A stretch of 64,000 nucleotides of DNA from a virus. Both the position numbers and the translations under genes were made by a program. The DNA is taken from the IMG/VR virus record IMGVR_UViG_3300028844_004205, positions 1 through 64,000 of that record; one strand, written 5' to 3'. The first letter of the stretch is position 1. Each line of letters opens with the position of its first letter. The notes under the pieces are model-generated. The model did no database searches. It was not told the DNA's origin and was given only the letters and a program-made list of their open reading frames with translations. Below are positions 1 to 64,000 of this stretch, piece after piece.

Positions 1-228
1 AGTATCTACTGTCGCTGTAACTGTGCTCCCTAGGGCTAGATCTATATCCTGCGTCCCGCCTCCAGTACTGCCAATAGCGTTAACACGTTCTCTGTAAGTG
101 TCTGTGAGTACTGAGTCTGTAGTTACTGAGTCTGTATTTACTGTAGCTGTAGTTACTGAGTCTGTATTTACTGAGTCTGTATTTACTGTGGCTGAAGTTA
201 TTGACGACCCTGTTATAGTTGTACTCAT
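1..228 (-). CDS. Tail fibre/appendage protein, C-terminus cut by window edge
   Basis: The first 76 codons of a minus-strand gene lie here and the rest is outside the window. The start is ATG at 228-226, preceded by a good ribosome binding site (AAGGTGG on the minus strand, from 240-233). The protein is almost entirely short-chain Thr, Ser, Val, Asn and Asp, and its N-terminal part is a five-residue repeat of the form (T/S)-V-(N/T)-T-D. Such repeats are usual in trimeric fibre shafts. It is the most distal late gene visible and follows a run of fibre genes, so a virion fibre role is inferred from composition and neighbours, not from a recognised domain. Confidence 0.6.
   Translation of the reverse strand, partial: MSTTITGSSITSATVNTDSVNTDSVTTATVNTDSVTTDSVLTDTYRERVNAIGSTGGGTQDIDLALGSTVTATVDT
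106..195 (-). repeat. 15-bp tandem repeat in fibre gene
   Basis: Six consecutive 15-bp units occur here, with variants of agttactgagtctgt and atttactgagtctgt read on the plus strand. They keep the reading frame and encode five-residue repeats of the fibre protein. Copy number in such tracts can change by slippage. Confidence 0.8.
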
Positions 229-292
229 TTCGCCACCTTAGAATGTTTAGTTTTTACCCCAGTTATCATGTCTTTCCAGAGTGTCGTGCCAT

Positions 293-784
293 TCATAGCG
301 CAGATACCTCGCTGATAATTATTTCCATTGCAGTCTTTAAACCTGCTTCATCAGTAGCATCTAACCTTGCGTCTGCTGTTGCGTCCCTCGCTATTTGTTT
401 CTTAGCGACTACTTCTGCTTTTTTTGTTGTGTTAGCTTCTTCGTCTGCACGTTGATAAGCAACATCTAGCTCTTGGAGTTTCTTGTTTCGTGTTTCTCGT
501 ATCTTATCTTGAGCGATTACCTTTGCTTTTGGCATATCAGTTTCAGGTAGATTGTTTACCCCTTGCACCCAAGCATTTCTAAAAGTTCTATCCGCCATTA
601 CTTCATTTTCGTTGCAAATATGGACGTTAGTTGCATCAACAGGAATAGACTTATCTATTACTTTTTGAAGGTACTCTGCTTCTGTTTCTTCATCGGGCTT
701 ATAACCTGATAGTCTGTCATTATAAGCTGGAGTAACGGTACAAATAGTCCCATCAGTATTAGTGTAAATTATTCTTTTTTCCAT
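293..784 (-). CDS. Conserved phage protein, fibre-associated (chaperone-like position)
   Basis: The gene encodes 163 residues. The N-terminus (MEKRIIYTNTDGT) followed by a segment with DRTFRNAW around residues 65-72 is typical of a small protein found next to tail-fibre genes in many phages and prophages; I know no established function for it. The C-terminal half is a Lys/Glu/Ala-rich helix (about residues 85-145), probably a coiled coil. The start codon overlaps the stop of the upstream gene at 784. It could be a fibre chaperone or a small structural component. Confidence 0.6.
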   Translation of the reverse strand: MEKRIIYTNTDGTICTVTPAYNDRLSGYKPDEETEAEYLQKVIDKSIPVDATNVHICNENEVMADRTFRNAWVQGVNNLPETDMPKAKVIAQDKIRETRNKKLQELDVAYQRADEEANTTKKAEVVAKKQIARDATADARLDATDEAGLKTAMEIIISEVSAL

Positions 785-1452
785 TATTGGTCTCCGTACC
801 CAACGGCAGTAGCAACACTTGCATCAATTAATGCTCCCGAAGTTTGGTTTGATGTGATTACCGAGAAAGAACCAACACCGATTGATGTCTTGGTAGCAAG
901 GTCAGAAGCACATCTGTAACCACTTAAACCCGCGCTAAGCACGATACATTGGTACGCAAGACTAAAATTATTGGCAATAACTACTCCATAATTTCCAACC
1001 CCATTGTCAGTAATGCTAGTTACATTATAAGACGATTGGATAGTAGGTGTTCCTGATGATGGGTCAAAATTGAGCCATATTTTTGCTGCTGATGGGTGAA
1101 ATTGTTGGACTGCCGGATTAACGATTGCGCCTGTTACGCTTCCCGCTTCCATCTGCGCTTGTGACGCGCCCATGTTTGATGTGAATTGCGAAGGTGTAAT
1201 TTTATTAGCTGCTGAATCAGTAGCGTCATAAAGAACTAAATAGTCAGCAGTTGGGTCTGTGGTTGTTTCTGTTGTTAGATTAGCGATATTTGTGTTTGTC
1301 AATAAATCTTGGTCAGTACCCGCATCATCCGTAAACTTCAATACATTCGGTGTAGCAGTCTTTACCCATATTTGCCCATCACCTGCTACGTCAGTATCGG
1401 CAGCCGCTTTCTCGGTTAGGAATACACTTCCATCTCCAGTTACTTTACTCAT
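784..1452 (-). CDS. Tail appendage protein, paralogue of the 1805-2470 gene
   Basis: The gene encodes 222 residues. Residues 1-50 contain the segments VTGDGSVFLTE, GDGQIWVK and NVLKFTDDAGTD, which are matched nearly word for word in the product of 1805-2470. The rest is rich in Thr, Ser and Ala and looks like beta-structure. The shared N-terminus probably anchors both proteins to the same fibre or baseplate partner, while the diverged C-termini would be the exposed parts. Genes 784-1452, 1449-1805, 1805-2470 and 2470-3045 overlap by 1-4 bp and must be translationally coupled. Confidence 0.65.
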   Translation of the reverse strand: MSKVTGDGSVFLTEKAAADTDVAGDGQIWVKTATPNVLKFTDDAGTDQDLLTNTNIANLTTETTTDPTADYLVLYDATDSAANKITPSQFTSNMGASQAQMEAGSVTGAIVNPAVQQFHPSAAKIWLNFDPSSGTPTIQSSYNVTSITDNGVGNYGVVIANNFSLAYQCIVLSAGLSGYRCASDLATKTSIGVGSFSVITSNQTSGALIDASVATAVGYGDQ

Positions 1453-1805
1453 TTAGGAAACCTTCCTTTAATCTCTGCCACTCTTGCTATTTCAGCGTCA
1501 AGACCGTTTTCAATAATGCGTTCGAGTTGTTCTGCGGGAGTGCCGTATTCTTTTATGCGTTCTTCAATGTAGGTTTTTGGAGTAGGCAACCACTTGATAA
1601 CCTCAACAACGCCACTGATAACATGAATATCATCAATAGGTAAATTGTCTATATTATTAAAAACAATGCCATTGTGTTCCTCTGCGTGAGCTATTGCGTC
1701 TGCTTCATTCTCAAAGTCAGCGTATTTGCCTACCTGAGTACCAGTTTCGGAAAGCTGTAGTTTATCGTTAATATCTGATTTAACTTTTGTTATTGATAAA
1801 TACAC
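1449..1805 (-). CDS. Hypothetical protein between two fibre paralogues
   Basis: The gene encodes 118 residues, soluble, mixed alpha/beta, with an acidic middle part and a C-terminal helix. I do not recognise the family. It sits between two paralogous appendage genes and overlaps both (4 bp downstream, 1 bp upstream), so it is expressed with them. Its size and position would suit a fibre assembly chaperone, which is an inference from context only. Confidence 0.6.
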   Translation of the reverse strand: MYLSITKVKSDINDKLQLSETGTQVGKYADFENEADAIAHAEEHNGIVFNNIDNLPIDDIHVISGVVEVIKWLPTPKTYIEERIKEYGTPAEQLERIIENGLDAEIARVAEIKGRFPK

Positions 1806-2470
1806 TATGAATCACTCCCAATCTTGTAGCTTAGTGCTACCGTCCCGCTATCGAATGTTCCTGCACCGCCAACGGTAGTTAGTCTTACCTGAGTTAGTAC
1901 TGAGCTAAGATTTTTATAGCCCCCACCACATATAGAGCCGGCGATATTAGAAGCTCCGCCTGAAAGAGAGAACATAAAAGAATTAGTACCCCGTAGACGC
2001 ACAAACTTAGCTGATCCGTTAATTATGCTTGAAGCACTCTGCGCTCCTGCTAGTAAATAACCAGTGCTATGCGCGGTAGACGTTAAGTTGGTGTCCGTGA
2101 TTATGTTTGTTGTAGTTCCAGCATATGCAGTTGTTTCAAAACCTCCAGCATCCCCAAGCTGTATAATCGTCAAAGCTGCTCCATTTGTTGATAATGAAGC
2201 AAATTCAAATGTGAACTCATCAATGCCAGTTGGTAATGAAGTCCAATCGTGATTAGTTACTGATCCCAGTGTAGTTGCTAATTCCATCACATATCTTGCA
2301 TCTAAATCCGTTGTAGTTGCTAAACTAAAATCAGTACCAGCGTCATCAGTGAACTTCAATACATTCGGTGTATCATCCTTAACCCATATCTGCCCATCAC
2401 CGGGGACATCTACCCCTGCACTTGACTGTTCCGTTAAAAAAACTCTGCCATCACCCGCTAATTTAGTCAT
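1805..2470 (-). CDS. Tail appendage protein, paralogue of the 784-1452 gene
   Basis: The gene encodes 221 residues from ATG at 2470-2468. A longer reading from TTG at 2485 is possible, but the ATG forms a TAATG overlap with the upstream stop, and the product MTKLAGDGRVFLTE then aligns exactly with the start of its paralogue (MSKVTGDGSVFLTE), so the ATG is preferred. The N-terminal 50 residues are conserved between the paralogues. The remainder is Ser/Thr/Gly-rich beta-type sequence, as in receptor-contacting appendages. Confidence 0.65.
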   Translation of the reverse strand: MTKLAGDGRVFLTEQSSAGVDVPGDGQIWVKDDTPNVLKFTDDAGTDFSLATTTDLDARYVMELATTLGSVTNHDWTSLPTGIDEFTFEFASLSTNGAALTIIQLGDAGGFETTAYAGTTTNIITDTNLTSTAHSTGYLLAGAQSASSIINGSAKFVRLRGTNSFMFSLSGGASNIAGSICGGGYKNLSSVLTQVRLTTVGGAGTFDSGTVALSYKIGSDS

Positions 2471-3045
2471 TATACTATTGTCCAAGTTGATCCAGCGGGT
2501 ACTGTAATCGTATCACCAGCTTCTACTGTAAATGGTCCAGCGGTCACCATATTTCTAGTAGAGGTTATTGTGTAATCACCAGAAGATGAGCTGTCATTCT
2601 CGTGCCCAATAGTGCTGCCACTTCCACCCGTTGAGGTGACATCTATCCAAGCATCACCTACATATATGTAAGCCCGTTCAGTAGTCGTGTTAAATCTGCC
2701 GTCACCCTCTGTTGGGCTAGCCGGGAATCCTGCTCCAACCGTAAATGCGGTGCCGCCGGATGCCGTAACATCAACCCACGCATCCCCTACATATAGATAC
2801 GCTTTATCTGTAGTTGTGTTGAATCTTCCATCGCCCTCTGTCGGTGATCCGGGGAACCCTGCACCTACTGTGAACCCTGCACCCCCACCACCTGATCCTA
2901 CGGCGATACCACCTGCCGTTGAGCCATCACCAACATATAATAATTTAGTGTCAGTTACCCATATAGGTACACCCGCATCAGGAGTGATACCTGATCGAGA
3001 TGCTTCTAATCCCTGCCAAAATTTTATTTTGACTTTTTCAGCCAT
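2470..3045 (-). CDS. Tail fibre protein with duplicated 41-residue module
   Basis: The gene encodes 191 residues. The N-terminus (KIKFWQGLEASRSG...PDAGVPIWVTDTKLLYVGDG) is the kind of domain seen at the start of many phage fibres (Mtd-N/hyaluronidase-like). It is followed by a Gly-rich linker and two near-identical modules beginning FTVGAGFP and ending VDVT or IDVT (about residues 58-140). The DNA duplication is visible at about 2630-2880. The C-terminus ends in a small beta segment. It is probably a short fibre or adaptor. Confidence 0.65.
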   Translation of the reverse strand: MAEKVKIKFWQGLEASRSGITPDAGVPIWVTDTKLLYVGDGSTAGGIAVGSGGGGAGFTVGAGFPGSPTEGDGRFNTTTDKAYLYVGDAWVDVTASGGTAFTVGAGFPASPTEGDGRFNTTTERAYIYVGDAWIDVTSTGGSGSTIGHENDSSSSGDYTITSTRNMVTAGPFTVEAGDTITVPAGSTWTIV

Positions 3046-4731
3046 TTAGAAGTTGCCACCATCCATAGTTGTTGACCATGTGGGTACGCCGCCTGCAATC
3101 TGTAAGAATGTATCCGTTGCACCAACAGCAAGTTTACTCAGCACGTTACTTGCTGATGAGTATAATATATCACCTGTGGTGTAAGTAGTCAAACCTGTAC
3201 CACCAGCAGTTGCTGCTATAGCTGTACCAGACCAAACACCAGTAGCGACAGTACCTAATTTGGTAATAGCACCAGAACCACCAGTCCAATCATTTAAACC
3301 ATCTGGAGTAACTGCTCTAGTACCATCGGTACCTGTATTTGTTTCTGTTACAGTAGCTAATTCAACATAACCTGCGACTGTATCAGAGGCAGCATCTAAG
3401 TTCTTCTGTACTATCGTCCAGTCTGCTAGTGCCGCTGCATCTACAGAGTCTACATCGGCTATTAGTACGTCACCAATTTCTAGAGCTTCCGTAAAGAAGG
3501 TACCTGCAACCGTAACGGTATACATATCACCGAGAACAAGAGTTGGCGATCCTGTATCAAGAGCTGGGGTGTTAGTCGAAGCGTTATACCCACCTTTATG
3601 TGTAAGCGCACCTGACACGGCTGCATTTAACTGCGCAACCGTTGCAGCATCTTGATCAGCCGTACCGTCAGTAAGATCGGTAATCTTATTGGTGTTCATG
3701 CTGAAGTTTGCAATTGGTGCGGCTAAGCTATTTACATCCTGCAACTTCACATGCGCGGTAGTAGCTATCTGAGTTGTATTCGTTGCCTTTACTGCGGTGG
3801 CCGCGGTCGGCGCACCGGGAAGCGCGGTATTGTTTTCAAGAGAAAGAGTAACCGAAGCCGTGGCACCTGCCGCTGCAATTGTGTCTATCTGACCCGCTGT
3901 ACCTGCTATTAATAAATTATCAGTAGTGCTATCTGCTGTTGCCGTACCCGTGTCACCTGTCATTGTTAAGAACAAGTTCTGAGCAGGCGCATCGTCTGCT
4001 ATCTGGGCAACAACAAAAGCAGTAGTAGCAATTTGAGTTGTGTTTGTGTCAACTGCTGCTGTAGCTGCGGTAGGTGCCCCCGGCAAAGCTGTGTTATTAG
4101 CCAGAGCGATAGTAATACTATCAGCACCTGAAGAGCCTACGGTAGTTATCTCAGTAGCTGTACCCAATATACTTAAAGTATCAGTAGTAGTATCTGCTAC
4201 TGCATTTGTACCAGAGTCGCCCGCTACGTTTAAGAACAAGTTCTGATCCGGTGCACCGCCACCTACATCAGGTTGGTCCCATGTAGCGCCGTTGTACCAT
4301 TCTATAATATTGTCATCAGTGTTATATCTGAAAGTAGCTTCAGTATCGACTTGTTGTAATGTGGTACCTTGTGGAAGTAGCATACCACCTGTACCAGAAA
4401 GCTGTGGGTTATCAGCAATATCAAAAGTAGGGTTGCCAGATATACCATCACCATTAGTCACGGTAAGCACATTGGCTGTACCTGTCATGGTTCGGGCTGC
4501 TACAGTCGGTGGTGTTGCTCCAGAGGCTGCTGCCGTCTGGGTTATGATGCCTACCCCCGGCCATGTTACGTGTTGACCAGAACCAGCGATGACATGTATG
4601 CCAGCCGACTCGATACCAATGTGAAGTTTCTGATCGTGCTCTGAATAAGCTACTTCGCCCTGCGCGAGCGAACCGGGGACACCCGTTCCACTTGCGAGCG
4701 TTCTGCGTTTAAGTCTAATAGTGTTAGCCAT
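3046..4731 (-). CDS. Tail fibre protein with Mtd-N-like start and internal repeats
   Basis: The gene encodes 561 residues. It opens with TIRLKRRTLASGTGVPGSLA...GEVAYSE, the common phage fibre N-terminus that binds the tail (Mtd-N/hyaluronidase-like). Residues about 155-330 contain two copies of a module of about 85 residues, each with QNLFL, DSTTD or DTTTD, ENNTALPGAPTAAT or ANNTALPGAPTAAT, and NTTQIATTA. The C-terminal third has VAGYVELAT and GTDGTRAVTPDGL, typical of fibre repeats. It sits one base from the previous fibre gene. It is probably a main fibre subunit contacting the host. Confidence 0.75.
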   Translation of the reverse strand: MANTIRLKRRTLASGTGVPGSLAQGEVAYSEHDQKLHIGIESAGIHVIAGSGQHVTWPGVGIITQTAAASGATPPTVAARTMTGTANVLTVTNGDGISGNPTFDIADNPQLSGTGGMLLPQGTTLQQVDTEATFRYNTDDNIIEWYNGATWDQPDVGGGAPDQNLFLNVAGDSGTNAVADTTTDTLSILGTATEITTVGSSGADSITIALANNTALPGAPTAATAAVDTNTTQIATTAFVVAQIADDAPAQNLFLTMTGDTGTATADSTTDNLLIAGTAGQIDTIAAAGATASVTLSLENNTALPGAPTAATAVKATNTTQIATTAHVKLQDVNSLAAPIANFSMNTNKITDLTDGTADQDAATVAQLNAAVSGALTHKGGYNASTNTPALDTGSPTLVLGDMYTVTVAGTFFTEALEIGDVLIADVDSVDAAALADWTIVQKNLDAASDTVAGYVELATVTETNTGTDGTRAVTPDGLNDWTGGSGAITKLGTVATGVWSGTAIAATAGGTGLTTYTTGDILYSSASNVLSKLAVGATDTFLQIAGGVPTWSTTMDGGNF

Positions 4732-4751
4732 GACAGCCCCCTGTTAATTAA

Positions 4752-5060
4752 TTAAAAAAAACCAGCATCGATATCATCTAAATCAGTAATTCTGACCCAA
4801 ACTCCCGATACTTTTCTGTATAAATCTTCTACTAAGCTATTAATTGCGTAATCACCATCAACACCTAAACTATTACTCGGTACTCCGGCAACGGTTAGTA
4901 TTCCGGCGCCCGCGGGACCAACTGCACCTACGGGTCCTGCGGGCCCTGTGGGTCCTTGGGTACCGCCAGTAACTACTTCCACAGTCTTTGTTGGAGCTAT
5001 AACTAATGTGGTAGTTTCATTTTGTATTATTTGTCCGTCGCCGGTTACATTTACAGCCAC
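4752..5060 (-). CDS. Short collagen-like (Gly-X-Y) fibre protein
   Basis: The gene encodes 102 residues. The N-terminal part (NVTGDGQII) echoes the GDG motif of the neighbouring appendage proteins. Residues about 32-53 form a Gly-X-Y collagen-like stretch starting TGGTQGPTGPAGP, followed by a small C-terminal domain ending in Phe-Phe. The same V-TGGTQGP motif occurs in the product of 10365-10775. Gly-X-Y stretches make triple-helical trimeric stalks in phage fibres, so an appendage role is likely. Confidence 0.65.
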   Translation of the reverse strand: MAVNVTGDGQIIQNETTTLVIAPTKTVEVVTGGTQGPTGPAGPVGAVGPAGAGILTVAGVPSNSLGVDGDYAINSLVEDLYRKVSGVWVRITDLDDIDAGFF

Positions 5061-6277
5061 TATTTAGCTCCGAACCAGAAGTTGCGTTCCAGTAATTTCT
5101 TAAGTTTTGCCCCCATACTTCCCGTTACTATTGCCGCAGTTTGTAGGAAATTCCAAACCGCCGCAGCTAATACAGAAGGTTCTGTTTGATCGATAATAGT
5201 CACAGCTCCTCCTGACAAATCAGTAACTATGAAAGGGCTGCCTCTGGTGTATACTGTCCCACCTGAGCAATCCGCTTCTATAATAATCCCACCTGAACTT
5301 ACCCCTATAGTGTGGGTACCGCCGGTCATTCCTGAAAGACCAATAGAGCCTTTCATATTTCGTACTTGTATTATACTGGTTCCTATAGTTGTTAGTCTTG
5401 CGTACTCAACTCCTTCTTTTCCTGAGTAACAATTAACCACATCAATATCTCCATTAACAGTTATATCACTTCTTAATTCACTATCCTTAATTACCCCATT
5501 AACATTTGTAATATTTCCTATGATGCAGCTTGTGATATTATTTACACCATCTAATTCTCCGTTTAGGGTAAGGTTATTCATACTACAATTAGATAAGTTA
5601 ACCCCTGTTCCGGCAGTAAACTCAATAAAGGGGGAATCCCCCATAATATCAAAACCTGCGGATAAATCTGTATTAGGAGCGGCTGGGGACTGGGTATCAG
5701 TATTCAAATTACTAGTAATACTGATTACATGTAGTCCTTCCCTAACAGCTATAGTTACCGCGTCATCAGTATTACTGGAAGGTGCTCGTCGCGACCCTAT
5801 AGGGTCTGAGTCGCTCGTTCCTGTTCCTGAAACTCCTGTAACCGTATTAATAGCTACAGTATTTTGGAAGGTATTAAAAGCTAGTTGCTGCGCCATACTT
5901 TCAGTGACACCTTGCGTTACTGGTTGTAGTCCTAATATTGCGGTAGTGAATGTTCCATCTGTGGGTAGGAATGTTTCAATAGATGTATCTTCAACAGCTA
6001 AGTTGCCAACTATAAAATAAGTACCATCATTTTCAAATGGTTTGATTCTCCAACCATCAAGATTATTTAAGAAGTAATATGACCCTTGGTTAATTATACC
6101 ACTTAACGGAGCACCACCGTCTGGGCGGAATGCTTGTGGGTATTTTGCGTTCCCTGTAATCTTTACCCATTCTTTCCAATCACTATATAAATCAATCTTT
6201 ACATCCACCGTCAACACTCCATCAACTACTGCACTCAATGTAATGATTAAGTTATCGCCGTCGAAGGTAGTAGCCAT
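5060..6277 (-). CDS. Virion tail/appendage protein with conserved N-terminal domain
   Basis: The gene encodes 405 residues. The first 130 residues (FDGDNLIITL, VDLY-type SDWKEWVK, NAKYPQAFR, and a GLQPVTQG end) match a conserved phage virion protein whose N-terminal domain I recognise from several unrelated tailed phages. The middle part has the regular short strands of a beta-helix. The C-terminal residues (LLERNFWFGAK) look like a conserved peptide. One-base overlaps on both sides place it in the fibre operon. Exact position in the virion is unknown. Confidence 0.65.
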   Translation of the reverse strand: MATTFDGDNLIITLSAVVDGVLTVDVKIDLYSDWKEWVKITGNAKYPQAFRPDGGAPLSGIINQGSYYFLNNLDGWRIKPFENDGTYFIVGNLAVEDTSIETFLPTDGTFTTAILGLQPVTQGVTESMAQQLAFNTFQNTVAINTVTGVSGTGTSDSDPIGSRRAPSSNTDDAVTIAVREGLHVISITSNLNTDTQSPAAPNTDLSAGFDIMGDSPFIEFTAGTGVNLSNCSMNNLTLNGELDGVNNITSCIIGNITNVNGVIKDSELRSDITVNGDIDVVNCYSGKEGVEYARLTTIGTSIIQVRNMKGSIGLSGMTGGTHTIGVSSGGIIIEADCSGGTVYTRGSPFIVTDLSGGAVTIIDQTEPSVLAAAVWNFLQTAAIVTGSMGAKLKKLLERNFWFGAK

Positions 6278-7899
6278 TATACTGGGTTATTATAGTTTCG
6301 ATCAAAGCGTTGGGATATAGGTATATCCTGTGCTGCGGAAGGCCATGTAAAACCCTCTACCCTCACAATTTCATATTGCGTGTTTACCACTGTATAATCA
6401 ACACTGGTGCCACCTGAGATTGTTGCAGCGAATGATCGGTTGTCTGCTGTACCTGCTGTAGCATTTTCAACACCTGCTAATTCTGTTTTAGTACCAGCAG
6501 CATATACTCTTACCTCACTATTATCTCTCATTCCAGTAAAGGTACCAACAATATTAGTGCTTAGTGTAACAACAATACCTGCAGCATCATCTACGCCTAC
6601 ATTACTAGTTGTAGCAGCTACTCCGTCCACAGTACAGTTAATTAATGTTAATGTTAGTGATCCTGTAGTAGCGTTAAACCTTAGCGTTGCATCGTTAGCA
6701 TCAGCAGTACTAGAAAATCCTGTAAACTCTACACCCTCAATAGTAAGGTCATCGTCTACGTTAACACCAAACTCAATAGCATGATGTGCTGTAGCACCCT
6801 TCTCGAATGTACAACCTGTATACTCCGTTAATGCTGTAGTGCCTGTAGTAGTCCTATCGTCAAAGACTGCACCTTCATCTGCCAATACAGTCGGAGTCAA
6901 TATATTGGAACCACTAATGTCTGCCCCACCAAGAGTAATCTGATCACTATTCTGCCATGTAGAGTTAATGCAAGAACCAGTACTAGCAAATACAGTTGTA
7001 CTTGCACCAACAAACGTACAAGCACGTCCCGTAAAAGTGCCAACATTAAGAGTTAAAATAAAAGGGGAAGTAGTACCTAATGCCTCTATCTTAATATTTG
7101 TCCACTCCACATTCGATGAAGCGTTAATGATTTCAAACTCATTGAATCCTGCTGGTACAAACGGATCATCTAATACTATGATGCTCCTATCAGCGTCCCG
7201 AAAGTCAACGGCTGTGCCAACCAATCCCATGACAAAATTACCATGATGTAAGTAACCGCCTGTGACCGGTGTAAGTATGCCCCATCGTCTGGTAGTATCG
7301 GCATCAAAGGATGCTGCACCTTCAAATGTGGCATAGCCGTTACCTAGGTCACCATCTTGGCAGCGTAACTCTCTACCGTAACGAATAATCCCTATTGCAT
7401 TCGGTGCACCTTTTAATGAACCTGAACCGAGGATTTTCCATTCAAATCCGAAGTGATCCCACGTACTCGCAGCACCGGGAGAGCCTGACGTGTAGGAGTT
7501 AGTCTGTGTAGGGTCTACTGCGTAGTTTACCCAACTTAACAAATCCGAGCCTACGGCGTTACTTCCATCAACGTTGAAGCCCGCGAATACAGATCCAGAT
7601 GTACCCATGATGACAGCACCACCAGAATTAGCAATAGTATCAAGGATATTTCTGTTTGCTTGTCTGGCCCAAATAAATACAGCATCACCAGCAGTGATAG
7701 AAGGGGCGCTAACATCATCTGCTAGCATCCCCTTCTGTGTTGCGGTAAAACCATTCTTACTGACACACTGTGCCCCATTGATGAAGTAATCTGTTTCATC
7801 ATTTAGTGCCGATGCACCTCCACCCGTAGCAGTAAAGTTACCTACGGCTTGAGCGTCATCGATCAGAGTTAAATCTGTCGTGTAAGAAGAAGCGGCCAT
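6277..7899 (-). CDS. Virion structural protein, beta-helix-like
   Basis: The gene encodes 540 residues without a domain I can name. It is rich in Thr, Ser, Gly, Ala and Asn, with short repeating strand patterns through residues 230-480 (for example TLTLINCTVDG and IEGVEFTGF), as in parallel beta-helix phage proteins. A short lectin-like segment with WDHFGFEWKI occurs near residue 145. The C-terminal peptide FDRNYNNPV resembles the end of the neighbouring 813-residue protein (LERNYANAA), which suggests a shared assembly or anchoring tail. Confidence 0.6.
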   Translation of the reverse strand: MAASSYTTDLTLIDDAQAVGNFTATGGGASALNDETDYFINGAQCVSKNGFTATQKGMLADDVSAPSITAGDAVFIWARQANRNILDTIANSGGAVIMGTSGSVFAGFNVDGSNAVGSDLLSWVNYAVDPTQTNSYTSGSPGAASTWDHFGFEWKILGSGSLKGAPNAIGIIRYGRELRCQDGDLGNGYATFEGAASFDADTTRRWGILTPVTGGYLHHGNFVMGLVGTAVDFRDADRSIIVLDDPFVPAGFNEFEIINASSNVEWTNIKIEALGTTSPFILTLNVGTFTGRACTFVGASTTVFASTGSCINSTWQNSDQITLGGADISGSNILTPTVLADEGAVFDDRTTTGTTALTEYTGCTFEKGATAHHAIEFGVNVDDDLTIEGVEFTGFSSTADANDATLRFNATTGSLTLTLINCTVDGVAATTSNVGVDDAAGIVVTLSTNIVGTFTGMRDNSEVRVYAAGTKTELAGVENATAGTADNRSFAATISGGTSVDYTVVNTQYEIVRVEGFTWPSAAQDIPISQRFDRNYNNPV

Positions 7900-7908
7900 T
7901 AGTAGTTA

Positions 7909-10350
7909 CTATGCTGCGTTAGCGTAGTTACGTTCCAACGGAGACGTAGCTGAAAAGGATAACCCAGTTGCTCGGGTTATTTGTAATCCAGTTACCTCAA
8001 CATATTGACCTGTCTCCAGTCCAATTGCTTTGAGTACACATACCGCAGTCTCAGTAGTTCGTCCACCTTGGCTATTGTTATCGTAGTCATAATCAAACGC
8101 GACTTGAGCCGTAGCTGCTGAACCAACAATATCAGAGCCTGAATTATTCTGCACGATAATAGCATCAGGTGAGTTGTACGGATTTTCATCAATGTTAACT
8201 GTCTGATTAGTTTCCGCAATACCTACTGCTTGACCATCAACACGGATTACATCGTAATCAGCTGATGGAGTTGTTTCAACAGTGACTCTGAACAAGCCGT
8301 TATTTTCTGGTTCAACAAACCCACTAATACGAATGTAATCATTCACAGCCATATTAGGTAACGTACCTGTTAGGCTATAACCAGAACCTGATGGTGTAAC
8401 TGTATCAATATCAGCACTTGTAGTACGTGCAGTATATTGATAATACAAGAAGTATTCAGGAGCTGTATCCGCTGTCAAGTTAGTGTTGAAGTTTAATGTT
8501 CCAGCTGCAACAAATGGGAAGTTACGAGTACCCGCTGCTGCACCAGTGTTATCAACGAAGAACATGTTGTTAGTATCGTTTGCATCAAAGCCTTCGACAA
8601 TAACACCTGCTCCACCGCCATTAGGATTAGTCGACTCTGCACCACCAAAGGTTACGTTATCACCAACGTATGCAGCCAACGCGCCAGTCATCTTACCAAT
8701 AACTGTTCCTTCACCATTATCATTAATGTTCGTAGCTTGTCTTAGTAAGTATTGGACACGCTCATAGATGTTCTGAGCTGACACGTTTAATGGTGTGGCT
8801 CTTTGCATCGTAAATGATAAACTAGATTCCGTATCTGTTAATGCACCCGTAAGAACTACAGTTAGCACATTACCCGGAGCAGTTGGTGTACCACTAATAG
8901 TATGCACACCCTTATCAGTTCCTTCATGGATAATTAATGTTCCACCCGCATAATCTGCTAAAGCTTCACCTGTACCTAATGCATGATTCGCTGATGTAAA
9001 GGTAGTAGAAGTTGCACTAGCACCATTACTGTGAGAGTAAGTCCCTGCATCAATAACAACACCAAAAGTTCTTGGTACACCATCAGTATCAACATCACGG
9101 TTATATGCTGCGTCTAAGTAACGTAAGCGTACTTCATTCCAATCACCAGTTACCACGTTTGCATCAGTAACGTCGATCTTCTGATCCGCGTCATTCGCAA
9201 GTGGGAATTTGATAATCTTGGAAGATACAGCCGTTTCACCACCATCCGCTAAGGTTGATGATTGAAAGACTTTACCCTTCGCATCGCCATCTCGTATACG
9301 TAATGTGGTAGTAAACGCGTTACTATTGTCATAGGCAATTGTAGTAGTACCAATTGCTTCTGCAGTCCACGTAGTTGAGATAGTCATTGATAACGCTGTA
9401 ACAGCCGTTAATAAATAAGTACCGTCATTGGATGTAGAGTTAGTGATTTCAATCTGACCACCAACAACAAAACCATCAGTGATGAATGACCCACTAACAC
9501 GATCAATCGTTGTAGTTGAATCAAACGATAGCGTATCGGCAGCTAAATCACCAAGGAACTGGTAATACTGAACTGGTTCGTTTACGACGTTAGCAAACGC
9601 ATAATCGACAGTGTTATCAGTAGTTGCATCATTACCAAAGAAGTAATACGCTTGATCAAGTGCATCTTCGAACGTACCCAAGGTTGTTGAGTTAAAGAAC
9701 TTCTTCTGTACAACACCTGCATTGTCTTTCTCATCCCAACCAGCGTTACGAATAAGGCGAACCGAATCAGTACCAGATGCTGCATCAACCTTCAATGCCC
9801 AATCAGAGTTGTTACCTGATGGATCTTCACCAAATTCCCACTGACCAGCAGCGAACGAGATACCAACCATTGGGAAGGCACCAGAATCTATTAACAGCTG
9901 ATCTGTTTTCCATTCCTCTTTAATGAAGGAGTGAAGAGCAATCATCTGAACACCTGCAACATCTAAGTTACCTTGTTCCAGTAACCAGATCTCTTCAGTC
10001 AAAGTGTCTAGATAAACAGACTTTTCAGTAGTTGCTCCAGTCGCACCCAATATAGATGCGCCTTCACTACCAGCGGTTGAAGGTACTGCCCCGTTAGATA
10101 GTTTATCTACGTTATAGTCAATAGTATCCGAATCAACACTAAACACTTGCCATAAACCGTTAACAAGCGGATCTGAGTGATCTCGTACTTCGAATATTTC
10201 ACCTGCCGCCAAAGACGGCATGTTACCCCCGGCAGAGCCAAATGCTGAATCAGCACCTGTTCCCGGAGTTGTTACAACGAAATCAGTTAAGGCGGCGGGT
10301 AATACTATCGCCCCTTGATTGAGATCATCTGGGTCTGTAATTAGTGCCAT
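7909..10350 (-). CDS. Large virion appendage protein
   Basis: The gene encodes 813 residues. The N-terminal 170 residues are Asp/Gly/Thr-rich, with VYLDTLTEEIWLLE and a long conserved-looking stretch ending in FFNSTTLGTFEDALDQAYYFFG. The remaining two thirds are beta-rich repeats. The last residues (ATSPLERNYANAA) resemble the ends of the 540- and 405-residue neighbours (FDRNYNNPV, LLERNFWFGAK). I do not recognise an enzyme domain. Size, composition and place among fibre genes make it a major appendage or baseplate-ring component. Confidence 0.6.
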   Translation of the reverse strand: MALITDPDDLNQGAIVLPAALTDFVVTTPGTGADSAFGSAGGNMPSLAAGEIFEVRDHSDPLVNGLWQVFSVDSDTIDYNVDKLSNGAVPSTAGSEGASILGATGATTEKSVYLDTLTEEIWLLEQGNLDVAGVQMIALHSFIKEEWKTDQLLIDSGAFPMVGISFAAGQWEFGEDPSGNNSDWALKVDAASGTDSVRLIRNAGWDEKDNAGVVQKKFFNSTTLGTFEDALDQAYYFFGNDATTDNTVDYAFANVVNEPVQYYQFLGDLAADTLSFDSTTTIDRVSGSFITDGFVVGGQIEITNSTSNDGTYLLTAVTALSMTISTTWTAEAIGTTTIAYDNSNAFTTTLRIRDGDAKGKVFQSSTLADGGETAVSSKIIKFPLANDADQKIDVTDANVVTGDWNEVRLRYLDAAYNRDVDTDGVPRTFGVVIDAGTYSHSNGASATSTTFTSANHALGTGEALADYAGGTLIIHEGTDKGVHTISGTPTAPGNVLTVVLTGALTDTESSLSFTMQRATPLNVSAQNIYERVQYLLRQATNINDNGEGTVIGKMTGALAAYVGDNVTFGGAESTNPNGGGAGVIVEGFDANDTNNMFFVDNTGAAAGTRNFPFVAAGTLNFNTNLTADTAPEYFLYYQYTARTTSADIDTVTPSGSGYSLTGTLPNMAVNDYIRISGFVEPENNGLFRVTVETTPSADYDVIRVDGQAVGIAETNQTVNIDENPYNSPDAIIVQNNSGSDIVGSAATAQVAFDYDYDNNSQGGRTTETAVCVLKAIGLETGQYVEVTGLQITRATGLSFSATSPLERNYANAA

Positions 10351-10364
10351 TTCTTATATCTCCA

Positions 10365-10775
10365 TTAGTATGTTAAACTTGCGCGGTTATCCCAGATTTG
10401 ATTATATCCGGTAAATCCACCTTCTTCATTAATTCTCCTATATCCGCCTACCCCACTTGCCGGTATAAAAGTTTTGAATATCTTAAACTTCGCTTCACTG
10501 CTTATTGCGGTTTCATCTATATAGTACCCTTCATAAATAGTTGTATCTCCAGCTGATGGAGTGTCATCTAGTATTTCAAATTCTTTATCTTGATTCAATT
10601 GTTCCTCCTGCTGAGATAAGCCTGTAGGACCTATAGGTCCTTGAGTACCTCCTGTTAATACACTAGCTACTCTAGGAGTTGTTACTAGCGTTTGAGTAAT
10701 AGGAGCAGTTTCTATAACGGCTACCTGCTCAGATACTATTAAGCTAAGCTCATTACCATTTACTGTAATGCTCAT
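10365..10775 (-). CDS. Small appendage protein with short Gly-X-Y motif
   Basis: The gene encodes 136 residues. The N-terminus (SITVNGNEL) precedes a VLTGGTQGPIGPTG segment (residues about 38-52), shared with the 102-residue collagen-like protein of 4752-5060. It is followed by a C-terminal domain of about 75 residues (EFEILDDTPSAGDTTIYEGYY). The stop overlaps the upstream gene by 4 bp. Probably a small trimeric virion appendage. Confidence 0.6.
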   Translation of the reverse strand: MSITVNGNELSLIVSEQVAVIETAPITQTLVTTPRVASVLTGGTQGPIGPTGLSQQEEQLNQDKEFEILDDTPSAGDTTIYEGYYIDETAISSEAKFKIFKTFIPASGVGGYRRINEEGGFTGYNQIWDNRASLTY

Positions 10776-11137
10776 CTAGTTACTTCTTTAATTAGTTTAA
10801 CCGTTCCTTTTACTAGTCTTGTTACCTCAGTACCATTCACCATTTCTAGGTCGTATGTAGCAGTTTCAAAAGTGAATGCTTCCGTGTCTGTGGCTGTAAT
10901 TAGCAGCTCTATAGTACCAGCAGCATCACCTAAAGTTATGTCTGTAGGCGACACCATAGAATGAAGTGTGGCCGCATCATCTATATCCTCTCGGATCTGC
11001 ATTCGCGCTGACCACCCGGTTAAATCTGTGGGCGTTCCATTCTCGTCATTCCATGTAAGTGTGACTCTAAACGTAGCCCCTTGTTCAATCTCTATATCTA
11101 GCTTCTGTGCGAATTGTTCTATCTTAGGTGTAGCCAT
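10772..11137 (-). CDS. Small virion protein, Ig/BppU-like N-terminal type
   Basis: The gene encodes 121 residues. The pattern I-EQGATFRVTLTW...G-PTDLTGWSARMQIR followed by alternating strands and a YDLE motif is a recurring small beta-sandwich domain in phage tail and baseplate proteins (BppU N-terminal-like). No catalytic residues are apparent. It lies between the lysis cassette and the fibre genes, and a role in fibre attachment is inferred. Confidence 0.6.
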   Translation of the reverse strand: MATPKIEQFAQKLDIEIEQGATFRVTLTWNDENGTPTDLTGWSARMQIREDIDDAATLHSMVSPTDITLGDAAGTIELLITATDTEAFTFETATYDLEMVNGTEVTRLVKGTVKLIKEVTR

Positions 11138-11138
11138 T

Positions 11139-11423
11139 TTAGACTCCTAATATCGTTGATATTGCCACAGTTAATACCCCGGCAAAAATAGTTATTAATA
11201 TAGTGCGTCTAAAACTACGCATTTCTTTGCGTTCGTTTTTCATCTCTACCATATCTTTTTCAAGTATCTCTAAAACAGTAGTTATGCCCGGTCTACCATT
11301 ACCATATAACGAATGGTTATGCCCTTTGATAACTTCTTTTATATCTTTAATATCGCTTTTTAGATCTTCTCGAATACCTTTTATTGCCCCAATTATCAGG
11401 TCCGTTTCTTTGTCAGTTCCCAT
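11139..11423 (-). CDS. Small membrane protein, XhlA/haemolysin-like architecture
   Basis: The gene encodes 94 residues. A charged amphipathic and coiled-coil region (residues 8-70) is followed by one C-terminal transmembrane helix (TILITIFAGVLTVAISTILGV). This layout, coiled coil then a single C-terminal helix next to lysis genes, resembles XhlA-type holin partners. The gene overlaps Rz1 by 11 bp. It may be a second holin component or an antiholin, inferred from architecture and position. Confidence 0.55.
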   Translation of the reverse strand: MGTDKETDLIIGAIKGIREDLKSDIKDIKEVIKGHNHSLYGNGRPGITTVLEILEKDMVEMKNERKEMRSFRRTILITIFAGVLTVAISTILGV

Positions 11424-11691
11424 TTGTCTCTACCCACTCCTTAAGTAGTTCCATGTTATCGCTACATTCTAATGCCGCGCCTTTTAGTTTGTTTATGTAC
11501 AGAACCAGATCGCCATTCGTCTGCCCCTGAAATAGAGGTATTGTAGGCTTCCGCATCAATGCTTGGGGGGGAGTTACTACTTGTGTCACCGTCACCGTAG
11601 CTGGGCTCGTACTGCAGGAGCTCAATAATAGAATTAGGGATATCATCATCAGCCCAGTCAGCTGCTTCTTCACTTTCATTAATTGCGTCAT
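11413..11691 (-). CDS. Rz1: Rz1-like o-spanin lipoprotein
   Basis: The gene encodes 92 residues with an N-terminal signal peptide and lipobox LLLSSC; Cys26 is the predicted lipidated residue after signal peptidase II cleavage. The mature part has Pro-rich stretches (VTPPQALMRKPTIPLF), as usual for outer-membrane spanins. It begins inside Rz in a different frame and extends past its end, a known Rz/Rz1 arrangement. The pair would link inner and outer membranes and fuse them at the last step of lysis, which implies a Gram-negative host. Confidence 0.85.
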   Translation of the reverse strand: MTQLMKVKKQLTGLMMISLILLLSSCSTSPATVTVTQVVTPPQALMRKPTIPLFQGQTNGDLVLYINKLKGAALECSDNMELLKEWVETNGN

Positions 11692-11986
11692 TGTATAGCC
11701 CTTCCCAAGTATTAGCTTCTTGCTCTCGTATGGACAGTTTGGCCATAGCTCTAGACAGCAGATCGTCAGTGTTTTGAAGTATAGTATTAAGTTTCAAATA
11801 CTCCTCCCTTTGGAACACTAAAGCGCTTCTGAGTTCAGCGTTATGTGCTTTTATTTCCCCTGATTTTTCAAGCGTGTAGGAGGTATACCATAAGGATGCG
11901 CCTAACCCTATAACTAAAACTGCTATAATACCTAGGAATACCTGATTTAACTTAACCCCTACAAAACCTTTAATTGCTCCTATCAT
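11462..11986 (-). CDS. Rz: Rz-like i-spanin
   Basis: The gene encodes 174 residues with one N-terminal transmembrane anchor (about residues 14-36, LNQVFLGIIAVLVIGLGASLW). A periplasmic coiled coil follows (about 38-100, rich in Glu, Gln, Leu and Lys), then a C-terminal tail rich in Ser and Asp. Placement right after the holin and endopeptidase genes and the embedded Rz1 frame fix the assignment. The acidic C-terminal region is encoded by the same DNA as the Rz1 signal peptide and Pro-rich segment. Confidence 0.85.
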   Translation of the reverse strand: MIGAIKGFVGVKLNQVFLGIIAVLVIGLGASLWYTSYTLEKSGEIKAHNAELRSALVFQREEYLKLNTILQNTDDLLSRAMAKLSIREQEANTWEGLYNDAINESEEAADWADDDIPNSIIELLQYEPSYGDGDTSSNSPPSIDAEAYNTSISGADEWRSGSVHKQTKRRGIRM

Positions 11987-12200
11987 CTCTATCTACCTTC
12001 CATTTGTCATCTAAAGTGGCGAACCCCACGTAAGTTCCTACTACTGCAGCTAACGAATATACTACAGCTATTATAACATCGGACTGCGGAGCAGCGAGCT
12101 TGTTGAATACCGCTGCTATTCCGATGCCTATTATAGCACATAACGACACCCACGCCATAGCTCTGCGGTTTTTCCATCTGTCTATTTCATTAGGTTGCAT
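11970..12200 (-). CDS. Holin candidate
   Basis: The gene encodes 76 residues with a short charged N-terminus (QPNEIDRWKNRRAMAW), two predicted transmembrane helices (about residues 14-33 and 42-62) and a charged C-terminus (DDKWKVDRDDRSN). This is the class II holin layout. It lies between the M23 endopeptidase and the spanins and overlaps both by 11-17 bp. It would form the inner-membrane lesion that releases the endolysin. Confidence 0.75.
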   Translation of the reverse strand: MQPNEIDRWKNRRAMAWVSLCAIIGIGIAAVFNKLAAPQSDVIIAVVYSLAAVVGTYVGFATLDDKWKVDRDDRSN

Positions 12201-12606
12201 AAGACATTTTCTCCAGATATGCCCAAGGATTTACCTTCTTTCCTTCTAGATCCATAACCTCGAAATGAACGTGGTTCGTGATCCCCGGGTAGGTGTCCGT
12301 CAGATCTTGGGCTAATCCTAACAGAGTTCCTTTGTCTACTTTGTTTCCCACCTCTACAGAAGGTTTCACATAGAAATATCTATACTTAATACCCTGAGGG
12401 GTTGTGACCTCTACATATCGATACTGTAGCTTATCTGCATATGGATACCCTAACTTCGTAACTTGCCCCGCGGACCCCGAATATATTTCAGTATCTGGGT
12501 AACAAGCGAAGTCAACGCCTTTGTGTTTACGAGAACCTCTTGGTGCCATCCATTTTCCTGATCCATGTGTGTCTGTTCCTCTTGTTGGTAATCCTGCTAA
12601 TATCAT
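12190..12606 (-). CDS. M23-family peptidoglycan endopeptidase (endolysin)
   Basis: The gene encodes 138 residues covering one LytM/M23 domain. Zinc ligand motif HKGVD gives His28 and Asp32, and the HxH motif NHVHFEV gives His112 and His114. The usual second catalytic His in a Y-x-H-L motif is absent: the equivalent stretch reads YRYFYVKP, so activity or mechanism may differ. No signal peptide is seen, consistent with holin-dependent release. It would cut peptide cross-links in the cell wall. It is the first gene of the lysis cassette in transcription order. Confidence 0.85.
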   Translation of the reverse strand: MILAGLPTRGTDTHGSGKWMAPRGSRKHKGVDFACYPDTEIYSGSAGQVTKLGYPYADKLQYRYVEVTTPQGIKYRYFYVKPSVEVGNKVDKGTLLGLAQDLTDTYPGITNHVHFEVMDLEGKKVNPWAYLEKMSYAT

Positions 12607-12616
12607 AGGGGGCTCC

Positions 12617-14890
12617 TTATATTATAACATGCGCGTCATAGAGATAGAGATACTTAAAAACATCACTTGGATCCGCAACACCGTTGTTAATTATAACTGT
12701 ATAGTTAACTATTATCTGAGCTGTTATTATAACATATATATCTTTTCGGGTTTGTAATATTTCCTCAGAAGGGTTTGGTATGAAAGTAGCTTCTAAGGCT
12801 TCTATTAATTCTTCAAAATCATACCCGCTTCCATCTTTAGAGACTAGGTGCAGGACTTTTATTTCAGCAGTTGGGCTAGTTGGGATAACCATAACAATTT
12901 TATCCCAATAATAACCCTCAGCGGCTAATAAAGATAAATAGTCTAAGTAGTTCCTAGTGTGATTTACATATACTGTCCCATCGGTATGAAATGTATTATC
13001 ATAATTCCCGCTAGAACCTAGCCCAGTCCATTTATTATAAGTCTCCTCACTAGTAAAAACAGTGGGAGGTGCGACTCCATGGGCGTAGCTAATTTGCCTA
13101 TCTAAAGTAATGTCACTTAGATCCAGAGAATAAGTGGTTGTACTACTAGTTGTAAGAGTAGCTGAGAATTCGGTGTAATCAGCGGGGGGGCTTTCCTCGG
13201 TAGGGGGACTATAAAAAACAGCCCCCGCAAGTGATACTGAATCACCTCCGGGGTTTATGAGATTGTTAATAGTTTCTGATGTTAGACTAGTATCTGCATC
13301 ATTTAGGTCAGGGTACTCATAAATAGATTCTAAGTTGTACTCGTTGTCAAAAAACGGTGGGGTATTAGTATACTCATGTATTATACTACCGTCTCTATAA
13401 TATGTTTCCTCAATGGGAGCGAAACCATCTTCCGACGGGGCTAAGGTAGTTAAGTATCTAATTTCAGGCTCTGAGATTACTATATCTAACTCTCTATCTA
13501 TGTTAGTTACTGCAAAATAATAAGGGTCTACGGAATCTTTGAGCTGCGTAACTCTTGATTGTACCTCCCCTGTAGGAGCAGTATAGGTACGTATTCCTGC
13601 ATTAGAAGCTAATATGTCTAAATCTACTGAATAGCCATTTGCTAAAATACTAACTCCTGTACCACTATCATTATAATAAGTAGTTTTTTCTACCCACTCT
13701 GTTGTATAAGCTAATTTATATCCGTCGTCTGTAAGAACATAATTACTTTGCTCAGAAGAAACAGCTCTTAGCCCATACTCTGTAACTCTGGTTACTGTTC
13801 TTGAACCTTGTGGGGAGCTAAACGCGAGCAAACTTTCTTCTCTAATAAAACAATCTTGCACAGCCCCAACGGATGGTTTACCTACTCCTAGCTCTGTTTC
13901 GTCGAAAGTGTTAGAATATACTTCTACTTCTTCTAGTTCAAGAGTGGGCCAAGGGGAAGTATCGGTAACTCTAAAATATTTTCCTGCCCTCATATAGATT
14001 AACTCATCTTGTTCTGATAATTCAAAAGTTTGGCTCGTAGGGAATAATAAAGCGTTTCCTACCGGGACGTTCTCCTCCAATATATTAGAGCCTAAATCAG
14101 GGATGCCGTGCGTCCAAGCCGTACCGTACTCGGTACGTGCTGCTACCATAGCGTCAAAGTATATTTGTTCTATATTATAAGTAGTAGGATTAGGTATTAC
14201 TGTTGGGTTAGCTTCATCTAATTCTGAGAACCAAAACCCTACTCCATAATCAAACTGGTACCCTATCTGAGCGGCTCCGGCTGTATAAAGTATGATATAA
14301 AAGTCTTCTACTTCTACCTCATCAATAATCCTTGTTCGTTTTGCTATATATGTTTCAGGAGGTTTTAGTGTTGAAAGCACGGGTGTTACTAGAGCAAATA
14401 CTGACGTAGGATCAAACGTAGGAAAGGTGCTTAAGTATTTTTTTAGGATTACATCTATCGAACGTCCTTGGCCTTTATCATAAAGGTACGTAAGGACCTT
14501 CAATAAGCGTTTCTTTCCTACTTTATTTGTATATTCTGTCTCGGATATGTAGTTATCAGTTAAATCAACAACAGGACTAACTCGCTTATTTGTTAAGTAG
14601 ACCTGATATTCAATTGCTGATGAAGGGTATTGAATCACGTTGGAAGAACCAACTACTGGCACCATAAATGATGATGAGCCTTTAGTATATATATCCGCCC
14701 GAGCTATCCGGTTGAAGATCTGCATACGTATACGGACCCCTTTTTCTGGGTTAAGCCATTTGTTATACACACTTATGTGGTGCTTATCCCTATGCTTACC
14801 AGCAACTATAAGATTCCTTTCGGTGAAGTTACGCCATTTATCAGCTAGAGTTTTATCCCCATGCGTGAATATTTTGTTGTAGCGTTTCAT
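12617..14890 (-). CDS. Large virion protein of unknown fold
   Basis: The gene encodes 757 residues that I cannot assign to a family. The N-terminus is basic (KRYNKIFTHGDKTLADKWRN). The rest is rich in Tyr, Thr, Glu and Asp, with many short strands and no obvious transmembrane segment. Its start overlaps the stop of the 2191-residue polyvalent gene (ATGA, 4 bp), which suggests coupled synthesis. It may be a tail-tip or internal protein co-assembled with its neighbour. Confidence 0.6.
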   Translation of the reverse strand: MKRYNKIFTHGDKTLADKWRNFTERNLIVAGKHRDKHHISVYNKWLNPEKGVRIRMQIFNRIARADIYTKGSSSFMVPVVGSSNVIQYPSSAIEYQVYLTNKRVSPVVDLTDNYISETEYTNKVGKKRLLKVLTYLYDKGQGRSIDVILKKYLSTFPTFDPTSVFALVTPVLSTLKPPETYIAKRTRIIDEVEVEDFYIILYTAGAAQIGYQFDYGVGFWFSELDEANPTVIPNPTTYNIEQIYFDAMVAARTEYGTAWTHGIPDLGSNILEENVPVGNALLFPTSQTFELSEQDELIYMRAGKYFRVTDTSPWPTLELEEVEVYSNTFDETELGVGKPSVGAVQDCFIREESLLAFSSPQGSRTVTRVTEYGLRAVSSEQSNYVLTDDGYKLAYTTEWVEKTTYYNDSGTGVSILANGYSVDLDILASNAGIRTYTAPTGEVQSRVTQLKDSVDPYYFAVTNIDRELDIVISEPEIRYLTTLAPSEDGFAPIEETYYRDGSIIHEYTNTPPFFDNEYNLESIYEYPDLNDADTSLTSETINNLINPGGDSVSLAGAVFYSPPTEESPPADYTEFSATLTTSSTTTYSLDLSDITLDRQISYAHGVAPPTVFTSEETYNKWTGLGSSGNYDNTFHTDGTVYVNHTRNYLDYLSLLAAEGYYWDKIVMVIPTSPTAEIKVLHLVSKDGSGYDFEELIEALEATFIPNPSEEILQTRKDIYVIITAQIIVNYTVIINNGVADPSDVFKYLYLYDAHVII

Positions 14891-17800
14891 TCTTCAGCCA
14901 TAAAATCGGCGACAGCGGAGAACGGTTGAGTGCTATTACCGTAAGGTTCGTTCTTCTCCATTAAGTCTACCCATTCATTTCCTCCTTCTGTAAGCGCTTC
15001 TGCAAATTCAGTTACGCCATTTTGGTATGTTGGACCTAGGAAACTTTCTATCCCTGCTCCACCCATTCTGATATCTTGACCGGCGTCCGCGAATATCTGA
15101 CCAAGGCCTAATAAGCCTGATCGTTGAACGCTGTTCATTGCACGATCTCCTAAGGACCTAGCAGGGTTGCCAGATGGGTTACCAACAGCTTCTCTAAACA
15201 GATCTCTGAACAAGTCAGATATCATCATCATAGGCGCGAACAGTGCTAAGAACATAACTGGTCCGTAGTTATTGTGCCCTAATGCCTCTGAGAAAGCTCT
15301 ACGTAATATGTTATCGTGGAACGCATACATGAAAGACTTCAAGTGGAACACTAGAATAAAATGAGGGTCACTAGCCCAAATAGGTCTTTGTGCCGCGTTA
15401 GGTCTTAGTATAGAAGTATCAACAAACCTACTGATAGCAGCTTTGACTCTTTCGTCTGCTGCTAAAATTTCTTCATACCCTTCTGGTTTTTTACGTGCCA
15501 TATCTGATCTTTCAGAAGAGGTTAATAGTTTGACCCCACCTGTGGCGTCTGTAATTACATCTCCTTCTTGTAGATTTAGGTCTTCCATATACCGGACACT
15601 TAAAGGGTTATTCATTTTACCATGTCTTTTCAAGAACTGCATACCACCAGATACCGCCATAACGCGGGTAAGCTTAGTTAGTTGCGTAAGACCAATAGAC
15701 TTAAAGAAGAACTCATTAGCTCGTTTAATACCCGGAGTTAACCAAGTGGCACCATACTCCCATTCCAAGGCTTCATTCAAAACGTGCCCTTCAATGACAC
15801 CCAGTGATTCTGCTATCTTCAGCATTTCAGATCTGTATAGTTTCTTGTCACCACCAGCTAGTTGTTGCACGGCGTTGGTTATCTCTTTAGCACCTGCTTT
15901 AAGTGCAGTCATAGCAACGTCCATGCTGCCACCGCGCACTGCTATACCTATAGGATCTACAAGACTCGTGAAAGTAGCTAAGCTAAGAACAGCGAAGTTC
16001 TGTGTAACTACTGCTGCACTGAATATTTTTTGTAGTGTAGGGTTGACTACTTCTCCCGGTGCTACTTCTATATAAATAAGATTGCCTTCGTCGTCCCTTT
16101 TATTTCTTATTTTACTAAAGAATTTCATTAGGCGTTGGTTGTTACTATAACCTAATTTACCTATCATAGCATCCACATAGTGATGAGCCATAGTAAGCTC
16201 TTCTTTAGTGGCACCGAATTCTTCAGCCGCTTCCAACAGGTCTTGAATAACGAGACCCTCGCTGCCAAACCTTTCAGTAAACTCTGAACGCTTTACTACT
16301 TGTCTAATATAAGAGTGCACTACATTGTCTATATCTTTAGAAAAGAATGATGTAAGCATCTCTTGGTCGGCTGCATTACCTATATCGGTTACGAAGCTCA
16401 ATACGCGTTTGTTTATAGACCCCATGAATGGAGTGAACTCATTACGGTCTGGATTAATTTCTACGTCCGCGTAGCCATCCTTGTTGACGAGAGTATCTAT
16501 AATAGACTCTACAAATTCTTCGGGTGTATCTACACCTATGTCTTCTAAGAATAGTTTCTCATCCTTTGGAAGATCTTTATTTGCTTTCGCCAATTTAACT
16601 TTAGCATTGGCTAAATTAATAGCTTCTATCTCAGCTTTAAACTTATCTTGAAGTAATAGATTCTTAAACTCATCACTGCGTTCTGCTAATTCTTTGCCAT
16701 CATACACCCAAGGGAAATAGTCTTTTAAGAAGCCCACTTCTACACCTTTGTTTTTGCTGTACGCAGACATCTCTGTGAAAAGGTTTTTAGCTGCTCGCGC
16801 TCGTTGAGCTACTATATCGCCTTTAGGTAGAGCATTAAACTTATTAACATCTAGTAACACTTCATGTAAATCAGCTTTTTCAAACTCATCTAACCCTGTT
16901 ACAAGAGAAGCCCACTTATTAGTAAAGAACCCTATCTTCCTAGTACGCGCTGTGAAGTATGTCTCTGATACCCCTGCGCTATTAGACGAACGTATGTTAA
17001 ACTTGTTAGCCAACTGAATAAAGAAAGGGTTATTTGTAGCTCTCATGCGTGCGTCAGCAGTACGACCGAATGTATCCATAAGTGGATGCATCTTCTGAGA
17101 AGTAAAATCTACTATATTCTGTACTGCTCTTTTAGTGATAGTATCTCTTACCCTATTCTCCACTACGTAGTTCTTACTTATCTGGCGACTAGCTATAGCT
17201 GCGAATATCTTCTCTGCTTGGTGATGGTCTTGTACATACCCAAAGACCTCTTCTAGTATTTCGCTAATATAATCAAACACAGTTCTAGTAGAAGGTCCTG
17301 TGTTTAAGAAAGACTTACCTGTGGTTATATCAGTGCCAGCTAAATGGAACTGGTAAGCATATGCCATAGCTGCGTAAGGATCTACAGTAATCTCAAACTG
17401 TGCCTCTTTATCCTCAGCTAATAAATTATGTAGGCGTTTAAAAGTAAACCTGCTGCCTAGGAACCTAGCCATAGTTTTCTTATGCTCAGGTGACAACTCA
17501 TTCATAAATACATCGCGTAGGGCTTCTTTAGCCTCTTCGCTGAATGGTTTTTCAGTTACTATTTTAGCAGCAGCAGCTAACTTCTGATCTAATTCTTCAG
17601 GCATACTGTTAGCCTTGTCTGTAAGATCGGCATTAAGAGTAGCTTTCTTGTTTCTGCTAATAACGTCATCTATATAAGCAGCAACAGTTACATCTGGACT
17701 AAACCCTAATGTTGATTTAGCTACTTTCAAAGCTTCAGCTAAAATATCTTTTAACCCTTTAAAGAACTTAGCTACTATATCAGTAGGTTCTTTAACAACA

Positions 17801-20800
17801 GGATTCTCTCTAGTCCATCGCGACATATGATCCGCGAACCATTCTTGGAAGTCGAGCAAATAAGCTAACTCGCTCTTTGATAAATTTTGTATGCGCTCTT
17901 GGGCAAGAGGGTCTGTCATCAGATTCACTGTTTGCTCTAGTGTCTTTTTACTAGCGAATGTGACTAGTACACTATCATTGTTTCTTAGTTGTGCTTCTCT
18001 CCATTGGAGATAGGACTCATGCATAGCTTCAAACAAAGTAGTATCTGTGCTGTCTACCATGGCCTTCATTTCTTTCGATAGGAGGGCGTGTCCCACTTCG
18101 TGACCTATTAAATCTTGGCGTAGAGTTTTGCTCTGTATTCTAGGATCTATATATATCTTTCCATTTTCTATGAACGCCCGCGTACCTTGGACAAACGCAC
18201 TTATAGCTTTAGGGTGATTTATTACTTCATCTAAAGCGGCCACACTAAGGCCTTCTAATCCTAGTTTCTCACTAAGTTTATTTACCATGAATGTTTCAGA
18301 GCGGTTAACTCTTCTGGTTACTTCCGCTTCTTCTACTGAGAGTTCGAAAGACTCTCCCGAGTTTAAGCCTATAGCAGCAGACTGGAATGTGTCCCCATAT
18401 TTAGCCTTATTTAAGGCCTCTATTACTTCACTTATCTCTGCAATAAGTTTGGCTCTAACCTGATATTCTTTCTCGGTTACCGCGTATCGTACAGTTTCGG
18501 TTTTTATGGCGTGGGCTAGTTCTTTTTCTAGCTCTCCTAACTCCTCTGTTTTAAGTCTTATTTGCTCATTTCTAGCTCGTACCTTCTTAGCTCTCTCTTT
18601 TTCATTTAAGTTTCTTGTTTCTATATTAAGCGCTCGAAGCTTTGCTAACTCCGCTTTAGTAGCTTGTATCTTTTTAGATAAAGGCAGTTTAACTGATTTA
18701 GGGGAATCTATTAACGTATTATAAAGTCCTTCCAATCTCTTCTCTAGCTCCTTTATCATAGGAGATTCCCTATTAGCAGGGCCAGTAGTACCACCTTGAT
18801 CTGACAAAGGTTGCTTTTGTCTTACCTGCTTCATTAGATCTTTTGATTCTAAAGAACCAGCTGTAGTAAAATTTAACTGCGCAGCAGCATCTCCTTTATC
18901 TGAAGTATCTGAATCTTGGTTAGAGCCTAGCTCTTGGCTACCTTCAGCGTTGTTGATGAAGTCATCTATTAAAAAGTCAATACTACCTTCAATGTCTGGA
19001 TTTTCTTCTAGCTGAGAAACTTCATCAAATAAGTCTCTTATCCTAGGGTTAGTAGTTTCATCTACTTTCACGAAATCGGACAGCGCATTTGTATAAGTAA
19101 ATCTTTCTGATATTTCTCCCTTGCCTGCATATTTTGATTTAGCATCTCTAGTTCTTATAAGCGCGGCGATAGCTTTAGGTATAGCCTCATCCTGAGAGCG
19201 CACAAACGTTTCGGGGAGAGTCGCGATTATCTTCTGCATCTCCTCGAATGTCATGTTAGGGCGACCATCTCTATGGAACACTATTTCTTTAGGTCCCATT
19301 ATATTGTTAAAGTCTGTTTCTCGGAGCTTAAGACCGTTTTGGTTAAGGGAAACAATGCCCTCTAAGAAAGCTACCGCTATATCTACATCTGATGCGGTTT
19401 TTTTGTTAACTTGCAGCTTGTTAAGCATACGCCTAATAAGGCGTGAAGGTTTGATATTGTAAACTCTATTAGGATTTCTAGGTTTACCAACACCAATAAC
19501 CCTAGCCTCCGCGGTGTTGATGACTCTTACTTGGAACTCATTTCCCCCTCTTTCTCGTTTACCATTAGGGTTAACCGCTATAGCTTCTTCGAAGTTACCA
19601 AAGTCCCCTTCGTTGCCTAATATTTCTGCTTCACTCAAACTTACATCTGCTGGGTCTATACCTTCTAATGGGTTAGACACAACCTTTATAACATGAAGGT
19701 TTTCTAACACAGCCATAGATTGGGCAAACGTTGGTTCTTTCGTTCCTTGGAAAGGTTTAACTAACCCTTGGATCTTAGTGTTATTAGGATTCTTAGCTAT
19801 TAGGTCCTTTGCTTCTCGTTTAGCTATACCCTTTATCACCCTTCTAGATAACCCTCTATCCTTCAAAGCATCAGCCATAGTAGATGGTTCATACACAGCG
19901 TTTTTATTCTGGGATTCTAGTTTAGCTATTCTATCCTTAACTGTGGATAATTTAATAGCCCCTGTTTTTATCTGGTTACCTTTGCCATCAATTCTCTCTC
20001 GGTCATTCTTGAATATAAACCTTTCCCTTATATCAGCGGAGAATTTACTAGCCACAGAATCTTGTAAGCGTGCATTAGCGTCTTCTTGAGATATAGTTTC
20101 CCTATATTCCAAATTGTTAAAGGCTTCTTCCTCTTGTATTATTCGGTCTTCGTTTACTTCTTCCAGTAAATCTTGTACATTATCTATCTCTGTTTCTCTT
20201 ATAAAAGACTCTCTTCTAGCATCTTTTAATCCTCTTTTGTCAGCTTCCTTTATTACCTTATCACGTTGACCGAATGTTTCTCTTAACTCATCTATTACTT
20301 CTTCAGTGGGCTCTACCTTACCCGCAGCTATATCCATTATAACGTTTATATTGGAAGATGTTAATGTGGTGCCTCCTGCTTCATCGGATCTCTTACGTAA
20401 GAAAGCTGCTGTGGTATCGATGCCACCTAACCCTCTAGCGTGCTTAACACCTAAGTCGTGTACCAATTCTCTTACATCAGGGTCGTCCAAATCCTGAGGA
20501 TCTATATTCGCGGCTTCTGGTATATCCTGCATTAACTTTAGTTGTTCTGACGCGCGTGTTATAGCTAACTCATCTTCGCCCTCTATATCATCCATAGCAT
20601 CAGCTAATGGGTCAGAGTTAAAGTTAAGTGCTGAATTCGCTATAGACGCTCCACCACCAATACCGCCGCCAAATATGGCGCCACCTGCGGCAGCAGTAAG
20701 TATCTCATCTATGCCTTCTTCTGTGAATATCTCTCTGTTCTCATTTACGAATTTAATTGTGGCTCTTTCAATAATTGTTTGAGCTGTCTCAGTTCCGGCT

Positions 20801-21462
20801 TCTAGTAACCCTTGTTCTGTAGCATCTTTGAGAGCTCTCTTTATGAAGTTACTACCAGCTTTACCGGCACCAAACTTACTTAATACATTTACTACAGGCA
20901 GGCCTTCTAAAACACCAGCCGTTGTACCACCAGCAATAGATATACCTGCTAGTTCTCTAAGAGATCTACCTTTTTCGTCTGCTTCTACTGCCTCTGGAAA
21001 TATAGAACCTGTCTCAACGCCTGCACCTGCGCCTACGATGCCAGCAGTGGCCGCTTGCTTAGCTGTAACAGCACCCGCGAGTCCGAGTCCAGTTCTGGCG
21101 GCAAGGGCGGTAGGGGCTCCTAGTGCTAGAGCCCCGAACAAGGGGGCGTTAGTACCTAAAGTATTAACTACGAAGTCTGTTAAGTCTTCAAAGGTTTCTA
21201 CTTGGCTAACAGTGGTAACTCGGTTCTGGGACCTAGATAACACTTCTTGCGAATCGTGTATTAACCCTAGTTTTTTTCGGGCGTAATCATCTTGCCCTAG
21301 CACAGCAGCGCCTGCAGCCGCGGCTCCGCGGGCTGCATTGGTAACATTCTTTGCGCCGGTGTTAAGAGCATTACTAAGCTGCCCAGAGGCACGTAATCTT
21401 AAAGGTGCTTGTGAACTAGTATTAGGTAACTCTGTAGGCGGTAACGGGTTAAACCGCGCCAT
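14887..21462 (-). CDS. Giant polyvalent internal virion protein with zincin metalloprotease motif
   Basis: The gene encodes 2191 residues. The N-terminal 300 residues carry several Ala/Gly-rich hydrophobic stretches able to insert into membranes (for example near 95-150 and 255-280). A long Glu/Lys-rich, probably coiled region follows. At residues 1121-1125 there is a zincin motif HEVGH in an LIGHEVGHALLS context, and a plausible third ligand Glu1207 in QEWFADHMS. The C-terminal 600 residues are mixed, with further hydrophobic segments near 1730-1780 and 1990-2040. Size, location and architecture fit an ejection protein delivered into the cell with the DNA, like other polyvalent phage proteins. 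Protease activity is inferred from the motif. Confidence 0.75.
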   Translation of the reverse strand: MARFNPLPPTELPNTSSQAPLRLRASGQLSNALNTGAKNVTNAARGAAAAGAAVLGQDDYARKKLGLIHDSQEVLSRSQNRVTTVSQVETFEDLTDFVVNTLGTNAPLFGALALGAPTALAARTGLGLAGAVTAKQAATAGIVGAGAGVETGSIFPEAVEADEKGRSLRELAGISIAGGTTAGVLEGLPVVNVLSKFGAGKAGSNFIKRALKDATEQGLLEAGTETAQTIIERATIKFVNENREIFTEEGIDEILTAAAGGAIFGGGIGGGASIANSALNFNSDPLADAMDDIEGEDELAITRASEQLKLMQDIPEAANIDPQDLDDPDVRELVHDLGVKHARGLGGIDTTAAFLRKRSDEAGGTTLTSSNINVIMDIAAGKVEPTEEVIDELRETFGQRDKVIKEADKRGLKDARRESFIRETEIDNVQDLLEEVNEDRIIQEEEAFNNLEYRETISQEDANARLQDSVASKFSADIRERFIFKNDRERIDGKGNQIKTGAIKLSTVKDRIAKLESQNKNAVYEPSTMADALKDRGLSRRVIKGIAKREAKDLIAKNPNNTKIQGLVKPFQGTKEPTFAQSMAVLENLHVIKVVSNPLEGIDPADVSLSEAEILGNEGDFGNFEEAIAVNPNGKRERGGNEFQVRVINTAEARVIGVGKPRNPNRVYNIKPSRLIRRMLNKLQVNKKTASDVDIAVAFLEGIVSLNQNGLKLRETDFNNIMGPKEIVFHRDGRPNMTFEEMQKIIATLPETFVRSQDEAIPKAIAALIRTRDAKSKYAGKGEISERFTYTNALSDFVKVDETTNPRIRDLFDEVSQLEENPDIEGSIDFLIDDFINNAEGSQELGSNQDSDTSDKGDAAAQLNFTTAGSLESKDLMKQVRQKQPLSDQGGTTGPANRESPMIKELEKRLEGLYNTLIDSPKSVKLPLSKKIQATKAELAKLRALNIETRNLNEKERAKKVRARNEQIRLKTEELGELEKELAHAIKTETVRYAVTEKEYQVRAKLIAEISEVIEALNKAKYGDTFQSAAIGLNSGESFELSVEEAEVTRRVNRSETFMVNKLSEKLGLEGLSVAALDEVINHPKAISAFVQGTRAFIENGKIYIDPRIQSKTLRQDLIGHEVGHALLSKEMKAMVDSTDTTLFEAMHESYLQWREAQLRNNDSVLVTFASKKTLEQTVNLMTDPLAQERIQNLSKSELAYLLDFQEWFADHMSRWTRENPVVKEPTDIVAKFFKGLKDILAEALKVAKSTLGFSPDVTVAAYIDDVISRNKKATLNADLTDKANSMPEELDQKLAAAAKIVTEKPFSEEAKEALRDVFMNELSPEHKKTMARFLGSRFTFKRLHNLLAEDKEAQFEITVDPYAAMAYAYQFHLAGTDITTGKSFLNTGPSTRTVFDYISEILEEVFGYVQDHHQAEKIFAAIASRQISKNYVVENRVRDTITKRAVQNIVDFTSQKMHPLMDTFGRTADARMRATNNPFFIQLANKFNIRSSNSAGVSETYFTARTRKIGFFTNKWASLVTGLDEFEKADLHEVLLDVNKFNALPKGDIVAQRARAAKNLFTEMSAYSKNKGVEVGFLKDYFPWVYDGKELAERSDEFKNLLLQDKFKAEIEAINLANAKVKLAKANKDLPKDEKLFLEDIGVDTPEEFVESIIDTLVNKDGYADVEINPDRNEFTPFMGSINKRVLSFVTDIGNAADQEMLTSFFSKDIDNVVHSYIRQVVKRSEFTERFGSEGLVIQDLLEAAEEFGATKEELTMAHHYVDAMIGKLGYSNNQRLMKFFSKIRNKRDDEGNLIYIEVAPGEVVNPTLQKIFSAAVVTQNFAVLSLATFTSLVDPIGIAVRGGSMDVAMTALKAGAKEITNAVQQLAGGDKKLYRSEMLKIAESLGVIEGHVLNEALEWEYGATWLTPGIKRANEFFFKSIGLTQLTKLTRVMAVSGGMQFLKRHGKMNNPLSVRYMEDLNLQEGDVITDATGGVKLLTSSERSDMARKKPEGYEEILAADERVKAAISRFVDTSILRPNAAQRPIWASDPHFILVFHLKSFMYAFHDNILRRAFSEALGHNNYGPVMFLALFAPMMMISDLFRDLFREAVGNPSGNPARSLGDRAMNSVQRSGLLGLGQIFADAGQDIRMGGAGIESFLGPTYQNGVTEFAEALTEGGNEWVDLMEKNEPYGNSTQPFSAVADFMAEE

Positions 21463-21466
21463 ATTA

Positions 21467-22879
21467 TTATTCTGCTCCTGCTTGTTTTAATCTATCTAGT
21501 TCTAATATTAAAAATTGAGCTTCTCTCTCGGGTAGATTTTCAATAGATACAGCCGCTTCATCATCTACATGAATAACTTTATCTTTTATAGATACTCTAG
21601 CTAACGATTCAGAAGGGGTTCCGGGGAACGCGAGATCTTGGCCAAAGAAAGTACCTTCTCCAAAAATTTCATTCATCGTACTACCTTCCGCTTCAGCTAT
21701 TGCCCTAAGTGTTTTTTGTGCTACAGCTTGATATACTTGGCTCCCCGGTCCTTCCTCAGAGGCTCGTTGGAACGCTATGTCTGCTTGTGCGGGATTCTTG
21801 TCTAAGAAATCTACTTCCACCTGTAGCTGTTTTTGTCTTTCGCCCGCCTGTTCGACACCTGCTTGCCGTTCTTCAAGATCTTGCTTACGCCTAGCTAAAC
21901 CAAACTCACCTTCTGCTTTTCTATTATCAAATTCTTGTTGTCTAGCTTCGGCTCCTGCGGCTAGTCTACTTCGAGATCCTTCCTCCGCCGCGACTGCGTT
22001 ATTTATATTAAGAATCCCCGCAACAGCTCCACCTTGTAAGGCTCTACTACGTCCTCCGCGTAATTGCTCCCCGCCTTCTACTTTTGGAGCAGGTCCTTGT
22101 GGGCCTTCACTAGGAGCGTTGAATAAAGTGTCTCTTATAGTAGGTAACTGCGGACCTTGTGGCCCAAACCTCGAAGGTTCATTTGGTATACTTGAACGTA
22201 AGAACCCTGTGCCCTTTGGTAAATTATAAGGGTTAGGAGAAGTGCCTCCTTGTTCTAGTACTTCATCTATACTCCGCCCACCTAATGCTTGTCTCTGCTG
22301 ACCTTGAGTAGGATCTGTTGTAGTTATAGGTCTAGCTGTTTTGTTAAGAGGCGTTTCATTTTCAAATTCAGAGCCACCAAATTCTGGAAGAAGGCCAGCT
22401 ATCCTATCCCCTTGGCCAAGAAGAGCTGCGTTACCTATATTCCTTAAAGTTCCTAACCCAAAATCACCGGCATCATTACCTGTTAACTTATTATCATCTA
22501 TAGTCCCTCCGGGATCCAACGCTGACTGGACTGTCCCAATTGCAGTTGCTACTGGTAAAGAACCTTTAACAAGTTTACCAAATCTTCCAAATCTTCCTTT
22601 TCCTTTACTCAGGTCGGTGTTTGTAACAGCGGGAGGAGGTTTTTGCCCGGGTTTCGTTTTTGAATTATCAAAAGCAAATGGATCTCCTTTTCCACCTACT
22701 TTTTTTCCTTTCAAATACTCCTTACGTTCCCCCCTGTTACGTAGTTTCGTCCGTACTTTTGCGGCTCCTTTTTTTGCACCACCTGTAACAGCGCTGACCG
22801 CTTGGCCAAATCTTTTACGTGCACCGTCGAAAAAACCTGTTTTTTCATCTGGTATCTTAGTCGTCATATTAGTCGTCAT
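21467..22879 (-). CDS. Internal virion protein candidate with hydrophobic Gly/Ala module
   Basis: The gene encodes 470 residues. The N-terminal 100 residues are strongly basic (RKRFGQAVSAV, GERKEYLKGKK). Residues about 100-155 form a module GSLPVATAIGTVQSALDPGG...LGTLRNIGNAALLG, which resembles the hydrophobic modules in the products of 33545-34144 and 34146-35177. A Gln/Glu-rich coiled coil follows at about 310-350. The start ATG at 22879 lies just before the upstream stop. Neighbouring the giant polyvalent protein, it is likely ejected or internal. Confidence 0.6.
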   Translation of the reverse strand: MTTNMTTKIPDEKTGFFDGARKRFGQAVSAVTGGAKKGAAKVRTKLRNRGERKEYLKGKKVGGKGDPFAFDNSKTKPGQKPPPAVTNTDLSKGKGRFGRFGKLVKGSLPVATAIGTVQSALDPGGTIDDNKLTGNDAGDFGLGTLRNIGNAALLGQGDRIAGLLPEFGGSEFENETPLNKTARPITTTDPTQGQQRQALGGRSIDEVLEQGGTSPNPYNLPKGTGFLRSSIPNEPSRFGPQGPQLPTIRDTLFNAPSEGPQGPAPKVEGGEQLRGGRSRALQGGAVAGILNINNAVAAEEGSRSRLAAGAEARQQEFDNRKAEGEFGLARRKQDLEERQAGVEQAGERQKQLQVEVDFLDKNPAQADIAFQRASEEGPGSQVYQAVAQKTLRAIAEAEGSTMNEIFGEGTFFGQDLAFPGTPSESLARVSIKDKVIHVDDEAAVSIENLPEREAQFLILELDRLKQAGAE

Positions 22880-24680
22880 CTGATGTTCCTTGTAAACTCT
22901 TCATTGATTGTGCTGTTGATAATAGAGAGTCATATGCTATAACACCCGTCTCAATACCTTTTAATCTTAATTCCGCAGCGGCCTTTAATTTCTCTATTTG
23001 TAATCTAGCTGCCTCTTGGTCTAGAGAAGTTTCTTGCTCTTGCGCCTTATTAAACAAATCCCATGCGCCTTCTAAAGAACTAAAGAAGGAAGACCATCCT
23101 GCTATATTAGCCTTATATGCGTCTGTATCCGATGCGTATGTGGTTGTAAGAGACGCTACTCTGGCTACCTCAGTTCTGAGCTCTTCTTGGTATTTAGTTA
23201 TATTAGCATTATATACTCTTAAGTCTAGCTCTTTAGCTCTTATCTGTGTTTCCACATTCTGTATCTCTACTGTGGTTTGAGTAGCTGCAGCGCTTACTTG
23301 AGTTCTATAAGCATCCACCTGTGACTTAAATATCTCAGTTTTAGCGAGTTCTCCTCTTATAGCAGACTCATATAAACCAACTTCTGTTTTACGAGCATCT
23401 ACTTGAGCTACAAATGCCTGTATCTGAGAAGTATACTGTGTTATCTTAGCTTGTTCAATAGATACTTGTATCTCTGTAGCTCTTAGCTGGTTCTGGTATA
23501 CTCGCACTAGCGCTTCTACTCCGGCTATTTGGGAGTTATATATTTCCAACTGTATTCTGTTAGCTTCTTGTTTAGCGATAGATGCTTCTACTTGCGTTTT
23601 AAATATCTGAGTTTGGGCTATAAGGCCTTGTATTTCAGCTTGGTAAGAATCAGTGAATGCTTTATAGTGTTCAAGCTCAGTATTAAACCTTCGCACTTGA
23701 GCGTCAAATATCTTAATAGCAAATTCTGCGCCGAACTGTTCTACCCGCAATAAACGTTCTTGCCTGAACCCATAGTCTGTAAGCAACATCTGATTTACTG
23801 TAGTACCTTGGGTAAGAGCAAACTGCCTAGCTTGTCGAAGTATATCAGCGCGTTTTATATTTATATCTCTGTTTACATCTGATAACTTATTTTGTAGATC
23901 TTGTTTGGCTTGGTTTACTAACTCAGCCATCGCGCCTGTAGGTAAGGAATGCCCCTTAGTAGAAAAGCTTCTTATCACTTCTCCTTCCTGCGCTATAGCG
24001 GCTCTTACTTCTCTATCTTTAGTCCGCTCATATAAGGCTTCTTCGTCGACTGAGGCTACCCCATATCCACCGTCAGTTAAATCTGCTTTTAATAACGCCT
24101 GTACTAAATCTAGTACTTCATTCTCATAGCCCTCGTCTGCATATTCGAAAGTGTTACTAGGTGCTAGCAAATCTGGTATATCTGGAAATTGCTCAGAGAA
24201 CTTAGGTATTGTTATCGTAGGGGCAGAAGGGAACTCCACATCTGTTAAAGTTGGGAGATCGGGTAATACAACATCGTCTGCCACGGGTGCGAATATATCG
24301 TTAACTGTAGGAGCACTTGGCTCTGTTGGTAGTAATAAGCTAGGTGCTGCTGGTATAGTTACTTCAGGTGCTGCCCCTTCAAACCCGGGCACTGTTATAG
24401 GGTTAACTGTGTCAATACCTGAAACATCTGGCACACTGCCTGTTGCTGTGGGGCTATTAAACGTTGTATTAGGTCTTGTAGGGGGATTGTTTACTACCGA
24501 TACAAAATCTGCGTAGTTTGGGGTGTACGCGAACACTCTCCCCCCGGGTATTGCTACATTAAAAGCTACAGTATCCACGAAATTACGAAGCTGGTCAATA
24601 AAGGACGACACACTTTCACCATAGGTGGTTAACTGTTCCTGCCCTATTGCTAATAATTCTGCATTGGTTTCCGTAGTCAT
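22869..24680 (-). CDS. Long coiled-coil virion protein
   Basis: The gene encodes 603 residues. After a small N-terminal domain there is a Pro/Thr-rich linker (about 80-170) and then a very long helical region (about 215-590) in which short blocks such as KTEIFKSQVDAYRTQV and FVAQVDARKTEVGLYES recur, giving a heptad-like pattern rich in Gln, Ala, Glu and Ile. I know no enzyme with this layout. It resembles coiled-coil proteins encoded next to internal virion proteins in podoviruses. It may form the ejection conduit or a core component. Confidence 0.65.
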   Translation of the reverse strand: MTTETNAELLAIGQEQLTTYGESVSSFIDQLRNFVDTVAFNVAIPGGRVFAYTPNYADFVSVVNNPPTRPNTTFNSPTATGSVPDVSGIDTVNPITVPGFEGAAPEVTIPAAPSLLLPTEPSAPTVNDIFAPVADDVVLPDLPTLTDVEFPSAPTITIPKFSEQFPDIPDLLAPSNTFEYADEGYENEVLDLVQALLKADLTDGGYGVASVDEEALYERTKDREVRAAIAQEGEVIRSFSTKGHSLPTGAMAELVNQAKQDLQNKLSDVNRDINIKRADILRQARQFALTQGTTVNQMLLTDYGFRQERLLRVEQFGAEFAIKIFDAQVRRFNTELEHYKAFTDSYQAEIQGLIAQTQIFKTQVEASIAKQEANRIQLEIYNSQIAGVEALVRVYQNQLRATEIQVSIEQAKITQYTSQIQAFVAQVDARKTEVGLYESAIRGELAKTEIFKSQVDAYRTQVSAAATQTTVEIQNVETQIRAKELDLRVYNANITKYQEELRTEVARVASLTTTYASDTDAYKANIAGWSSFFSSLEGAWDLFNKAQEQETSLDQEAARLQIEKLKAAAELRLKGIETGVIAYDSLLSTAQSMKSLQGTSDDD

Positions 24681-27262
24681 TAAGTTTTCCTTTCAGTGGA
24701 TCGATAAAGAGTCTTTACATCTTCTATTAGGAAGTCCGACCCTGCTACATTCTTCATCCCTATTTGCCAATAACGTGATTTTATGCCCCTTGCTGGGGTA
24801 ACTCTACTGGGTTTAGAGCCTGAATCATGGGCAATACGCTTTACAGCATACTCTCTTTGACTATCTTCTCCGTCGTTGTTCAGTATCATTTCCATATCTC
24901 CGTCAGATTTATAGCCCACATATACTTGGTCCAAGCGTTTTATAGTGGCATCGTCCAGATCATCGTACCCAGTTAACCATTCTGCGGCTATATTTGTACC
25001 GGCATCGTTGCAGCCGGTTAGCTCAAATATCCCGGCGGTAGTAACCCCATAGAATTTACCATCGAATTCCCCTATTTCTAGGTAATCGTAATTCAGGTAG
25101 TTGGTAACTGCTCCGTTCTCAGTGTTCAAAGCATAGGTTGTTGTCACATAATCTACAGCATTTACAACAAACGCTACTGTTATAAGCGCTGGAATCTCTA
25201 CATCTACTGTAGAAAATACATCTGAGAACCCTACTATCTCTGCGGTCAGGGCTGGTAATATTTGACTAGCTGTAGCAACACTTCCGGATGCTACAGATAT
25301 TGTAGATGCTAAAGGTCTAAATTCAGCCTCTAAGGTGCTGTCTATACCTGTGATAGCTTTAGCAGTTATTCGTACCTTTGGAATGCTTCTAGCTAATGTA
25401 AAAACACCTAAAGTTGAAACCGCTGAGTTAATTGTTATGCTAGGAAGCTTACGGTTTACAGTAGCTGTAGCAGAACCATACATAGCGGCATTTACAGTTA
25501 GCTTTGGCAAACTTCCGCTGGCTGTAATACCTCCGCGTGTTTCTATAGTAAGTGCTGGAATAGAAGCGTTTGTGGATAAAAGCGATCCAGCCGCTAGAGC
25601 TGCAGCGCCTGTTAATTTAGGGAACTCCGTAACCCCTAATAAAATAGGAGCGGGTATTATAACACCTTCAGAAGTTAATAATGGTAAAGTAGCATCACCA
25701 CGGAAAGTATCCAAAACTGTGGCGGTACCGGAGGCTGATAAGGCCTGTATTTCTGCCCCACCAGCAGCGTGAATAGTAGTTCTAGCTGTTGCAGTTATAG
25801 AAGGTGTTGCGGTAACCCCGCCTGTAAGTAGAGTGGGAAGAGTTCCTGTGCCCTCTGACCCTAGCCTTAGTGTAACACCACCATCAACATGCCAAGTGGA
25901 TACTGCAGTACCTGTTATAACTGGGGTTATTTCAACTATGCCATCAGCAAATAACTGAGTAGATCTAGTAGCTGTACTGGTTACACCAAGAACCATCTCG
26001 GCTCCACCAACACCGTGTTCTGTATCATTAGATGCAGTGGCATCAACAGCTAAGGTTATTTCAACTGCGCCTGCAGTAGGTACAGGAGCGGTCCATGCAC
26101 TAAACCCTGTCGGAGGCGTATAAGTGAAATCTGCAGGATCTGTATATATTTTAAATATAGGGTAAAATTGTGTTCCATCTGGCCTAGCGATTATAGTAAA
26201 ACCAGAGCCTGTTAATGTCCCATGTTCTCCGGTACCGGCTACAGGGTCCCCACTATCGAACCAAGTATTAGCCGCCCCATACCATATTTTATTGGTGTCG
26301 AAGTTTACTGCGCAATGAAATACTGTGCCTTGTGTTTGGGCTGTCCCAATAGACGAATCATAAGTTGAACCATCATAGCCATCTGCTACACCCGAACCAT
26401 TGCGTACCATCCAAGTATTGGCTGAAGAAAATGGTGCGGTAGTTGTTAGATCAAAAGAACTATTAGCTACACCGAACTCTACTCTTTCTGTGCCGCCCGT
26501 AGGTCCGAGATCTGCAAGTTCAAAATAATATAATCCTGATGACTTAGGGCTGTTAGTTTGAGCTGTATCGAAAGAGCTACGATAAGTTATTATAGATCTA
26601 GTTGAGTCAGGGACTGCACCTATAGGTAAAGTAGTACTATCTGACTCAACCTGCTCGAAAGTATCGAAATAAGCGTAGGTAGCATTTATATCATTAACTG
26701 AATCTGTCCACCCAGTGAACCCGGATGTAGGCGTATCAGAAAATGCTGATGCCCCGAAATTAGCGGTTACTGTATTAGCCCCACCTGCGTCTTGGTCAAT
26801 ATAGACAAACGGTGCCCATAGATTTCGAGCAAATTCAGCGTCTGCTGAACCCATAACTCCTTGGGTTGTGCCGTTCTTAAAAAATTCTACGGTCTCATTA
26901 ACAAAATCTACTTCACATGTAATTCTGTCACTTGTGGTATAAGTAGCCCCATACGCTGAGGAAGTGCCATGTATATTTTTTTGACCATCACTGAAATATA
27001 GAAAGTTACCAGTAGATGTTGATATTCCTCCTGCTACAGGTCTACCATGGACTGCTATCCCTAGACCTATAACTTTACCTGTTCCATTATGCGCATCTAC
27101 ATCAAATTCGAAATGAAACTTTTCAGTGTTATAGGTAAAATCTTTACCAAATACACCTAGCGTGTTGCCTCCACCTGAGGCTACAGACGTAGTGAGATCA
27201 CCACCAGATAAAGTATTACCTGTAGCTACATGTGAGGGATTAAAAGTTGTATACGTAGGCAT
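24680..27262 (-). CDS. Tail protein with two SPRY-like domains and conserved C-terminal domain
   Basis: The gene encodes 860 residues. Residues about 30-190 and 215-390 each follow the SPRY/B30.2 pattern: KFHFEFDV or LYYFELAD, a GxG-type turn, ITCEVDF or FHCAVNFD, then VEFFKNGT or KIWYGAAN, and a final TGFTGWTD or TGFSAWTA. The middle (400-670) consists of degenerate repeats with T-AGG and PALT elements. The last 170 residues (YALNTENGAVTNYLNYDYLEI to RYWQIGMKN and the LYRSTERKT end) match a C-terminal domain I recognise in phage tail proteins. SPRY domains bind protein or glycan ligands, so adsorption or tail-tip attachment is likely. Confidence 0.7.
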   Translation of the reverse strand: MPTYTTFNPSHVATGNTLSGGDLTTSVASGGGNTLGVFGKDFTYNTEKFHFEFDVDAHNGTGKVIGLGIAVHGRPVAGGISTSTGNFLYFSDGQKNIHGTSSAYGATYTTSDRITCEVDFVNETVEFFKNGTTQGVMGSADAEFARNLWAPFVYIDQDAGGANTVTANFGASAFSDTPTSGFTGWTDSVNDINATYAYFDTFEQVESDSTTLPIGAVPDSTRSIITYRSSFDTAQTNSPKSSGLYYFELADLGPTGGTERVEFGVANSSFDLTTTAPFSSANTWMVRNGSGVADGYDGSTYDSSIGTAQTQGTVFHCAVNFDTNKIWYGAANTWFDSGDPVAGTGEHGTLTGSGFTIIARPDGTQFYPIFKIYTDPADFTYTPPTGFSAWTAPVPTAGAVEITLAVDATASNDTEHGVGGAEMVLGVTSTATRSTQLFADGIVEITPVITGTAVSTWHVDGGVTLRLGSEGTGTLPTLLTGGVTATPSITATARTTIHAAGGAEIQALSASGTATVLDTFRGDATLPLLTSEGVIIPAPILLGVTEFPKLTGAAALAAGSLLSTNASIPALTIETRGGITASGSLPKLTVNAAMYGSATATVNRKLPSITINSAVSTLGVFTLARSIPKVRITAKAITGIDSTLEAEFRPLASTISVASGSVATASQILPALTAEIVGFSDVFSTVDVEIPALITVAFVVNAVDYVTTTYALNTENGAVTNYLNYDYLEIGEFDGKFYGVTTAGIFELTGCNDAGTNIAAEWLTGYDDLDDATIKRLDQVYVGYKSDGDMEMILNNDGEDSQREYAVKRIAHDSGSKPSRVTPARGIKSRYWQIGMKNVAGSDFLIEDVKTLYRSTERKT

Positions 27263-27268
27263 ACTTTA

Positions 27269-27286
27269 ACCTCCTGTATAGGAGGT
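27269..27286 (-). promoter_or_regulatory. Hairpin sequestering the ribosome binding site of the SPRY gene
   Basis: On the minus strand ACCTCC-TATACA-GGAGGT forms a perfect 6-bp stem, and the 3' arm GGAGGT is the ribosome binding site of the gene starting at 27262 (6 bases before its ATG). The stem would reduce initiation unless it is opened by ribosomes or an RNA/protein partner. Confidence 0.55.
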
Positions 27287-27328
27287 CTCATCTTTATCAA
27301 AGAGGCACAACCCTTTCATGGGCTGCGT

Positions 27329-27766
27329 TTACTCTATGCTTACAGAAAAAGTATCTACTACTATTGGATCGCCTATTGTCAGAATATTGTTATTGATAAC
27401 AATATCAGTCGTCGCAGTACCAACAGTTCCGTCGATTCGTCTGAAAGTAGTACTAGCCCCAGTTTCTGTACTTAATGCATAAATACGAAACCAAGTAGCA
27501 GTACCAGACGCATCAGCTGATGTATCTTCCCACGTACCTGCTTTTGCTATCGCCCCCGCTACTGCGGAAGCTGCGAACGCATTAGTAGTTGGCAGTACAA
27601 TAGTAGCCAATACAGTACCTGCACCTTCTGTGGTATCGGCATCAGTTGGTTGAGTACCAGAATACATAACTAACTGTGCGGTCGCGCCATCAAACATAGA
27701 TGTCATGTCTGTGCCATCAAGCAGTGCGTTTTTTAAACCTGTTGAAAATTTTGGATTAAGTGCCAT
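27329..27766 (-). CDS. Small virion protein, paralogue of the 27778-28218 gene
   Basis: The gene encodes 145 residues. It shares with the next gene an N-terminal STGL-(K/R)-x-x-LL segment, the motif YSGTQPTDAD, and a beta-sandwich-like body (GTWEDTSADASGTATWFRI). This small protein family occurs in phage structural regions, often in tandem. It is likely a head-tail or tail decoration component. The C-terminal strand is VVDTFSVSIE. The two genes are 11 bp apart. Confidence 0.65.
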   Translation of the reverse strand: MALNPKFSTGLKNALLDGTDMTSMFDGATAQLVMYSGTQPTDADTTEGAGTVLATIVLPTTNAFAASAVAGAIAKAGTWEDTSADASGTATWFRIYALSTETGASTTFRRIDGTVGTATTDIVINNNILTIGDPIVVDTFSVSIE

Positions 27767-27777
27767 TATCGCTCTCC

Positions 27778-28218
27778 TTAGCTAGCTGGTAAAGTGATAT
27801 CGAACTGGCTAACAGTTTGCACTGCTGGAGCCACTAGTGAAGTACTAGATATGTTCATGTCCGCACCACTTACGGCTATAGAGCCATCCAGACGAATCTC
27901 TGTAGTAGAGAGCGTATCAGGATCACCTGCTGTAGTAATTAGTCGGAAATAACCTGCAGTACCGTTAACAAGAGTAGTACCCTGCCACGTCTCTGCTACT
28001 GCCTTTGAAATAACACCCGCTACAGGCGCGTCGAAGGTTAGTTTGGTTCCACCACCATTTACTGTAATAGTTACAAGTAAGGTACCTGTTGCAGCTGCAT
28101 CCGCTGTTGCGGGCTGTGTACCAGAATATATGTTTATAGAAGACAAGTTGTAAGTGGACAGAAAATCATCTGTGCCCAATAACTGTTGTCGTAGTCCTGT
28201 TGATAATCGTAATGCCAT
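27778..28218 (-). CDS. Small virion protein, paralogue of the 27329-27766 gene
   Basis: The gene encodes 146 residues with the same layout as its neighbour: LSTGLRQQLLGTDDF, IYSGTQPATADAA, a central AETWQGTTLVNGTAGYFRL and a C-terminal strand VSQFDITLPAS. The tandem pair probably arose by duplication, and the two products may occupy different sites in the same ring or lattice. Exact location in the virion is not known. Confidence 0.65.
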   Translation of the reverse strand: MALRLSTGLRQQLLGTDDFLSTYNLSSINIYSGTQPATADAAATGTLLVTITVNGGGTKLTFDAPVAGVISKAVAETWQGTTLVNGTAGYFRLITTAGDPDTLSTTEIRLDGSIAVSGADMNISSTSLVAPAVQTVSQFDITLPAS

Positions 28219-28232
28219 TATGGCCTCCTTAG

Positions 28233-29432
28233 CTAAGAATTAATAACCGATACGTAATGGTTCTGCCCATCCTCGTGTCGGAACATTGCGGTGCCTTTCA
28301 AACCCTTCAGTACGTCTACTTTACGGGCAGTAATATTTACTATACTTCCGTCGGCCTGTCCAATACAAATCCCTTTATGGGACGTCCACATAGGTAGACT
28401 ATCTACACCCTCATTAGTGCCGAAATACTCAGCAGGAATATAAGATAATGTACCCGGTACTACACCAGCATTCGTTGTGTCATCTACGCTAGCCTGAGCT
28501 ATATCGCTACCGGAATAATAATTAGTTCGTTTAGTTGTGCCTATAAAGACCCCATTCTCCCCCGGTGCTATCATAGTGATGGCTTCTGGGAGTATAATAA
28601 AGTTGTATCTTTCATCCCGTTCTTCATAATCAAATGGTTCTGAGTATACCACTGTGTCTCCACATGCGTACAGCATTCGACCATTATAAGATGCAGCATC
28701 CGTAAATGCTGGAATAGGCTTGTGGTACTGCCCTAATAAAGGCTTCTGTAGAGCATGAGTAGTGTCTCTAAATGTGGCTGAAGAAAACCCATTATCGACT
28801 ACAGCGGCTAAGAAGTACTCCATGCCATCAGTAGTGGTTAGATACACATTTACCTTTTCTACATCTACATCAGAAGACATCGGTATACTGTTAAATATAA
28901 TACCACTATTATCTTCTGTCAAATTTATAAGGGCCGGGTCTCCCGCTCCGCTCTCCTGACCGTTATCTCTCTCATAGGTTAAAACTACTTGGTATCGACC
29001 TTTAGGTAGGTTACCAGTAGTAGCGGATAAAACAGCAGATCCCGGGCGATTTAAGCCCAAGGATCTGCTGACCCCCCCAGATATAACACCAGTCACAAAT
29101 CCGTCGGAATAATATGTTTTTCCGTTCAGTGTGTGTGCTGCAATGTTACCCCCAGTTCTGAGATCGGTGCGTATAAGTGTTGAAATTGTTCCATCATATT
29201 GATAGAGATTGGCCCCAGTAGTATACAAGAATATCTCGTCATCTATATACGCCGAATCTATAGTAGCCGCTAAAGAAGCAGTATTACCTTTTCTCCTTTT
29301 AATCTTTTTATCAGCGGTTATGTCTATGTTTTCTGCTTTTGTAAAAGCTTTAAACCCTATCTCGATAGGGTCTTGTACTGTAATTAGCCCATTAAACTCA
29401 CCAAAGTTTTGAGTCCTATTGTCTAGAGCCAT
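28233..29432 (-). CDS. Tail/nozzle-type structural protein, beta-propeller-like
   Basis: The gene encodes 399 residues. The sequence has repeated strand-turn patterns (NIAAHTLNGKTYYSDGF, ADGSIVNITARKVDVLKG) and the N-terminal FKAFTKAENIDITADKKIKRRKG, reminiscent of tail nozzle or DNA-stabilising proteins of short-tailed phages that bind below the connector. It follows directly (1-bp overlap) after the adaptor gene 29432-30139, the gene order expected for portal, adaptor and nozzle. The fold is inferred from pattern, not from a confident motif. Confidence 0.6.
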   Translation of the reverse strand: MALDNRTQNFGEFNGLITVQDPIEIGFKAFTKAENIDITADKKIKRRKGNTASLAATIDSAYIDDEIFLYTTGANLYQYDGTISTLIRTDLRTGGNIAAHTLNGKTYYSDGFVTGVISGGVSRSLGLNRPGSAVLSATTGNLPKGRYQVVLTYERDNGQESGAGDPALINLTEDNSGIIFNSIPMSSDVDVEKVNVYLTTTDGMEYFLAAVVDNGFSSATFRDTTHALQKPLLGQYHKPIPAFTDAASYNGRMLYACGDTVVYSEPFDYEERDERYNFIILPEAITMIAPGENGVFIGTTKRTNYYSGSDIAQASVDDTTNAGVVPGTLSYIPAEYFGTNEGVDSLPMWTSHKGICIGQADGSIVNITARKVDVLKGLKGTAMFRHEDGQNHYVSVINS

Positions 29433-30139
29433 TAAAGGCCTCCGTACTCAACAACACGGGCTGGCTTGTACCTCTTCTTTAATTCTTCCTGAATCTCTCT
29501 AGTCTTTAGCATGAAAGATGATCTGAACAGTTCTGCTTTTTCCTCATTGAAGATATCAGCATCGTGTTTTTTGTACGCATAATGCTGCATTAATTCTAGC
29601 ATTATATACTGATGCTCTATCTCGGTTACTTCGAGAGCATTAGCTTTAGTAACTATGTCCACTAGTGGATAACGTATTACCGTCATATTAACAGTGTCAT
29701 TAGCTATAGGTATAGGAACGAGCCGAGCTTCGTCTTTTTGCCAGTTAGTAACCAGTATCCGTGGTGTCCCGGTTTGTTCCTGCCAGTTAGAACTGAAGCT
29801 CAGGCCGTAGTCTTCATTTATCCAACCTGAATCAATCTCTTCATGCTTAAGTAGAACTACCTTATATTTGGTAGATGCCATTCTCGCACGTTTGATTTTG
29901 ATTATTAGTGGACTCATTGGAAGCGAAGGATCATCAGCAGTAACTGGTGCGTCCACAATAGCTGTGGTAGAACTGTCGATGAATATTTCTGTCTCTCGTG
30001 CAAAAGCCCTTTGGGCTAAGTGCATGTAAGAGTATATCTCTAAATCAGTCCAAAGAGAATCTGAGTCGTCGCCATCACCGGGTTGTTCCGGATCGTCGGC
30101 AACAGCTCTAAATAAATTCTTTAGTTCTTCAGTCGTCAT
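29432..30139 (-). CDS. Head-tail connector/adaptor protein
   Basis: The gene encodes 235 residues, mostly helical at both ends with a central beta part. The pattern LWTDLEIYSYMHLAQRAFARETEIF near the N-terminus and NMTVIRYPL...EVTEIEHQYIMLELMQHYAYKKHDAD towards the C-terminus is typical of the adaptor ring that attaches below the portal in short-tailed phages. It lies between the capsid block and the nozzle-like gene. Confidence 0.7.
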   Translation of the reverse strand: MTTEELKNLFRAVADDPEQPGDGDDSDSLWTDLEIYSYMHLAQRAFARETEIFIDSSTTAIVDAPVTADDPSLPMSPLIIKIKRARMASTKYKVVLLKHEEIDSGWINEDYGLSFSSNWQEQTGTPRILVTNWQKDEARLVPIPIANDTVNMTVIRYPLVDIVTKANALEVTEIEHQYIMLELMQHYAYKKHDADIFNEEKAELFRSSFMLKTREIQEELKKRYKPARVVEYGGL

Positions 30140-30509
30140 TTATTTTTTCTTGGAATGTTGCCCAGTAAACGTCTCGCTCTTTGGCCTGCACATCGAACTC
30201 ACAAATCTGTGATAGTGCTTTAACTGTAGGTGCGCCATTACCACCGAAATCTCCTCGCTCATTCCGAGAATACATTAGTTCAAGAGCGTCCATGACTGCT
30301 GCGTCTCTAGCAGCGCCTTTAGGGGTCTCTTTAACTTTGGGTGCTGGAATCTCTGGTGCGGTTTCTCCTTCAACTACTGTTGCGCCAATATATAAAGCTT
30401 CTTGGTACATAGGGAAAGGCACGTTAACTTCTTTATCCTTTTCGAAAAGAATAATAGGCCCATTAATTGAGGCTAATCTAAAATTGCGGTTTAATACCAT
30501 CTTAGGCAT
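30129..30509 (-). CDS. Small head protein of unknown role
   Basis: The gene encodes 126 residues. It starts KMVLNRNFRLASINGPIILFEKDKEVNVP, a short beta segment often seen in small phage proteins between capsid and connector genes, and ends with an acidic helix. It overlaps the connector gene by 11 bp. It is the first gene after the terminator at 30528-30552. Function unknown. Confidence 0.55.
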   Translation of the reverse strand: MPKMVLNRNFRLASINGPIILFEKDKEVNVPFPMYQEALYIGATVVEGETAPEIPAPKVKETPKGAARDAAVMDALELMYSRNERGDFGGNGAPTVKALSQICEFDVQAKERDVYWATFQEKINDD

Positions 30510-30527
30510 AGGGGGTTCTCCTTAGAT

Positions 30528-30552
30528 AAAAAATGGGGGACCGAAGTCCCCC
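30528..30552 (-). terminator. Intrinsic terminator with UUCG loop after the decoration gene
   Basis: On the minus strand GGGGGAC-TTCG-GTCCCCC is followed by ATTTTTTA. The perfect 7-bp stem, the stabilising C(UUCG)G loop and the T run make this a strong rho-independent terminator. It ends or attenuates the major capsid/decoration transcript before the connector genes. Confidence 0.9.
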
Positions 30553-30565
30553 GAACAGTGGTTTT

Positions 30566-30970
30566 TTAAGACTGCACTGGATGATTTTCGTGAGCTCTAC
30601 CTTCGATGACATATTGAACTGCCAGTCTAGCGGTACCTACTGTAGGTGCGCCAACATTAGTCAATACTACATCTATGGTGTCATACGTGGAATATTTATA
30701 CCCCGTAAGATCAAGAGCCGTTGCACCGAGAGTCTTCATATCTACAGTACTAACTGTATAACGATTCGGATCAACCGCGTCGCCTACATCCAGAGCTGCT
30801 GTAGTTGCTGAGTCCCATGCAACGTCTACCATTACAGAACCGCCGATAATCGTCGCATTAGGCGGGATATCGATTGCTGCTGTAGCAGTCGCTTCAGTTG
30901 GGTCTCCAAAAGAGAATTCAACTTCTGCGTATATAGGCCATTGGCGGCCTCCATCTTTAGTAATTGCCAT
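30566..30970 (-). CDS. Capsid decoration/stabilisation protein candidate
   Basis: The gene encodes 134 residues, beta-rich, without a recognised enzyme motif (IYAEVEFSFGDPTEAT; VQYVIEGRAHENHP at the end). It lies 13 bp downstream of the major capsid gene and before a strong terminator, so both are co-transcribed at a high level. Small beta-rich proteins in this position usually decorate or cement the capsid. Confidence 0.6.
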   Translation of the reverse strand: MAITKDGGRQWPIYAEVEFSFGDPTEATATAAIDIPPNATIIGGSVMVDVAWDSATTAALDVGDAVDPNRYTVSTVDMKTLGATALDLTGYKYSTYDTIDVVLTNVGAPTVGTARLAVQYVIEGRAHENHPVQS

Positions 30971-30983
30971 TTGAAAAGCCTCC

Positions 30984-32096
30984 TTAAATAGCTGTGTCTA
31001 GTACCATAACGCCAAAATCCTCGTCAGTACCATTGATTGCGCTTCGGAAAACAGGTTTCTTCAAACCACACATTTTGCCTACAGAAATAGCTTGTTGGTT
31101 TTCATAGTCAAAGCCTTTTTCCACCCAGTACGGATCGCCAATATCTGCAAAACCCATGGCCTGAGCGCCTGCGAAAATGATTCGTTGACCTTCAACGTCA
31201 TTACTACCACCCCATTTATCAACACCAGAAGTAAGACCTTTGGTGTTATAAACATGACGGTACTCGTGAAGCATTAAGCCATCTACCATAATACCGGTAG
31301 TTTGACCCTTGAAGATAGGATTATCTTTAGAGCGAGGCATTGCGTGGCGCCAAGCTTGTAGGAAATCCGAATCCTGTTTTAGTTGAGCAAAGCCTTGAGG
31401 AGTCATGAAAACATGATACAGCTCTAGACCTTCTTCGCCTCGAATAGGGCGTAAGAACTGGTCTTTAGCGTAAGCTTTCATTTCTACTAGCATAGCCCAT
31501 GATGGTACATCCAACGCATCTACAGCGGCTGTATTACCAGCTTCGAGACCCGTGGTTACATCCCATCGTCGATGGCGATTTGCTGTTGGAGCAGTTACAT
31601 CAGCAGCGTACTCCAAGAAAGGCAAGTCAGAGCCTACGCGAGCCGCACCATTGGTTTGGTTTGCATAAGAAACACCTGACAGAGTTAGAAAAGCTAATTG
31701 ATCTAAACGATCAGAAAGCCAGTATGATAGTACATCTTTGGAGTTATCACGAAACGTGACAACAGATTTTTGGTCAGCCATACGACCTTCGTGGCGGTTA
31801 GCATGACGAATCTGATCGATCTGGATCACTTGGTCATAACTCTTGAGAGCTTCTTCATTACCCTCTAAAGTACGATCACCTGCGATACCATCACCTTCAA
31901 GATCGGCGACTAACGTTAATACAGCACGAGCTCCTTTGTGATCTTTCTTAAGTTCACTGATTCGTTGAATCATAGAAGTGTTGCTATCACCTGTGAAGTT
32001 GTTCATGAACATGTTGTTCCGAGCTGCCTTCCAGATGTCGCGCTGCCACATCGTCAGTTGTTCTGACGTTAAGTTGGCAAAATTAGTTAATGACAT
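30984..32096 (-). CDS. Major capsid protein (N4 gp56/DUF4043-like)
   Basis: The gene encodes 370 residues. Strong family signature segments are LTMWQRDIWKAARNNMFMN, GARAVLTLVADLEGDGIAGD, TLEGNEEALKSYDQVIQIDQIRHANR, GRMADQKSVVTFRDNS and YWLSDRLDQLAFLTLSGVSY. These match the N4 gp56-type capsid family (HK97-fold). The ribosome binding site is TTAGGAGGT, followed by AACCGT and ATG. It is isolated between two UUCG terminators with only the decoration gene, as expected for the most abundant virion protein. Confidence 0.9.
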   Translation of the reverse strand: MSLTNFANLTSEQLTMWQRDIWKAARNNMFMNNFTGDSNTSMIQRISELKKDHKGARAVLTLVADLEGDGIAGDRTLEGNEEALKSYDQVIQIDQIRHANRHEGRMADQKSVVTFRDNSKDVLSYWLSDRLDQLAFLTLSGVSYANQTNGAARVGSDLPFLEYAADVTAPTANRHRRWDVTTGLEAGNTAAVDALDVPSWAMLVEMKAYAKDQFLRPIRGEEGLELYHVFMTPQGFAQLKQDSDFLQAWRHAMPRSKDNPIFKGQTTGIMVDGLMLHEYRHVYNTKGLTSGVDKWGGSNDVEGQRIIFAGAQAMGFADIGDPYWVEKGFDYENQQAISVGKMCGLKKPVFRSAINGTDEDFGVMVLDTAI

Positions 32097-32243
32097 ACGG
32101 TTACCTCCTAAGTAACACGATTAAAAGTATTTATCCCTTCTGAACTGTCGTGTCAGTAATCCCGTATGTCGAATCTTTATCGAGGTTGCGATGCTCGTCT
32201 GGTTATCGACCCAGCACGTATAGTAAAAGACTACCTTTATATT

Positions 32244-32273
32244 AAAAAGTTCCCGGGTCCGAAGACCCGGGAA
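32244..32273 (-). terminator. Intrinsic terminator with UUCG loop between scaffold and capsid genes
   Basis: On the minus strand TTCCCGGGTC-TTCG-GACCCGGGAA forms a 10-bp stem with a UUCG loop, followed by CTTTTTAAT. It lies just after the scaffold stop at 32284, so it limits read-through from the packaging/scaffold transcript. The 150 bp between it and the capsid start (32097-32243) may therefore hold a capsid promoter. I see no clear consensus there. Confidence 0.9.
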
Positions 32274-32283
32274 AGGGGAGCTA

Positions 32284-33165
32284 CTACACGAAATCGCCTC
32301 TTAAGCGTTTACGAGTTTCTTCGGGTAGTTCATCTAAGTCCTTATCTGTTAATTTGTTTACATCCAGCTCGCCAGCGGAACCTGCTTTATTAGCATCTAA
32401 GCCTACTCCAGCGTCATTAGGGGGTAAATTATTGGCATCTTTTATATTCTTCTCGATGTCAGTAACTTTCTTATCTATACCCTTTTCGTCTGGTGCAGCA
32501 CCTAACACATAATTAACAGCCGCAGTTGTAGCCTTAGCTGGGGTATACCCCTTAAGCTCTAAAGCATCAGCTAGTTCGTTAACCTCTCTGACAATATCTT
32601 CGTCATAGGAGCCTTCTTTCTCATGGTTAAGTATATCATACTTTTCTGTGAGAGTTTCTATAGTCCGGTCTAGCTCGGTGTCTTGCTGGCTCTGAACCCG
32701 GGTAGTATCAGCTGTTGATGATATTAGCTCTTGCGTTTGTTGTCGTGATAATTCGCGCATCTCTTTATTAAGAGCCGCTACTTTCTCCGCGTCTGCGTCT
32801 TTAATAGCATCTGCTACTTCTTTATCAATTGCTTCGAACCTAGCATCATAATCGAAACCTTCTGGACTAGGGGTTGCCTTGTCCTGTTGGATAGCTTGGA
32901 GTTTAAGCTCTAGTGCATCTGCTCGATCTTTCTCTTTCTCAATTTGTCGATTCTTAAAATCGAGGCGAGACTTAGGAACCATGAAGTCTTTCTTACCTTC
33001 TTCCTTAGGTTCTTCTTCGGGTTCTTCCTTAGGTTCTTCCTTAGGTTCTTCCTTAGGTTCTTCCTTTGGCTCTTCTTCTAGTTCATCGCCTCTATCTTCT
33101 TTACCGCCACCTTCTTCAACTACGCTGAACGTAGCGAAGGCTAAAAACCACTTTAAATACCACAT
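32284..33165 (-). CDS. Scaffolding protein candidate
   Basis: The gene encodes 293 residues, very acidic and helical. A run of EEPKEEPKEEPKEEP repeats lies at about residues 30-56, then MVPKSRLDFKNRQIEKEKDRADALE starts a long coiled coil (about 60-190), and a basic C-terminal end (ETRKRLRGDFV) could bind the capsid shell. This is the usual layout of phage scaffolds, and it lies directly upstream of the capsid gene. Unusually the first 15 residues are hydrophobic (WYLKWFLAFATFSVV). The ATG is supported by a strong AGGAGGT site. Confidence 0.8.
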   Translation of the reverse strand: MWYLKWFLAFATFSVVEEGGGKEDRGDELEEEPKEEPKEEPKEEPKEEPEEEPKEEGKKDFMVPKSRLDFKNRQIEKEKDRADALELKLQAIQQDKATPSPEGFDYDARFEAIDKEVADAIKDADAEKVAALNKEMRELSRQQTQELISSTADTTRVQSQQDTELDRTIETLTEKYDILNHEKEGSYDEDIVREVNELADALELKGYTPAKATTAAVNYVLGAAPDEKGIDKKVTDIEKNIKDANNLPPNDAGVGLDANKAGSAGELDVNKLTDKDLDELPEETRKRLRGDFV

Positions 33166-33203
33166 ATCATCTACCTCCTAGGTAGTTATCATCCAGATTT
33201 TTG

Positions 33204-33362
33204 TTAGCTAGAAAACTTACTAACAGCTTTGTTCCATTTCTCAATAGCTTCTTTGGCTATTTCAGTTTGTGCTGCTACAACTTCTTCAACTTGCTTACAA
33301 GCTATTTGTGCTTGTTCTGTAAGCAACTCAAGTTGTGAGTCGAATAGATCTTTAATACCCAT
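33204..33362 (-). CDS. Small amphipathic helical protein, phasin-like
   Basis: The gene encodes 52 residues from ATG at 33362 with an AGAGAGGT ribosome binding site. The product is one long amphipathic helix (MGIKDLFDSQLELLTEQ ... EKWNKAVSKFSS). The Ala/Glu/Gln pattern resembles phasin segments, but the similarity may be only compositional. It lies between the scaffold and the RFK-ending genes. Role unknown, perhaps a minor virion or assembly factor. Confidence 0.55.
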   Translation of the reverse strand: MGIKDLFDSQLELLTEQAQIACKQVEEVVAAQTEIAKEAIEKWNKAVSKFSS

Positions 33363-33389
33363 AGTACATTTACCTCTCTTAGTTAAAAA

Positions 33390-33545
33390 TTATTTAAACC
33401 TGTTCATACGCCTGCCGTTTTCAGCGAGCTCTTTTTTCTTCCGATCTTTATCCTTTTTGTTCTTAAAAAAATTCTTAGCCTTATCTACTTCCCTTTTTAA
33501 TCTATCAGCAGAAAAATCTTTAGGAGCGCTTCTTAGTGATTCCAT
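33390..33545 (-). CDS. Small basic protein ending in RFK
   Basis: The gene encodes 51 residues, very rich in Lys and Arg (KNFFKNKKDKDRKKKELAENG). The ATG at 33545 overlaps the upstream stop (TAATG). Its C-terminus MNRFK matches the -RFK ends of the two upstream genes. It may be a packaged DNA-binding or ejected peptide. Coupled translation with 33545-34144 supports it being real. Confidence 0.6.
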   Translation of the reverse strand: MESLRSAPKDFSADRLKREVDKAKNFFKNKKDKDRKKKELAENGRRMNRFK

Positions 33546-34144
33546 TACTTGAACCTCTTCCTTTTTGGCTGTATTCTATTAGAAATTTGTTGACCTACCT
33601 TACCTGCTAAATTCCCTGTTAGGTCATTACCTAATCTATTAAGTGTACTCATTAGAGCTTGCGTGGGTACGTTATTTCCCGGCATACCTTCTACAAATTT
33701 ATCTGGATCTTGGTATGCTTCCCTAGCTGAGTTAACCCCACTGAGAGCGCTAGCTATCGTGCCTACTCTACCAAGGCCTGCTTTTATAGAGTTACCTGAT
33801 CTTATTAGAAAAGGCTGTTTTATACCTTTTTCGTTCTTCTGCTCCTGTAATGCTCTCTGTCTTTCAAGAGGTGCCGGTCTAGCTGCCTTTCTAGCTGCTC
33901 TCGCTTGACGAGCTTCTGCTTTCGCTTTAGCGGATGCTGCTTCTGCCGCCGCCTGCCGTTCTAAAACCTTACGCTTATGTCTTCCCTCTCTGAACTCGTT
34001 GAAGTTATCGCCGAGCTTTTTACCAAAATATATGTCAGAAGCTAGCCCTAGTACTGGGTTTAATTCTGAAGCTCCTGCTATTATACCAGCTTCGCCGATC
34101 CTTGCCAAGGCTTTCTGTCTGTCAGTTCTTTTATCTTCAGCCAT
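33545..34144 (-). CDS. Basic virion protein candidate with hydrophobic module, ends KRKRFK
   Basis: The gene encodes 199 residues. A basic coiled part (about 50-110, RQARAARKAARP) is followed by a Gly/Ala hydrophobic module (GLGRVGTIASALSGVNSAREAYQDPDKFVEG) and LNRLGNDLTGNLAGKVGQQIS, then a basic end. The module resembles that of the next gene (34146-35177) and, more weakly, of the 470-residue protein at 21467-22879. It is likely an internal or ejected virion protein near the portal genes. Confidence 0.6.
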   Translation of the reverse strand: MAEDKRTDRQKALARIGEAGIIAGASELNPVLGLASDIYFGKKLGDNFNEFREGRHKRKVLERQAAAEAASAKAKAEARQARAARKAARPAPLERQRALQEQKNEKGIKQPFLIRSGNSIKAGLGRVGTIASALSGVNSAREAYQDPDKFVEGMPGNNVPTQALMSTLNRLGNDLTGNLAGKVGQQISNRIQPKRKRFK

Positions 34145-34145
34145 T

Positions 34146-35177
34146 CTATTTAAATCTCTTTTTTCTAAGGGCTAAGCCCCTTTTAAGTAGGGGCATCGCG
34201 TTTAGAATAGAAGAGCTTTCATCCTCTCCTGATATAGCGTTACCTACATTTCCTGCTTGCCCAAAGGTTATATCATTACCTAAGTTCCGTAAACCTGATG
34301 TAATCCCCTGAATAAATTTATTTGGTCCTACCCCATTATCAAAGAACTGCTTTGGGTTATCCACTGCATCTTTTACAGAAAGCCCTGTGCTAACAGCCCC
34401 TGCAACAGGGCCACCTTTTGTCGCCAGCGACCGCAGCAGTTTTTTTCTAGCCACCATTTTTTCAAAAGTCTTTAAGTCTTTAGCTCTTTGCTCAGGGGAC
34501 TTAGCTCTGAATTTTTTATCCATTTCTATTCTTTGCTGCTTTGATAAATGAGATCCTTTATTCGCATTCTCAAGTATCTTTTGCTCCTTCCTGTCGCTAG
34601 CTGTAGTTGCACTAGCGAGGGGTTTTCTCTGGTCCTTGTCAAACAGTTGTTGCGTTATAAGGTGGTCGCCTAGCTCTTTCCCGAAAACCTTTCTCATTTT
34701 GCTTCTGCGTTCTAAGTTCTTGTTAAGAGCTTTCGCTATGCTTTTATTTTTTGTGTCCTCCACTCTTCTCGCATTACTCTCCATTTTATCCACGGTGTCG
34801 TTATCTAGTATAGATCTAAGTACTTCATTACTCCGTGAAGGAGGGGGTCTTTTGGCACCCCTTATTTGCTCAGGTTTTTGGTTTTCTGGTTTAAACTTAT
34901 CATTAATCTCCGGAAATTTCTCACGTAGCGCGGTCCTTCTAGGAGGGCTTAAATTACTTTTCCTAACCTGCTTATTCGCTTCTGTGGGTATATTAGTGGT
35001 TGGTAAGTCTGCTCTTTTATTTATCCGGGCGTTACGTTCTAGCTTCCTTTTTTCCGCCGCAGTTAAACCCCCTCGGTCTGCGAGGGCTCTCCGGTCTTGA
35101 CTCTGCCTTTCCATTACCGATAGTTCCCTATCAGTAAAGGGGCTTTCACCGGGTTTTGTTTTATTACCCTTACCCAC
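34146..35177 (-). CDS. Basic virion protein candidate, paralogous C-terminal module, ends RKKRFK
   Basis: The gene encodes 343 residues. The first 230 are extremely basic and hydrophilic (many Lys, Arg, Glu and Gln), with little hydrophobic core. The last 100 residues carry the module VAGAVSTGLSVKDAVDNPKQFFDNG...LRNLGNDITFGQAGNVGNAIS, aligned with the 199-residue neighbour. It overlaps the portal gene by 8 bp. It may bind DNA or RNA within the head, or be ejected. Confidence 0.6.
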   Translation of the reverse strand: MGKGNKTKPGESPFTDRELSVMERQSQDRRALADRGGLTAAEKRKLERNARINKRADLPTTNIPTEANKQVRKSNLSPPRRTALREKFPEINDKFKPENQKPEQIRGAKRPPPSRSNEVLRSILDNDTVDKMESNARRVEDTKNKSIAKALNKNLERRSKMRKVFGKELGDHLITQQLFDKDQRKPLASATTASDRKEQKILENANKGSHLSKQQRIEMDKKFRAKSPEQRAKDLKTFEKMVARKKLLRSLATKGGPVAGAVSTGLSVKDAVDNPKQFFDNGVGPNKFIQGITSGLRNLGNDITFGQAGNVGNAISGEDESSSILNAMPLLKRGLALRKKRFK

Positions 35178-37353
35178 TCTTCTTCTCCAATTTAGCTGCT
35201 GGCGCTGGTTTTTGTTCGGCTTCTTTCTTAGCTATCTTAAGAGTCTCAGCAGCTTTTTCCGCTTCTATTCGCATCTTAGCTCGTTCGACTAATGCTTTGT
35301 TTCTAACCTCTTCCTTCTTAATCTGGAAGTCAGCTATCATCTTCTCTCTGGCCAGTTGTATCTCAGCTTCTACCTGTTGCCGCTTCAACTCCATCTCTGC
35401 TTGTGTTTTCTCTTGTTCTAAGAGGAATCTACCGGTCTCAAGTTCCAATTCTTCTTGCCCACCTTGTTGATCGGGTGTAGCTTCAGTCTGCGCTTTGGCC
35501 ATTTTATGGGCCGCGTCTGCTTTCTTGACTAGTAGATCTGCGGATGCGTTCTCAGCTTCTAACTGTTTAAGCTGCATCTCTAACTGAGCTAACTGCTGTT
35601 CGGTCTCTGTAGCTTCTCCGCCTCCATTAAGATCCCGCACTCTCTGAGCTATCTCGCTCTTGCGTGGCAGTCTGCTAGCCTCGATGATAATATCATCTGG
35701 TATGGCTATGCCTAACTCGCGCATTCGTAGGGCTTCGTCGAATACCTGATCTTCATAGGTGTCTTTAGCTGGTACGTCAATTACGACTACCTCATATTCA
35801 CCTAATGTTAAATCGTTAAACACTTGCCCTTGGTCACCTGCCTGATTAACTGTAACATCCTCTGCGTTAGAAAGTAACCCATTACCTGTAATCTTGAAGG
35901 ATCTTTCTTCTGTATAATACGCCTGTACAATGTCTAGCACTCTCGTTGCTAGCATGTGTCTTGTGCGTACTAGGTTCTCCATCGGTACTGCCAAGTTAAT
36001 AGATCCAGCCCTCTGTTTGGCCTGAATAGCCTTGGCAGCTACGTCTGCGCGGTCAAATCCGCGTTTGGAGTCTGATACACCTGAGATCTCTTTGATAGCT
36101 TCATCTGATAAATATACCATCCGGTCAAGGCCTGTTGGCACTTGGTTGGGAGCTATCTTCTCGATATCATTGATATCGTTCATCTCAAGTACAAGTCCTG
36201 TTTCCGCGCCTCTAGTTTCTAGTTCGTCTGGATCCATATTAAGTAATGACCCGCGTTTCACCTTGTAACCAGAGTTTGCTGTGGTGTTTATAACATGTAG
36301 CATTTGAGAGCTAGTCTTGTTAAGTTGATCTTGCGGAGACAGGATATGCTCGATTAGTCCCATAGTCTGCCCTTCATGGAAGAAGGGGAAGTATGGAACA
36401 ATGGTAAAGTGTTTCAAAGGACTTGTGCTTTCAAATAATACAAAGTCATCCACTGTTACCATGAATTTTATACTTTCTGCTCGTTTCTTAATAATAGCTA
36501 GACCAAGATTCTCTACCGCATATTTAATCTTATCTTTAGCCCAGTCTTTAGGTACCACCCGTGTATCACCGGTACGGGTATCTACGAAGTGTTCTCTTAG
36601 CTCCACTTCTCTATATTGACGTTTAACAACCCGTGCGAGTTTACGTACGTTTTTATCGGACCTATAAGCAGCATCTACTATAGGACCAAGGTTGTATGAC
36701 TTACCAAACGAATTCATCTGGTGGTCTAAGCTGTCGTACCCCATCTGGAACTGCGACTGTTTACGGTTCTTAATCTCCGTGGCCACGTCCTTACGGTTGT
36801 ACATTGTTTCTATTTGGTTAGGTGTTAGCCATTTAGTTACAAACACCTCATTCCACTTATCAGTATCATACTCGTCGGCATCAGGATCTGGAATCACGTT
36901 CATAGGTGACTCGTAATTGATCCGCGCTTCGCCCTGCATATGATCATCAAACGCTACATCAACGTCGAAGTATCCGCGTGATGTTATAATACCTGCGTTG
37001 AATACATCTTCCTCAAGCCACTTGAGCTTGTTGTTGTTAGCTATGTTAATCCATAACTTTGTTAGCGCTTCAGCAGTATCTGGGTTACCAGTAGCTGTTG
37101 GATGGAACGATACATCTGCTGCTGAGTTAATCTGCTCCCCTGCTACTGTAGCGATGGTAGAGAAGACTTTGTTGATAGTAAGTGCTGGTCGACGCTGCCT
37201 CTCTAACTTAGCTATTACATCGCTGTCCCACTGCTCGCCGTAAAAGTACTTTTGGCACTTCTCGGCTTTCCTAATAAATTCTCGATGTCCTGAGTCACGC
37301 GCATATGCATACTTCTCGAAATTCTCTTTTGCTTTCTGTTCTTCAGTTGACAT
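35170..37353 (-). CDS. Portal protein (P22-type)
   Basis: The gene encodes 727 residues from ATG at 37353, chosen because AGGTGGGG lies 6 bases upstream and the ATG overlaps the preceding stop as TAATG; a GTG 12 bp earlier falls in the binding site itself. N-terminal KCQKYFYGEQWDSDVIAKLERQRRPALTINK and GRINYESPMNVIPDPDADEYD-type segments (residues about 28-57 and 145-165) are typical of P22-like portals. The last 150 residues are a long Glu/Lys/Gln/Ala helix, matching the extended C-terminal barrel of that family. It forms the dodecameric vertex for DNA entry and exit. Confidence 0.9.
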   Translation of the reverse strand: MSTEEQKAKENFEKYAYARDSGHREFIRKAEKCQKYFYGEQWDSDVIAKLERQRRPALTINKVFSTIATVAGEQINSAADVSFHPTATGNPDTAEALTKLWINIANNNKLKWLEEDVFNAGIITSRGYFDVDVAFDDHMQGEARINYESPMNVIPDPDADEYDTDKWNEVFVTKWLTPNQIETMYNRKDVATEIKNRKQSQFQMGYDSLDHQMNSFGKSYNLGPIVDAAYRSDKNVRKLARVVKRQYREVELREHFVDTRTGDTRVVPKDWAKDKIKYAVENLGLAIIKKRAESIKFMVTVDDFVLFESTSPLKHFTIVPYFPFFHEGQTMGLIEHILSPQDQLNKTSSQMLHVINTTANSGYKVKRGSLLNMDPDELETRGAETGLVLEMNDINDIEKIAPNQVPTGLDRMVYLSDEAIKEISGVSDSKRGFDRADVAAKAIQAKQRAGSINLAVPMENLVRTRHMLATRVLDIVQAYYTEERSFKITGNGLLSNAEDVTVNQAGDQGQVFNDLTLGEYEVVVIDVPAKDTYEDQVFDEALRMRELGIAIPDDIIIEASRLPRKSEIAQRVRDLNGGGEATETEQQLAQLEMQLKQLEAENASADLLVKKADAAHKMAKAQTEATPDQQGGQEELELETGRFLLEQEKTQAEMELKRQQVEAEIQLAREKMIADFQIKKEEVRNKALVERAKMRIEAEKAAETLKIAKKEAEQKPAPAAKLEKKSG

Positions 37354-37487
37354 TACTGTCCCCACCTGTTTTTAATACTATATTTCCAAGATGACCATCG
37401 GAGTGAGAAAGGTAGCTTTATTCTATAAGCCTTATCTTTTATTAGGATTCCTATTTGGTTTCCATTGTCAAATAAACACATTTTCAT
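37353..37487 (-). CDS. Small hypothetical protein between terminase and portal
   Basis: The gene encodes 44 residues (MKMCLFDNGNQIG ... SIKNRWGQ). The ATG at 37487 follows the terminase stop by one base and has GGGAG upstream. Its stop overlaps the portal ATG as TAATG. It fills exactly the only gap between two essential genes, which strongly suggests translational coupling. Family unknown. Confidence 0.65.
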   Translation of the reverse strand: MKMCLFDNGNQIGILIKDKAYRIKLPFSLRWSSWKYSIKNRWGQ

Positions 37488-37488
37488 T

Positions 37489-39462
37489 TTATGCTCCCAT
37501 GAACCCAGAGCCGTCTTTACCTTTGCCCTGATTTCTTACATATTTGTTTAGTTTTTCTTTCCATGATTTAGGCTGTGACTTCTTAGGTCTAGTGGGTGCA
37601 TGTGCGTGTAGTACCATGCGTGCTAGCCATGCGAGTGCGTCGACTATATCGTCGTTGACCCCGCCCGGGAACCTAAGTAGCTCGTGTTGTATAGTCTCTA
37701 CCCAAGGGTTTAGCTCAGGAGAAGGAAATAGTACCATGCCTTGTGTCATACGTCCTTGTAAGGGTCTCGCTCTCATAGGTTTATCTGTTATTGGTTTAAG
37801 TTCCGGGTCAAATGTTAAGTACTGTCTTCGTTCCGCCATTCGTTTATTCATTTGTGGTGCAATAGCTTTATCCAAAGTACCCACCTCTATACCTACAACA
37901 CACCCACCTGCCTTATCAGAGAATCTCTTCTCCATGTCCAATATAGCTTCTACTATCTCAAATGTATCCATGCGTGCACGGACCATATCTATAACATGAA
38001 GCCTATCTTCATAATCTAATACTCCGGCTACACCTACGGTATAGTCGTTCGATTCCTTCTGTCCAATAGCTAAATCCCATGCCATATAAACTGGTAACCC
38101 TCTCCAATCGACTGTGTTAGGTACATACCTAAACATATCTTTCTTAAAGTACATACCTTCATCAGGTACAGGGTTCTGCTGGTATAATGCAGACCAATGT
38201 CGCGGCTGTAAAGTTCGTTTTATCCTCATCAACCTGCCACGCGGGAAACGCGCAGCATGAAGCGCATCTCCTTCTTCTCGTAGTAGGACGCTTTTAGTGG
38301 ACTTCGGTTCCTCAGTTACTGTCCAATCTTCGTTCTTATATTCTTCACCAGTTGCAATGGCTGGGTAGCTTATAACTTCCCACTGATCTATCTCCTCTTT
38401 AAACTGATCTACATTACGGTTAATCACTCGTTCCGCGACCATTAGCTCAGCATCGCTCATACCCGGTTTTATCAGGTCTTGGCGCAGAGAGTTCTCTAAC
38501 TCCCCGGCCTCTTTAAGTAAGCCCTCCATCTGGGCTATGCAACGCCCGGACAGATCATCATCATGCCAGCGAGTCTGAATTACTAGGACCCCGGACAGCG
38601 GAGCAAGGCGCGTATACGCAGTCGACCCGTACCAATCCCAGTTGCTCTCGCGTGTGGTTTCTGAGTCCGCTTCCTCCGCATCTTTGACAGGGTCGTCAAT
38701 TATGAGAATATTTGCACCTTTGCCCGTGACCCCCGATCCGACGCCCGCCGGAACATACATACCGCCTTCGGTAGTCTGCCACCCCTCTATGTTCTGTGCT
38801 TCAGGGTTCAATTTACAATCGGGAAATATCTTCTGATATGCTGGATCTCGTAACTGCCCTCTAATAGCTCGTGAGAAGCCCATAGGGAGAGATACCGCAT
38901 AAGAGGCAGCTATGATCTCTAACTGTGGATAAAGGCCAAGGGCCCACGCAGGGAACTTCTTAGAGGCCAATTCAGACTTCCCATGCCGTGGAGGCATGAA
39001 TAACATCAATCTAGGGTCTTCACCATTAAGAACTGCTTGTAAAAAGCGCTCTAGTCGTGCACATATGTCCTCATGTATCCAACCTGCTACATAATTTGGT
39101 TGAAACCGTTGTACAAAGCGTAGTAATTTCTTGCGTGACAGGATACGTCGCGCATATTCTCGTTCGAATGCGTCGGTAGACGCGTTTTTAATATCTAAAT
39201 CTGCTTTTTTCTTAGTTTTCTTAGCCGAAGCGTACTTCTCTTCAGTTTCACGGAGACTTTTCTCCATTTCGGCGGTCTGCTTCTTTAATTTCCTGTCCCT
39301 GCATTGTGCTTTGAAGTCCAACATCTCCTCTTCGTGAGCGCAGACGAGACAAACATCAGCATATACTACAGGATTCCGGCTCAGTTGAGAAAAGTACGCC
39401 TTTTTCTTGGATTTCCCGCACGGACCGGTGCAAACTTTCAAGGTGTTCTTATTATTCTCCAA
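37489..39462 (-). CDS. Terminase large subunit with N-terminal zinc module
   Basis: The gene encodes 657 residues. The ATPase has a Walker A PPRHGKSE (about 157-164) and a Walker B NILIIDDP (251-258). The nuclease domain has AWDLAIG in its first acidic motif and DDIVDALAWLARM near the C-terminus. It cuts and pumps DNA into the head through the portal. Unusually, residues 11-43 carry CTGPC...CLVC, a Cys-pair module like the one at the start of the adjacent HNH nuclease, followed by a charged coiled coil (45-95). It overlaps the small subunit gene by 11 bp. Confidence 0.92.
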   Translation of the reverse strand: MENNKNTLKVCTGPCGKSKKKAYFSQLSRNPVVYADVCLVCAHEEEMLDFKAQCRDRKLKKQTAEMEKSLRETEEKYASAKKTKKKADLDIKNASTDAFEREYARRILSRKKLLRFVQRFQPNYVAGWIHEDICARLERFLQAVLNGEDPRLMLFMPPRHGKSELASKKFPAWALGLYPQLEIIAASYAVSLPMGFSRAIRGQLRDPAYQKIFPDCKLNPEAQNIEGWQTTEGGMYVPAGVGSGVTGKGANILIIDDPVKDAEEADSETTRESNWDWYGSTAYTRLAPLSGVLVIQTRWHDDDLSGRCIAQMEGLLKEAGELENSLRQDLIKPGMSDAELMVAERVINRNVDQFKEEIDQWEVISYPAIATGEEYKNEDWTVTEEPKSTKSVLLREEGDALHAARFPRGRLMRIKRTLQPRHWSALYQQNPVPDEGMYFKKDMFRYVPNTVDWRGLPVYMAWDLAIGQKESNDYTVGVAGVLDYEDRLHVIDMVRARMDTFEIVEAILDMEKRFSDKAGGCVVGIEVGTLDKAIAPQMNKRMAERRQYLTFDPELKPITDKPMRARPLQGRMTQGMVLFPSPELNPWVETIQHELLRFPGGVNDDIVDALAWLARMVLHAHAPTRPKKSQPKSWKEKLNKYVRNQGKGKDGSGFMGA

Positions 39463-39934
39463 CCGGTTCGGCCTCTATGTCGATAGTCATGCCAGCTTCA
39501 CCGCCGATCTTCTCTAACAACACACTCTCGTCCATATTCTCCATCAATCTTAAGTTCGGCGCCTTTGGGTTGTGCCCAAGCGCGTGCGTAAACTCCTTCT
39601 TCTCTGCTGCTAACCAGCCGTGCATCTTATTCAGCTCATTAACACATCTGGCCAAGGCCATAGGATCTCCCTTCGCTTTAGACAGCGCGACACCATCGAT
39701 CAAGTCTTGAACTGCCTGCTCTCGCGTGTACATTGCTTTCGCTCTAGTCTTCTCTTGCATACCGGCTATCTCTTTTTTAACATATTCATCTTTATTCTCT
39801 AGCTCCCAGCTCTTGTTCCGCGGGTCCGCGTACCCGGCCCGGCGGGCCGCGGCTGTGGGCTTCATGCCCATAAGCCTCCCTTCCAGATACTTTTCCCGTA
39901 TCGGCAGGTTATACTCGCGTTTTAGTCGACCCAT
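39452..39934 (-). CDS. Terminase small subunit
   Basis: The gene encodes 160 residues. The N-terminal helix-turn-helix (GRLKREYNLPIREKYLEGRLMGMKPTAAARRAGYADP) matches small terminase subunits that recognise the packaging site. A helical oligomerisation region follows (YTREQAVQDLIDGVALSK) and an acidic tail. It lies immediately upstream of the large subunit, with an 11-bp overlap. Confidence 0.85.
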   Translation of the reverse strand: MGRLKREYNLPIREKYLEGRLMGMKPTAAARRAGYADPRNKSWELENKDEYVKKEIAGMQEKTRAKAMYTREQAVQDLIDGVALSKAKGDPMALARCVNELNKMHGWLAAEKKEFTHALGHNPKAPNLRLMENMDESVLLEKIGGEAGMTIDIEAEPVGE

Positions 39935-40136
39935 TTTTCATTCTTAGTGGTATACTCCAAGTGACCTCTTTCCAGAACACGAGGGACGTGAATATGGCCC
40001 ATGTATCGCCTAACCACACAAGCGAGGCGAACGTGCACGCGTAAACTATGTTACTCACACCGATAATGTCCTTATTCTCATCCCAATGCACTGGTAAAAA
40101 GCCAAAGGCTACCGCATTATTTTTCTGGTTCATCAT
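39909..40136 (-). CDS. Small membrane protein candidate
   Basis: The gene encodes 75 residues with a central hydrophobic segment (IVYACTFASLVWLGDTWAIFTSLVFW) that could span the membrane once or twice. It overlaps the HNH gene by 20 bp and the small terminase gene by 26 bp, in keeping with neighbours in this operon, but no strong ribosome binding site is seen. It could be real or chance. Confidence 0.45.
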   Translation of the reverse strand: MMNQKNNAVAFGFLPVHWDENKDIIGVSNIVYACTFASLVWLGDTWAIFTSLVFWKEVTWSIPLRMKNGSTKTRV

Positions 40137-40569
40137 ATGGATTCTTGTTCCCCTTGAGTGAATTTTCTTCTAGTGTTATCACTTGTAAATTATTGGGAAT
40201 ATGTAGCCCACATACATTCTCACCCTTCAAAGGAACAATGTGGTCGACTACATACCCCCAACCCAGCTCGCATCTCTCTCTGTATATTGGCACAGTTTCT
40301 TCTAATTTGCAATAAACAGCGTTCGGGGATTTCTTTTTAACATACTTCCATGCGTTTAGCGCGGCTGAGTAACCGGGGTCCTCGGTCCGGCGGCGCTTGG
40401 TATACGCTTTATTGCGTGCGCGGATCGCGTCCCTGTTTTCCAGATAGTGTAGCTGCGAGCGTTCTCGAAGACAGACCTTACAGTTCGCGGTCCGCCCGTC
40501 CTTGGCCCGGGACCTCTTGGCGAATTCGTCATGTAACTTAAGGTCCTGGCACCGCGTGCATCGCTTCAT
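40117..40569 (-). CDS. HNH endonuclease with Cys-pair zinc module
   Basis: The gene encodes 150 residues. Residues 4-33 hold a CTRC...CKVC zinc-binding pair. The HNH core is VVDHIVPL (Asp109-His110), then HIPNNLQVI with Asn127, and ENSLKGNK. HNH enzymes next to terminases often help cos cleavage or packaging. It could also be a selfish homing enzyme. It is the first gene of the late operon, and a candidate late promoter precedes it. Confidence 0.85.
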   Translation of the reverse strand: MKRCTRCQDLKLHDEFAKRSRAKDGRTANCKVCLRERSQLHYLENRDAIRARNKAYTKRRRTEDPGYSAALNAWKYVKKKSPNAVYCKLEETVPIYRERCELGWGYVVDHIVPLKGENVCGLHIPNNLQVITLEENSLKGNKNPYDEPEK

Positions 40570-40604
40570 TAAGCCTTCGACCTATGTCTACCCTCTTCGG
40601 TTCA

Positions 40605-40633
40605 ATTATATCGTAAATATATAAAAAATAATA
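40605..40633 (-). promoter_or_regulatory. Candidate late promoter
   Basis: The minus strand reads GATATAATTG at 40604-40612, with a perfect -10 hexamer TATAAT (40605-40610). About 36 bases separate it from the HNH start. The region upstream is a run of A/T that could act as an UP element, but the -35 position (TATTAT at 40628-40633) does not match consensus. Confidence 0.35.
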
Positions 40634-40640
40634 AAAAAAA

Positions 40641-40668
40641 ATAAAATATAAAAAATAAAATATAAAAA
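40641..40668. repeat. Two perfect 14-bp AT tandem repeats
   Basis: The unit ataaaatataaaaa occurs twice in succession and is followed by a partial copy, within a 75-bp A/T tract. Such a tract bends or melts easily, as found at promoters and replication origins. Confidence 0.75.
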
Positions 40669-40893
40669 ATAATAGTTGGTTCCGTGCAGGGGTGGTCCCC
40701 CACCAACTGCTTACCCCACCACCCCACTTCGGATTCACAACATTCGAAGGCGGATAAGGAGTCTCTTCACCGCTAACGCGGAAAGCGAACAGCGAGCCCC
40801 TGCCCTCGATCCCACAGAGAAACATCCGTGATGCGCTAGCCACGGCCCACCGTATGCTACCTATAGTCCGAGTACATAAACAGGAGAAAGAAT

Positions 40894-41094
40894 ATGACCA
40901 TCATAGAAATAGTAATAACATGCACCATCGGCTTAATCATTGGCGCAGTGTTTGGTGTCCTAGACCTTGTAGGCTACGCGTGCGTGGCCTACGTGTGCTA
41001 CGCAGTGGCGCGTGCCATACTCACCGATGTGATACACATGTACAACCGTACGAACCGTGGCCTGCGCACCGTGGCCCGCATTACGAAGTGCTAA
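40894..41094 (+). CDS. Small early membrane protein
   Basis: The gene encodes 66 residues. AGGAGAAAGAAT precedes the ATG. Two hydrophobic helices (about residues 3-22 and 24-44, rich in Val, Ile, Ala and Tyr) are followed by a basic tail ending RITKC. It is the first gene of the rightward arm, so it is probably expressed immediately on infection. Small membrane proteins here often alter the host envelope or exclude other phages. Family unknown. Confidence 0.55.
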   Translation: MTIIEIVITCTIGLIIGAVFGVLDLVGYACVAYVCYAVARAILTDVIHMYNRTNRGLRTVARITKC

Positions 41095-41102
41095 GATACG
41101 CG

Positions 41103-41119
41103 GTCCGCGCTCCGCGGAC
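41103..41119 (+). other. GC hairpin in early leader
   Basis: GTCCGCG-ctc-CGCGGAC forms a perfect 7-bp stem. No T run follows, so it is not a standard terminator. It may stabilise the mRNA end or serve as a protein-binding site. Confidence 0.5.
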
Positions 41120-41208
41120 AGGGGATAAAGAGCGTCCGGTGTCATAACCCCCAAAAAGTGGTTCATATAAACCAATAACTAACTGATTTACAAAGAGAGG
41201 AACACATC

Positions 41209-41430
41209 ATGAAAATTACCTTAAACCAAGAAAAGCACAGCCTTCGTTCAGAAACCATAAATGGCAACAACTACATCGTTTTATACCTGAAAGGTACTAA
41301 AACCCGCTATATACTAAAACAGCGCATCCCTACCAAAGAGATTTGTCGCTCTTTAGGCAAAGAAATAATGAGCCTAGGCTCCATCGACACCAAACATTGG
41401 TTTCGTCAACGTGCAAACAAAGGAGTATAA
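41209..41430 (+). CDS. Small hypothetical early protein
   Basis: The gene encodes 73 residues, basic (many Lys, Arg and Thr). AGAGAGGAACACATC precedes the ATG. The patterns HSLRSETINGNNYIVLYLKG and WFRQRANKGV suggest a compact alpha/beta domain. Its stop precedes the next ATG by only one base. It is one of a run of nine tightly packed small genes. Family unknown. Confidence 0.6.
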   Translation: MKITLNQEKHSLRSETINGNNYIVLYLKGTKTRYILKQRIPTKEICRSLGKEIMSLGSIDTKHWFRQRANKGV

Positions 41431-41431
41431 C

Positions 41432-41647
41432 ATGACAATCTATAAAGCAAACTGCGAATCAACAACAGCCTATGGTGAACCAACACTAATAGGCTTCACC
41501 GTAGAAGCAGAATCTAAACAAGAAGCCTTGGACAAACTTCAAGGCACAACCATATTGGTAGATGAAACATGCCCATTCACATTCACTACATTTAAACAAG
41601 AACATACCTTCGACAACAATTACTGCTACGGCATACAAGGGGAATAA
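41432..41647 (+). CDS. Small hypothetical early protein
   Basis: The gene encodes 71 residues from ATG at 41432, chosen over a GTG at 41411 because AAAGGAG lies 7 bases before it. The product (MTIYKANCESTTAYGEPTL ... YCYGIQGE) contains a ferredoxin-like alternation with a helix AESKQEALDKLQ. Family unknown. Confidence 0.6.
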   Translation: MTIYKANCESTTAYGEPTLIGFTVEAESKQEALDKLQGTTILVDETCPFTFTTFKQEHTFDNNYCYGIQGE

Positions 41648-41649
41648 TC

Positions 41650-41808
41650 ATGGAAAAAATAAGCGAATTACAAGTAATGCAAAGCGCAGCTGGCTACTAC
41701 TTAGGTCATACCTACTATGACGAAGAAATGGAAGGCTGGTTTCCTTGGTCAAGAGAAACAGAGTACATGACCAAAGAAGACGCTGTTAAAACACTGGAGG
41801 ATAAATAA
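41650..41808 (+). CDS. Small hypothetical early protein
   Basis: The gene encodes 52 residues (MEKISELQVMQSAAGYYLG ... TKEDAVKTLEDK), with a YY-rich middle and an acidic C-terminal helix. It starts two bases after the previous stop, with GGGGAATAATC upstream. Too short for family assignment. Base composition and packing match its neighbours. Confidence 0.55.
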   Translation: MEKISELQVMQSAAGYYLGHTYYDEEMEGWFPWSRETEYMTKEDAVKTLEDK

Positions 41809-41809
41809 C

Positions 41810-42025
41810 ATGCTCACCAAAGACTTAATAGCTCTACTACAAGCTAAGCTTGATACAGATAAAGAACACGAACATATAATGGGCGTCTCAACCATAGAGA
41901 TAGACACATTCTCATGGAATAAAGACAAAGAAGCTTTTGACTATAGAGGCATCACTGGTGATGTCCGCATAACTAGAACACCAGATGGTGTATACGATGT
42001 ACTAACCGCAATAGAGGATAAATAA
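41810..42025 (+). CDS. Small hypothetical early protein
   Basis: The gene encodes 71 residues, acidic. The ribosome binding site and leader CTGGAGGATAAATAAC end the previous gene. An almost identical leader (ATAGAGGATAAATAAC) precedes the next gene, so this intergenic cassette seems duplicated. Strands STIEIDTFSWNKDKEAFDY and DVRITRTPDG suggest a small beta domain. Family unknown. Confidence 0.6.
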   Translation: MLTKDLIALLQAKLDTDKEHEHIMGVSTIEIDTFSWNKDKEAFDYRGITGDVRITRTPDGVYDVLTAIEDK

Positions 42026-42026
42026 C

Positions 42027-42227
42027 ATGAACATATTAAAACGCATAAAAAACGCATTCAAACCTGAATTGGTAGAGATTACTTACATAGAAAGAATATA
42101 CCAAGAAATCCCAGACTACGCTGATGCATTAAAATCAACAGTAGTTATATCAAGAGGTGATTTATCATTCTCAATAGCTTCACTAAGTGCAAGCAACGCG
42201 AAGATAATAACTATCAGAAATATATAA
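42027..42227 (+). CDS. Small hypothetical early protein
   Basis: The gene encodes 66 residues (MNILKRIKNAFKPELVEIT ... IITIRNI), with a basic amphipathic start then alternating strands. It follows the previous gene by one base and shares the GAGGATAAATAAC leader. Family unknown. Confidence 0.55.
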   Translation: MNILKRIKNAFKPELVEITYIERIYQEIPDYADALKSTVVISRGDLSFSIASLSASNAKIITIRNI

Positions 42228-42272
42228 CCATCCCCTACCTAAATACGGGGAGTTAATAACAGGAGTAATACC

Positions 42273-42563
42273 ATGATTGAATCAGTCGTTGGAATAGCAG
42301 TAATCAGTACTGCTGCGGTAATTGTAATACTATCTAAGTCATTTGATATGCACAAAGTCTTAGGCTTTGAAATATGGATAGACTTAGTATTCACCATTAT
42401 ATTCCCTTTGCTGTTTGCTAACAGCACATTTGGTATGATGGTTGGTGTAACAACCGGACTAATACTATCCTGTACATTACGCTTAATGCGTTACTGTATG
42501 GGATGCACTAAGATCGAGTTCCGTCAGGGCTCGTTTGTATGGGTATATTATGAACCTAACTAA
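42273..42563 (+). CDS. Small membrane protein
   Basis: The gene encodes 96 residues with three hydrophobic segments (about residues 3-22, 33-52, 53-70), then a short cytoplasmic-type tail with two Cys (YCMGC) and WVYYEPN. AACAGGAGTAATACC precedes the ATG. A similar AGGAGTAATACC leader is used by 42778-43059. Probably an inner-membrane early protein. Confidence 0.6.
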   Translation: MIESVVGIAVISTAAVIVILSKSFDMHKVLGFEIWIDLVFTIIFPLLFANSTFGMMVGVTTGLILSCTLRLMRYCMGCTKIEFRQGSFVWVYYEPN

Positions 42564-42579
42564 TGGGAGAAATAACACC

Positions 42580-42765
42580 ATGAAAATGAAACAAATCACA
42601 TATCTAGACCCTGCTACTCAGGTAACAGATCAAACAACCGTATTTATCGAAGATCTAGCAGGATACGTAGAAGATCTCGTTGAACTCGGTAACATAGTAC
42701 TATCCGTAAAGAATGTACAATCACCAACCATTCGCTACCCAAGTCCATTGTTCAAATATAGATAA
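42580..42765 (+). CDS. Small hypothetical early protein
   Basis: The gene encodes 61 residues from ATG at 42580, supported by GGGAGAAATAACACC; an in-frame ATG at 42535 lies inside the previous gene and lacks a site. Acidic helices (IEDLAGYVEDLVELGN) precede a C-terminal YPSPLFKYR. Family unknown. Confidence 0.55.
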   Translation: MKMKQITYLDPATQVTDQTTVFIEDLAGYVEDLVELGNIVLSVKNVQSPTIRYPSPLFKYR

Positions 42766-42777
42766 AGGAGTAATACC

Positions 42778-43059
42778 ATGCATACAGATATGTATCAAGA
42801 AATATTAACAGAGCGTTCTAAACTAATTAGCATGACTGTAGAGGAGGCTTTAATAATTGCTAATACCCCAATAGTAGCAACCCCAGCAGATATACTGCCG
42901 GGATCAAATGCGGTTGTATGTTCAACTGCATTCTTCAAGAAACAATGCCATGCATTGAGACTACTAGAATTGAAATCTACATACCCATCACAAACGCACC
43001 ATATACTTCATGCGGATGGAACAATAGAACCAATATATGACCTTAAAGACTTTAACTAA
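42778..43059 (+). CDS. Small hypothetical early protein
   Basis: The gene encodes 93 residues with an N-terminal helix (MYQEILTERSKLISMTVEEALII), an Ala/Pro-rich loop, and a His-containing end (THHILHADGTIEPIYDLKDFN). AAAGGAGTAATACC precedes the ATG. Family unknown. The 100 bp after it (43060-43159) contain two further Shine-Dalgarno-like AGGAG motifs and a 17-codon frame beginning at 43117. Confidence 0.55.
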   Translation: MHTDMYQEILTERSKLISMTVEEALIIANTPIVATPADILPGSNAVVCSTAFFKKQCHALRLLELKSTYPSQTHHILHADGTIEPIYDLKDFN

Positions 43060-43159
43060 AGGAGGAACCTTTATTGAATTAATTTACGCGGACTCATAAA
43101 ACTAGGAGCAAGTAAGATGTACAGCTTGCTAACAATAACGTACCAGAAGGGAGTATATT

Positions 43160-43315
43160 ATGCCTTATAAAATAAAATCACTACACGCTGATGTAGCATA
43201 TAACTTAGCAAAGAAACGCAACAGCATACTAGCGCACCTACCTAAGGAGGACTTTGATAAACTTTACTGTAGTGTTAAAAACAAGGCTATGCCTATCAAC
43301 AATGAACGGCACTAG
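43160..43315 (+). CDS. Small hypothetical early protein
   Basis: The gene encodes 51 residues (MPYKIKSLHADVAYNLAKKRN ... MPINNERH), basic and helical. AGAAGGGAGTATATT precedes the ATG. Family unknown. The 17-codon frame at 43117-43170, with its own AGGAGCAAGTAAG site, overlaps its start and could act as a leader peptide. Confidence 0.5.
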   Translation: MPYKIKSLHADVAYNLAKKRNSILAHLPKEDFDKLYCSVKNKAMPINNERH

Positions 43316-43320
43316 CACTT

Positions 43321-43611
43321 GTGACTAATCAACACTATAAGGACAAAGACCGGAAAGAGCTAGAAGCACCTGAACTTGTAGATGAATTTGGCAATTCTAA
43401 AATGCACCTTGTTCATAAGGACTACTCAGATCCACTTTCTATAATTCTCATAGCCGAAGAGGAGGCACTCGAAAGAGACACAACAATCGAGATAGAGTTA
43501 TCTCACAAATTTGAAATACATACCACTTTAACTAGGAGTACTAAATATCATGAATACAATTCTAAAGTTATTAACCTTATCAAGCGTAGCAAATTCATTT
43601 GTAGTAGCTGA
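43321..43611 (+). CDS. Possible small acidic protein overlapping the next gene
   Basis: The frame encodes 96 residues from GTG at 43321. The stretch LVHKDYSDPLSIILIAEEEALERDTTIEIEL reads like real protein, and the codon use matches the neighbours, but the start has no clear ribosome binding site. The last 60 bp overlap 43550-44245. The true gene may begin at another GTG or TTG. Function unknown. Confidence 0.4.
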   Translation: MTNQHYKDKDRKELEAPELVDEFGNSKMHLVHKDYSDPLSIILIAEEEALERDTTIEIELSHKFEIHTTLTRSTKYHEYNSKVINLIKRSKFICSS

Positions 43612-44245
43612 AGGCGGCGGTAGCGCAAAAGCTATGGACGCTGAAACAGCTGTTATGAACGACGCTGATGCACTAAGTGCCGCAGAACCTGAAATAGAAA
43701 TGGTTGATATTGCGCTTCCCGCAGACTTCGTTGCACATATGAAGGAAGAGTATAGCGCGGAACTACACACACGTGTAATACGTGACCTATTCTGGGGAGC
43801 GATACATTACGACACCTCTTACTCAGATAACTTCGTACCTACATTCGAAGATGTATTTGATCTAATGCCTGCTATATTCGTAGATATAGAAGGCGCCGTG
43901 TTTGATAGAGGTGCTGAACGCATCCAAACACCGATAGCTGGTGATTCTAACATACCTGCTAACGCAGACCGCAAGGGCTTACCTACTAACAAGTATAAAA
44001 ACCTTTGTGATTCTGCTGAATCATTCTTACGTAACAATGCAAGTTATGCTTGGATGGTACGTGCAGGATGGCAATCACCACACAGTCGTGAAGATGTATA
44101 CTTAGAACTAGCGACTGAACAACGTGAACGTAATGAGCAATTCGCATCTCAACGCCGCAAGCGCCAAGAAGCTGAAGAAAACGCGCGTAAAGAGAAACTT
44201 CTTTCGCGTAAAACAGCAGCTGCTAGCATTTCGGTCTCCGTTTAA
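43550..44245 (+). CDS. Early protein of unknown function, terminates the first early operon
   Basis: The gene encodes 231 residues. A hydrophobic start (MNTILKLLTLSSVANSFVVAEGGGSAKA) is followed by an acidic linker, a globular middle (about 50-180, HMKEEYSAELHTRVIRDLFWGAIHYD, VRAGWQSPHSREDVY) and a basic helical tail (QRRKRQEAEENARKEKLLSRK). A moderate GGAG site precedes the ATG and a strong terminator follows at 44256. I do not recognise the family. Its position suggests high expression. Confidence 0.65.
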   Translation: MNTILKLLTLSSVANSFVVAEGGGSAKAMDAETAVMNDADALSAAEPEIEMVDIALPADFVAHMKEEYSAELHTRVIRDLFWGAIHYDTSYSDNFVPTFEDVFDLMPAIFVDIEGAVFDRGAERIQTPIAGDSNIPANADRKGLPTNKYKNLCDSAESFLRNNASYAWMVRAGWQSPHSREDVYLELATEQRERNEQFASQRRKRQEAEENARKEKLLSRKTAAASISVSV

Positions 44246-44255
44246 CTCCCACCTT

Positions 44256-44296
44256 AGCTGACTTCTCAGATCCTTGAGGAGTCAGCTCTTTTTTTA
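44256..44296 (+). terminator. Intrinsic terminator after first early operon
   Basis: AGCTGACT and AGTCAGCT arms (44256-44263 with 44280-44287), with extra pairs TCTC/GAGG inside, are followed by CTTTTTTTT. This ends transcription 10 bp after the stop at 44245. Confidence 0.88.
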
Positions 44297-44382
44297 AATC
44301 CCTTCAAAAACTTCCCTGAAACCAGGCCTGCGGCGCTAACCCCGGGGGCTTCGTGGGAGTCGTGGGAGTAAAGGAGAACACC

Positions 44383-44445
44383 ATGATATTAGCATTAGCC
44401 ATAATAATAACTGTTGTCTGGTTTTTAGTAGTAAAAATAGAGTAA
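44383..44445 (+). CDS. 20-residue single-span membrane micropeptide
   Basis: The frame encodes 20 residues, MILALAIIITVVWFLVVKIE, essentially one transmembrane helix with a short charged end. AAAGGAGAACACC is a near-perfect ribosome binding site at correct spacing. It lies alone between a terminator and a non-coding region. It could insert into the membrane or into a host complex, as KdpF-like micropeptides do. That it is translated is inferred from the ribosome binding site. Confidence 0.5.
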   Translation: MILALAIIITVVWFLVVKIE

Positions 44446-44994
44446 ATGGTCATTATTACGACTTTGAAATGGCAATTACGACTTTGTAATTGTTATTTAG
44501 TATACACATCAATAGCTTACATCAATTATTACGTTATTACCAAATATTTCAATATTAAAAAACTTTCCCCCCCACAATTTATAGATAAACCCTTATTCTC
44601 TTATATATACTTTTTTAAAAAAGCGTAATAAACCGTAATAGTTGGATAAGTTGTTGTCTTTGTTGAAATATTATCGTAATAAAACCGTAACAAGGTCGTA
44701 ATAATATTACGATTATCAGCTGTAAGTCATTGATATTTTTTTACCCTATTTTCTTTAAAGATTATAGATAATTTTTAAAAGGTCAGTGAACACTAACTTT
44801 GTTGCACTGCACCATGCCCCCGGACCCCGGAAAACGCCTCTAAGTCATTGATTCTGTCTCTGATGAGAACAAATATCCTCGGACCTTGGGCCTCGGACCC
44901 CGATTCTCAAAAATGTAAACATTTTCTATAATTCGCGAGCGCAAGCGCTTGTTTTTCTTACACATCTATAATTTACCTAATTTATAGGAGCATA
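44446..44994. other. Non-coding region, candidate origin or control region
   Basis: About 550 bp without a convincing gene. It holds the CGTAAT array (44455-44711), a 12-bp direct repeat taagtcattgat at 44723 and 44841, two copies of CCTCGGACC, GC-rich islands, TATAAT-like boxes near 44926 and 44967, and a small hairpin agcgCAAGcgct near 44938 followed by T bases. Genes on both sides are co-directional, so this is a new transcription unit and possibly an origin. Confidence 0.55.
44455..44711. repeat. CGTAAT/ATTACG repeat array
   Basis: Nine copies: ATTACG at 44455, 44475, 44528 and 44706; CGTAA(T) at 44624, 44634, 44675, 44686 and 44697. Spacings of 20, 10, 11 and 11 bp put several copies on the same helix face. 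The last two form the palindrome CGTAATAATATTACG (44697-44711). This resembles iterons or clustered operator sites. Confidence 0.7.
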
Positions 44995-45228
44995 ATGGAC
45001 AGATACAATCCAGATTATTATTGCCAAGAGCATAAGAGAGACTTTAAGCCTGATGAGTGTATTTCATGCGAAATATCCAAAGACTTGATAGATAAAGATG
45101 ATGAAATCAAACGACTGCGAGAGGCGTTGGAGGATATTAAAAAGCATCAAGAAATAGCGTCAGGCACATTGTCCAGTCTGTCGGCAACATACCTTATCGC
45201 CAGTAAAGCATTGGAGGTGAAGTCATGA
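44995..45228 (+). CDS. Small protein with Cys/His motif, paralogue of the 45524 gene
   Basis: The gene encodes 77 residues. The N-terminus CQEHKRDFKPDECISCE has Cys/His spaced as a small zinc knuckle. The C-terminal 40 residues (DEIKRLREALEDIKKHQEIASG to the SKALEV end) form a helix identical to that of the 45524-45715 product. TTATAGGAGCATA precedes the ATG. Function unknown. Confidence 0.6.
   Translation: MDRYNPDYYCQEHKRDFKPDECISCEISKDLIDKDDEIKRLREALEDIKKHQEIASGTLSSLSATYLIASKALEVKS
45100..45221 (+). repeat. 122-bp direct repeat, copy 1
   Basis: The sequence from gatgaaatcaaacgactgcg to ttggaggtgaa is repeated at 45587-45708 with only two base differences that I can see (gaggcgttgg against gaagctttgg). 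It encodes the shared helix and includes the ribosome binding site of the next gene. Confidence 0.9.
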
Positions 45229-45524
45229 AAGGTAAAGAACTCGCCATAAAAGTTGCTGAGAAGTTGGGCGATGGGTACAAATATCTTGACGATGATGACA
45301 TAGGATATATGTACCACAAAGACAGGGATGATGATTTAGATATTGATAAATACCTACACGCCAAAGCCGCAGAGATTTTGTTTAGCGAAGGTACGGCGGA
45401 GAAGATAAGATGGCAGGTTGAATATAATTATTATCATCATGATGGTGATCCATTTATCTATTGGTTCGATACATTAACACCACAAAAGATAATAACTACT
45501 TACTTAGAAATGGAGGGTGAGTGA
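45225..45524 (+). CDS. Small hypothetical protein, acidic
   Basis: The gene encodes 99 residues, Asp- and Tyr-rich (DGYKYLDDDDIGYMYHKDRDDDLDIDKYL). GGAGGTGAAGTC precedes the ATG. It lies between the two copies of the 122-bp repeat, so it may be the cargo of a duplication. It also shows the base composition of the surrounding early genes. Family unknown. The high negative charge would suit a DNA mimic, which is speculative. Confidence 0.55.
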   Translation: MKGKELAIKVAEKLGDGYKYLDDDDIGYMYHKDRDDDLDIDKYLHAKAAEILFSEGTAEKIRWQVEYNYYHHDGDPFIYWFDTLTPQKIITTYLEMEGE

Positions 45525-45715
45525 TGAGTGATGAATGTAATTGTGATTGCTGCAAGATATACAGGAAAGAACTAACCGCAGCCAATGATGAAATCAAACG
45601 ACTGCGAGAAGCTTTGGAGGATATTAAAAAGCATCAAGAAATAGCGTCAGGCACATTGTCCAGTCTGTCGGCAACATACCTTATCGCCAGTAAAGCATTG
45701 GAGGTGAAAAAATGA
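45524..45715 (+). CDS. Small protein with Cys cluster, paralogue of the 44995 gene
   Basis: The gene encodes 63 residues from ATG at 45524, with GGAGGGTGAGTG upstream and a TGATG overlap with the previous stop. The N-terminus has CNCDCC, a different Cys cluster from its paralogue, joined to an identical 40-residue helix. The pair looks like a common helix with swapped metal-binding heads. Confidence 0.6.
   Translation: MSDECNCDCCKIYRKELTAANDEIKRLREALEDIKKHQEIASGTLSSLSATYLIASKALEVKK
45587..45708 (+). repeat. 122-bp direct repeat, copy 2
   Basis: This is the second copy of the repeat at 45100-45221. It again ends in the ttggaggtgaa ribosome binding site, here serving the gene at 45712. Confidence 0.9.
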
Positions 45716-45912
45716 GCACTGACAAAGATACAATTATAGAATTGAGAAGAAGAATAGATTACCTTATAAAAGAAATAGATGATCTTAGATTTACTTGTAG
45801 AGAGCAAGCGAATGAATTAACTAGGTTGAAAGTTGGATATAAATCAGTCATCTACATTAAGGCAAAAAGATTTGTGCACTGGATATTGCTTTGGATGAAT
45901 GGTTGGAGGTGA
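45712..45912 (+). CDS. Small helical protein
   Basis: The gene encodes 66 residues with a coiled-coil start (DTIIELRRRIDYLIKEIDDLRFTCREQANELTRLK) and a hydrophobic, Trp-rich end (FVHWILLWMNGWR) that may bind membrane. GGAGGTGAAAA precedes the ATG. The ATGA overlap with the previous gene indicates coupling. Family unknown. Confidence 0.55.
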   Translation: MSTDKDTIIELRRRIDYLIKEIDDLRFTCREQANELTRLKVGYKSVIYIKAKRFVHWILLWMNGWR

Positions 45913-45915
45913 AGG

Positions 45916-46242
45916 ATGATTGAATTACTTACAAATAAGCAAGGAGAAGATACAATGAAAATACGATTAACTCTTGAAGAGATAGATAACATAATAGGTA
46001 AAAAATTACGAAAAGAAGCAAAGCAAGCTATACGAGAATATAAAAGTAAAAATATGTACGGGCTAAATAAAAAACAATTGAAAGAAGCAAAGCAAGCTAT
46101 ACGAGAATATAAAAGTAAAAATATGTACGGGCTAAATAAAAAACAATTGAAAGAGCTCTTATTTCAACTGCTAACTATTATAACGCACCTAATAAATGGC
46201 TGGAATTCAAATGCAAAAAGAAAGAATCATAGAAATTGGTGA
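45916..46242 (+). CDS. Small basic protein with perfect 23-residue tandem duplication
   Basis: The gene encodes 108 residues from ATG at 45916 (GGAGGTGAAGG site) or 95 from ATG at 45955 (AAGGAGAAGATACA site). Residues 33-78 are two identical copies of KEAKQAIREYKSKNMYGLNKKQL. The unit resembles a small basic helix-turn-helix or AP2-adjacent DNA-binding segment, but I cannot name it. The duplication is perfect at DNA level and thus recent. Confidence 0.55.
   Translation: MIELLTNKQGEDTMKIRLTLEEIDNIIGKKLRKEAKQAIREYKSKNMYGLNKKQLKEAKQAIREYKSKNMYGLNKKQLKELLFQLLTIITHLINGWNSNAKRKNHRNW
46012..46149 (+). repeat. Perfect 69-bp tandem duplication
   Basis: Two adjacent units, 46012-46080 and 46081-46149, appear identical and keep the frame of the gene at 45916. 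No spacer bases separate them. Confidence 0.9.
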
Positions 46243-46480
46243 CAGAATAATACCACCTTGTTCTTATTTCGGGCCTTCAACTGCGCCCGAAGCAGAAAAG
46301 ACTTGCTGGTTTGTAAAAAATACACCTTACAAAGTAACTCAATCAACCAATATTAGACGTCAAAGCACTACCATAATATGTGAGGACGGCATAAAAAGAG
46401 TATTCCTACCTGTAAAAGGTGGAATGACTACAAATAACAGACCTTGGACAATAATCCCTAAGCACCATTTTGGAGAATAG
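46196..46480 (+). CDS. Small hypothetical protein
   Basis: The gene encodes 94 residues; the start may instead be ATG at 46211, which has GGAATTCAA before it. The body has KTCWFVKNTPYKVT and a C-terminus NRPWTIIPKHHFGE. That end recurs in the 30-residue frame at 47178-47270 (NSWIIIPKKHFLD), suggesting a family of small early proteins or a decayed copy. Function unknown. Confidence 0.55.
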   Translation: MAGIQMQKERIIEIGDRIIPPCSYFGPSTAPEAEKTCWFVKNTPYKVTQSTNIRRQSTTIICEDGIKRVFLPVKGGMTTNNRPWTIIPKHHFGE

Positions 46481-46482
46481 CA

Positions 46483-46707
46483 ATGAGCGATAAAATAGAC
46501 GCCGACAAAATAGACGCCGACAAAAGAAGAACAATTGTAATGTGCGCGGTAACAGGAAAAAATATATCCGCGGCTTTTACTTGGGAGAAAACCAAAGAAG
46601 GTCATATTTACTGGTCTGAAAGAGCAAATAACCCTTCTCTACTAACCTTTGAAGACAGAGCTAGAATACTAAGCTTTAAGGATGGACAAACAGATGAGAG
46701 AGTATGA
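46483..46707 (+). CDS. Small hypothetical protein, paralogue of the 46682 gene
   Basis: The gene encodes 74 residues. It starts with a duplicated IDADK-IDADK segment (a 15-bp tandem repeat). The core AAFTWEKTKEGHIYWSERAN, then an ARILSF end, matches SFKWGATSEGNDYW...AKILSF in the next gene. TTTTGGAGAATAGCA precedes the ATG. Function unknown. Confidence 0.55.
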   Translation: MSDKIDADKIDADKRRTIVMCAVTGKNISAAFTWEKTKEGHIYWSERANNPSLLTFEDRARILSFKDGQTDERV

Positions 46708-46927
46708 AAGAACCTATATAAGTAAAGATTTTACAAAAGCAGAAATGAGACAGGAATTAGTAAACGCAGCTCTCGGCGATAAAACTGCTTTGCAAAGATC
46801 CTTTAAATGGGGTGCTACTTCTGAAGGAAATGACTATTGGATGACAATATACGAAGGAATTATACCATTATCGCCTGAAAAAACCGCTAAAATACTGAGT
46901 TTCTTAGCTTTTGAGCAGGGTGAGTAA
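46682..46927 (+). CDS. Small hypothetical protein, paralogue of the 46483 gene
   Basis: The gene encodes 81 residues; the start could be ATG at 46694. The motif SFKWGATSEGNDYWMTIYEG and the TAKILSF end align with the previous gene, which it overlaps by 26 bp. The paralogous pair probably arose by local duplication. Function unknown. Confidence 0.55.
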   Translation: MDKQMREYERTYISKDFTKAEMRQELVNAALGDKTALQRSFKWGATSEGNDYWMTIYEGIIPLSPEKTAKILSFLAFEQGE

Positions 46928-47181
46928 TGGACTGGCAGATAGGAGATATGGCCATCTGGATATCCAGAGGCTGGTTAGTACAAATAGACTCCACTGTACA
47001 AAAACTATCATGCCAAGAGCATCACTACTACCCATGCCCTTTCCATAAAGTTAAAACCTTTATGGGTAATGAAGGATTAGGTGTTTACGCACATGTAAAC
47101 GACCTTAAACCAATTGAAGGAGATGACATAGAAGTGAAAGAAGAATTTAAACTAGGACAACCCTTGGAGAAATTGTTATGA
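46927..47181 (+). CDS. Small hypothetical protein with Cys/His motif
   Basis: The gene encodes 84 residues. The pattern MAIWISRGWLVQID and CQEHHYYPCPFH could bind zinc (C-x2-H-x4-C-x2-H), followed by an SH3-like VYAHVNDLKPIE segment. It overlaps the previous stop by one base. Function unknown. Confidence 0.55.
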   Translation: MDWQIGDMAIWISRGWLVQIDSTVQKLSCQEHHYYPCPFHKVKTFMGNEGLGVYAHVNDLKPIEGDDIEVKEEFKLGQPLEKLL

Positions 47182-47270
47182 AAAGGCGTCGTTTTAGTGA
47201 AGGCTGGTGCTCAGTAGCACAAGGCTTAAACAGCTGGATAATTATCCCAAAAAAACATTTTTTAGATTAG
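47178..47270 (+). CDS. 30-residue frame, truncated relative of the 46196 product
   Basis: The frame MKRRRFSEGWCSVAQGLNS followed by WIIIPKKHFLD overlaps the previous stop (ATGA) and has GGAGA upstream. Its end matches the C-terminus of the 46196-46480 product (WTIIPKHHFGE). It may be a short functional gene or a remnant of a duplicated one. Confidence 0.4.
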   Translation: MKRRRFSEGWCSVAQGLNSWIIIPKKHFLD

Positions 47271-47273
47271 AAT

Positions 47274-47297
47274 AGAACTTTTAACTAAATAAGTTCT
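47274..47297 (+). promoter_or_regulatory. Hairpin in the leader of the primase-helicase gene
   Basis: AGAACTT and AAGTTCT (47274-47280 with 47291-47297) pair around a 10-base loop. There is no T run. A single CGTAATA copy, the motif of the 44.5-kb array, lies at 47314 between this hairpin and the gene. Confidence 0.4.
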
Positions 47298-47335
47298 CAA
47301 CTTATATCCCCTACGTAATAAAAAGAGAAACTAAA

Positions 47336-49669
47336 TTGGAACTATCCTTCCTGAAAGCAGAAGTACCTCTCACCAAAACATACCGCCTTGTAAAAAATGA
47401 ATTAATCAAAGAACCATACCCTCATGTAAAAAACTTCTCTTCCATGTCCGTAGAAGTAGAGTCCCTTGAGGAAATGTATGACTTAGTTAAGTCGCACGCA
47501 GAACAAAATAATTGTCTCCTAAAAGGAGTCATACGTGGGGAAAGACTGGACAACGAACCACGGGCCGGGAAAACCGATTCAATTGCACCCACACAATGGA
47601 TATGCCTTGACATAGACGGCCTTCCCGGTATAACTAACCCAGATAGCTTACTCGCAGAGATACCTTGCTTAAAAGACGTCTCATACATATCACAAGCCTC
47701 ATCATCAATGGGCGTGGAGCCCGAAAAAGGACTCTCTTATCATTTGTTCTTAATGCTTGACAGAGGACATTCACCACAGGAGTTAAAAGAATGGTTAATG
47801 CATCTAAATATGACGGTACCGCTGTTATACTCCAATATCCACTTAAACGCCGCAAAGACTACATTGAAGTGGCCACTGGACATATCTACGTGCCAAAACG
47901 ACAAATTGCTTTACATAGCTCCCCCCATATTAGTGGGCAAAGTAAAAGACCACTATGACGGAGACAGAATTACACTTATCCAAAAGAATAAAAGCACAGC
48001 GGTCATACCTTCGTTTTCTTTTGACACAACTGGATCACTCAAGCTCTTTAACAGATTCCGTGCAGAAGCAGATCTGCCTCAACGTCGTAAAAGCTCAACG
48101 CGGCTTGTGTCGGGATTTGAAATACTCAATAATGCTGGAACAGCACAAGTTACAGATATTAGAGAAGACAGAGGCTTTGTTTACCTAAACCTAAACGGAG
48201 GAGATTCATTTGGATACTATCACCCAGCAGACAATAAAGAAGTACTATTTAATTTCAAAGGTGAGCCTAATTATTCTATTAAAGAGTTACTACCAGAATA
48301 TTATAAGGGCGAAGAAGAGGCTAAAGAGGCCAAGGGTATTCACTACCTCTCCCTAATTGATAAGAAAACCGACGCATATTATAAAGGAGCATACAACTAT
48401 GATACCGAATCACTTGAGCTTAACCAGACATCTTCACTCAGAAAACTTATCGACTATCTTAAACAACACGGACAACCTTCCCCCGATTTTATCCCCGAGT
48501 GGAATATCGGATACGATTTCGAATCAGATAAAGTCTTCGACCCAGAAAACAAATGGATCAATCGTTACCAAAAGTCGATCTATCTACGTAGGCCTAAAGA
48601 GGGATCATGGGAAATAATTAAACAGGTTATTGACCATGTCCTTGGATACAATCCGGAAGTAATAGAGTACTTCTTAAACTGGCTAGCAGTCATAATACAA
48701 CAACGCAAAATGACTGGTACTGCATGGATATTACACGGAACGCAGGGCACGGGCAAAGGAGTTTTATTCAATCAAATACTCTCACCTATCATAGGACATG
48801 ACTACGTTAACCGTTGCCATCTCACTAGTTTCGAGGGAGAATTTAATTCATTCATAGAATCTAGCTTACTAGTATTAGTAGACGAGGTGCAAATCAGTGA
48901 ACTTCACAAACGCTCAATGGCAATGTCACGGATTAAACAATATATCGTCGAGCCTGAGATCCCTATTAGAAGAATGTATTGCAACCCGTACATCATACGA
49001 AACACCTGTAACTACATATTTGCTTCAAACAAACACGACCCAGTGGAAATTGACCCTGAGGATCGAAGGTTCAATGTTGCTCTACGCCAGAATATCCCTT
49101 TACTCAAAGCCGTCCCGGTATCAAGCATTAAAGCTATTCCTAGCGAGCTTGCCGCTTTCGCGTTTTATCTTCTCAATAGACCAGCTAACAGACATCTCGC
49201 TGCTACCCCCATGGACACGTATGAAAGGACCCGTTTACAAGAACTTACGCGCGATGTCAATGAGTCAATACTTGACCATCTTATCTCCGGAAACTTGCAA
49301 TTCTTCGTCGACAACAAACCCGATTCAGAATCCGACATGAAAATGGAATTAGAATTAGCATCAGGTATGCGTAAAACACTATCCTATGATGCTATTATAG
49401 ATGAAGCGTTCGCCACTAAAGGAGAACCTTCAAACATACCTCGTAATCATCTAGAAGTTATATACTACTATATTTCTGGTATTAGTTTTAAAACTAGACA
49501 CAAGTTTACTAAATTCTTAAATTATAAAGGACTAGATATTAAATCTATATCCTATGGCGGTAACACCGTCAAAGGGATTCATAACGTGGAGTGGAAGATA
49601 ACTCCAGAACTAGAAGAACGCTGGGAAGAACATAAAAAGGTGAAAAACAATGTCGATACAGTGCCCTGA
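47336..49669 (+). CDS. Primase-polymerase/helicase fusion (AEP + SF3-type ATPase)
   Basis: The gene encodes 777 residues. The N-terminal archaeo-eukaryotic primase domain shows the three catalytic motifs: LDID (Asp92, Asp94), S-Y-H (134-136) and a third Asp in PLDIS (182). The C-terminal ATPase has a Walker A GTQGTGKG (468-475) and an acidic motif VDEVQ (Asp516-Glu517), then an SF3/D5-type sensor region SNKHDPVEI...DRRF. It would prime and unwind phage DNA. The start is probably TTG at 47336 behind AAAGAGA; the first ATG would remove 36 residues of normal-looking sequence. Confidence 0.85.
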   Translation: MELSFLKAEVPLTKTYRLVKNELIKEPYPHVKNFSSMSVEVESLEEMYDLVKSHAEQNNCLLKGVIRGERLDNEPRAGKTDSIAPTQWICLDIDGLPGITNPDSLLAEIPCLKDVSYISQASSSMGVEPEKGLSYHLFLMLDRGHSPQELKEWLMHLNMTVPLLYSNIHLNAAKTTLKWPLDISTCQNDKLLYIAPPILVGKVKDHYDGDRITLIQKNKSTAVIPSFSFDTTGSLKLFNRFRAEADLPQRRKSSTRLVSGFEILNNAGTAQVTDIREDRGFVYLNLNGGDSFGYYHPADNKEVLFNFKGEPNYSIKELLPEYYKGEEEAKEAKGIHYLSLIDKKTDAYYKGAYNYDTESLELNQTSSLRKLIDYLKQHGQPSPDFIPEWNIGYDFESDKVFDPENKWINRYQKSIYLRRPKEGSWEIIKQVIDHVLGYNPEVIEYFLNWLAVIIQQRKMTGTAWILHGTQGTGKGVLFNQILSPIIGHDYVNRCHLTSFEGEFNSFIESSLLVLVDEVQISELHKRSMAMSRIKQYIVEPEIPIRRMYCNPYIIRNTCNYIFASNKHDPVEIDPEDRRFNVALRQNIPLLKAVPVSSIKAIPSELAAFAFYLLNRPANRHLAATPMDTYERTRLQELTRDVNESILDHLISGNLQFFVDNKPDSESDMKMELELASGMRKTLSYDAIIDEAFATKGEPSNIPRNHLEVIYYYISGISFKTRHKFTKFLNYKGLDIKSISYGGNTVKGIHNVEWKITPELEERWEEHKKVKNNVDTVP

Positions 49670-49922
49670 TATTAGCGCAAGAAAATATAAAATACATGTA
49701 CCAAACAAATCGCTACAAACTGCTGTACAGCAAAAACTATTTTCACTAGAATATACTTGGTGGTCTGGAATATCCCCAAAACCAACAGAACCAGCAGAGT
49801 TTTTATTTATATACACTGAAGATAAAGTCATAACTTGGGGAAGCGCAAAAGTTTATTTTATGCAAGTAGACGTACGAGAAATTTCTTTAGAAAAGCTGTT
49901 CGCAGCGAAATACTTAAATTAG
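49650..49922 (+). CDS. Small hypothetical protein
   Basis: The gene encodes 90 residues (MSIQCPDISARKYKIHVPNK ... LFAAKYLN), alpha/beta and Trp-rich (YTWWSGISPKP). AAAAGGTGAAAAACA precedes the ATG, which overlaps the primase gene by 20 bp. It is similar in size and style to the 83-residue gene at 50070. Function unknown. Confidence 0.55.
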   Translation: MSIQCPDISARKYKIHVPNKSLQTAVQQKLFSLEYTWWSGISPKPTEPAEFLFIYTEDKVITWGSAKVYFMQVDVREISLEKLFAAKYLN

Positions 49923-49930
49923 ACTGAACC

Positions 49931-50049
49931 CTCCGCTCCTCATACTTCGATAATAATGTGAATTTTGGGCGCTATCAAACGTCCTTTTCTTTTTAAGCTA
50001 TCTCACAATAGTATTGATGTTTATTTTCAAAATTAACTGAGGAGCGGAG
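49931..50049 (+). other. Long-range 12-bp inverted repeat between small genes
   Basis: ctccgctcctca (49931-49942) and tgaggagcggag (50038-50049) are perfectly complementary and enclose 95 bases without a gene. As RNA they would close a large stem-loop just before the ribosome binding site of 50070. It may be a structured leader or an RNA element. No known riboswitch is recognised. Confidence 0.55.
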
Positions 50050-50069
50050 ATTTTAACAGGGAGAAAAAA

Positions 50070-50321
50070 GTGAAAGATTACATAATACGCACAACTCAAC
50101 TCGATGATGCAACTCATGAGGCGATATTAGATAAACTTCAACAAGTAGGGTTTCATCATTATAATTGGGAAGCATTAAAACAAAATAAACAAGGGCATAT
50201 TAGGATAATAATAGGTGATTCACCTAGACAATCTTTTCTTCAAAAATACCATAGAAAATCTTCATGGTTGAGAAGCACACCTATAACAGTAGGTGAAATA
50301 TTTCACTTGACATCTATATAA
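50070..50321 (+). CDS. Small hypothetical protein, GTG start
   Basis: The gene encodes 83 residues from GTG at 50070, preceded by ACAGGGAGAAAAAA. Pattern KDYIIRTTQLDDATHEAILDKLQQVGFHHYNWEA suggests a small alpha/beta fold. It sits after the inverted repeat at 49931-50049, which may regulate it. Function unknown. Confidence 0.55.
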   Translation: MKDYIIRTTQLDDATHEAILDKLQQVGFHHYNWEALKQNKQGHIRIIIGDSPRQSFLQKYHRKSSWLRSTPITVGEIFHLTSI

Positions 50322-50368
50322 AATACTATATATTCATGGAAAAATATAAATAAATAAAGGATTATTTA

Positions 50369-51082
50369 ATGATTATACAAGCAGGAAGTTTTTCTCGCCT
50401 AGATGTATTCGAAAGTTGTAAATACCGTGCTAAATTAGCATTTGTAGATAAAGAAAAAGAACCCCCTCGTGCCAAACTACCAGAAGGTGGAGAATATCCT
50501 GATGAACGCGGATCGCGGATACATGACGAATGCGAACAGTTCGTATTAGGCGAAGGTGAATTCACCGAAGGTATGCGTCATTTTAAACCAGAATTCAATA
50601 AATTACGTCAAGAGTGCAAAGATGGCAAAGTCGTTGTTGAAAATATGTGGTGTTACAAAGACGATTGGACATACTTTAGTCCTCACGTATTTTGGGATCC
50701 CGATATTAGATTTAGAATTAAAACAGATGCAACAGTATTTACTTCAGATACTTCAGCCCTTATTATCGATTACAAAACAGGGAAACGTTATAATAACGAA
50801 GTAAAACACGGAGAACAATTAGAGTTATACGTGGCTGGTGCATTTTTAACCTATGACCAATTAGAAAAAGCAACTGCTGAACTATGGTATTTAGATCAAA
50901 ATGAATTAGTAGATTTATCTTTATCTCGCAAAGAAGCTTTTAAAATACTAAGAAAATGGAAAGATAGAAACGAAACTATGTTAAATGCAACAGAATTTCC
51001 TCCTAACCCTAACGTATATACCTGTAAATGGTGCCCATTCGGTCCAGCTAAAGGCGGGCAGTGTACGGTAGGTGTTCAATAG
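50369..51082 (+). CDS. PD-(D/E)XK exonuclease, RecB/Cas4-like with Fe-S cysteines
   Basis: The gene encodes 237 residues. The nuclease motifs are His52 (GSRIHDECE), Asp120 (RIKTDATV), Asp134-x-Lys136 (IIDYKTGK) and Gln150 (QLELY). Cys17, Cys219, Cys222 and Cys232 are placed as in the Fe-S cluster of Cas4/AddB enzymes (SRLDVFESC; CKWCPFG...C). It would process DNA ends during replication, recombination or host DNA breakdown. No cas1 or cas2 gene is nearby, so it is not a CRISPR component. Confidence 0.85.
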   Translation: MIIQAGSFSRLDVFESCKYRAKLAFVDKEKEPPRAKLPEGGEYPDERGSRIHDECEQFVLGEGEFTEGMRHFKPEFNKLRQECKDGKVVVENMWCYKDDWTYFSPHVFWDPDIRFRIKTDATVFTSDTSALIIDYKTGKRYNNEVKHGEQLELYVAGAFLTYDQLEKATAELWYLDQNELVDLSLSRKEAFKILRKWKDRNETMLNATEFPPNPNVYTCKWCPFGPAKGGQCTVGVQ

Positions 51083-51121
51083 GGGCAACATACAAAATAA
51101 AAACATATGAGGATGGCGAAT

Positions 51122-51451
51122 ATGACAAAACAGATTGTGGATGCTGAAGCAGAAATAGATAAGTTCCTAGAAAATTCAAAGTTTAAAGATCTCATAAAGA
51201 TGAAGATTGAGAACGCTGAACAACTAGCTACAACTATAAACACTTACACAGAAAATATACTTCAAATTACAATGAATCAAGAAGTACCAAAAGATTTAAT
51301 GAACCGCTTATCTTTTGCTGAAACTTTTATATCAAGTATATGTGATATTATAAAAATAGAATGTACTATATCCGAAGATTTTTCAGACAAACTAAACACT
51401 TTAATTGAAGAGAAACTTAGAACTAAACTAAGAGATTCTCTCAGCCCGTAG
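51122..51451 (+). CDS. Small helical protein
   Basis: The gene encodes 109 residues from ATG at 51122 (GAGGATGGCGAAT site); an ATG at 51107 would add five residues. Almost all helix, rich in Glu, Ile, Lys and Leu (IVDAEAEIDKFLENSKFKDLIKMKIENAEQL), ending KLRDSLSP. It may be a structural partner or dimerising regulator in the replication operon. Family unknown. Confidence 0.5.
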   Translation: MTKQIVDAEAEIDKFLENSKFKDLIKMKIENAEQLATTINTYTENILQITMNQEVPKDLMNRLSFAETFISSICDIIKIECTISEDFSDKLNTLIEEKLRTKLRDSLSP

Positions 51452-51459
51452 GAGGAAAT

Positions 51460-51705
51460 ATGCATTACGCTATAATAGCTAAACTAGAACATTGGGACGA
51501 AGTAGAAACTTATTTTTTAAAAGCTACAACTCCAGAAGTAGCAGCAACTAAATTTAAAGAACAGATATTTAACCAATGTAGAGACGAGAACGATGCATCT
51601 GGAGATATTTATATAGATAGCATAGTTATATCTGCAGTACCTATGCAGGAAATACCTTATAATGGTTGCTTTAATAATATACATTATCGAGATGAAAACG
51701 AATGA
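51460..51705 (+). CDS. Small hypothetical protein
   Basis: The gene encodes 81 residues with a strong TAGGAGGAAAT site before the ATG. Strand-helix start MHYAIIAKLEHWDEVETYFLKA then acidic loops. It overlaps the HD-hydrolase start by 4 bp (ATGA). Function unknown. Confidence 0.55.
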   Translation: MHYAIIAKLEHWDEVETYFLKATTPEVAATKFKEQIFNQCRDENDASGDIYIDSIVISAVPMQEIPYNGCFNNIHYRDENE

Positions 51706-52232
51706 CCTCTTGGATGGCAACTACTGCTAAAAACAAATTCGACTTCTTGGATTTAACTAGTAATAAATTCGACATGAGAGAAATAGCAAATTCTCTTTCT
51801 ATGCTATGTAGATTCAATGGGCATGTACCTACGTTTTATTCAGTAGCTCAACATAGTGTACTCGTATCAAATCTTTGTCCAAAGAGACATAAACTAACGG
51901 GGTTACTACATGATGCTATGGAAACATACATTGGAGACATAGTCTCCCCTCTTAAGCAGCAAGTAGAAATATGTGGTTTTACCGCAGAAGAATATGAACA
52001 ACTACTATGGGAAAAATTCTCAGAGCAATACAATGTACCTAAAAAAATACCCGAAGTAGTAAAATTAGCAGATATTGAAGCAACATTACAAGAAGCTGTA
52101 TTTCTAGGTATGGATATAAGTGAATGGGAGTTGGGAAAACCAAATAGCAAATTTCCTATGGATAAAGCGTGGAGCTGGTATGAAGCAAAGATAGAATTTT
52201 TAACTACACTAAAAAAGGTAGCAACTTTATAA
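51702..52232 (+). CDS. HD-domain phosphohydrolase (5'-nucleotidase YfbR-like)
   Basis: The gene encodes 176 residues. The HD metal site is His51 (YSVAQHS), His70-Asp71 (GLLHDAMETYIGDI) and Asp124 (KLADIEAT). The order and the opening KFDFLDLTSNKFDMREIANSLSMLCRFNGH match YfbR-type deoxynucleotidases, which dephosphorylate dNMPs. With the dNMP kinase downstream it would shape nucleotide pools. Its stop overlaps the next ATG (TAATG). Confidence 0.85.
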   Translation: MTSWMATTAKNKFDFLDLTSNKFDMREIANSLSMLCRFNGHVPTFYSVAQHSVLVSNLCPKRHKLTGLLHDAMETYIGDIVSPLKQQVEICGFTAEEYEQLLWEKFSEQYNVPKKIPEVVKLADIEATLQEAVFLGMDISEWELGKPNSKFPMDKAWSWYEAKIEFLTTLKKVATL

Positions 52233-52393
52233 TGCTTAATACAATAAACATAACACTAAACTACGATATAGCAGGAAAAGAAAAAATAGATGGGAAATCC
52301 ATTGAAGAAATATCACAACTCGTAGTAAAATCAAATCCTGTATTCGACTCATTACTGGAAGATGGATGGACAATAACGATACATGGTACGTAA
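52232..52393 (+). CDS. Small hypothetical protein
   Basis: The gene encodes 53 residues (MLNTINITLNYDIAGKEKIDG ... GWTITIHGT), acidic. It is coupled to the HD gene by a TAATG overlap and overlaps the next small frame by 28 bp. Family unknown. Confidence 0.5.
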   Translation: MLNTINITLNYDIAGKEKIDGKSIEEISQLVVKSNPVFDSLLEDGWTITIHGT

Positions 52394-52599
52394 AATGTTA
52401 CCAAAAAATTGATGGGATAACAGAATACCCATTTAAAGGTAAAATCAAATCACAATCTAGTAACTACTGGTTTGTGCTCACCGCAGGAAGCGATGATGTT
52501 ATACGCACATTAAAAGGAGCGTGCAGTGACCCTTTCAAGGACCGAAAGACCCCTATTCGAACACCAAAAAATAACCGTAAACGCAAGCCAAAAGACTGA
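52366..52599 (+). CDS. Small hypothetical protein
   Basis: The frame encodes 77 residues. The first 55 residues (WYVKCYQKIDGITEYPFKGKIK...WFVLTAG) read as a plausible small domain. The last 25 (RKTPIRTPKNNRKRKPKD) are translated from the start of the helicase gene, which it overlaps by 74 bp, and may be a by-product. GGAAGATGG precedes the ATG. Confidence 0.45.
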   Translation: MDNNDTWYVKCYQKIDGITEYPFKGKIKSQSSNYWFVLTAGSDDVIRTLKGACSDPFKDRKTPIRTPKNNRKRKPKD

Positions 52600-53920
52600 T
52601 AGACTATTCGATATGAGCGACCCCGGAACGGGGAAAACAAGAGCTCATTTAGAAGCTTGGTCTATTCGTAGAAAAGAAGGAGGTAAATGCCTCTTAGTTA
52701 TTGCGCCTAAATCTTTATTAGAACCCGCATGGGGCAATGATATAGAAGAGTTTACTCCAGACTTCACTTACTCTGTAGCGTATGCTAATAACAGAGAGAA
52801 AGCGTTTGCAGCAGAAGCTGATATTTATATTACTAACACCGATGCAGTTAAATGGTTAGCTCTTAAAAAACCAGCCTTCTTTGAAAAATTTGATTCTATA
52901 GTAATAGATGAGAGTACAGCTTTTAAGCACAGAACATCTGGTAGATCTAAAGCACTTAATAAAATAAAGAAATATTTTAAATATAGAGCTGCTTTAACCG
53001 GTACACCCAATTCTAATTCAATCACAGAAATATGGAATCAAGTATTCTTTCTAGATGATGGAAAACGATTAAGCACTAAATTCTTTGCTTTCCGTAATCA
53101 AGTGTGCACACCTACACAAGTCGGTGCTCAAGCTCACATGATTAAATGGACAGATAGACCCGGATCATTAGAAGCAGTAACAGGTTTAATAAAAGATATT
53201 TCAGTAAGACATAACATAGATGAATGTATGGACTTACCAGAAAATATTGATAGGTACATTAAATTTAATCTTAATCCAGCTCACTTAGTGAAATACATAA
53301 AGATGGAGAAGGATGCATTCTTGAAGTTAGAAGACGGAAATGTAGATGCAGTTAATGCAGCAGTACTTAGAAATAAATTACTCCAAATAGCTTCTGGTGC
53401 GGTATACACAGAAGGTGGAGAATATACTTTACTAGATTCCAAACGATATGAATTAGTAACTGACTTAGCCCAAGAAAGAGAAAACACTGTAGTATTTTTC
53501 TTGTGGAGACACCAAAAAGAACAACTTATAAAAGAAGCAGATAAACGTGGTATAAGTTTCGAAGTAATCGATGGAACTGTACCAGTAAGAAGACGTAAAC
53601 TAATAGTTGACGCTTTTCAAGCTGGTTTCTTTAAAGAACTTTTAATACATCCTAAAACAGGGGCTCATGGCTTAACTTTAACAAAAGGCAGAGCTACTAT
53701 CTGGCCATCCCCTATATACGAACCTGAATTATTCAAACAAGGTAAACATAGAATAGTTAGAAGTGGTCAAGAAAAGAAAACAGAAAACCTTATGGTACTG
53801 GCTACTGGTACTGTAGAAAAGAATGTATACGAAACATTTTCTGGGAAAAACACAAAGATGGTCAATTTCCTAGATTTAATAAATTACTGTCAAAATGAAA
53901 GGAGTGACGATAATGAGTGA
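52526..53920 (+). CDS. SNF2-type DNA helicase/translocase
   Basis: The gene encodes 464 residues from GTG at 52526, with AAGGAGCGTGCA upstream. Motif I is GTGKT (34-38), motif II DEST (128-131), motif III TGTP (158-161). The C-terminal lobe has VVFFLWRHQKEQL, HPKTGAHGLTLTKG and the motif VI-like HRIVRSGQ. It would remodel DNA or protein-DNA complexes during replication. It overlaps the first gene of the ubiquitin-like cassette by 8 bp, so the two are translationally linked. Confidence 0.88.
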   Translation: MTLSRTERPLFEHQKITVNASQKTDRLFDMSDPGTGKTRAHLEAWSIRRKEGGKCLLVIAPKSLLEPAWGNDIEEFTPDFTYSVAYANNREKAFAAEADIYITNTDAVKWLALKKPAFFEKFDSIVIDESTAFKHRTSGRSKALNKIKKYFKYRAALTGTPNSNSITEIWNQVFFLDDGKRLSTKFFAFRNQVCTPTQVGAQAHMIKWTDRPGSLEAVTGLIKDISVRHNIDECMDLPENIDRYIKFNLNPAHLVKYIKMEKDAFLKLEDGNVDAVNAAVLRNKLLQIASGAVYTEGGEYTLLDSKRYELVTDLAQERENTVVFFLWRHQKEQLIKEADKRGISFEVIDGTVPVRRRKLIVDAFQAGFFKELLIHPKTGAHGLTLTKGRATIWPSPIYEPELFKQGKHRIVRSGQEKKTENLMVLATGTVEKNVYETFSGKNTKMVNFLDLINYCQNERSDDNE

Positions 53921-55274
53921 AACACAATATTTAACTATTGATAATAGTATACTAAATATACCAGATGCAACTTTCGCGGAAGTACTAAATGATGCATCCG
54001 CAGATGAAGCATTTAAATATGATGCAACAAACGACAAAATATTAGTAAAACATTCTTGGGCTATGAATTATTTCAAATCCATGGAATGTGATGAAGATTT
54101 TAAATTAGTTAATGTTAAAGTAAACAAGACTTTATTTATGCCTTCTTCTCGAATAAACATACAAAGCTTATTCGAATCTATTTTTATTGGTAGAGAATAT
54201 AATTTACATATAGGTATAGAGGAGTCTATAAATCCTATTAATGCTAATAGGTTAAAAAAAGACGATGCTACTTTAAATATAATAATTCCTAGCGCCTTGG
54301 AAGCAAGTAATTCAAGTCAGCAATTTATGATAAAGAATTCTACTTTCTTTGTCCTAAAAGAAACTGACGCCCTTAACACTATAGGCGTCTCATACAACCC
54401 TGAAGATATGTTCAAGGAATTAATAGCTTACGCTGAGGAATCAGGTGAAGTTCGACACGATGATAAAAGTATTGCTTATTTTATATATCCTAATACATTA
54501 GTATTAAATCATTACTTCAATACTGGTGTAACACGATGTAATGATATATTTAGAGATATGTATAAAGATATATTCAACTGGACTAATCTATGTATGGCGC
54601 AACCCAAAGAATCTTTTGAGGAAGCTAGAGAAACTAAAGAACGAGAGCAAGCTGTAAAATGTATAACCAAATACCTAGAATCAGAAATAGCTAGTAAGGG
54701 TAGCGAAATATCAGATACTGAACGTACTATTGAACAAAATAGAATTAATCTATCTTCTAATATAAGAAAATTGGAAGATCTTAAATTCTTTATCAAAGAT
54801 TATTCAGAAGATATGGATACTTTAATAACACGCACTATTGATAGTGTAATGACTTTAAAAAGTAATGCTAAAATTAGAGATGTAAAACTTAACTCTACAG
54901 GTTTTTGTGTTTACACTGACCCTTTACTTATGACTGTTCCAGCTAATCATTCGGACCAAGTAGAAGGTGATCAGCGAACCGCGACCAGAGTTGGTGGACC
55001 ATACATAATAAACTTCACTTTTAATCAATCACGAATTATTATTCTTGCAGCTAATCCTGACACAGATAACAGACAAGGTGCTTGGGGCGGTCAATGCCAC
55101 CCTCATGTAAGTAATCATGGAGAAGCCTGTTGGGGAAATGCATCTGAAACAATAGCAGAAATGCATGGTAAACGAGAGTTTGCTATGCTCACAGAATTCG
55201 TAATGGCTTACTTAGAAACATGTAATCCTGCGGACAGTGCTGGGGCACACTTCCATAAATGGCCCATTTTTTAA
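53913..55274 (+). CDS. Protein with C-terminal E2/UBC-like segment (ubiquitin-like cassette)
   Basis: The gene encodes 453 residues from ATG at 53913 (GGAGTGACGATA site). Residues 1-235 are of unknown fold; 240-310 form a coiled coil (EREQAVKCITKYLESEIASKG). The C-terminal 100 residues follow the E2 pattern: strand pair GPYIINFTF...RIIILAANP, then HPHV (396-399), a Gly, candidate catalytic Cys406 in GEACWGN, a helix MLTEFVMAYLE and CNPADSAG, the place of the E2 PNPDDPL loop. It would carry the modifier as thioester. Overall identity to known E2s is low, so the fold is a prediction. Confidence 0.6.
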   Translation: MSETQYLTIDNSILNIPDATFAEVLNDASADEAFKYDATNDKILVKHSWAMNYFKSMECDEDFKLVNVKVNKTLFMPSSRINIQSLFESIFIGREYNLHIGIEESINPINANRLKKDDATLNIIIPSALEASNSSQQFMIKNSTFFVLKETDALNTIGVSYNPEDMFKELIAYAEESGEVRHDDKSIAYFIYPNTLVLNHYFNTGVTRCNDIFRDMYKDIFNWTNLCMAQPKESFEEARETKEREQAVKCITKYLESEIASKGSEISDTERTIEQNRINLSSNIRKLEDLKFFIKDYSEDMDTLITRTIDSVMTLKSNAKIRDVKLNSTGFCVYTDPLLMTVPANHSDQVEGDQRTATRVGGPYIINFTFNQSRIIILAANPDTDNRQGAWGGQCHPHVSNHGEACWGNASETIAEMHGKREFAMLTEFVMAYLETCNPADSAGAHFHKWPIF

Positions 55275-55304
55275 ATAATTAACCCTTCAAAAGGAGGACA
55301 TAAT

Positions 55305-55517
55305 ATGTCTATTACAGTTAAAGTTGGTGTTGTACCCGGTTCTATTAACGAATTCGGTTTAAACGATGGCGCTAAAGTTTCAGACGCGCTATCTGCAGCT
55401 CGTTTATCAGGTGCTGGTTATGCTATCACCGTAAATGGTGAAAAGGCTACAGCCGATACTTCATTAAGTAACTGCGACCGCATTCTGTTGACTAAATCAA
55501 TTAAAGGCAACAGCTAA
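55305..55517 (+). CDS. Ubiquitin-like modifier, ThiS/MoaD-like beta-grasp protein
   Basis: The gene encodes 70 residues. Strand KVGVVPGSI, turn and helix DGAKVSDALSAARL, strand YAITVNGEKA, and the end CDRILLTKSIKGNS follow the ThiS layout, whose C-terminus reads DQILLFQVIAGG in E. coli. Here Gly68 is followed by Asn69-Ser70, so removal of two residues would expose a C-terminal Gly for adenylation. AAAAGGAGGACATAAT is the strongest ribosome binding site in the cassette, and a terminator follows, both pointing to excess production of this modifier. Confidence 0.75.
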   Translation: MSITVKVGVVPGSINEFGLNDGAKVSDALSAARLSGAGYAITVNGEKATADTSLSNCDRILLTKSIKGNS

Positions 55518-55538
55518 GCCAAAACAATGGCAAAATCT

Positions 55539-55570
55539 AAAGGGGCCGCTAAATAGTAGCCCCTTTTTTT
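55539..55570 (+). terminator. Intrinsic terminator between modifier and protease genes
   Basis: AAAGGGGC and GCCCCTTT (55539-55546 with 55559-55566) form an 8-bp stem with a 12-base loop, running into a T tract to 55570. Being inside the cassette, it should attenuate transcription, so the E2-like and modifier genes are transcribed more than the JAB and E1 genes. Confidence 0.85.
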
Positions 55571-55583
55571 CCGGAGAAAATTT

Positions 55584-56390
55584 ATGAAAATTAAGAAACT
55601 AGGACCGGATCCATGTGTATGGCTAACGGTAGAAGCAAAAGCAAAAATTGATTACCTAGTAAAACTAGCTTCTAAAGAAGTAGGCTGGCTGGGTAAAGTA
55701 CAAGAATATACTGACATGCAATATGTTATAGAAGACATATTCTTAGTCAAACAAGAAGTAACAAGCGCAGAAACAGAACTAGATGATGAAGCACTTGGAA
55801 CATTTTTCAATGAACATTTTGACGATATTGAGAAATTCCATTACTGGGGGCATAGCCATGTTAACATGCCGGTTAATCCTTCTGGGCAAGATGTAAAACA
55901 GATTACGGAATTCATCGTCGATAAACAAACAAAAACCATAAAAAATGAATACTTTATTATGGGTATTCATAACAAAAGCGGACAAGTACGCTGGGATATT
56001 TATACCCCTACTATTATTTATGAAGAAGTAGAAAGTAAATTATACTATGGTGAAATGGGTTTTGAAGAAGAACTTAAAGCTCAATTTAAAGAATTAGTTT
56101 CGGAGAGAACTTATGCAACAAACACATACAACACATGGCCCAATGGCCGTAACAACAGATCCCCTCAATATCCAGCGACATCAAGAAGTGTTCACGGAAA
56201 GGATGATGCGGGGAAAAACAATCGATCTGATAGGTTGCGGGGCGACAGGGTCAAAGATAGCATTGAGTATGATGAAGCTTGGGATTCAGAAGTTGCGTAT
56301 CTGGGACGGCGACATAATCGAGGAGCACAACATCCCAAATCAGGCGTTCTTGACACCGATGATTGGACAGAAGAAGGCTGGTTCAATTAA
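55584..56390 (+). CDS. JAMM/JAB metalloprotease (deubiquitinase-like)
   Basis: The gene encodes 268 residues. The full JAMM motif is present: His90-Ser91-His92, Ser100 and Asp103 (GHSHVNMPVNPSGQD, H-x-H-x7-S-x2-D), with Glu32 in KEVGWLGK as catalytic base. The JAB core ends near residue 175. The last 92 residues (hydrophilic, ending DTDDWTEEGWFN) are encoded by DNA that also encodes the E1 in another frame. It would mature the modifier C-terminus or remove it from targets. CCGGAGAAAATTT precedes the ATG. Confidence 0.85.
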   Translation: MKIKKLGPDPCVWLTVEAKAKIDYLVKLASKEVGWLGKVQEYTDMQYVIEDIFLVKQEVTSAETELDDEALGTFFNEHFDDIEKFHYWGHSHVNMPVNPSGQDVKQITEFIVDKQTKTIKNEYFIMGIHNKSGQVRWDIYTPTIIYEEVESKLYYGEMGFEEELKAQFKELVSERTYATNTYNTWPNGRNNRSPQYPATSRSVHGKDDAGKNNRSDRLRGDRVKDSIEYDEAWDSEVAYLGRRHNRGAQHPKSGVLDTDDWTEEGWFN

Positions 56391-56826
56391 AGAAATGGCT
56401 CCATGGGCCACAGATGTAGAAATACGTAACGAGCATTATACCGGACAAGAGCCTTTAGGTAATATAGTATTCTTACTAGTAGATAGTATGGAAGTAAGAA
56501 AAGAAATTTTCGAACGAGATATCAAACTGAAACCTAACGTAGAACTCATGATAGAAACTAGAGCGGGTACTAATATAGGTATGGTATATACTATTAACCC
56601 TAGAAAGCATAGCGATATAAAACTCTGGGAAGACAAGTGGTACCCGGACAGCGAAGCAGAAGTATCCGCTTGCGGAGCAGTATTAAGTGTAGGCCCTACG
56701 GGTGACATAATATCTGGATATGCTGTATGGGCAATGATGGCATACTTCAGAGGTAAAGAGAATATAGCAAACAGAGAATTAATCTTCTGTACTGAAGGTG
56801 ATACTCTCATAATGAATAAGCATTAA
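56113..56826 (+). CDS. ThiF/E1-like modifier-activating enzyme
   Basis: The gene encodes 237 residues. The nucleotide-binding loop is GCGATGS (41-47) in KTIDLIGCGATGSKIALSMMKLG, followed by LRIWDGDIIEEHNIPNQ with Asp65 as the ATP/Mg-coordinating position, and VFLLVDSM (119-126). Cys187 in EVSACGA is a candidate thioester cysteine. No CxxC zinc pairs are seen, unlike many ThiF/MoeB proteins. It would adenylate the modifier C-terminus and pass it to the E2-like protein. The start ATG at 56113 has GGAGAG upstream and lies inside the JAB gene. Confidence 0.85.
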   Translation: MQQTHTTHGPMAVTTDPLNIQRHQEVFTERMMRGKTIDLIGCGATGSKIALSMMKLGIQKLRIWDGDIIEEHNIPNQAFLTPMIGQKKAGSIKEMAPWATDVEIRNEHYTGQEPLGNIVFLLVDSMEVRKEIFERDIKLKPNVELMIETRAGTNIGMVYTINPRKHSDIKLWEDKWYPDSEAEVSACGAVLSVGPTGDIISGYAVWAMMAYFRGKENIANRELIFCTEGDTLIMNKH

Positions 56827-56841
56827 TAAAGGAGGCTATGG

Positions 56842-57408
56842 ATGGCCGAGCAATATAATTTACAAACACTCATAGGTATTACTGGACCCGCAACCGCTGG
56901 CAAAGATACAGCAGCAGCATGTCTAGTTCATAACTTTGGGTTCAAACGTTACGCACTAGCAGATAATCTTAAAGCAGCAGCTTGCTATATTTTTGGTGTA
57001 ACAGACTTTGATATACAAAATAGAAAAGAAACTAAAGTGCCTTTCTGGGATAAATCCCCTAGGGAATTACTTCAGCTTATGGGCACACAAGCTATGCGAG
57101 AAACATTTGGTCCTGATATATGGGTTAAATCTTTAACGAAAAATATCATAGATACTCATCCCCAGAAAGTAGTAGTAACAGACATCCGCTTTGATAACGA
57201 AGCAGAATGGATCAAAAAAACTGGGGGAGTAATATGGAAAATAGAACGTGATGCAGCTGCTAAAGTAGCCGCGCATGTTTCTGAAGATGGTATAGATGAT
57301 AAATTGGTAGATGTTGTGTTCAATAATAACGATACTATCGAAGCTTTATACGAACAACTAATACGTGAGTATATGGCTAATTTAATAGAAAACCTAGCAA
57401 ATAAATGA
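56842..57408 (+). CDS. Deoxynucleoside monophosphate kinase
   Basis: The gene encodes 188 residues with P-loop GPATAGKDT (15-23), ARG-type FGFKRYALADNLK, SPRELLQLMGTQAMRETFGPDIWV and VVTDIRFDNEAEWI, the pattern of phage dNMP kinases (T4 gp1 type). It supplies dNDPs for replication and complements the HD hydrolase upstream. AAAGGAGGCTATGG precedes the ATG. It follows the E1 gene by 15 bp, so it is probably in the same transcript. Confidence 0.88.
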   Translation: MAEQYNLQTLIGITGPATAGKDTAAACLVHNFGFKRYALADNLKAAACYIFGVTDFDIQNRKETKVPFWDKSPRELLQLMGTQAMRETFGPDIWVKSLTKNIIDTHPQKVVVTDIRFDNEAEWIKKTGGVIWKIERDAAAKVAAHVSEDGIDDKLVDVVFNNNDTIEALYEQLIREYMANLIENLANK

Positions 57409-57551
57409 GTACCGCGAGGTATATATACCTCGTCTTCATAAGCACAGGCTTGGTATTAAAGACAATAGTATTAGCTAGAGAGATAGTTAAACATTACAAA
57501 GAACATAAAAAGGAACAAGATGAAGCTACCGAAAAAGATAGCGATACTTGA
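57405..57551 (+). CDS. Small membrane protein candidate
   Basis: The frame encodes 48 residues, MSTARYIYLVFISTGLVLKTIVLARE then a charged helical tail rich in Lys, Glu and Asp. The ATG overlaps the kinase stop (ATGA) and the 3' end overlaps the polymerase start by 32 bp, so it fills the only gap between these genes. One membrane helix is predicted. Function unknown. Confidence 0.5.
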   Translation: MSTARYIYLVFISTGLVLKTIVLAREIVKHYKEHKKEQDEATEKDSDT

Positions 57552-59340
57552 TTTTGAGACTTACTTCGATAAGGACTACTCCTTAAAGAAGATGTCTACA
57601 ACCAATTATATAAGAGATACTCGGTTCAAGGCGCAAGGCGTCGGAATTAGGATGAGCGATGAGAAATGTGCTAAATGGTATTCCTCCGTAAATATTAAAC
57701 AAGCGCTGGGTGACATCGATTGGTCCGAAACCGGCGTTTTGTGCCATCATTCTCACTTTGATGGCGGGATACTGAGTTACCATTTTGATATTGTTCCATG
57801 TTTCTATTTCTGTACACTTAGTATGGCTAGACCTTTACATGGCGGAACCATACGAAATGACCTAGATAGTTTATCTCACCACTATGGAGGGGCAGGTAAA
57901 AAACCTGATATACTAGGTAAAACAAAAGGGATAAGAGATTTACCCCCCGAATTAGATAAAGAATTAGGCGAGTATTGTGAGCAAGATGTGGATGAAACCT
58001 TCCGCATATTCAAATGTATGGTTTCTAAGTATCCTAAAGAAGAGCTATTCTTAATAGATATCACTGTTAGAGCTTATGCAGACCCTGTATTTGATACAAA
58101 CAAAGTAGAACTACAGCGAATACATGATGAAGAAATACAGCGCAAGAATGACCTCTTAGAGCGTCTAGGCATAGAAGATCGCACAGAGCTCAGAAGTAAT
58201 GACAAACTAGCAGATAAATTCAGGTTACTTGGCATAGAACCACCTAAGAAAATAAGTCCTACAACAGGCAAAACTACTTACGCTTTTGCTAAGACAGACA
58301 TAGGATTCCAAAAACTAGCATTTGATGCTAATCAAGATGTAGTAGATCTACAAGAAGCGCGGCTCGCGGTCAAATCAGACCAAGTCGAGAGCAGAGCTCA
58401 ACGGATGATAGAACACAGTGCCACCGGTCCGTTGCCTATATACTTAGCATATGGCAAAGCTCATACTTTGAGATGGGCAGGTGGAGACAAAATGAACCCT
58501 CAGAACTTAGGCCGGGATACAGGCTTAAGGGAATGTATGGTAGCACCAGAGGGATTTGAATTAGTAATTGGTGACTCCGCTCAGATTGAAGCTCGTATGA
58601 ATGCGTGGCTCGCGGGCGAAGAAGCACTAATCGAGGCCTTCAGAAATGGATATGATATATATTCAGAGTTCGCTGGAGATCAAATATATAACAGAAAGAT
58701 TACTAAGAAAGAAAACCCAATAGAGAGATTTGTAGGTAAAACCTCTATACTAGGATTAGGCTTTAATATGGGTGTTCCTAAATTTAAGAACACTCTTGAG
58801 GCTGGTACGATGGGCCCACCCGTGAAACTTGAGGAGGAGCTCTACGCGAAAGCAGTTTATGGATACCGGAACAAGTATACAAAAATTGTGGATCAGTGGG
58901 GGACTTTTCAGAGTATGTTAGCAAAGATGTACAACTCTGATTGTCACGAGGAGTATGGGCCCATCACTTTTTTACACGAAAGAGTTCTATTACCTAATGG
59001 TATGGAGTTAATGTATCCAAACATAGATGGGGAGTGGAATGAATATAGACAAAAAGTAGATAACTATACTTACTCCGGAAAGAAAATATACGGCGGCTTG
59101 TTTGTAGAGAATGTAGTACAATCACTCGCTAGGTTAGTAGTTGCTTACCAAGCTTTAATGTTGGCCGATAAATATCGCATAGTGTTGTTAGTGCATGATG
59201 AAATAGTACTAATGGTGCCGACAGACCAAGTAGAACAAGCTTTAATAGATATAGAAACAGCACTTAAAACACCTTTAGATTGGTGTCCTGACTTACCTTT
59301 AGATGCTGAAGTTTGTAGAAGTAAGTATTACAAAAAATAA
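57520..59340 (+). CDS. DNA polymerase, family A, with 3'-5' exonuclease domain
   Basis: The gene encodes 606 residues. Exonuclease motifs: ILDFET (9-14), HHSHFDGGIL (76-85) and YCEQDVDET. Polymerase motif A is VIGDSAQIEARM with Asp352; motif B lies in RFVGKTSILGLGFNMG; motif C is LLVHDEIVL with His559-Asp560-Glu561. Motif A reads DSAQIEAR where DYSQIELR is usual, so two residues that affect nucleotide handling differ. It is the replicative polymerase, compact like other phage Pol I enzymes. AAAAAGGAACAAG precedes the ATG. Confidence 0.92.
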   Translation: MKLPKKIAILDFETYFDKDYSLKKMSTTNYIRDTRFKAQGVGIRMSDEKCAKWYSSVNIKQALGDIDWSETGVLCHHSHFDGGILSYHFDIVPCFYFCTLSMARPLHGGTIRNDLDSLSHHYGGAGKKPDILGKTKGIRDLPPELDKELGEYCEQDVDETFRIFKCMVSKYPKEELFLIDITVRAYADPVFDTNKVELQRIHDEEIQRKNDLLERLGIEDRTELRSNDKLADKFRLLGIEPPKKISPTTGKTTYAFAKTDIGFQKLAFDANQDVVDLQEARLAVKSDQVESRAQRMIEHSATGPLPIYLAYGKAHTLRWAGGDKMNPQNLGRDTGLRECMVAPEGFELVIGDSAQIEARMNAWLAGEEALIEAFRNGYDIYSEFAGDQIYNRKITKKENPIERFVGKTSILGLGFNMGVPKFKNTLEAGTMGPPVKLEEELYAKAVYGYRNKYTKIVDQWGTFQSMLAKMYNSDCHEEYGPITFLHERVLLPNGMELMYPNIDGEWNEYRQKVDNYTYSGKKIYGGLFVENVVQSLARLVVAYQALMLADKYRIVLLVHDEIVLMVPTDQVEQALIDIETALKTPLDWCPDLPLDAEVCRSKYYKK

Positions 59341-59350
59341 GGAGAAAGTA

Positions 59351-59881
59351 GTGAAACAAAAACCAGAATTAGGACCGGGATGGATAGAAAACACAGTTGA
59401 AATCTCTGCTCCTAAAGAAGAATTAGATGCTATCCATACTATAGTATCTGGGCCTGTCCATAGATTTTATAATAGCTACATACTAGAAAAAGACCAGCCT
59501 AAAATATATTTAAATCAAACAAGAAAAAATGCTCTATTCTCTTTTCATAGAATAAAACCTATGCCCTATGAAATACAATTAACAAGAGATATATTCACTT
59601 TTGATGGTAAAAATGATATCGAACAAGCTTGGATGGAACACCGCTATGGTGCAAACCATTGGTATGAGTGGGCACTCGCTAACTGGGGATGTAAATGGGA
59701 AGCTAGAGATGTTCAAGTAGATATGTATGATGATTGTATAGAGTATGTGTTCTATACTTACGATACACCCCCATATCATATAGCAGATGAATTAGATAAT
59801 ATATCACATATATTTGGGGGATTATTATCTTGGTCATTCAACGCAGTAGGGGATGAAGGCAATTTAGAATTCTTAGTTTAA
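59351..59881 (+). CDS. Api92/DUF1281-like protein
   Basis: The gene encodes 176 residues from GTG at 59351 (AAGGAGAAAGTA site); a longer in-frame reading from 59303 lies inside the polymerase gene and is less likely. The segment WYEWALANWGCKWEARDVQ, followed by YVFYTYDTPPYHIADELD, is characteristic of the ferredoxin-like Api92/DUF1281 family found in phages and plasmids. Function unknown, perhaps a regulator of host processes. Confidence 0.7.
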   Translation: MKQKPELGPGWIENTVEISAPKEELDAIHTIVSGPVHRFYNSYILEKDQPKIYLNQTRKNALFSFHRIKPMPYEIQLTRDIFTFDGKNDIEQAWMEHRYGANHWYEWALANWGCKWEARDVQVDMYDDCIEYVFYTYDTPPYHIADELDNISHIFGGLLSWSFNAVGDEGNLEFLV

Positions 59882-59913
59882 ATTTATTAACAACAGTTTA
59901 AAGGAACAAACTT

Positions 59914-60291
59914 ATGACTACAGGGACTAAAGTAGATGAATTAGAAGCTTTACGAGAACGTATCCGAGCAAAGGAGAGTGATCTTAAAGAGCTTAAAGAG
60001 ATGAAGGCTTCAATGGAAATGGAGCTTTTGGACATCATGGAAACGCAGGGCATGACAAAATTGTCAGGCTCTAAAGGAACTATATCCATTTCAGAAACGG
60101 TCGTACCGACTGTAGATGATTGGGACGCCTTTTACAAATTCCTTCACAGGAGTAAAGCATATCACATGATGGAGCGTAGAGTTTCCTCTACCGCATACCG
60201 CGAGGAGTTGGAAACTAGACGTGGTCAGCAAATACCGGGCGTGAGTTCTTACACGAAACGGAAGCTGAATCTTAGATCAATTAATAGTTGA
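59914..60291 (+). CDS. Coiled-coil replication-region protein
   Basis: The gene encodes 125 residues with an N-terminal coiled coil (VDELEALRERIRAKESDLKELKE) and a C-terminal domain with KGTISISE, WDAFYKFLHRSKAYHMMERRVS and PGVSSYTKRKLNLRSI. This type of protein often lies next to the ssDNA-binding gene in phages with Pol A, and I know no established function. TTTAAAGGAACAAACTT precedes the ATG. Confidence 0.6.
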   Translation: MTTGTKVDELEALRERIRAKESDLKELKEMKASMEMELLDIMETQGMTKLSGSKGTISISETVVPTVDDWDAFYKFLHRSKAYHMMERRVSSTAYREELETRRGQQIPGVSSYTKRKLNLRSINS

Positions 60292-60319
60292 TCCGTTAAC
60301 CTAGAAAGGAGATCCGTAA

Positions 60320-61054
60320 ATGGTTAAACAAGTAGATAGCAAGGATGTTGCTAACATTTCAAAAGGTATTGCCGATATCCCAGATTATATGAAATCTGAT
60401 GGTGGTATGGGTAATGAAAACCTTACTAGTGATGACCTCACTATCCCACGCTTGTCATTACTTCAAGCGTTAAGTCAAGAACTAAAGAAAACTAATAGCA
60501 AATACATCGAGGACGCTGAAGCCGGACAAATAGCTAATTCTATTTCGAAAGAAGCAGTAGATGAAATACAGCTTATTAATGTTTTCTATAGAAAAGACTT
60601 CCCTATTTTTACTAAACGTAAATTTGGTGGTGGTTTCAACGCAGTATTCTCAACTAAAGCAGAAGCTTGGGAATGGGTAAATGAGCAGCCTTCAACCGAC
60701 CAAGAAAAGTATGAGGTCGTAGAAACAGCTAATCATTTTGTATTAATAGTAGAAGATGGAAGAATAGTAAGTCAAGCTATAATGGCTATGGCTAGCACTA
60801 AGCTTAAATTTTCTCGGGAGTGGAATAGCAAACTAGCTCAACAAGGTGATACTATTCCGCGCTTCGCTACAATATGGACAGTCTCTGGTAACTTAGAGGC
60901 AAACAAAAAGGGTGATGAGTATTACAACTATACTATCAAACAGAACCCGGAGTTCGCTAGCGAAGAAACATATGCAGAAGCTAGAAAGGCCTATGAAACG
61001 GTCTCTATAATGTCTGCAGAGCAAACAGCTCGAAGTGATAAACAAGCTGCATAA
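60320..61054 (+). CDS. Candidate single-stranded DNA-binding protein
   Basis: The gene encodes 244 residues. The order LTIPRLSLLQALSQELKK, then AGQIANSISKE, an OB-like strand region (IQLINVFYRKDFPIFTKRK), VVETANHFVLIV and MAMASTKLKFSREWNSKL, resembles a phage family annotated as SSB-like. AGAAAGGAGATCCGTAA precedes the ATG, a strong site, fitting a protein needed in quantity. An alternative is a recombination mediator. Confidence 0.6.
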   Translation: MVKQVDSKDVANISKGIADIPDYMKSDGGMGNENLTSDDLTIPRLSLLQALSQELKKTNSKYIEDAEAGQIANSISKEAVDEIQLINVFYRKDFPIFTKRKFGGGFNAVFSTKAEAWEWVNEQPSTDQEKYEVVETANHFVLIVEDGRIVSQAIMAMASTKLKFSREWNSKLAQQGDTIPRFATIWTVSGNLEANKKGDEYYNYTIKQNPEFASEETYAEARKAYETVSIMSAEQTARSDKQAA

Positions 61055-61097
61055 ATCACTTGCCGTGACGTAAAACCTTAATAAGGTTATACACGCG

Positions 61098-61119
61098 TGG
61101 GGGCGGCGAACAGCCCCCA
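61098..61119 (+). other. GC hairpin after SSB candidate
   Basis: TGGGGGC and GCCCCCA form a 7-bp stem (61098-61104 with 61113-61119) with an 8-base loop. No T tract follows, so it may be an mRNA-stabilising or rho-related element instead of an intrinsic terminator. Confidence 0.5.
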
Positions 61120-61138
61120 ACTTCTAAAGGAGAATTAG

Positions 61139-61312
61139 ATGATTTTATTATGGCTTTATATATTTATAGGTTATACATGTGCTGTAGCAGTATTCTCAGA
61201 AGCACGAGAAGAGGCAGTAAAAGAAACAATGGTTGTTAATATAGTAGCCTTTGTAATTATTCTTGTAGCTTTCCCTTGGTTCTGGTTAAAAAACGGAGCA
61301 CCTTGGAAATGA
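61139..61312 (+). CDS. Small two-span membrane protein
   Basis: The gene encodes 57 residues with two hydrophobic helices (LLWLYIFIGYTCAVAVF and VNIVAFVIILVAFPWFWL) separated by an acidic loop (SEAREEAVKET). AAAGGAGAATTAG precedes the ATG. The stop overlaps the next ATG (ATGA). Possibly a membrane anchor or exclusion factor. Function unknown. Confidence 0.55.
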   Translation: MILLWLYIFIGYTCAVAVFSEAREEAVKETMVVNIVAFVIILVAFPWFWLKNGAPWK

Positions 61313-61560
61313 AAAAACTGTTCAATCTAGCTTATAATTTCGGTACTCCTGTAGATCCAATCAAAACTGAAAAAGCAATAAAAGATATGTGGTACACTCA
61401 TCCTTCCGGACCCGGGTGCTCGATTACTATGGGAGGAAGTACAACGACAGAATTGTTTGTAGAAAAACCTGTATCCCAGAACAAACCACACGAAGTGCCG
61501 GATGACATAGATGGTTTTTCTTGTGGAAGAACTAATTTCGAAAAGTCGAAACACTCATGA
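61309..61560 (+). CDS. Small hypothetical protein
   Basis: The gene encodes 83 residues from ATG at 61309, chosen because it overlaps the previous stop; an upstream in-frame start at 61276 lies inside the previous gene. Pattern LFNLAYNFGTPVDPIKTEKAIKDMWYTHPSGPGCSI, then a charged end. The stop overlaps the next start (ATGA). Function unknown. Confidence 0.55.
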   Translation: MKKLFNLAYNFGTPVDPIKTEKAIKDMWYTHPSGPGCSITMGGSTTTELFVEKPVSQNKPHEVPDDIDGFSCGRTNFEKSKHS

Positions 61561-61823
61561 CAGGCTTAGAGTTACCAACGATCTTTATCTATTTAGTAGG
61601 AACCTGCGCCATGCACTGGTGTAGTTTTAATTTTGAAATAGAAAAAGATGATAGCTATATAATTGTAAAGGTGCAAGATGTACCAACACAAACTATAGAG
61701 ACAATGAAATTCTCTATACAAGATCTTATAATGGATGGATACAAAAAGGAATTTAAATCATGCCCAGAGCAAACTCAGCCTTACTTACCTCTTCAGAAGC
61801 TGCAGAAGCAAACAGCTCCTTAG
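61557..61823 (+). CDS. Small hypothetical protein
   Basis: The gene encodes 88 residues with a hydrophobic N-terminal part (LPTIFIYLVGTCAMHWCSF) and a beta segment (SYIIVKVQDVPTQTIETMKFSI). The last 20 residues overlap the coiled-coil gene starting at 61760 and may be incidental. Function unknown. Confidence 0.5.
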   Translation: MTGLELPTIFIYLVGTCAMHWCSFNFEIEKDDSYIIVKVQDVPTQTIETMKFSIQDLIMDGYKKEFKSCPEQTQPYLPLQKLQKQTAP

Positions 61824-61978
61824 CTACGGAGCTAGAAGCAGAGCAACAACAAATAATAGAATCTACTGAAATTATAGAAGAGCTTTCTCAAAAGGTTAAA
61901 TCCCATAAAAAAGATGTAGCCGCGTCTAAAAGAAATATTAAACGTTTAGAGAAAGAAATTGCAGCCCGCTTTAAATAA
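61760..61978 (+). CDS. Small coiled-coil protein
   Basis: The gene encodes 72 residues. AAAAAGGAATTTAAATC precedes the ATG. From residue 15 the product is a continuous charged helix (ELEAEQQQIIESTEIIEELSQKVKSHKKDV ... RLEKEIAARFK). It may oligomerise or act as an adaptor. Confidence 0.55.
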   Translation: MPRANSALLTSSEAAEANSSLATELEAEQQQIIESTEIIEELSQKVKSHKKDVAASKRNIKRLEKEIAARFK

Positions 61979-62183
61979 GTATACAGTTATTTGGCTTGGT
62001 GAAGTACAAGCTGAAGATCATGTAAATGCAGCTAAAGCAGTATTCTCCGCGTTCCATGATCCAACTCCCTACAGTGCTATATTCGATGTAGCCAGAGAAG
62101 ATGGGGAAATAATAACTATAAACTTAGTAGAAGAACAAAAGAAATTACTATCTACCAAACTAGAAGAGACTAACCCTTTCTAA
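61959..62183 (+). CDS. Small hypothetical protein, probable TTG start
   Basis: The gene encodes 74 residues from TTG at 61959 (GAGAAAGAAA upstream); no ATG lies at the beginning. Strand-helix order YTVIWLGEVQAEDHVNAAKAVFSAFHDP then FDVAREDGEIITINL resembles small phage proteins with a swapped-hairpin or ferredoxin-like core. The stop overlaps the next ATG (TAATG). Function unknown. Confidence 0.55.
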   Translation: MQPALNKYTVIWLGEVQAEDHVNAAKAVFSAFHDPTPYSAIFDVAREDGEIITINLVEEQKKLLSTKLEETNPF

Positions 62184-62593
62184 TGGCTACAGAAGCACAG
62201 TATAAAAATAAAATAAAGCGTATACTCAACCGGGATCATACTGAAGTATTTGTGCAGGCTATGGCAACTATGTATAGCAATGGTACACCTGATGTATACT
62301 ACGAAGGTGATGGCGCTTGTATCTGGATTGAATATAAATACTATTCAAAGAAACTTCCTAAGATACTAGATTTAATAGGAAAAGGAAAACTATCCGTTAA
62401 GCAGGCCATATGGCTAGAACGCGCTCATAATAATAATCAAAAAGTAGCTGTAATAGTAGGAACACCCACAGGTGGTGTTATACTAGAAGGCCTAAACTGG
62501 AAAGGAGAACACATAAGTGCAGAATTGGATCCATTACTCAATGATAAAGAAATTTGCAGCTGGATAGCTGAACAGGTTCATGCGGGAAGGTAA
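62183..62593 (+). CDS. VRR-NUC-like PD-(D/E)XK nuclease
   Basis: The gene encodes 136 residues. Active-site residues are Asp37 (GTPDVYY), Glu50-x-Lys52 (IWIEYKYY) and Gln74 (SVKQAIWLE), the VRR-NUC pattern found in structure-specific nucleases and Holliday junction resolvases. The length matches single-domain phage members. It would resolve branched replication or recombination intermediates before packaging. It overlaps the previous stop by one base. Confidence 0.8.
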   Translation: MATEAQYKNKIKRILNRDHTEVFVQAMATMYSNGTPDVYYEGDGACIWIEYKYYSKKLPKILDLIGKGKLSVKQAIWLERAHNNNQKVAVIVGTPTGGVILEGLNWKGEHISAELDPLLNDKEICSWIAEQVHAGR

Positions 62594-62649
62594 AACTCCG
62601 TGGTGACCGCAGCGGCATCTCCAACTAGAATATAAATAAGCCTTCCCGG

Positions 62650-62666
62650 GGGTATGGTACCCTTTT
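62650..62666 (+). terminator. Weak intrinsic terminator candidate
   Basis: GGGTA-TGG-TACCC (62650-62662) followed by TTTT, 57 bp after the nuclease stop. The stem is only 5 bp, so partial read-through to the next small genes is likely. Confidence 0.4.
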
Positions 62667-62726
62667 CATACTTATTTATAATCAATCGCTGCAACAAATT
62701 TAAAATTATTTCACAAGGAATGTGAT

Positions 62727-62852
62727 ATGATTCATATTATAAGAAAAGCCATTATAGTAATCGACGGGATTACCTTCATAATACGCTCGTTAAAAGGAAC
62801 TAAAAATGACCATAATAAAAGAAGGCCTAATAAAAAGACTCCACGTAAATAA
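62727..62852 (+). CDS. Small basic protein candidate
   Basis: The frame encodes 41 residues, MIHIIRKAIIVIDGITFIIRSLKG then a very basic tail (NKRRPNKKTPRK). AAGGAATGTGAT precedes the ATG. The 3' third overlaps the next gene. The hydrophobic start may associate with membrane. It is too short to be certain. Confidence 0.4.
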   Translation: MIHIIRKAIIVIDGITFIIRSLKGTKNDHNKRRPNKKTPRK

Positions 62853-63042
62853 GCATACTATCACTTCTAATAGAAAGCGTAACTCAAATGAGCCTTCTAT
62901 TACAATTCAGACGTCTCGTATGCCACACCACGCTCGTAAAGTTGAGATTAAGGGACCCAGTACCTTCATACAATCACCAACGCCACTGTCCTGCGGTGCG
63001 CGGGTCTGGATTGAAACACACGCGGAAGTAGAGTATGAATGA
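62806..63042 (+). CDS. Small hypothetical protein
   Basis: The gene encodes 78 residues, basic in the first half (RLHVNKHTITSNRKRNSNEPS), then PHHARKVEIKGPSTFIQ and CGARVWIETHAEVEYE. TAAAAGGAACTAAAA precedes the ATG. It may bind nucleic acid by charge. Function unknown. Confidence 0.5.
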   Translation: MTIIKEGLIKRLHVNKHTITSNRKRNSNEPSITIQTSRMPHHARKVEIKGPSTFIQSPTPLSCGARVWIETHAEVEYE

Positions 63043-63202
63043 CATACTCTCCTACAGAATACTAACTCTTGCAGAGAACATAGAACGACATTCCCGTCAT
63101 GGGTATAGTAAAGAGCTAGATGAGGTAAGAGCAGATGAATTATTTATAGCTATACATGATGATGCAGACCGGATAATAAAAGGAATTAGAGATGACAAAT
63201 AA
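63035..63202 (+). CDS. Small acidic helical protein
   Basis: The gene encodes 55 residues (MNDILSYRILTLAENIERHSR ... IIKGIRDDK). Its ATG lies inside the previous stop region (8-bp overlap) with GGAAGTAGAG upstream. It is a helical protein, and the stop overlaps the next ORF by 11 bp. Function unknown. Confidence 0.55.
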   Translation: MNDILSYRILTLAENIERHSRHGYSKELDEVRADELFIAIHDDADRIIKGIRDDK

Positions 63203-63362
63203 CAAGCCAGATTATCTACACTCTGATATGTGGTGTAATGAACATGACATAAGAAAAAGCTGGGAAGTAGATAAGAAACCTTCCCTTAAAACTCTGTACT
63301 GTACTAAGTGTAAGGAAGAGAAAAATGGAAGAACTATTACTGAACCAGATAAAAACACCTGA
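63192..63362 (+). CDS. Small zinc-ribbon-like protein
   Basis: The gene encodes 56 residues. The pattern MWCNEHD...LYCTKCKEEK gives a C-x2-H ... C-x2-C arrangement suited to one zinc. AAAGGAATTAGAG precedes the ATG. It overlaps both neighbours. Possibly a nucleic-acid or protein-binding adaptor. Confidence 0.55.
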   Translation: MTNNKPDYLHSDMWCNEHDIRKSWEVDKKPSLKTLYCTKCKEEKNGRTITEPDKNT

Positions 63363-63708
63363 CGGCACAATATTAAGAAGCCATAGTAGGCATGACTACG
63401 TTACCCATGTAGATGCTAACGGGCATGAATATATGGTAGATGGGGGCTTATCTTATCTACGTAGAAGCTTCTTTAATAACGCCCCCTTCAAAGAGATGTC
63501 GCAATATTACAAACCTAATGACCATGCGCATAACAGAGAATATGCTAGCTGGGGTACATATGGCAAAAATGGAGATATGCCGCTACACTATAAATTAGTA
63601 AAGGATATGGAAACAAGCCACTTATGGGCAGTTCTTGCTATGCAAGCTCCTGTTGCCCGAATACTAAAATTAATAATGGAGAAAGAACTTGAACAACGTA
63701 ATGATTGA
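63325..63708 (+). CDS. Hypothetical protein
   Basis: The gene encodes 127 residues. Segments SHSRHDYVTHVDANGHEYMVDGG and ASWGTYGKNGDMPLHYKLVKDMETSHL are His-rich and look conserved, resembling a small phage family of unknown role. AAGGAAGAGAAAA precedes the ATG. It overlaps the exonuclease gene by 20 bp. Confidence 0.55.
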   Translation: MEELLLNQIKTPDGTILRSHSRHDYVTHVDANGHEYMVDGGLSYLRRSFFNNAPFKEMSQYYKPNDHAHNREYASWGTYGKNGDMPLHYKLVKDMETSHLWAVLAMQAPVARILKLIMEKELEQRND

Positions 63709-64000
63709 CCTAGAAACAATGGGTACTTCACACCATTCTCTTATCATAGCTATTGGGGCAACGTTCTTTAACCCGTTGTCCGAGGAGCTCGGTCACCAGT
63801 TCTATATGAATATAGACTGGCAATCTGGTATGGATGCGGGTATGGAAATGGATACAGCAACTGTAAAGTGGTGGCTACAACAATCACCAGAAGCTATACA
63901 AAGTATTCTAGAACACGGTGAAGATATAGATCATGCACTAGATGAGTTTAGTAAATTCTTAAAGCAAGATGAAAAACTAGATGGTTCTATAAAAGTATGG
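63689..64000 (+). CDS. 3'-5' exonuclease, DEDDh/RNase T-like (3' end outside window)
   Basis: At least 104 codons, cut by the window edge. It begins at TTG 63689 (GGAGAAAGAAC upstream), giving MNNVMIDLETMGT, the usual start of this family; ATG at 63701 is the alternative. DxE is in IDLETMG, followed by IIAIGATFFNP, FYMNIDWQSGMDAGMEMDTATVKWWLQQSPEA, and a predicted second Asp in IDHALDEFSKFL. It is a Rv2179c/DUF5051-type exoribonuclease or exonuclease acting on RNA or DNA ends. Confidence 0.8.
   Translation, partial: MNNVMIDLETMGTSHHSLIIAIGATFFNPLSEELGHQFYMNIDWQSGMDAGMEMDTATVKWWLQQSPEAIQSILEHGEDIDHALDEFSKFLKQDEKLDGSIKVW

Follow-up and report, generated by a model that had tools for sequence, protein, structure and literature searches.

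Most of what is known about ubiquitin-like conjugation in bacteria comes from defence systems such as CBASS and Bil. The locus analysed here raises the question whether a phage encodes an E2 enzyme and, if so, whose pathway that enzyme would serve. The window, that is, the whole stretch of DNA that was analysed, comprises bases 1-64000 of a virus record with a total length of 66,365 bases; a first-pass annotation had described one of its proteins as a coiled-coil protein that ends in a highly divergent E2-like domain. It is very probable that this protein is the E2, the attaching enzyme, within a small phage gene set that looks capable of activating, attaching and removing a ubiquitin-like protein (Ubl) tag of its own. 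The features discussed below are collected in Table 1.

Table 1. Features of the cassette and examples of associated loci. Positions refer to the window unless preceded by a locus name.
Feature	Position	Strand	Remarks
E2 ORF	53913-55274	+	453 aa; ATG preceded by AAAGGAG, overlaps helicase stop
N-terminal region, residues 1-231	53913..54605	+	no detectable relative; low-confidence model
Long helix/coiled coil, residues 232-297	54606..54803	+	single predicted helix, pLDDT about 80-96
E2-like (UBC) domain, residues 300-453	54810..55271	+	pLDDT 88.7, pTM 0.86; Foldseek; leave-window-out HMM
Motif HPHVSNHGEACWG	55098..55136	+	H398 (55104-55106), C406 (55128-55130), G408
C-terminal CNPADSAG...KW motif and stop	55218..55274	+	D441 (55233) conserved; mirrors E2 PNPDDPL
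Ubiquitin-like protein	55305..55517	+	70 aa; C-terminus SIKGNS; strong Shine-Dalgarno AAGGAGG; leave-window-out HMM 3.1e-17
Terminator-like G+C-rich hairpin, then T run	55539..55566	+	between Ubl and JAB genes; predicted -15.3 kcal/mol for 55531-55572
JAB/MPN isopeptidase	55584..56390	+	PADLOC JAB 3.3e-8; leave-window-out HMM 1.2e-51
JAMM motif HSHVNMPVNPSGQD	55851-55892	+	fits HxH-x7-SxxD
ThiF/E1-like adenylating enzyme	56113..56826	+	Pfam ThiF 7e-13; GCGATGS 56233-56253
Reverse-transcriptase loci, examples	L002:5888-7225, L055:7035-8165, L072:6963-8195; about 37 further loci

A predicted E2 fold at the end of a coiled-coil protein

In a model of the full-length protein, pLDDT values are mostly below 50 across residues 57 to 210, and only the coil and the C-terminal part are well predicted; outside of the coil and the E2 domain, the model is too poor to identify the N-terminal region. 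When residues 1-235 were compared by blastp with 81 viral E2 proteins, no relative emerged either (best E-value 0.19). Homology to the protein of locus L027 and to others begins at residues 212-266, and at least the coil is common to the family; it is plausible that the N-terminal half selects the targets. The coiled coil had been placed at residues 240-310 by the first-pass annotation. A coil does exist, but its claimed end is helix 1 of the E2 domain. The domain itself, which had been thought to start near residue 350 (nucleotide 54960), begins at around residue 300, since a helix (residues 301-316) and strands (residues 321-342) belong to it. A direct search with the whole protein found no relative in IMG/VR; in INPHARED it gave only a weak hit (E-value 0.02) between the coil region and fibre genes of Vibrio phages, which was rejected as a coil match.

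Residues 300-453 were modelled together with 51 relatives. In the numbering of this model, the predicted fold consists of helix 2-16, strands 22-27, 31-36, 39-42, 60-70 and 76-80, the cysteine and helices 109-120 and 124-136. It thus shows the layout of a UBC domain, with helix 1, a four-strand meander, the cysteine on a flap and C-terminal helices, and the structure prediction that had been proposed as a check speaks for the E2 assignment. When the model was compared with 350,542 PDB chains using Foldseek, ranks 1 to 10 were all occupied by E2s, and a further E2 was found at rank 12; the matching E2s include UBE2S, a Leishmania E2, UbcH10, UBE2H, UBE2W, UbcH5b and Ubc13. These matches are of modest strength, with E-values from 0.032 to 0.56 and TM-scores that are mostly about 0.4-0.5; the best match has a probability of 0.98 and a TM-score of 0.50.

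Profiles were seeded from a few clear members and then run on all ORFs of the 138 loci described below. Because iterated profiles favour their own members, the window was also scored with itself left out: the profile of the 81 remaining relatives recognized the E2 ORF with an E-value of 3.8e-21, and the next-best value among all ORFs of the window was 0.57. Comparison with profiles of the bacterial E2_A and E2_B families gave a score of 30.9 (E-value 1.7e-4), in which the PHV..G..C residues were aligned; the maximum of 20 column-shuffled controls was 15.4, and JAB, E1 and Ubl profiles reached at most 12.1. Pairwise hhalign comparisons with single bacterial E2s were insignificant on their own. 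The E2 protein is matched by no family of Pfam, NCBIfam, PHROGs or PADLOC, the E2 models of Pfam and NCBIfam (UQ_con, Prok-E2_A to E) match none of 60 and 52 family members, UQ_con and Prok-E2_B have no match in the record, and nothing was found in a search of PDB sequences with the E2 profile. That curated models miss the protein bears on its membership in a named subfamily, not on its membership in the superfamily.

Low sequence identity and Foldseek E-values above 0.01 could be taken to mean that the resemblance of the C-terminal part to E2s is a coincidence. This is extremely improbable given the leave-window-out score, the E2s at the top PDB ranks and the adjoining genes for E1, JAB and Ubl, and is already contradicted by the conservation of this neighbourhood. 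As judged from the model, the C-terminal part of the 453-amino-acid ORF is an E2-like (UBC) domain, in agreement with the first-pass annotation.

Conserved residues of the putative active site

The sequence elements GPYIINFTF, RIIILAANP, HPHV, Cys406 and CNPADSAG, which had led to the E2 assignment, are present in the order described, and the distance of ten residues between the HPH motif and the cysteine holds when it is counted from the first histidine, His396 (codon at 55098). The second histidine, His398, lies eight residues upstream of Cys406 and occupies the position of the catalytic asparagine in the HPN motif of UbcH5, which is likewise found eight residues before the cysteine. HPHVSNHGEAC thus keeps the HPN-type spacing with histidine in place of asparagine, as in the PH[VIL]..G..C motif of the bacterial E2_A and E2_B families. 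Cys406 is kept in 136 of 137 aligned viral relatives, the sole loss being the second E2 copy in locus L087. For the histidine, the conservation that had been expected at position 396 is found at His398 instead (134/137); position 396 is occupied by histidine in 35 and by asparagine in another 35 of 82 relatives. His398, Cys406 and Gly408 are invariant in two alignments of relatives (A3 and A4), and Asp441 of NPADSAG is kept in at least 90% of the aligned rows.

These residues also bear on the idea that the protein carries an inactive E2-like domain, either an RWD-like scaffold or a decoy, which engages host Ubl enzymes of the CBASS or Bil type and thereby acts in anti-defence. Phages must face defences that use Ubls, and an E2-like fold lacking the cysteine is described for operon type 6e in the passages of PMC1779556 on such bacterial operons. 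However, Cys406, His398, Gly408 and Asp441 are conserved as would be expected for an enzyme, and the phages supply their own Ubl and E1, which would be needless for a decoy; we therefore regard this explanation as very improbable.

A four-gene cassette within the replication region

The genes surrounding the E2 ORF are all encoded on the plus strand in the order helicase, E2 ORF, Ubl, JAB, ThiF/E1, dNMP kinase (56842) and DNA polymerase (57520). All four conjugation functions are adjacent, as in an operon, each is present as a single copy within the window, and together they span positions 53913-56826, flanked by genes annotated as SNF2-type helicase and dNMP kinase. This neighbourhood, which had not been part of the first-pass annotation, strongly supports the E2 reading. 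The Pseudomonas phage KPP25 matches the window at 37-40% in a collinear series of primase/helicase, PD-(D/E)XK nuclease, helicase and DNA polymerase. In KPP25, the genes for helicase and polymerase are adjacent, whereas the window carries the Ubl cassette and the dNMP kinase gene between them (52526-57520). Since the flanking order in KPP25 is identical without the cassette, the latter is an accessory block in the replication region. Taken together, a KPP25-like phage is likely to carry a cassette of four genes for ubiquitin-like conjugation, in which the ORF encodes the E2.

A scan for consensus promoters gave matches at chance level only, and the hairpin between the Ubl and JAB genes (Table 1) does not appear among the results of the consensus scan. 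The position of this hairpin and its T run downstream of the Ubl gene suggests that transcripts of E2 and Ubl may exceed those of JAB and E1.

A search of the PDB with the Ubl family profile detected the protein modifier SAMP2 of Haloferax (2l32, 1.3e-6) and ThiS (1f0z, 1.5e-3), and the alignment runs through the K-G tail. The Ubl lacks a terminal diglycine and ends in KGNS instead. In the branch to which the window belongs, the tail is KGN, usually followed by zero to two residues, and several relatives stop exactly at KGN. Some relatives are made up of two or three consecutive Ubl units that end in KGN; such precursors, which resemble polyubiquitin genes, are found at L040:5302-5940, L028:7197-7868, L034:7221-7649, L041:7267-7770 and L012:6729-7199.

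The E1 protein best matches ThiF/MoeB models and only weakly the PRTRC ThiF model (2.2e-5). Its candidate catalytic cysteine, Cys187 (56671, in SACG), is invariant among four and among eight aligned relatives. The JAB reading frame overlaps the E1 gene by 278 nucleotides in another frame (56113-56390), the longest overlap among 116 JAB/E1 pairs, and about 90 residues at the C-terminus of JAB may stem from read-through and not form a conserved part of the protein.

Recurrence of the cassette in viruses

The family was reached via the E1 protein: two scans of IMG/VR and three annotated phage records yielded 138 viral loci, including the window. Among these, an E2 was found in 115, a Ubl in 127 and a JAB in 131 loci, and all four genes lie close together in 109. 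The most common order is Ubl-E2-JAB-E1 (52 loci), and the order E2-Ubl-JAB-E1 is unique to the window. The same E1 search in 84,980 species genomes of bacteria and archaea recovered about a dozen cassette loci, all of them on mostly short MAG contigs, from which it follows that the cassette is chiefly viral; two of the contigs, with lengths of 146 and 266 kb, may stem from large phages or from real genomes.

Several loci deviate from the simple arrangement. Two E2-like genes per cassette, usually in tandem, are present in L007, L011, L012, L014, L087, L088, L099-L107, L109-L111 and L115. In the crAss-like phage PhiCrAssBcn1 and in bajarodcaudo virus 1 (L218:3049-4383 and L217:3367-4668), a protein of 430-440 amino acids with the motif MHSHV...TPCTG adjoins an E1 and a JAB-like protein; it is probably a still more divergent E2, beyond the reach of the E2 profile. 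Both loci also encode a Ubl-like protein with the motif IKSGA. Rumen loci in which the profile detects no E2 (L121:3829-5145, L126:3823-5121, L138:3878-5155) carry an ORF with GYLHFGKGHLCGGEF or a similar sequence upstream of the JAB gene, which is perhaps another divergent E2. In Flavobacterium phage Fpv2 (L004:2674-4966), an annotated endonuclease gene, which runs on the opposite strand, interrupts the JAB gene; this suggests a mobile intron or a similar insertion.

The Ubl and E1 proteins could also act as a sulphur carrier system, which makes a thiocarboxylate in order to thiolate tRNA, DNA or a cofactor, with the E2-like protein as an accessory acceptor. The Ubl is ThiS-like as well, the nearest models of the E1 are ThiF and MoeB, and JAB, Ubl and E1 genes co-occur in bacterial sulphur-assimilation operons according to the relevant passages of PMC1779556. 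On the other hand, neither the genes beside the window's cassette nor the sampled neighbours included a recognisable rhodanese, SirA or sulphur-metabolism gene, and the E2 is a constant partner with a nearly invariant cysteine. The extra C-terminal residues and the tandem copies of the Ubl suggest processing for conjugation, although fusions of sulphur carriers also occur. A role as sulphur carrier thus seems improbable, and protein conjugation is preferred.

A proposed conjugation pathway

Since the KGN tail can carry extra residues and Ubl units occur in tandem, JAB is expected to process the Ubl after the glycine or after the asparagine, thereby trimming it to its mature C-terminus (SIKG/NS or SIKGN/S). 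The ThiF/E1 protein would then adenylate the C-terminus of the Ubl and load it onto a cysteine of its own, probably Cys187, from where the Ubl could move on to form a thioester with Cys406 of the E2, in which His398 takes the place of the HPN asparagine. The N-terminal region and the coil may hold the target, and the Ubl would be joined to a lysine or another nucleophile of a phage or host protein. If the target is held in this way, the E2 could act without a separate E3, as we propose here. JAB might also be able to remove the tag. The position of the cassette among replication genes hints at proteins of replication or host takeover as the likeliest targets.

The same chemistry could serve a different target, namely in superinfection exclusion through the tagging of virions in the manner of Bil. 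The cassette is accessory and absent from KPP25, and Bil, which is said to comprise the same four functions, is anti-phage. Two points argue against such a role, which we consider rather unlikely: the cassette lies among replication genes, not in an accessory defence locus, and it is present in many unrelated phages.

A branch associated with reverse transcriptases

In the branch of the family with a short-loop E2 (NPH.....C), a reverse transcriptase with the motifs QGxxxSP and YADD is encoded 0-1.5 kb downstream of the E1 gene in 38 of 43 loci; none of the 67 loci of the window's branch has one there (both counts refer to loci whose downstream sequence extends for 2 kb or more). Among the five exceptions are two tandem-E2 loci, which the simple motif rule probably misfiled. 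In nine reverse-transcriptase loci, an Rfam search found tRNAs and one sRNA, and no retron family. The link to reverse transcriptases, which lies outside the window, may be the most surprising observation made here.

The recurrence of the cassette in more than a hundred further phage sequences suggests that protein tagging of a kind once thought to be special to eukaryotes is common among phages. A broader generalisation can be put forward only tentatively: a large number of tailed phages, which range from those with 50 kb to jumbo phages and probably include crAss-like phages, might run a complete Ubl pathway with a coiled-coil E2, a KGN-tailed and sometimes tandem modifier and a JAB, which tags replication or host proteins during infection and which, in one large branch, is functionally coupled to a reverse transcriptase. 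If this is true, a diverse, phage-owned set of E1, E2, Ubl and JAB proteins, which is nearly absent from cells, would mean that bacterial viruses use tagging for their own ends, and it would bear on the origin of E2 enzymes. The proposal can be tested in cultured phages such as Xanthomonas phage PhiXhv-15 and perhaps in cultured crAss-like Bacteroides phages.

Comparison with known systems

The phage cassette has several features in common with other prokaryotic conjugation systems. PRTRC operons of plasmids likewise bring the four functions together, with protein B (Prok-E2_D), protein C (a Ubl), a ThiF protein and protein A (a JAB), and the cysteine of PRTRC_B falls on Cys406 in a pairwise hhalign alignment, which is not significant on its own. 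However, neither a PRTRC ParB nor protein E was seen beside the phage cassette, and the E2 has no match to Prok-E2_D. In the Bil system, reportedly described in 2024, BilA (Ubl), BilB (E2), BilC (E1) and BilD (DUB) are said to be encoded by separate neighbouring genes with anti-phage function and to tag virion proteins. The likeness to Bil considered here is one of functions: Bil loci are bacterial defence loci, whereas the phage cassette lies among replication genes and combines a single or tandem KGN-type Ubl with a coiled-coil E2. Haloferax SAMP2, which the Ubl profile matches including the K-G tail, ends in GG, and archaeal SAMPylation is not known to involve an E2.

Conjugation by CBASS is known from experiments (PMC10097602). 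Type II CBASS, with the E1-E2 fusion Cap2 (Prok-E2_B) and the JAB protein Cap3, shares with the phage cassette the PHV..dG..C motif, a ThiF-type E1, a JAB and the profile-profile match. In contrast to the phage cassette, which has a separate Ubl and an E2 with an N-terminal coiled coil, Cap2 combines E2 and E1 in one chain and acts on the CD-NTase; the phage E2 is not matched by the Prok-E2_B HMM, and no CD-NTase is found among the genes beside the cassette.

Iyer, Burroughs and Aravind described bacterial operons with Ubl, JAB, E1 and E2-like proteins, as well as the phage tail Ubl TAPI with the JAB/NlpC protein TAPK; the relevant passages of their paper mention no phage E2 (PMC1779556). TAPI and TAPK are a phage-encoded Ubl and JAB too, but they are products of tail-assembly genes and have neither E1 nor E2 alongside. 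For operon type 6d, the passages of the same paper on these operons report an E2 without the upstream histidine, whereas His398 of the phage E2 is nearly invariant. A search of the open literature, as distinct from preprints and most subscription journals, found no description of a phage-encoded E2 or of an E2 cassette; a GenBank phage record from rodent faeces labels its E1 as 'E1 enzyme family protein', so that at least the E1 had been noticed before. Since related bacterial systems exist (CBASS Cap2/Cap3, 6A, PRTRC and Bil), the phage cassette is to be seen as a viral variant of them, and as a new one.
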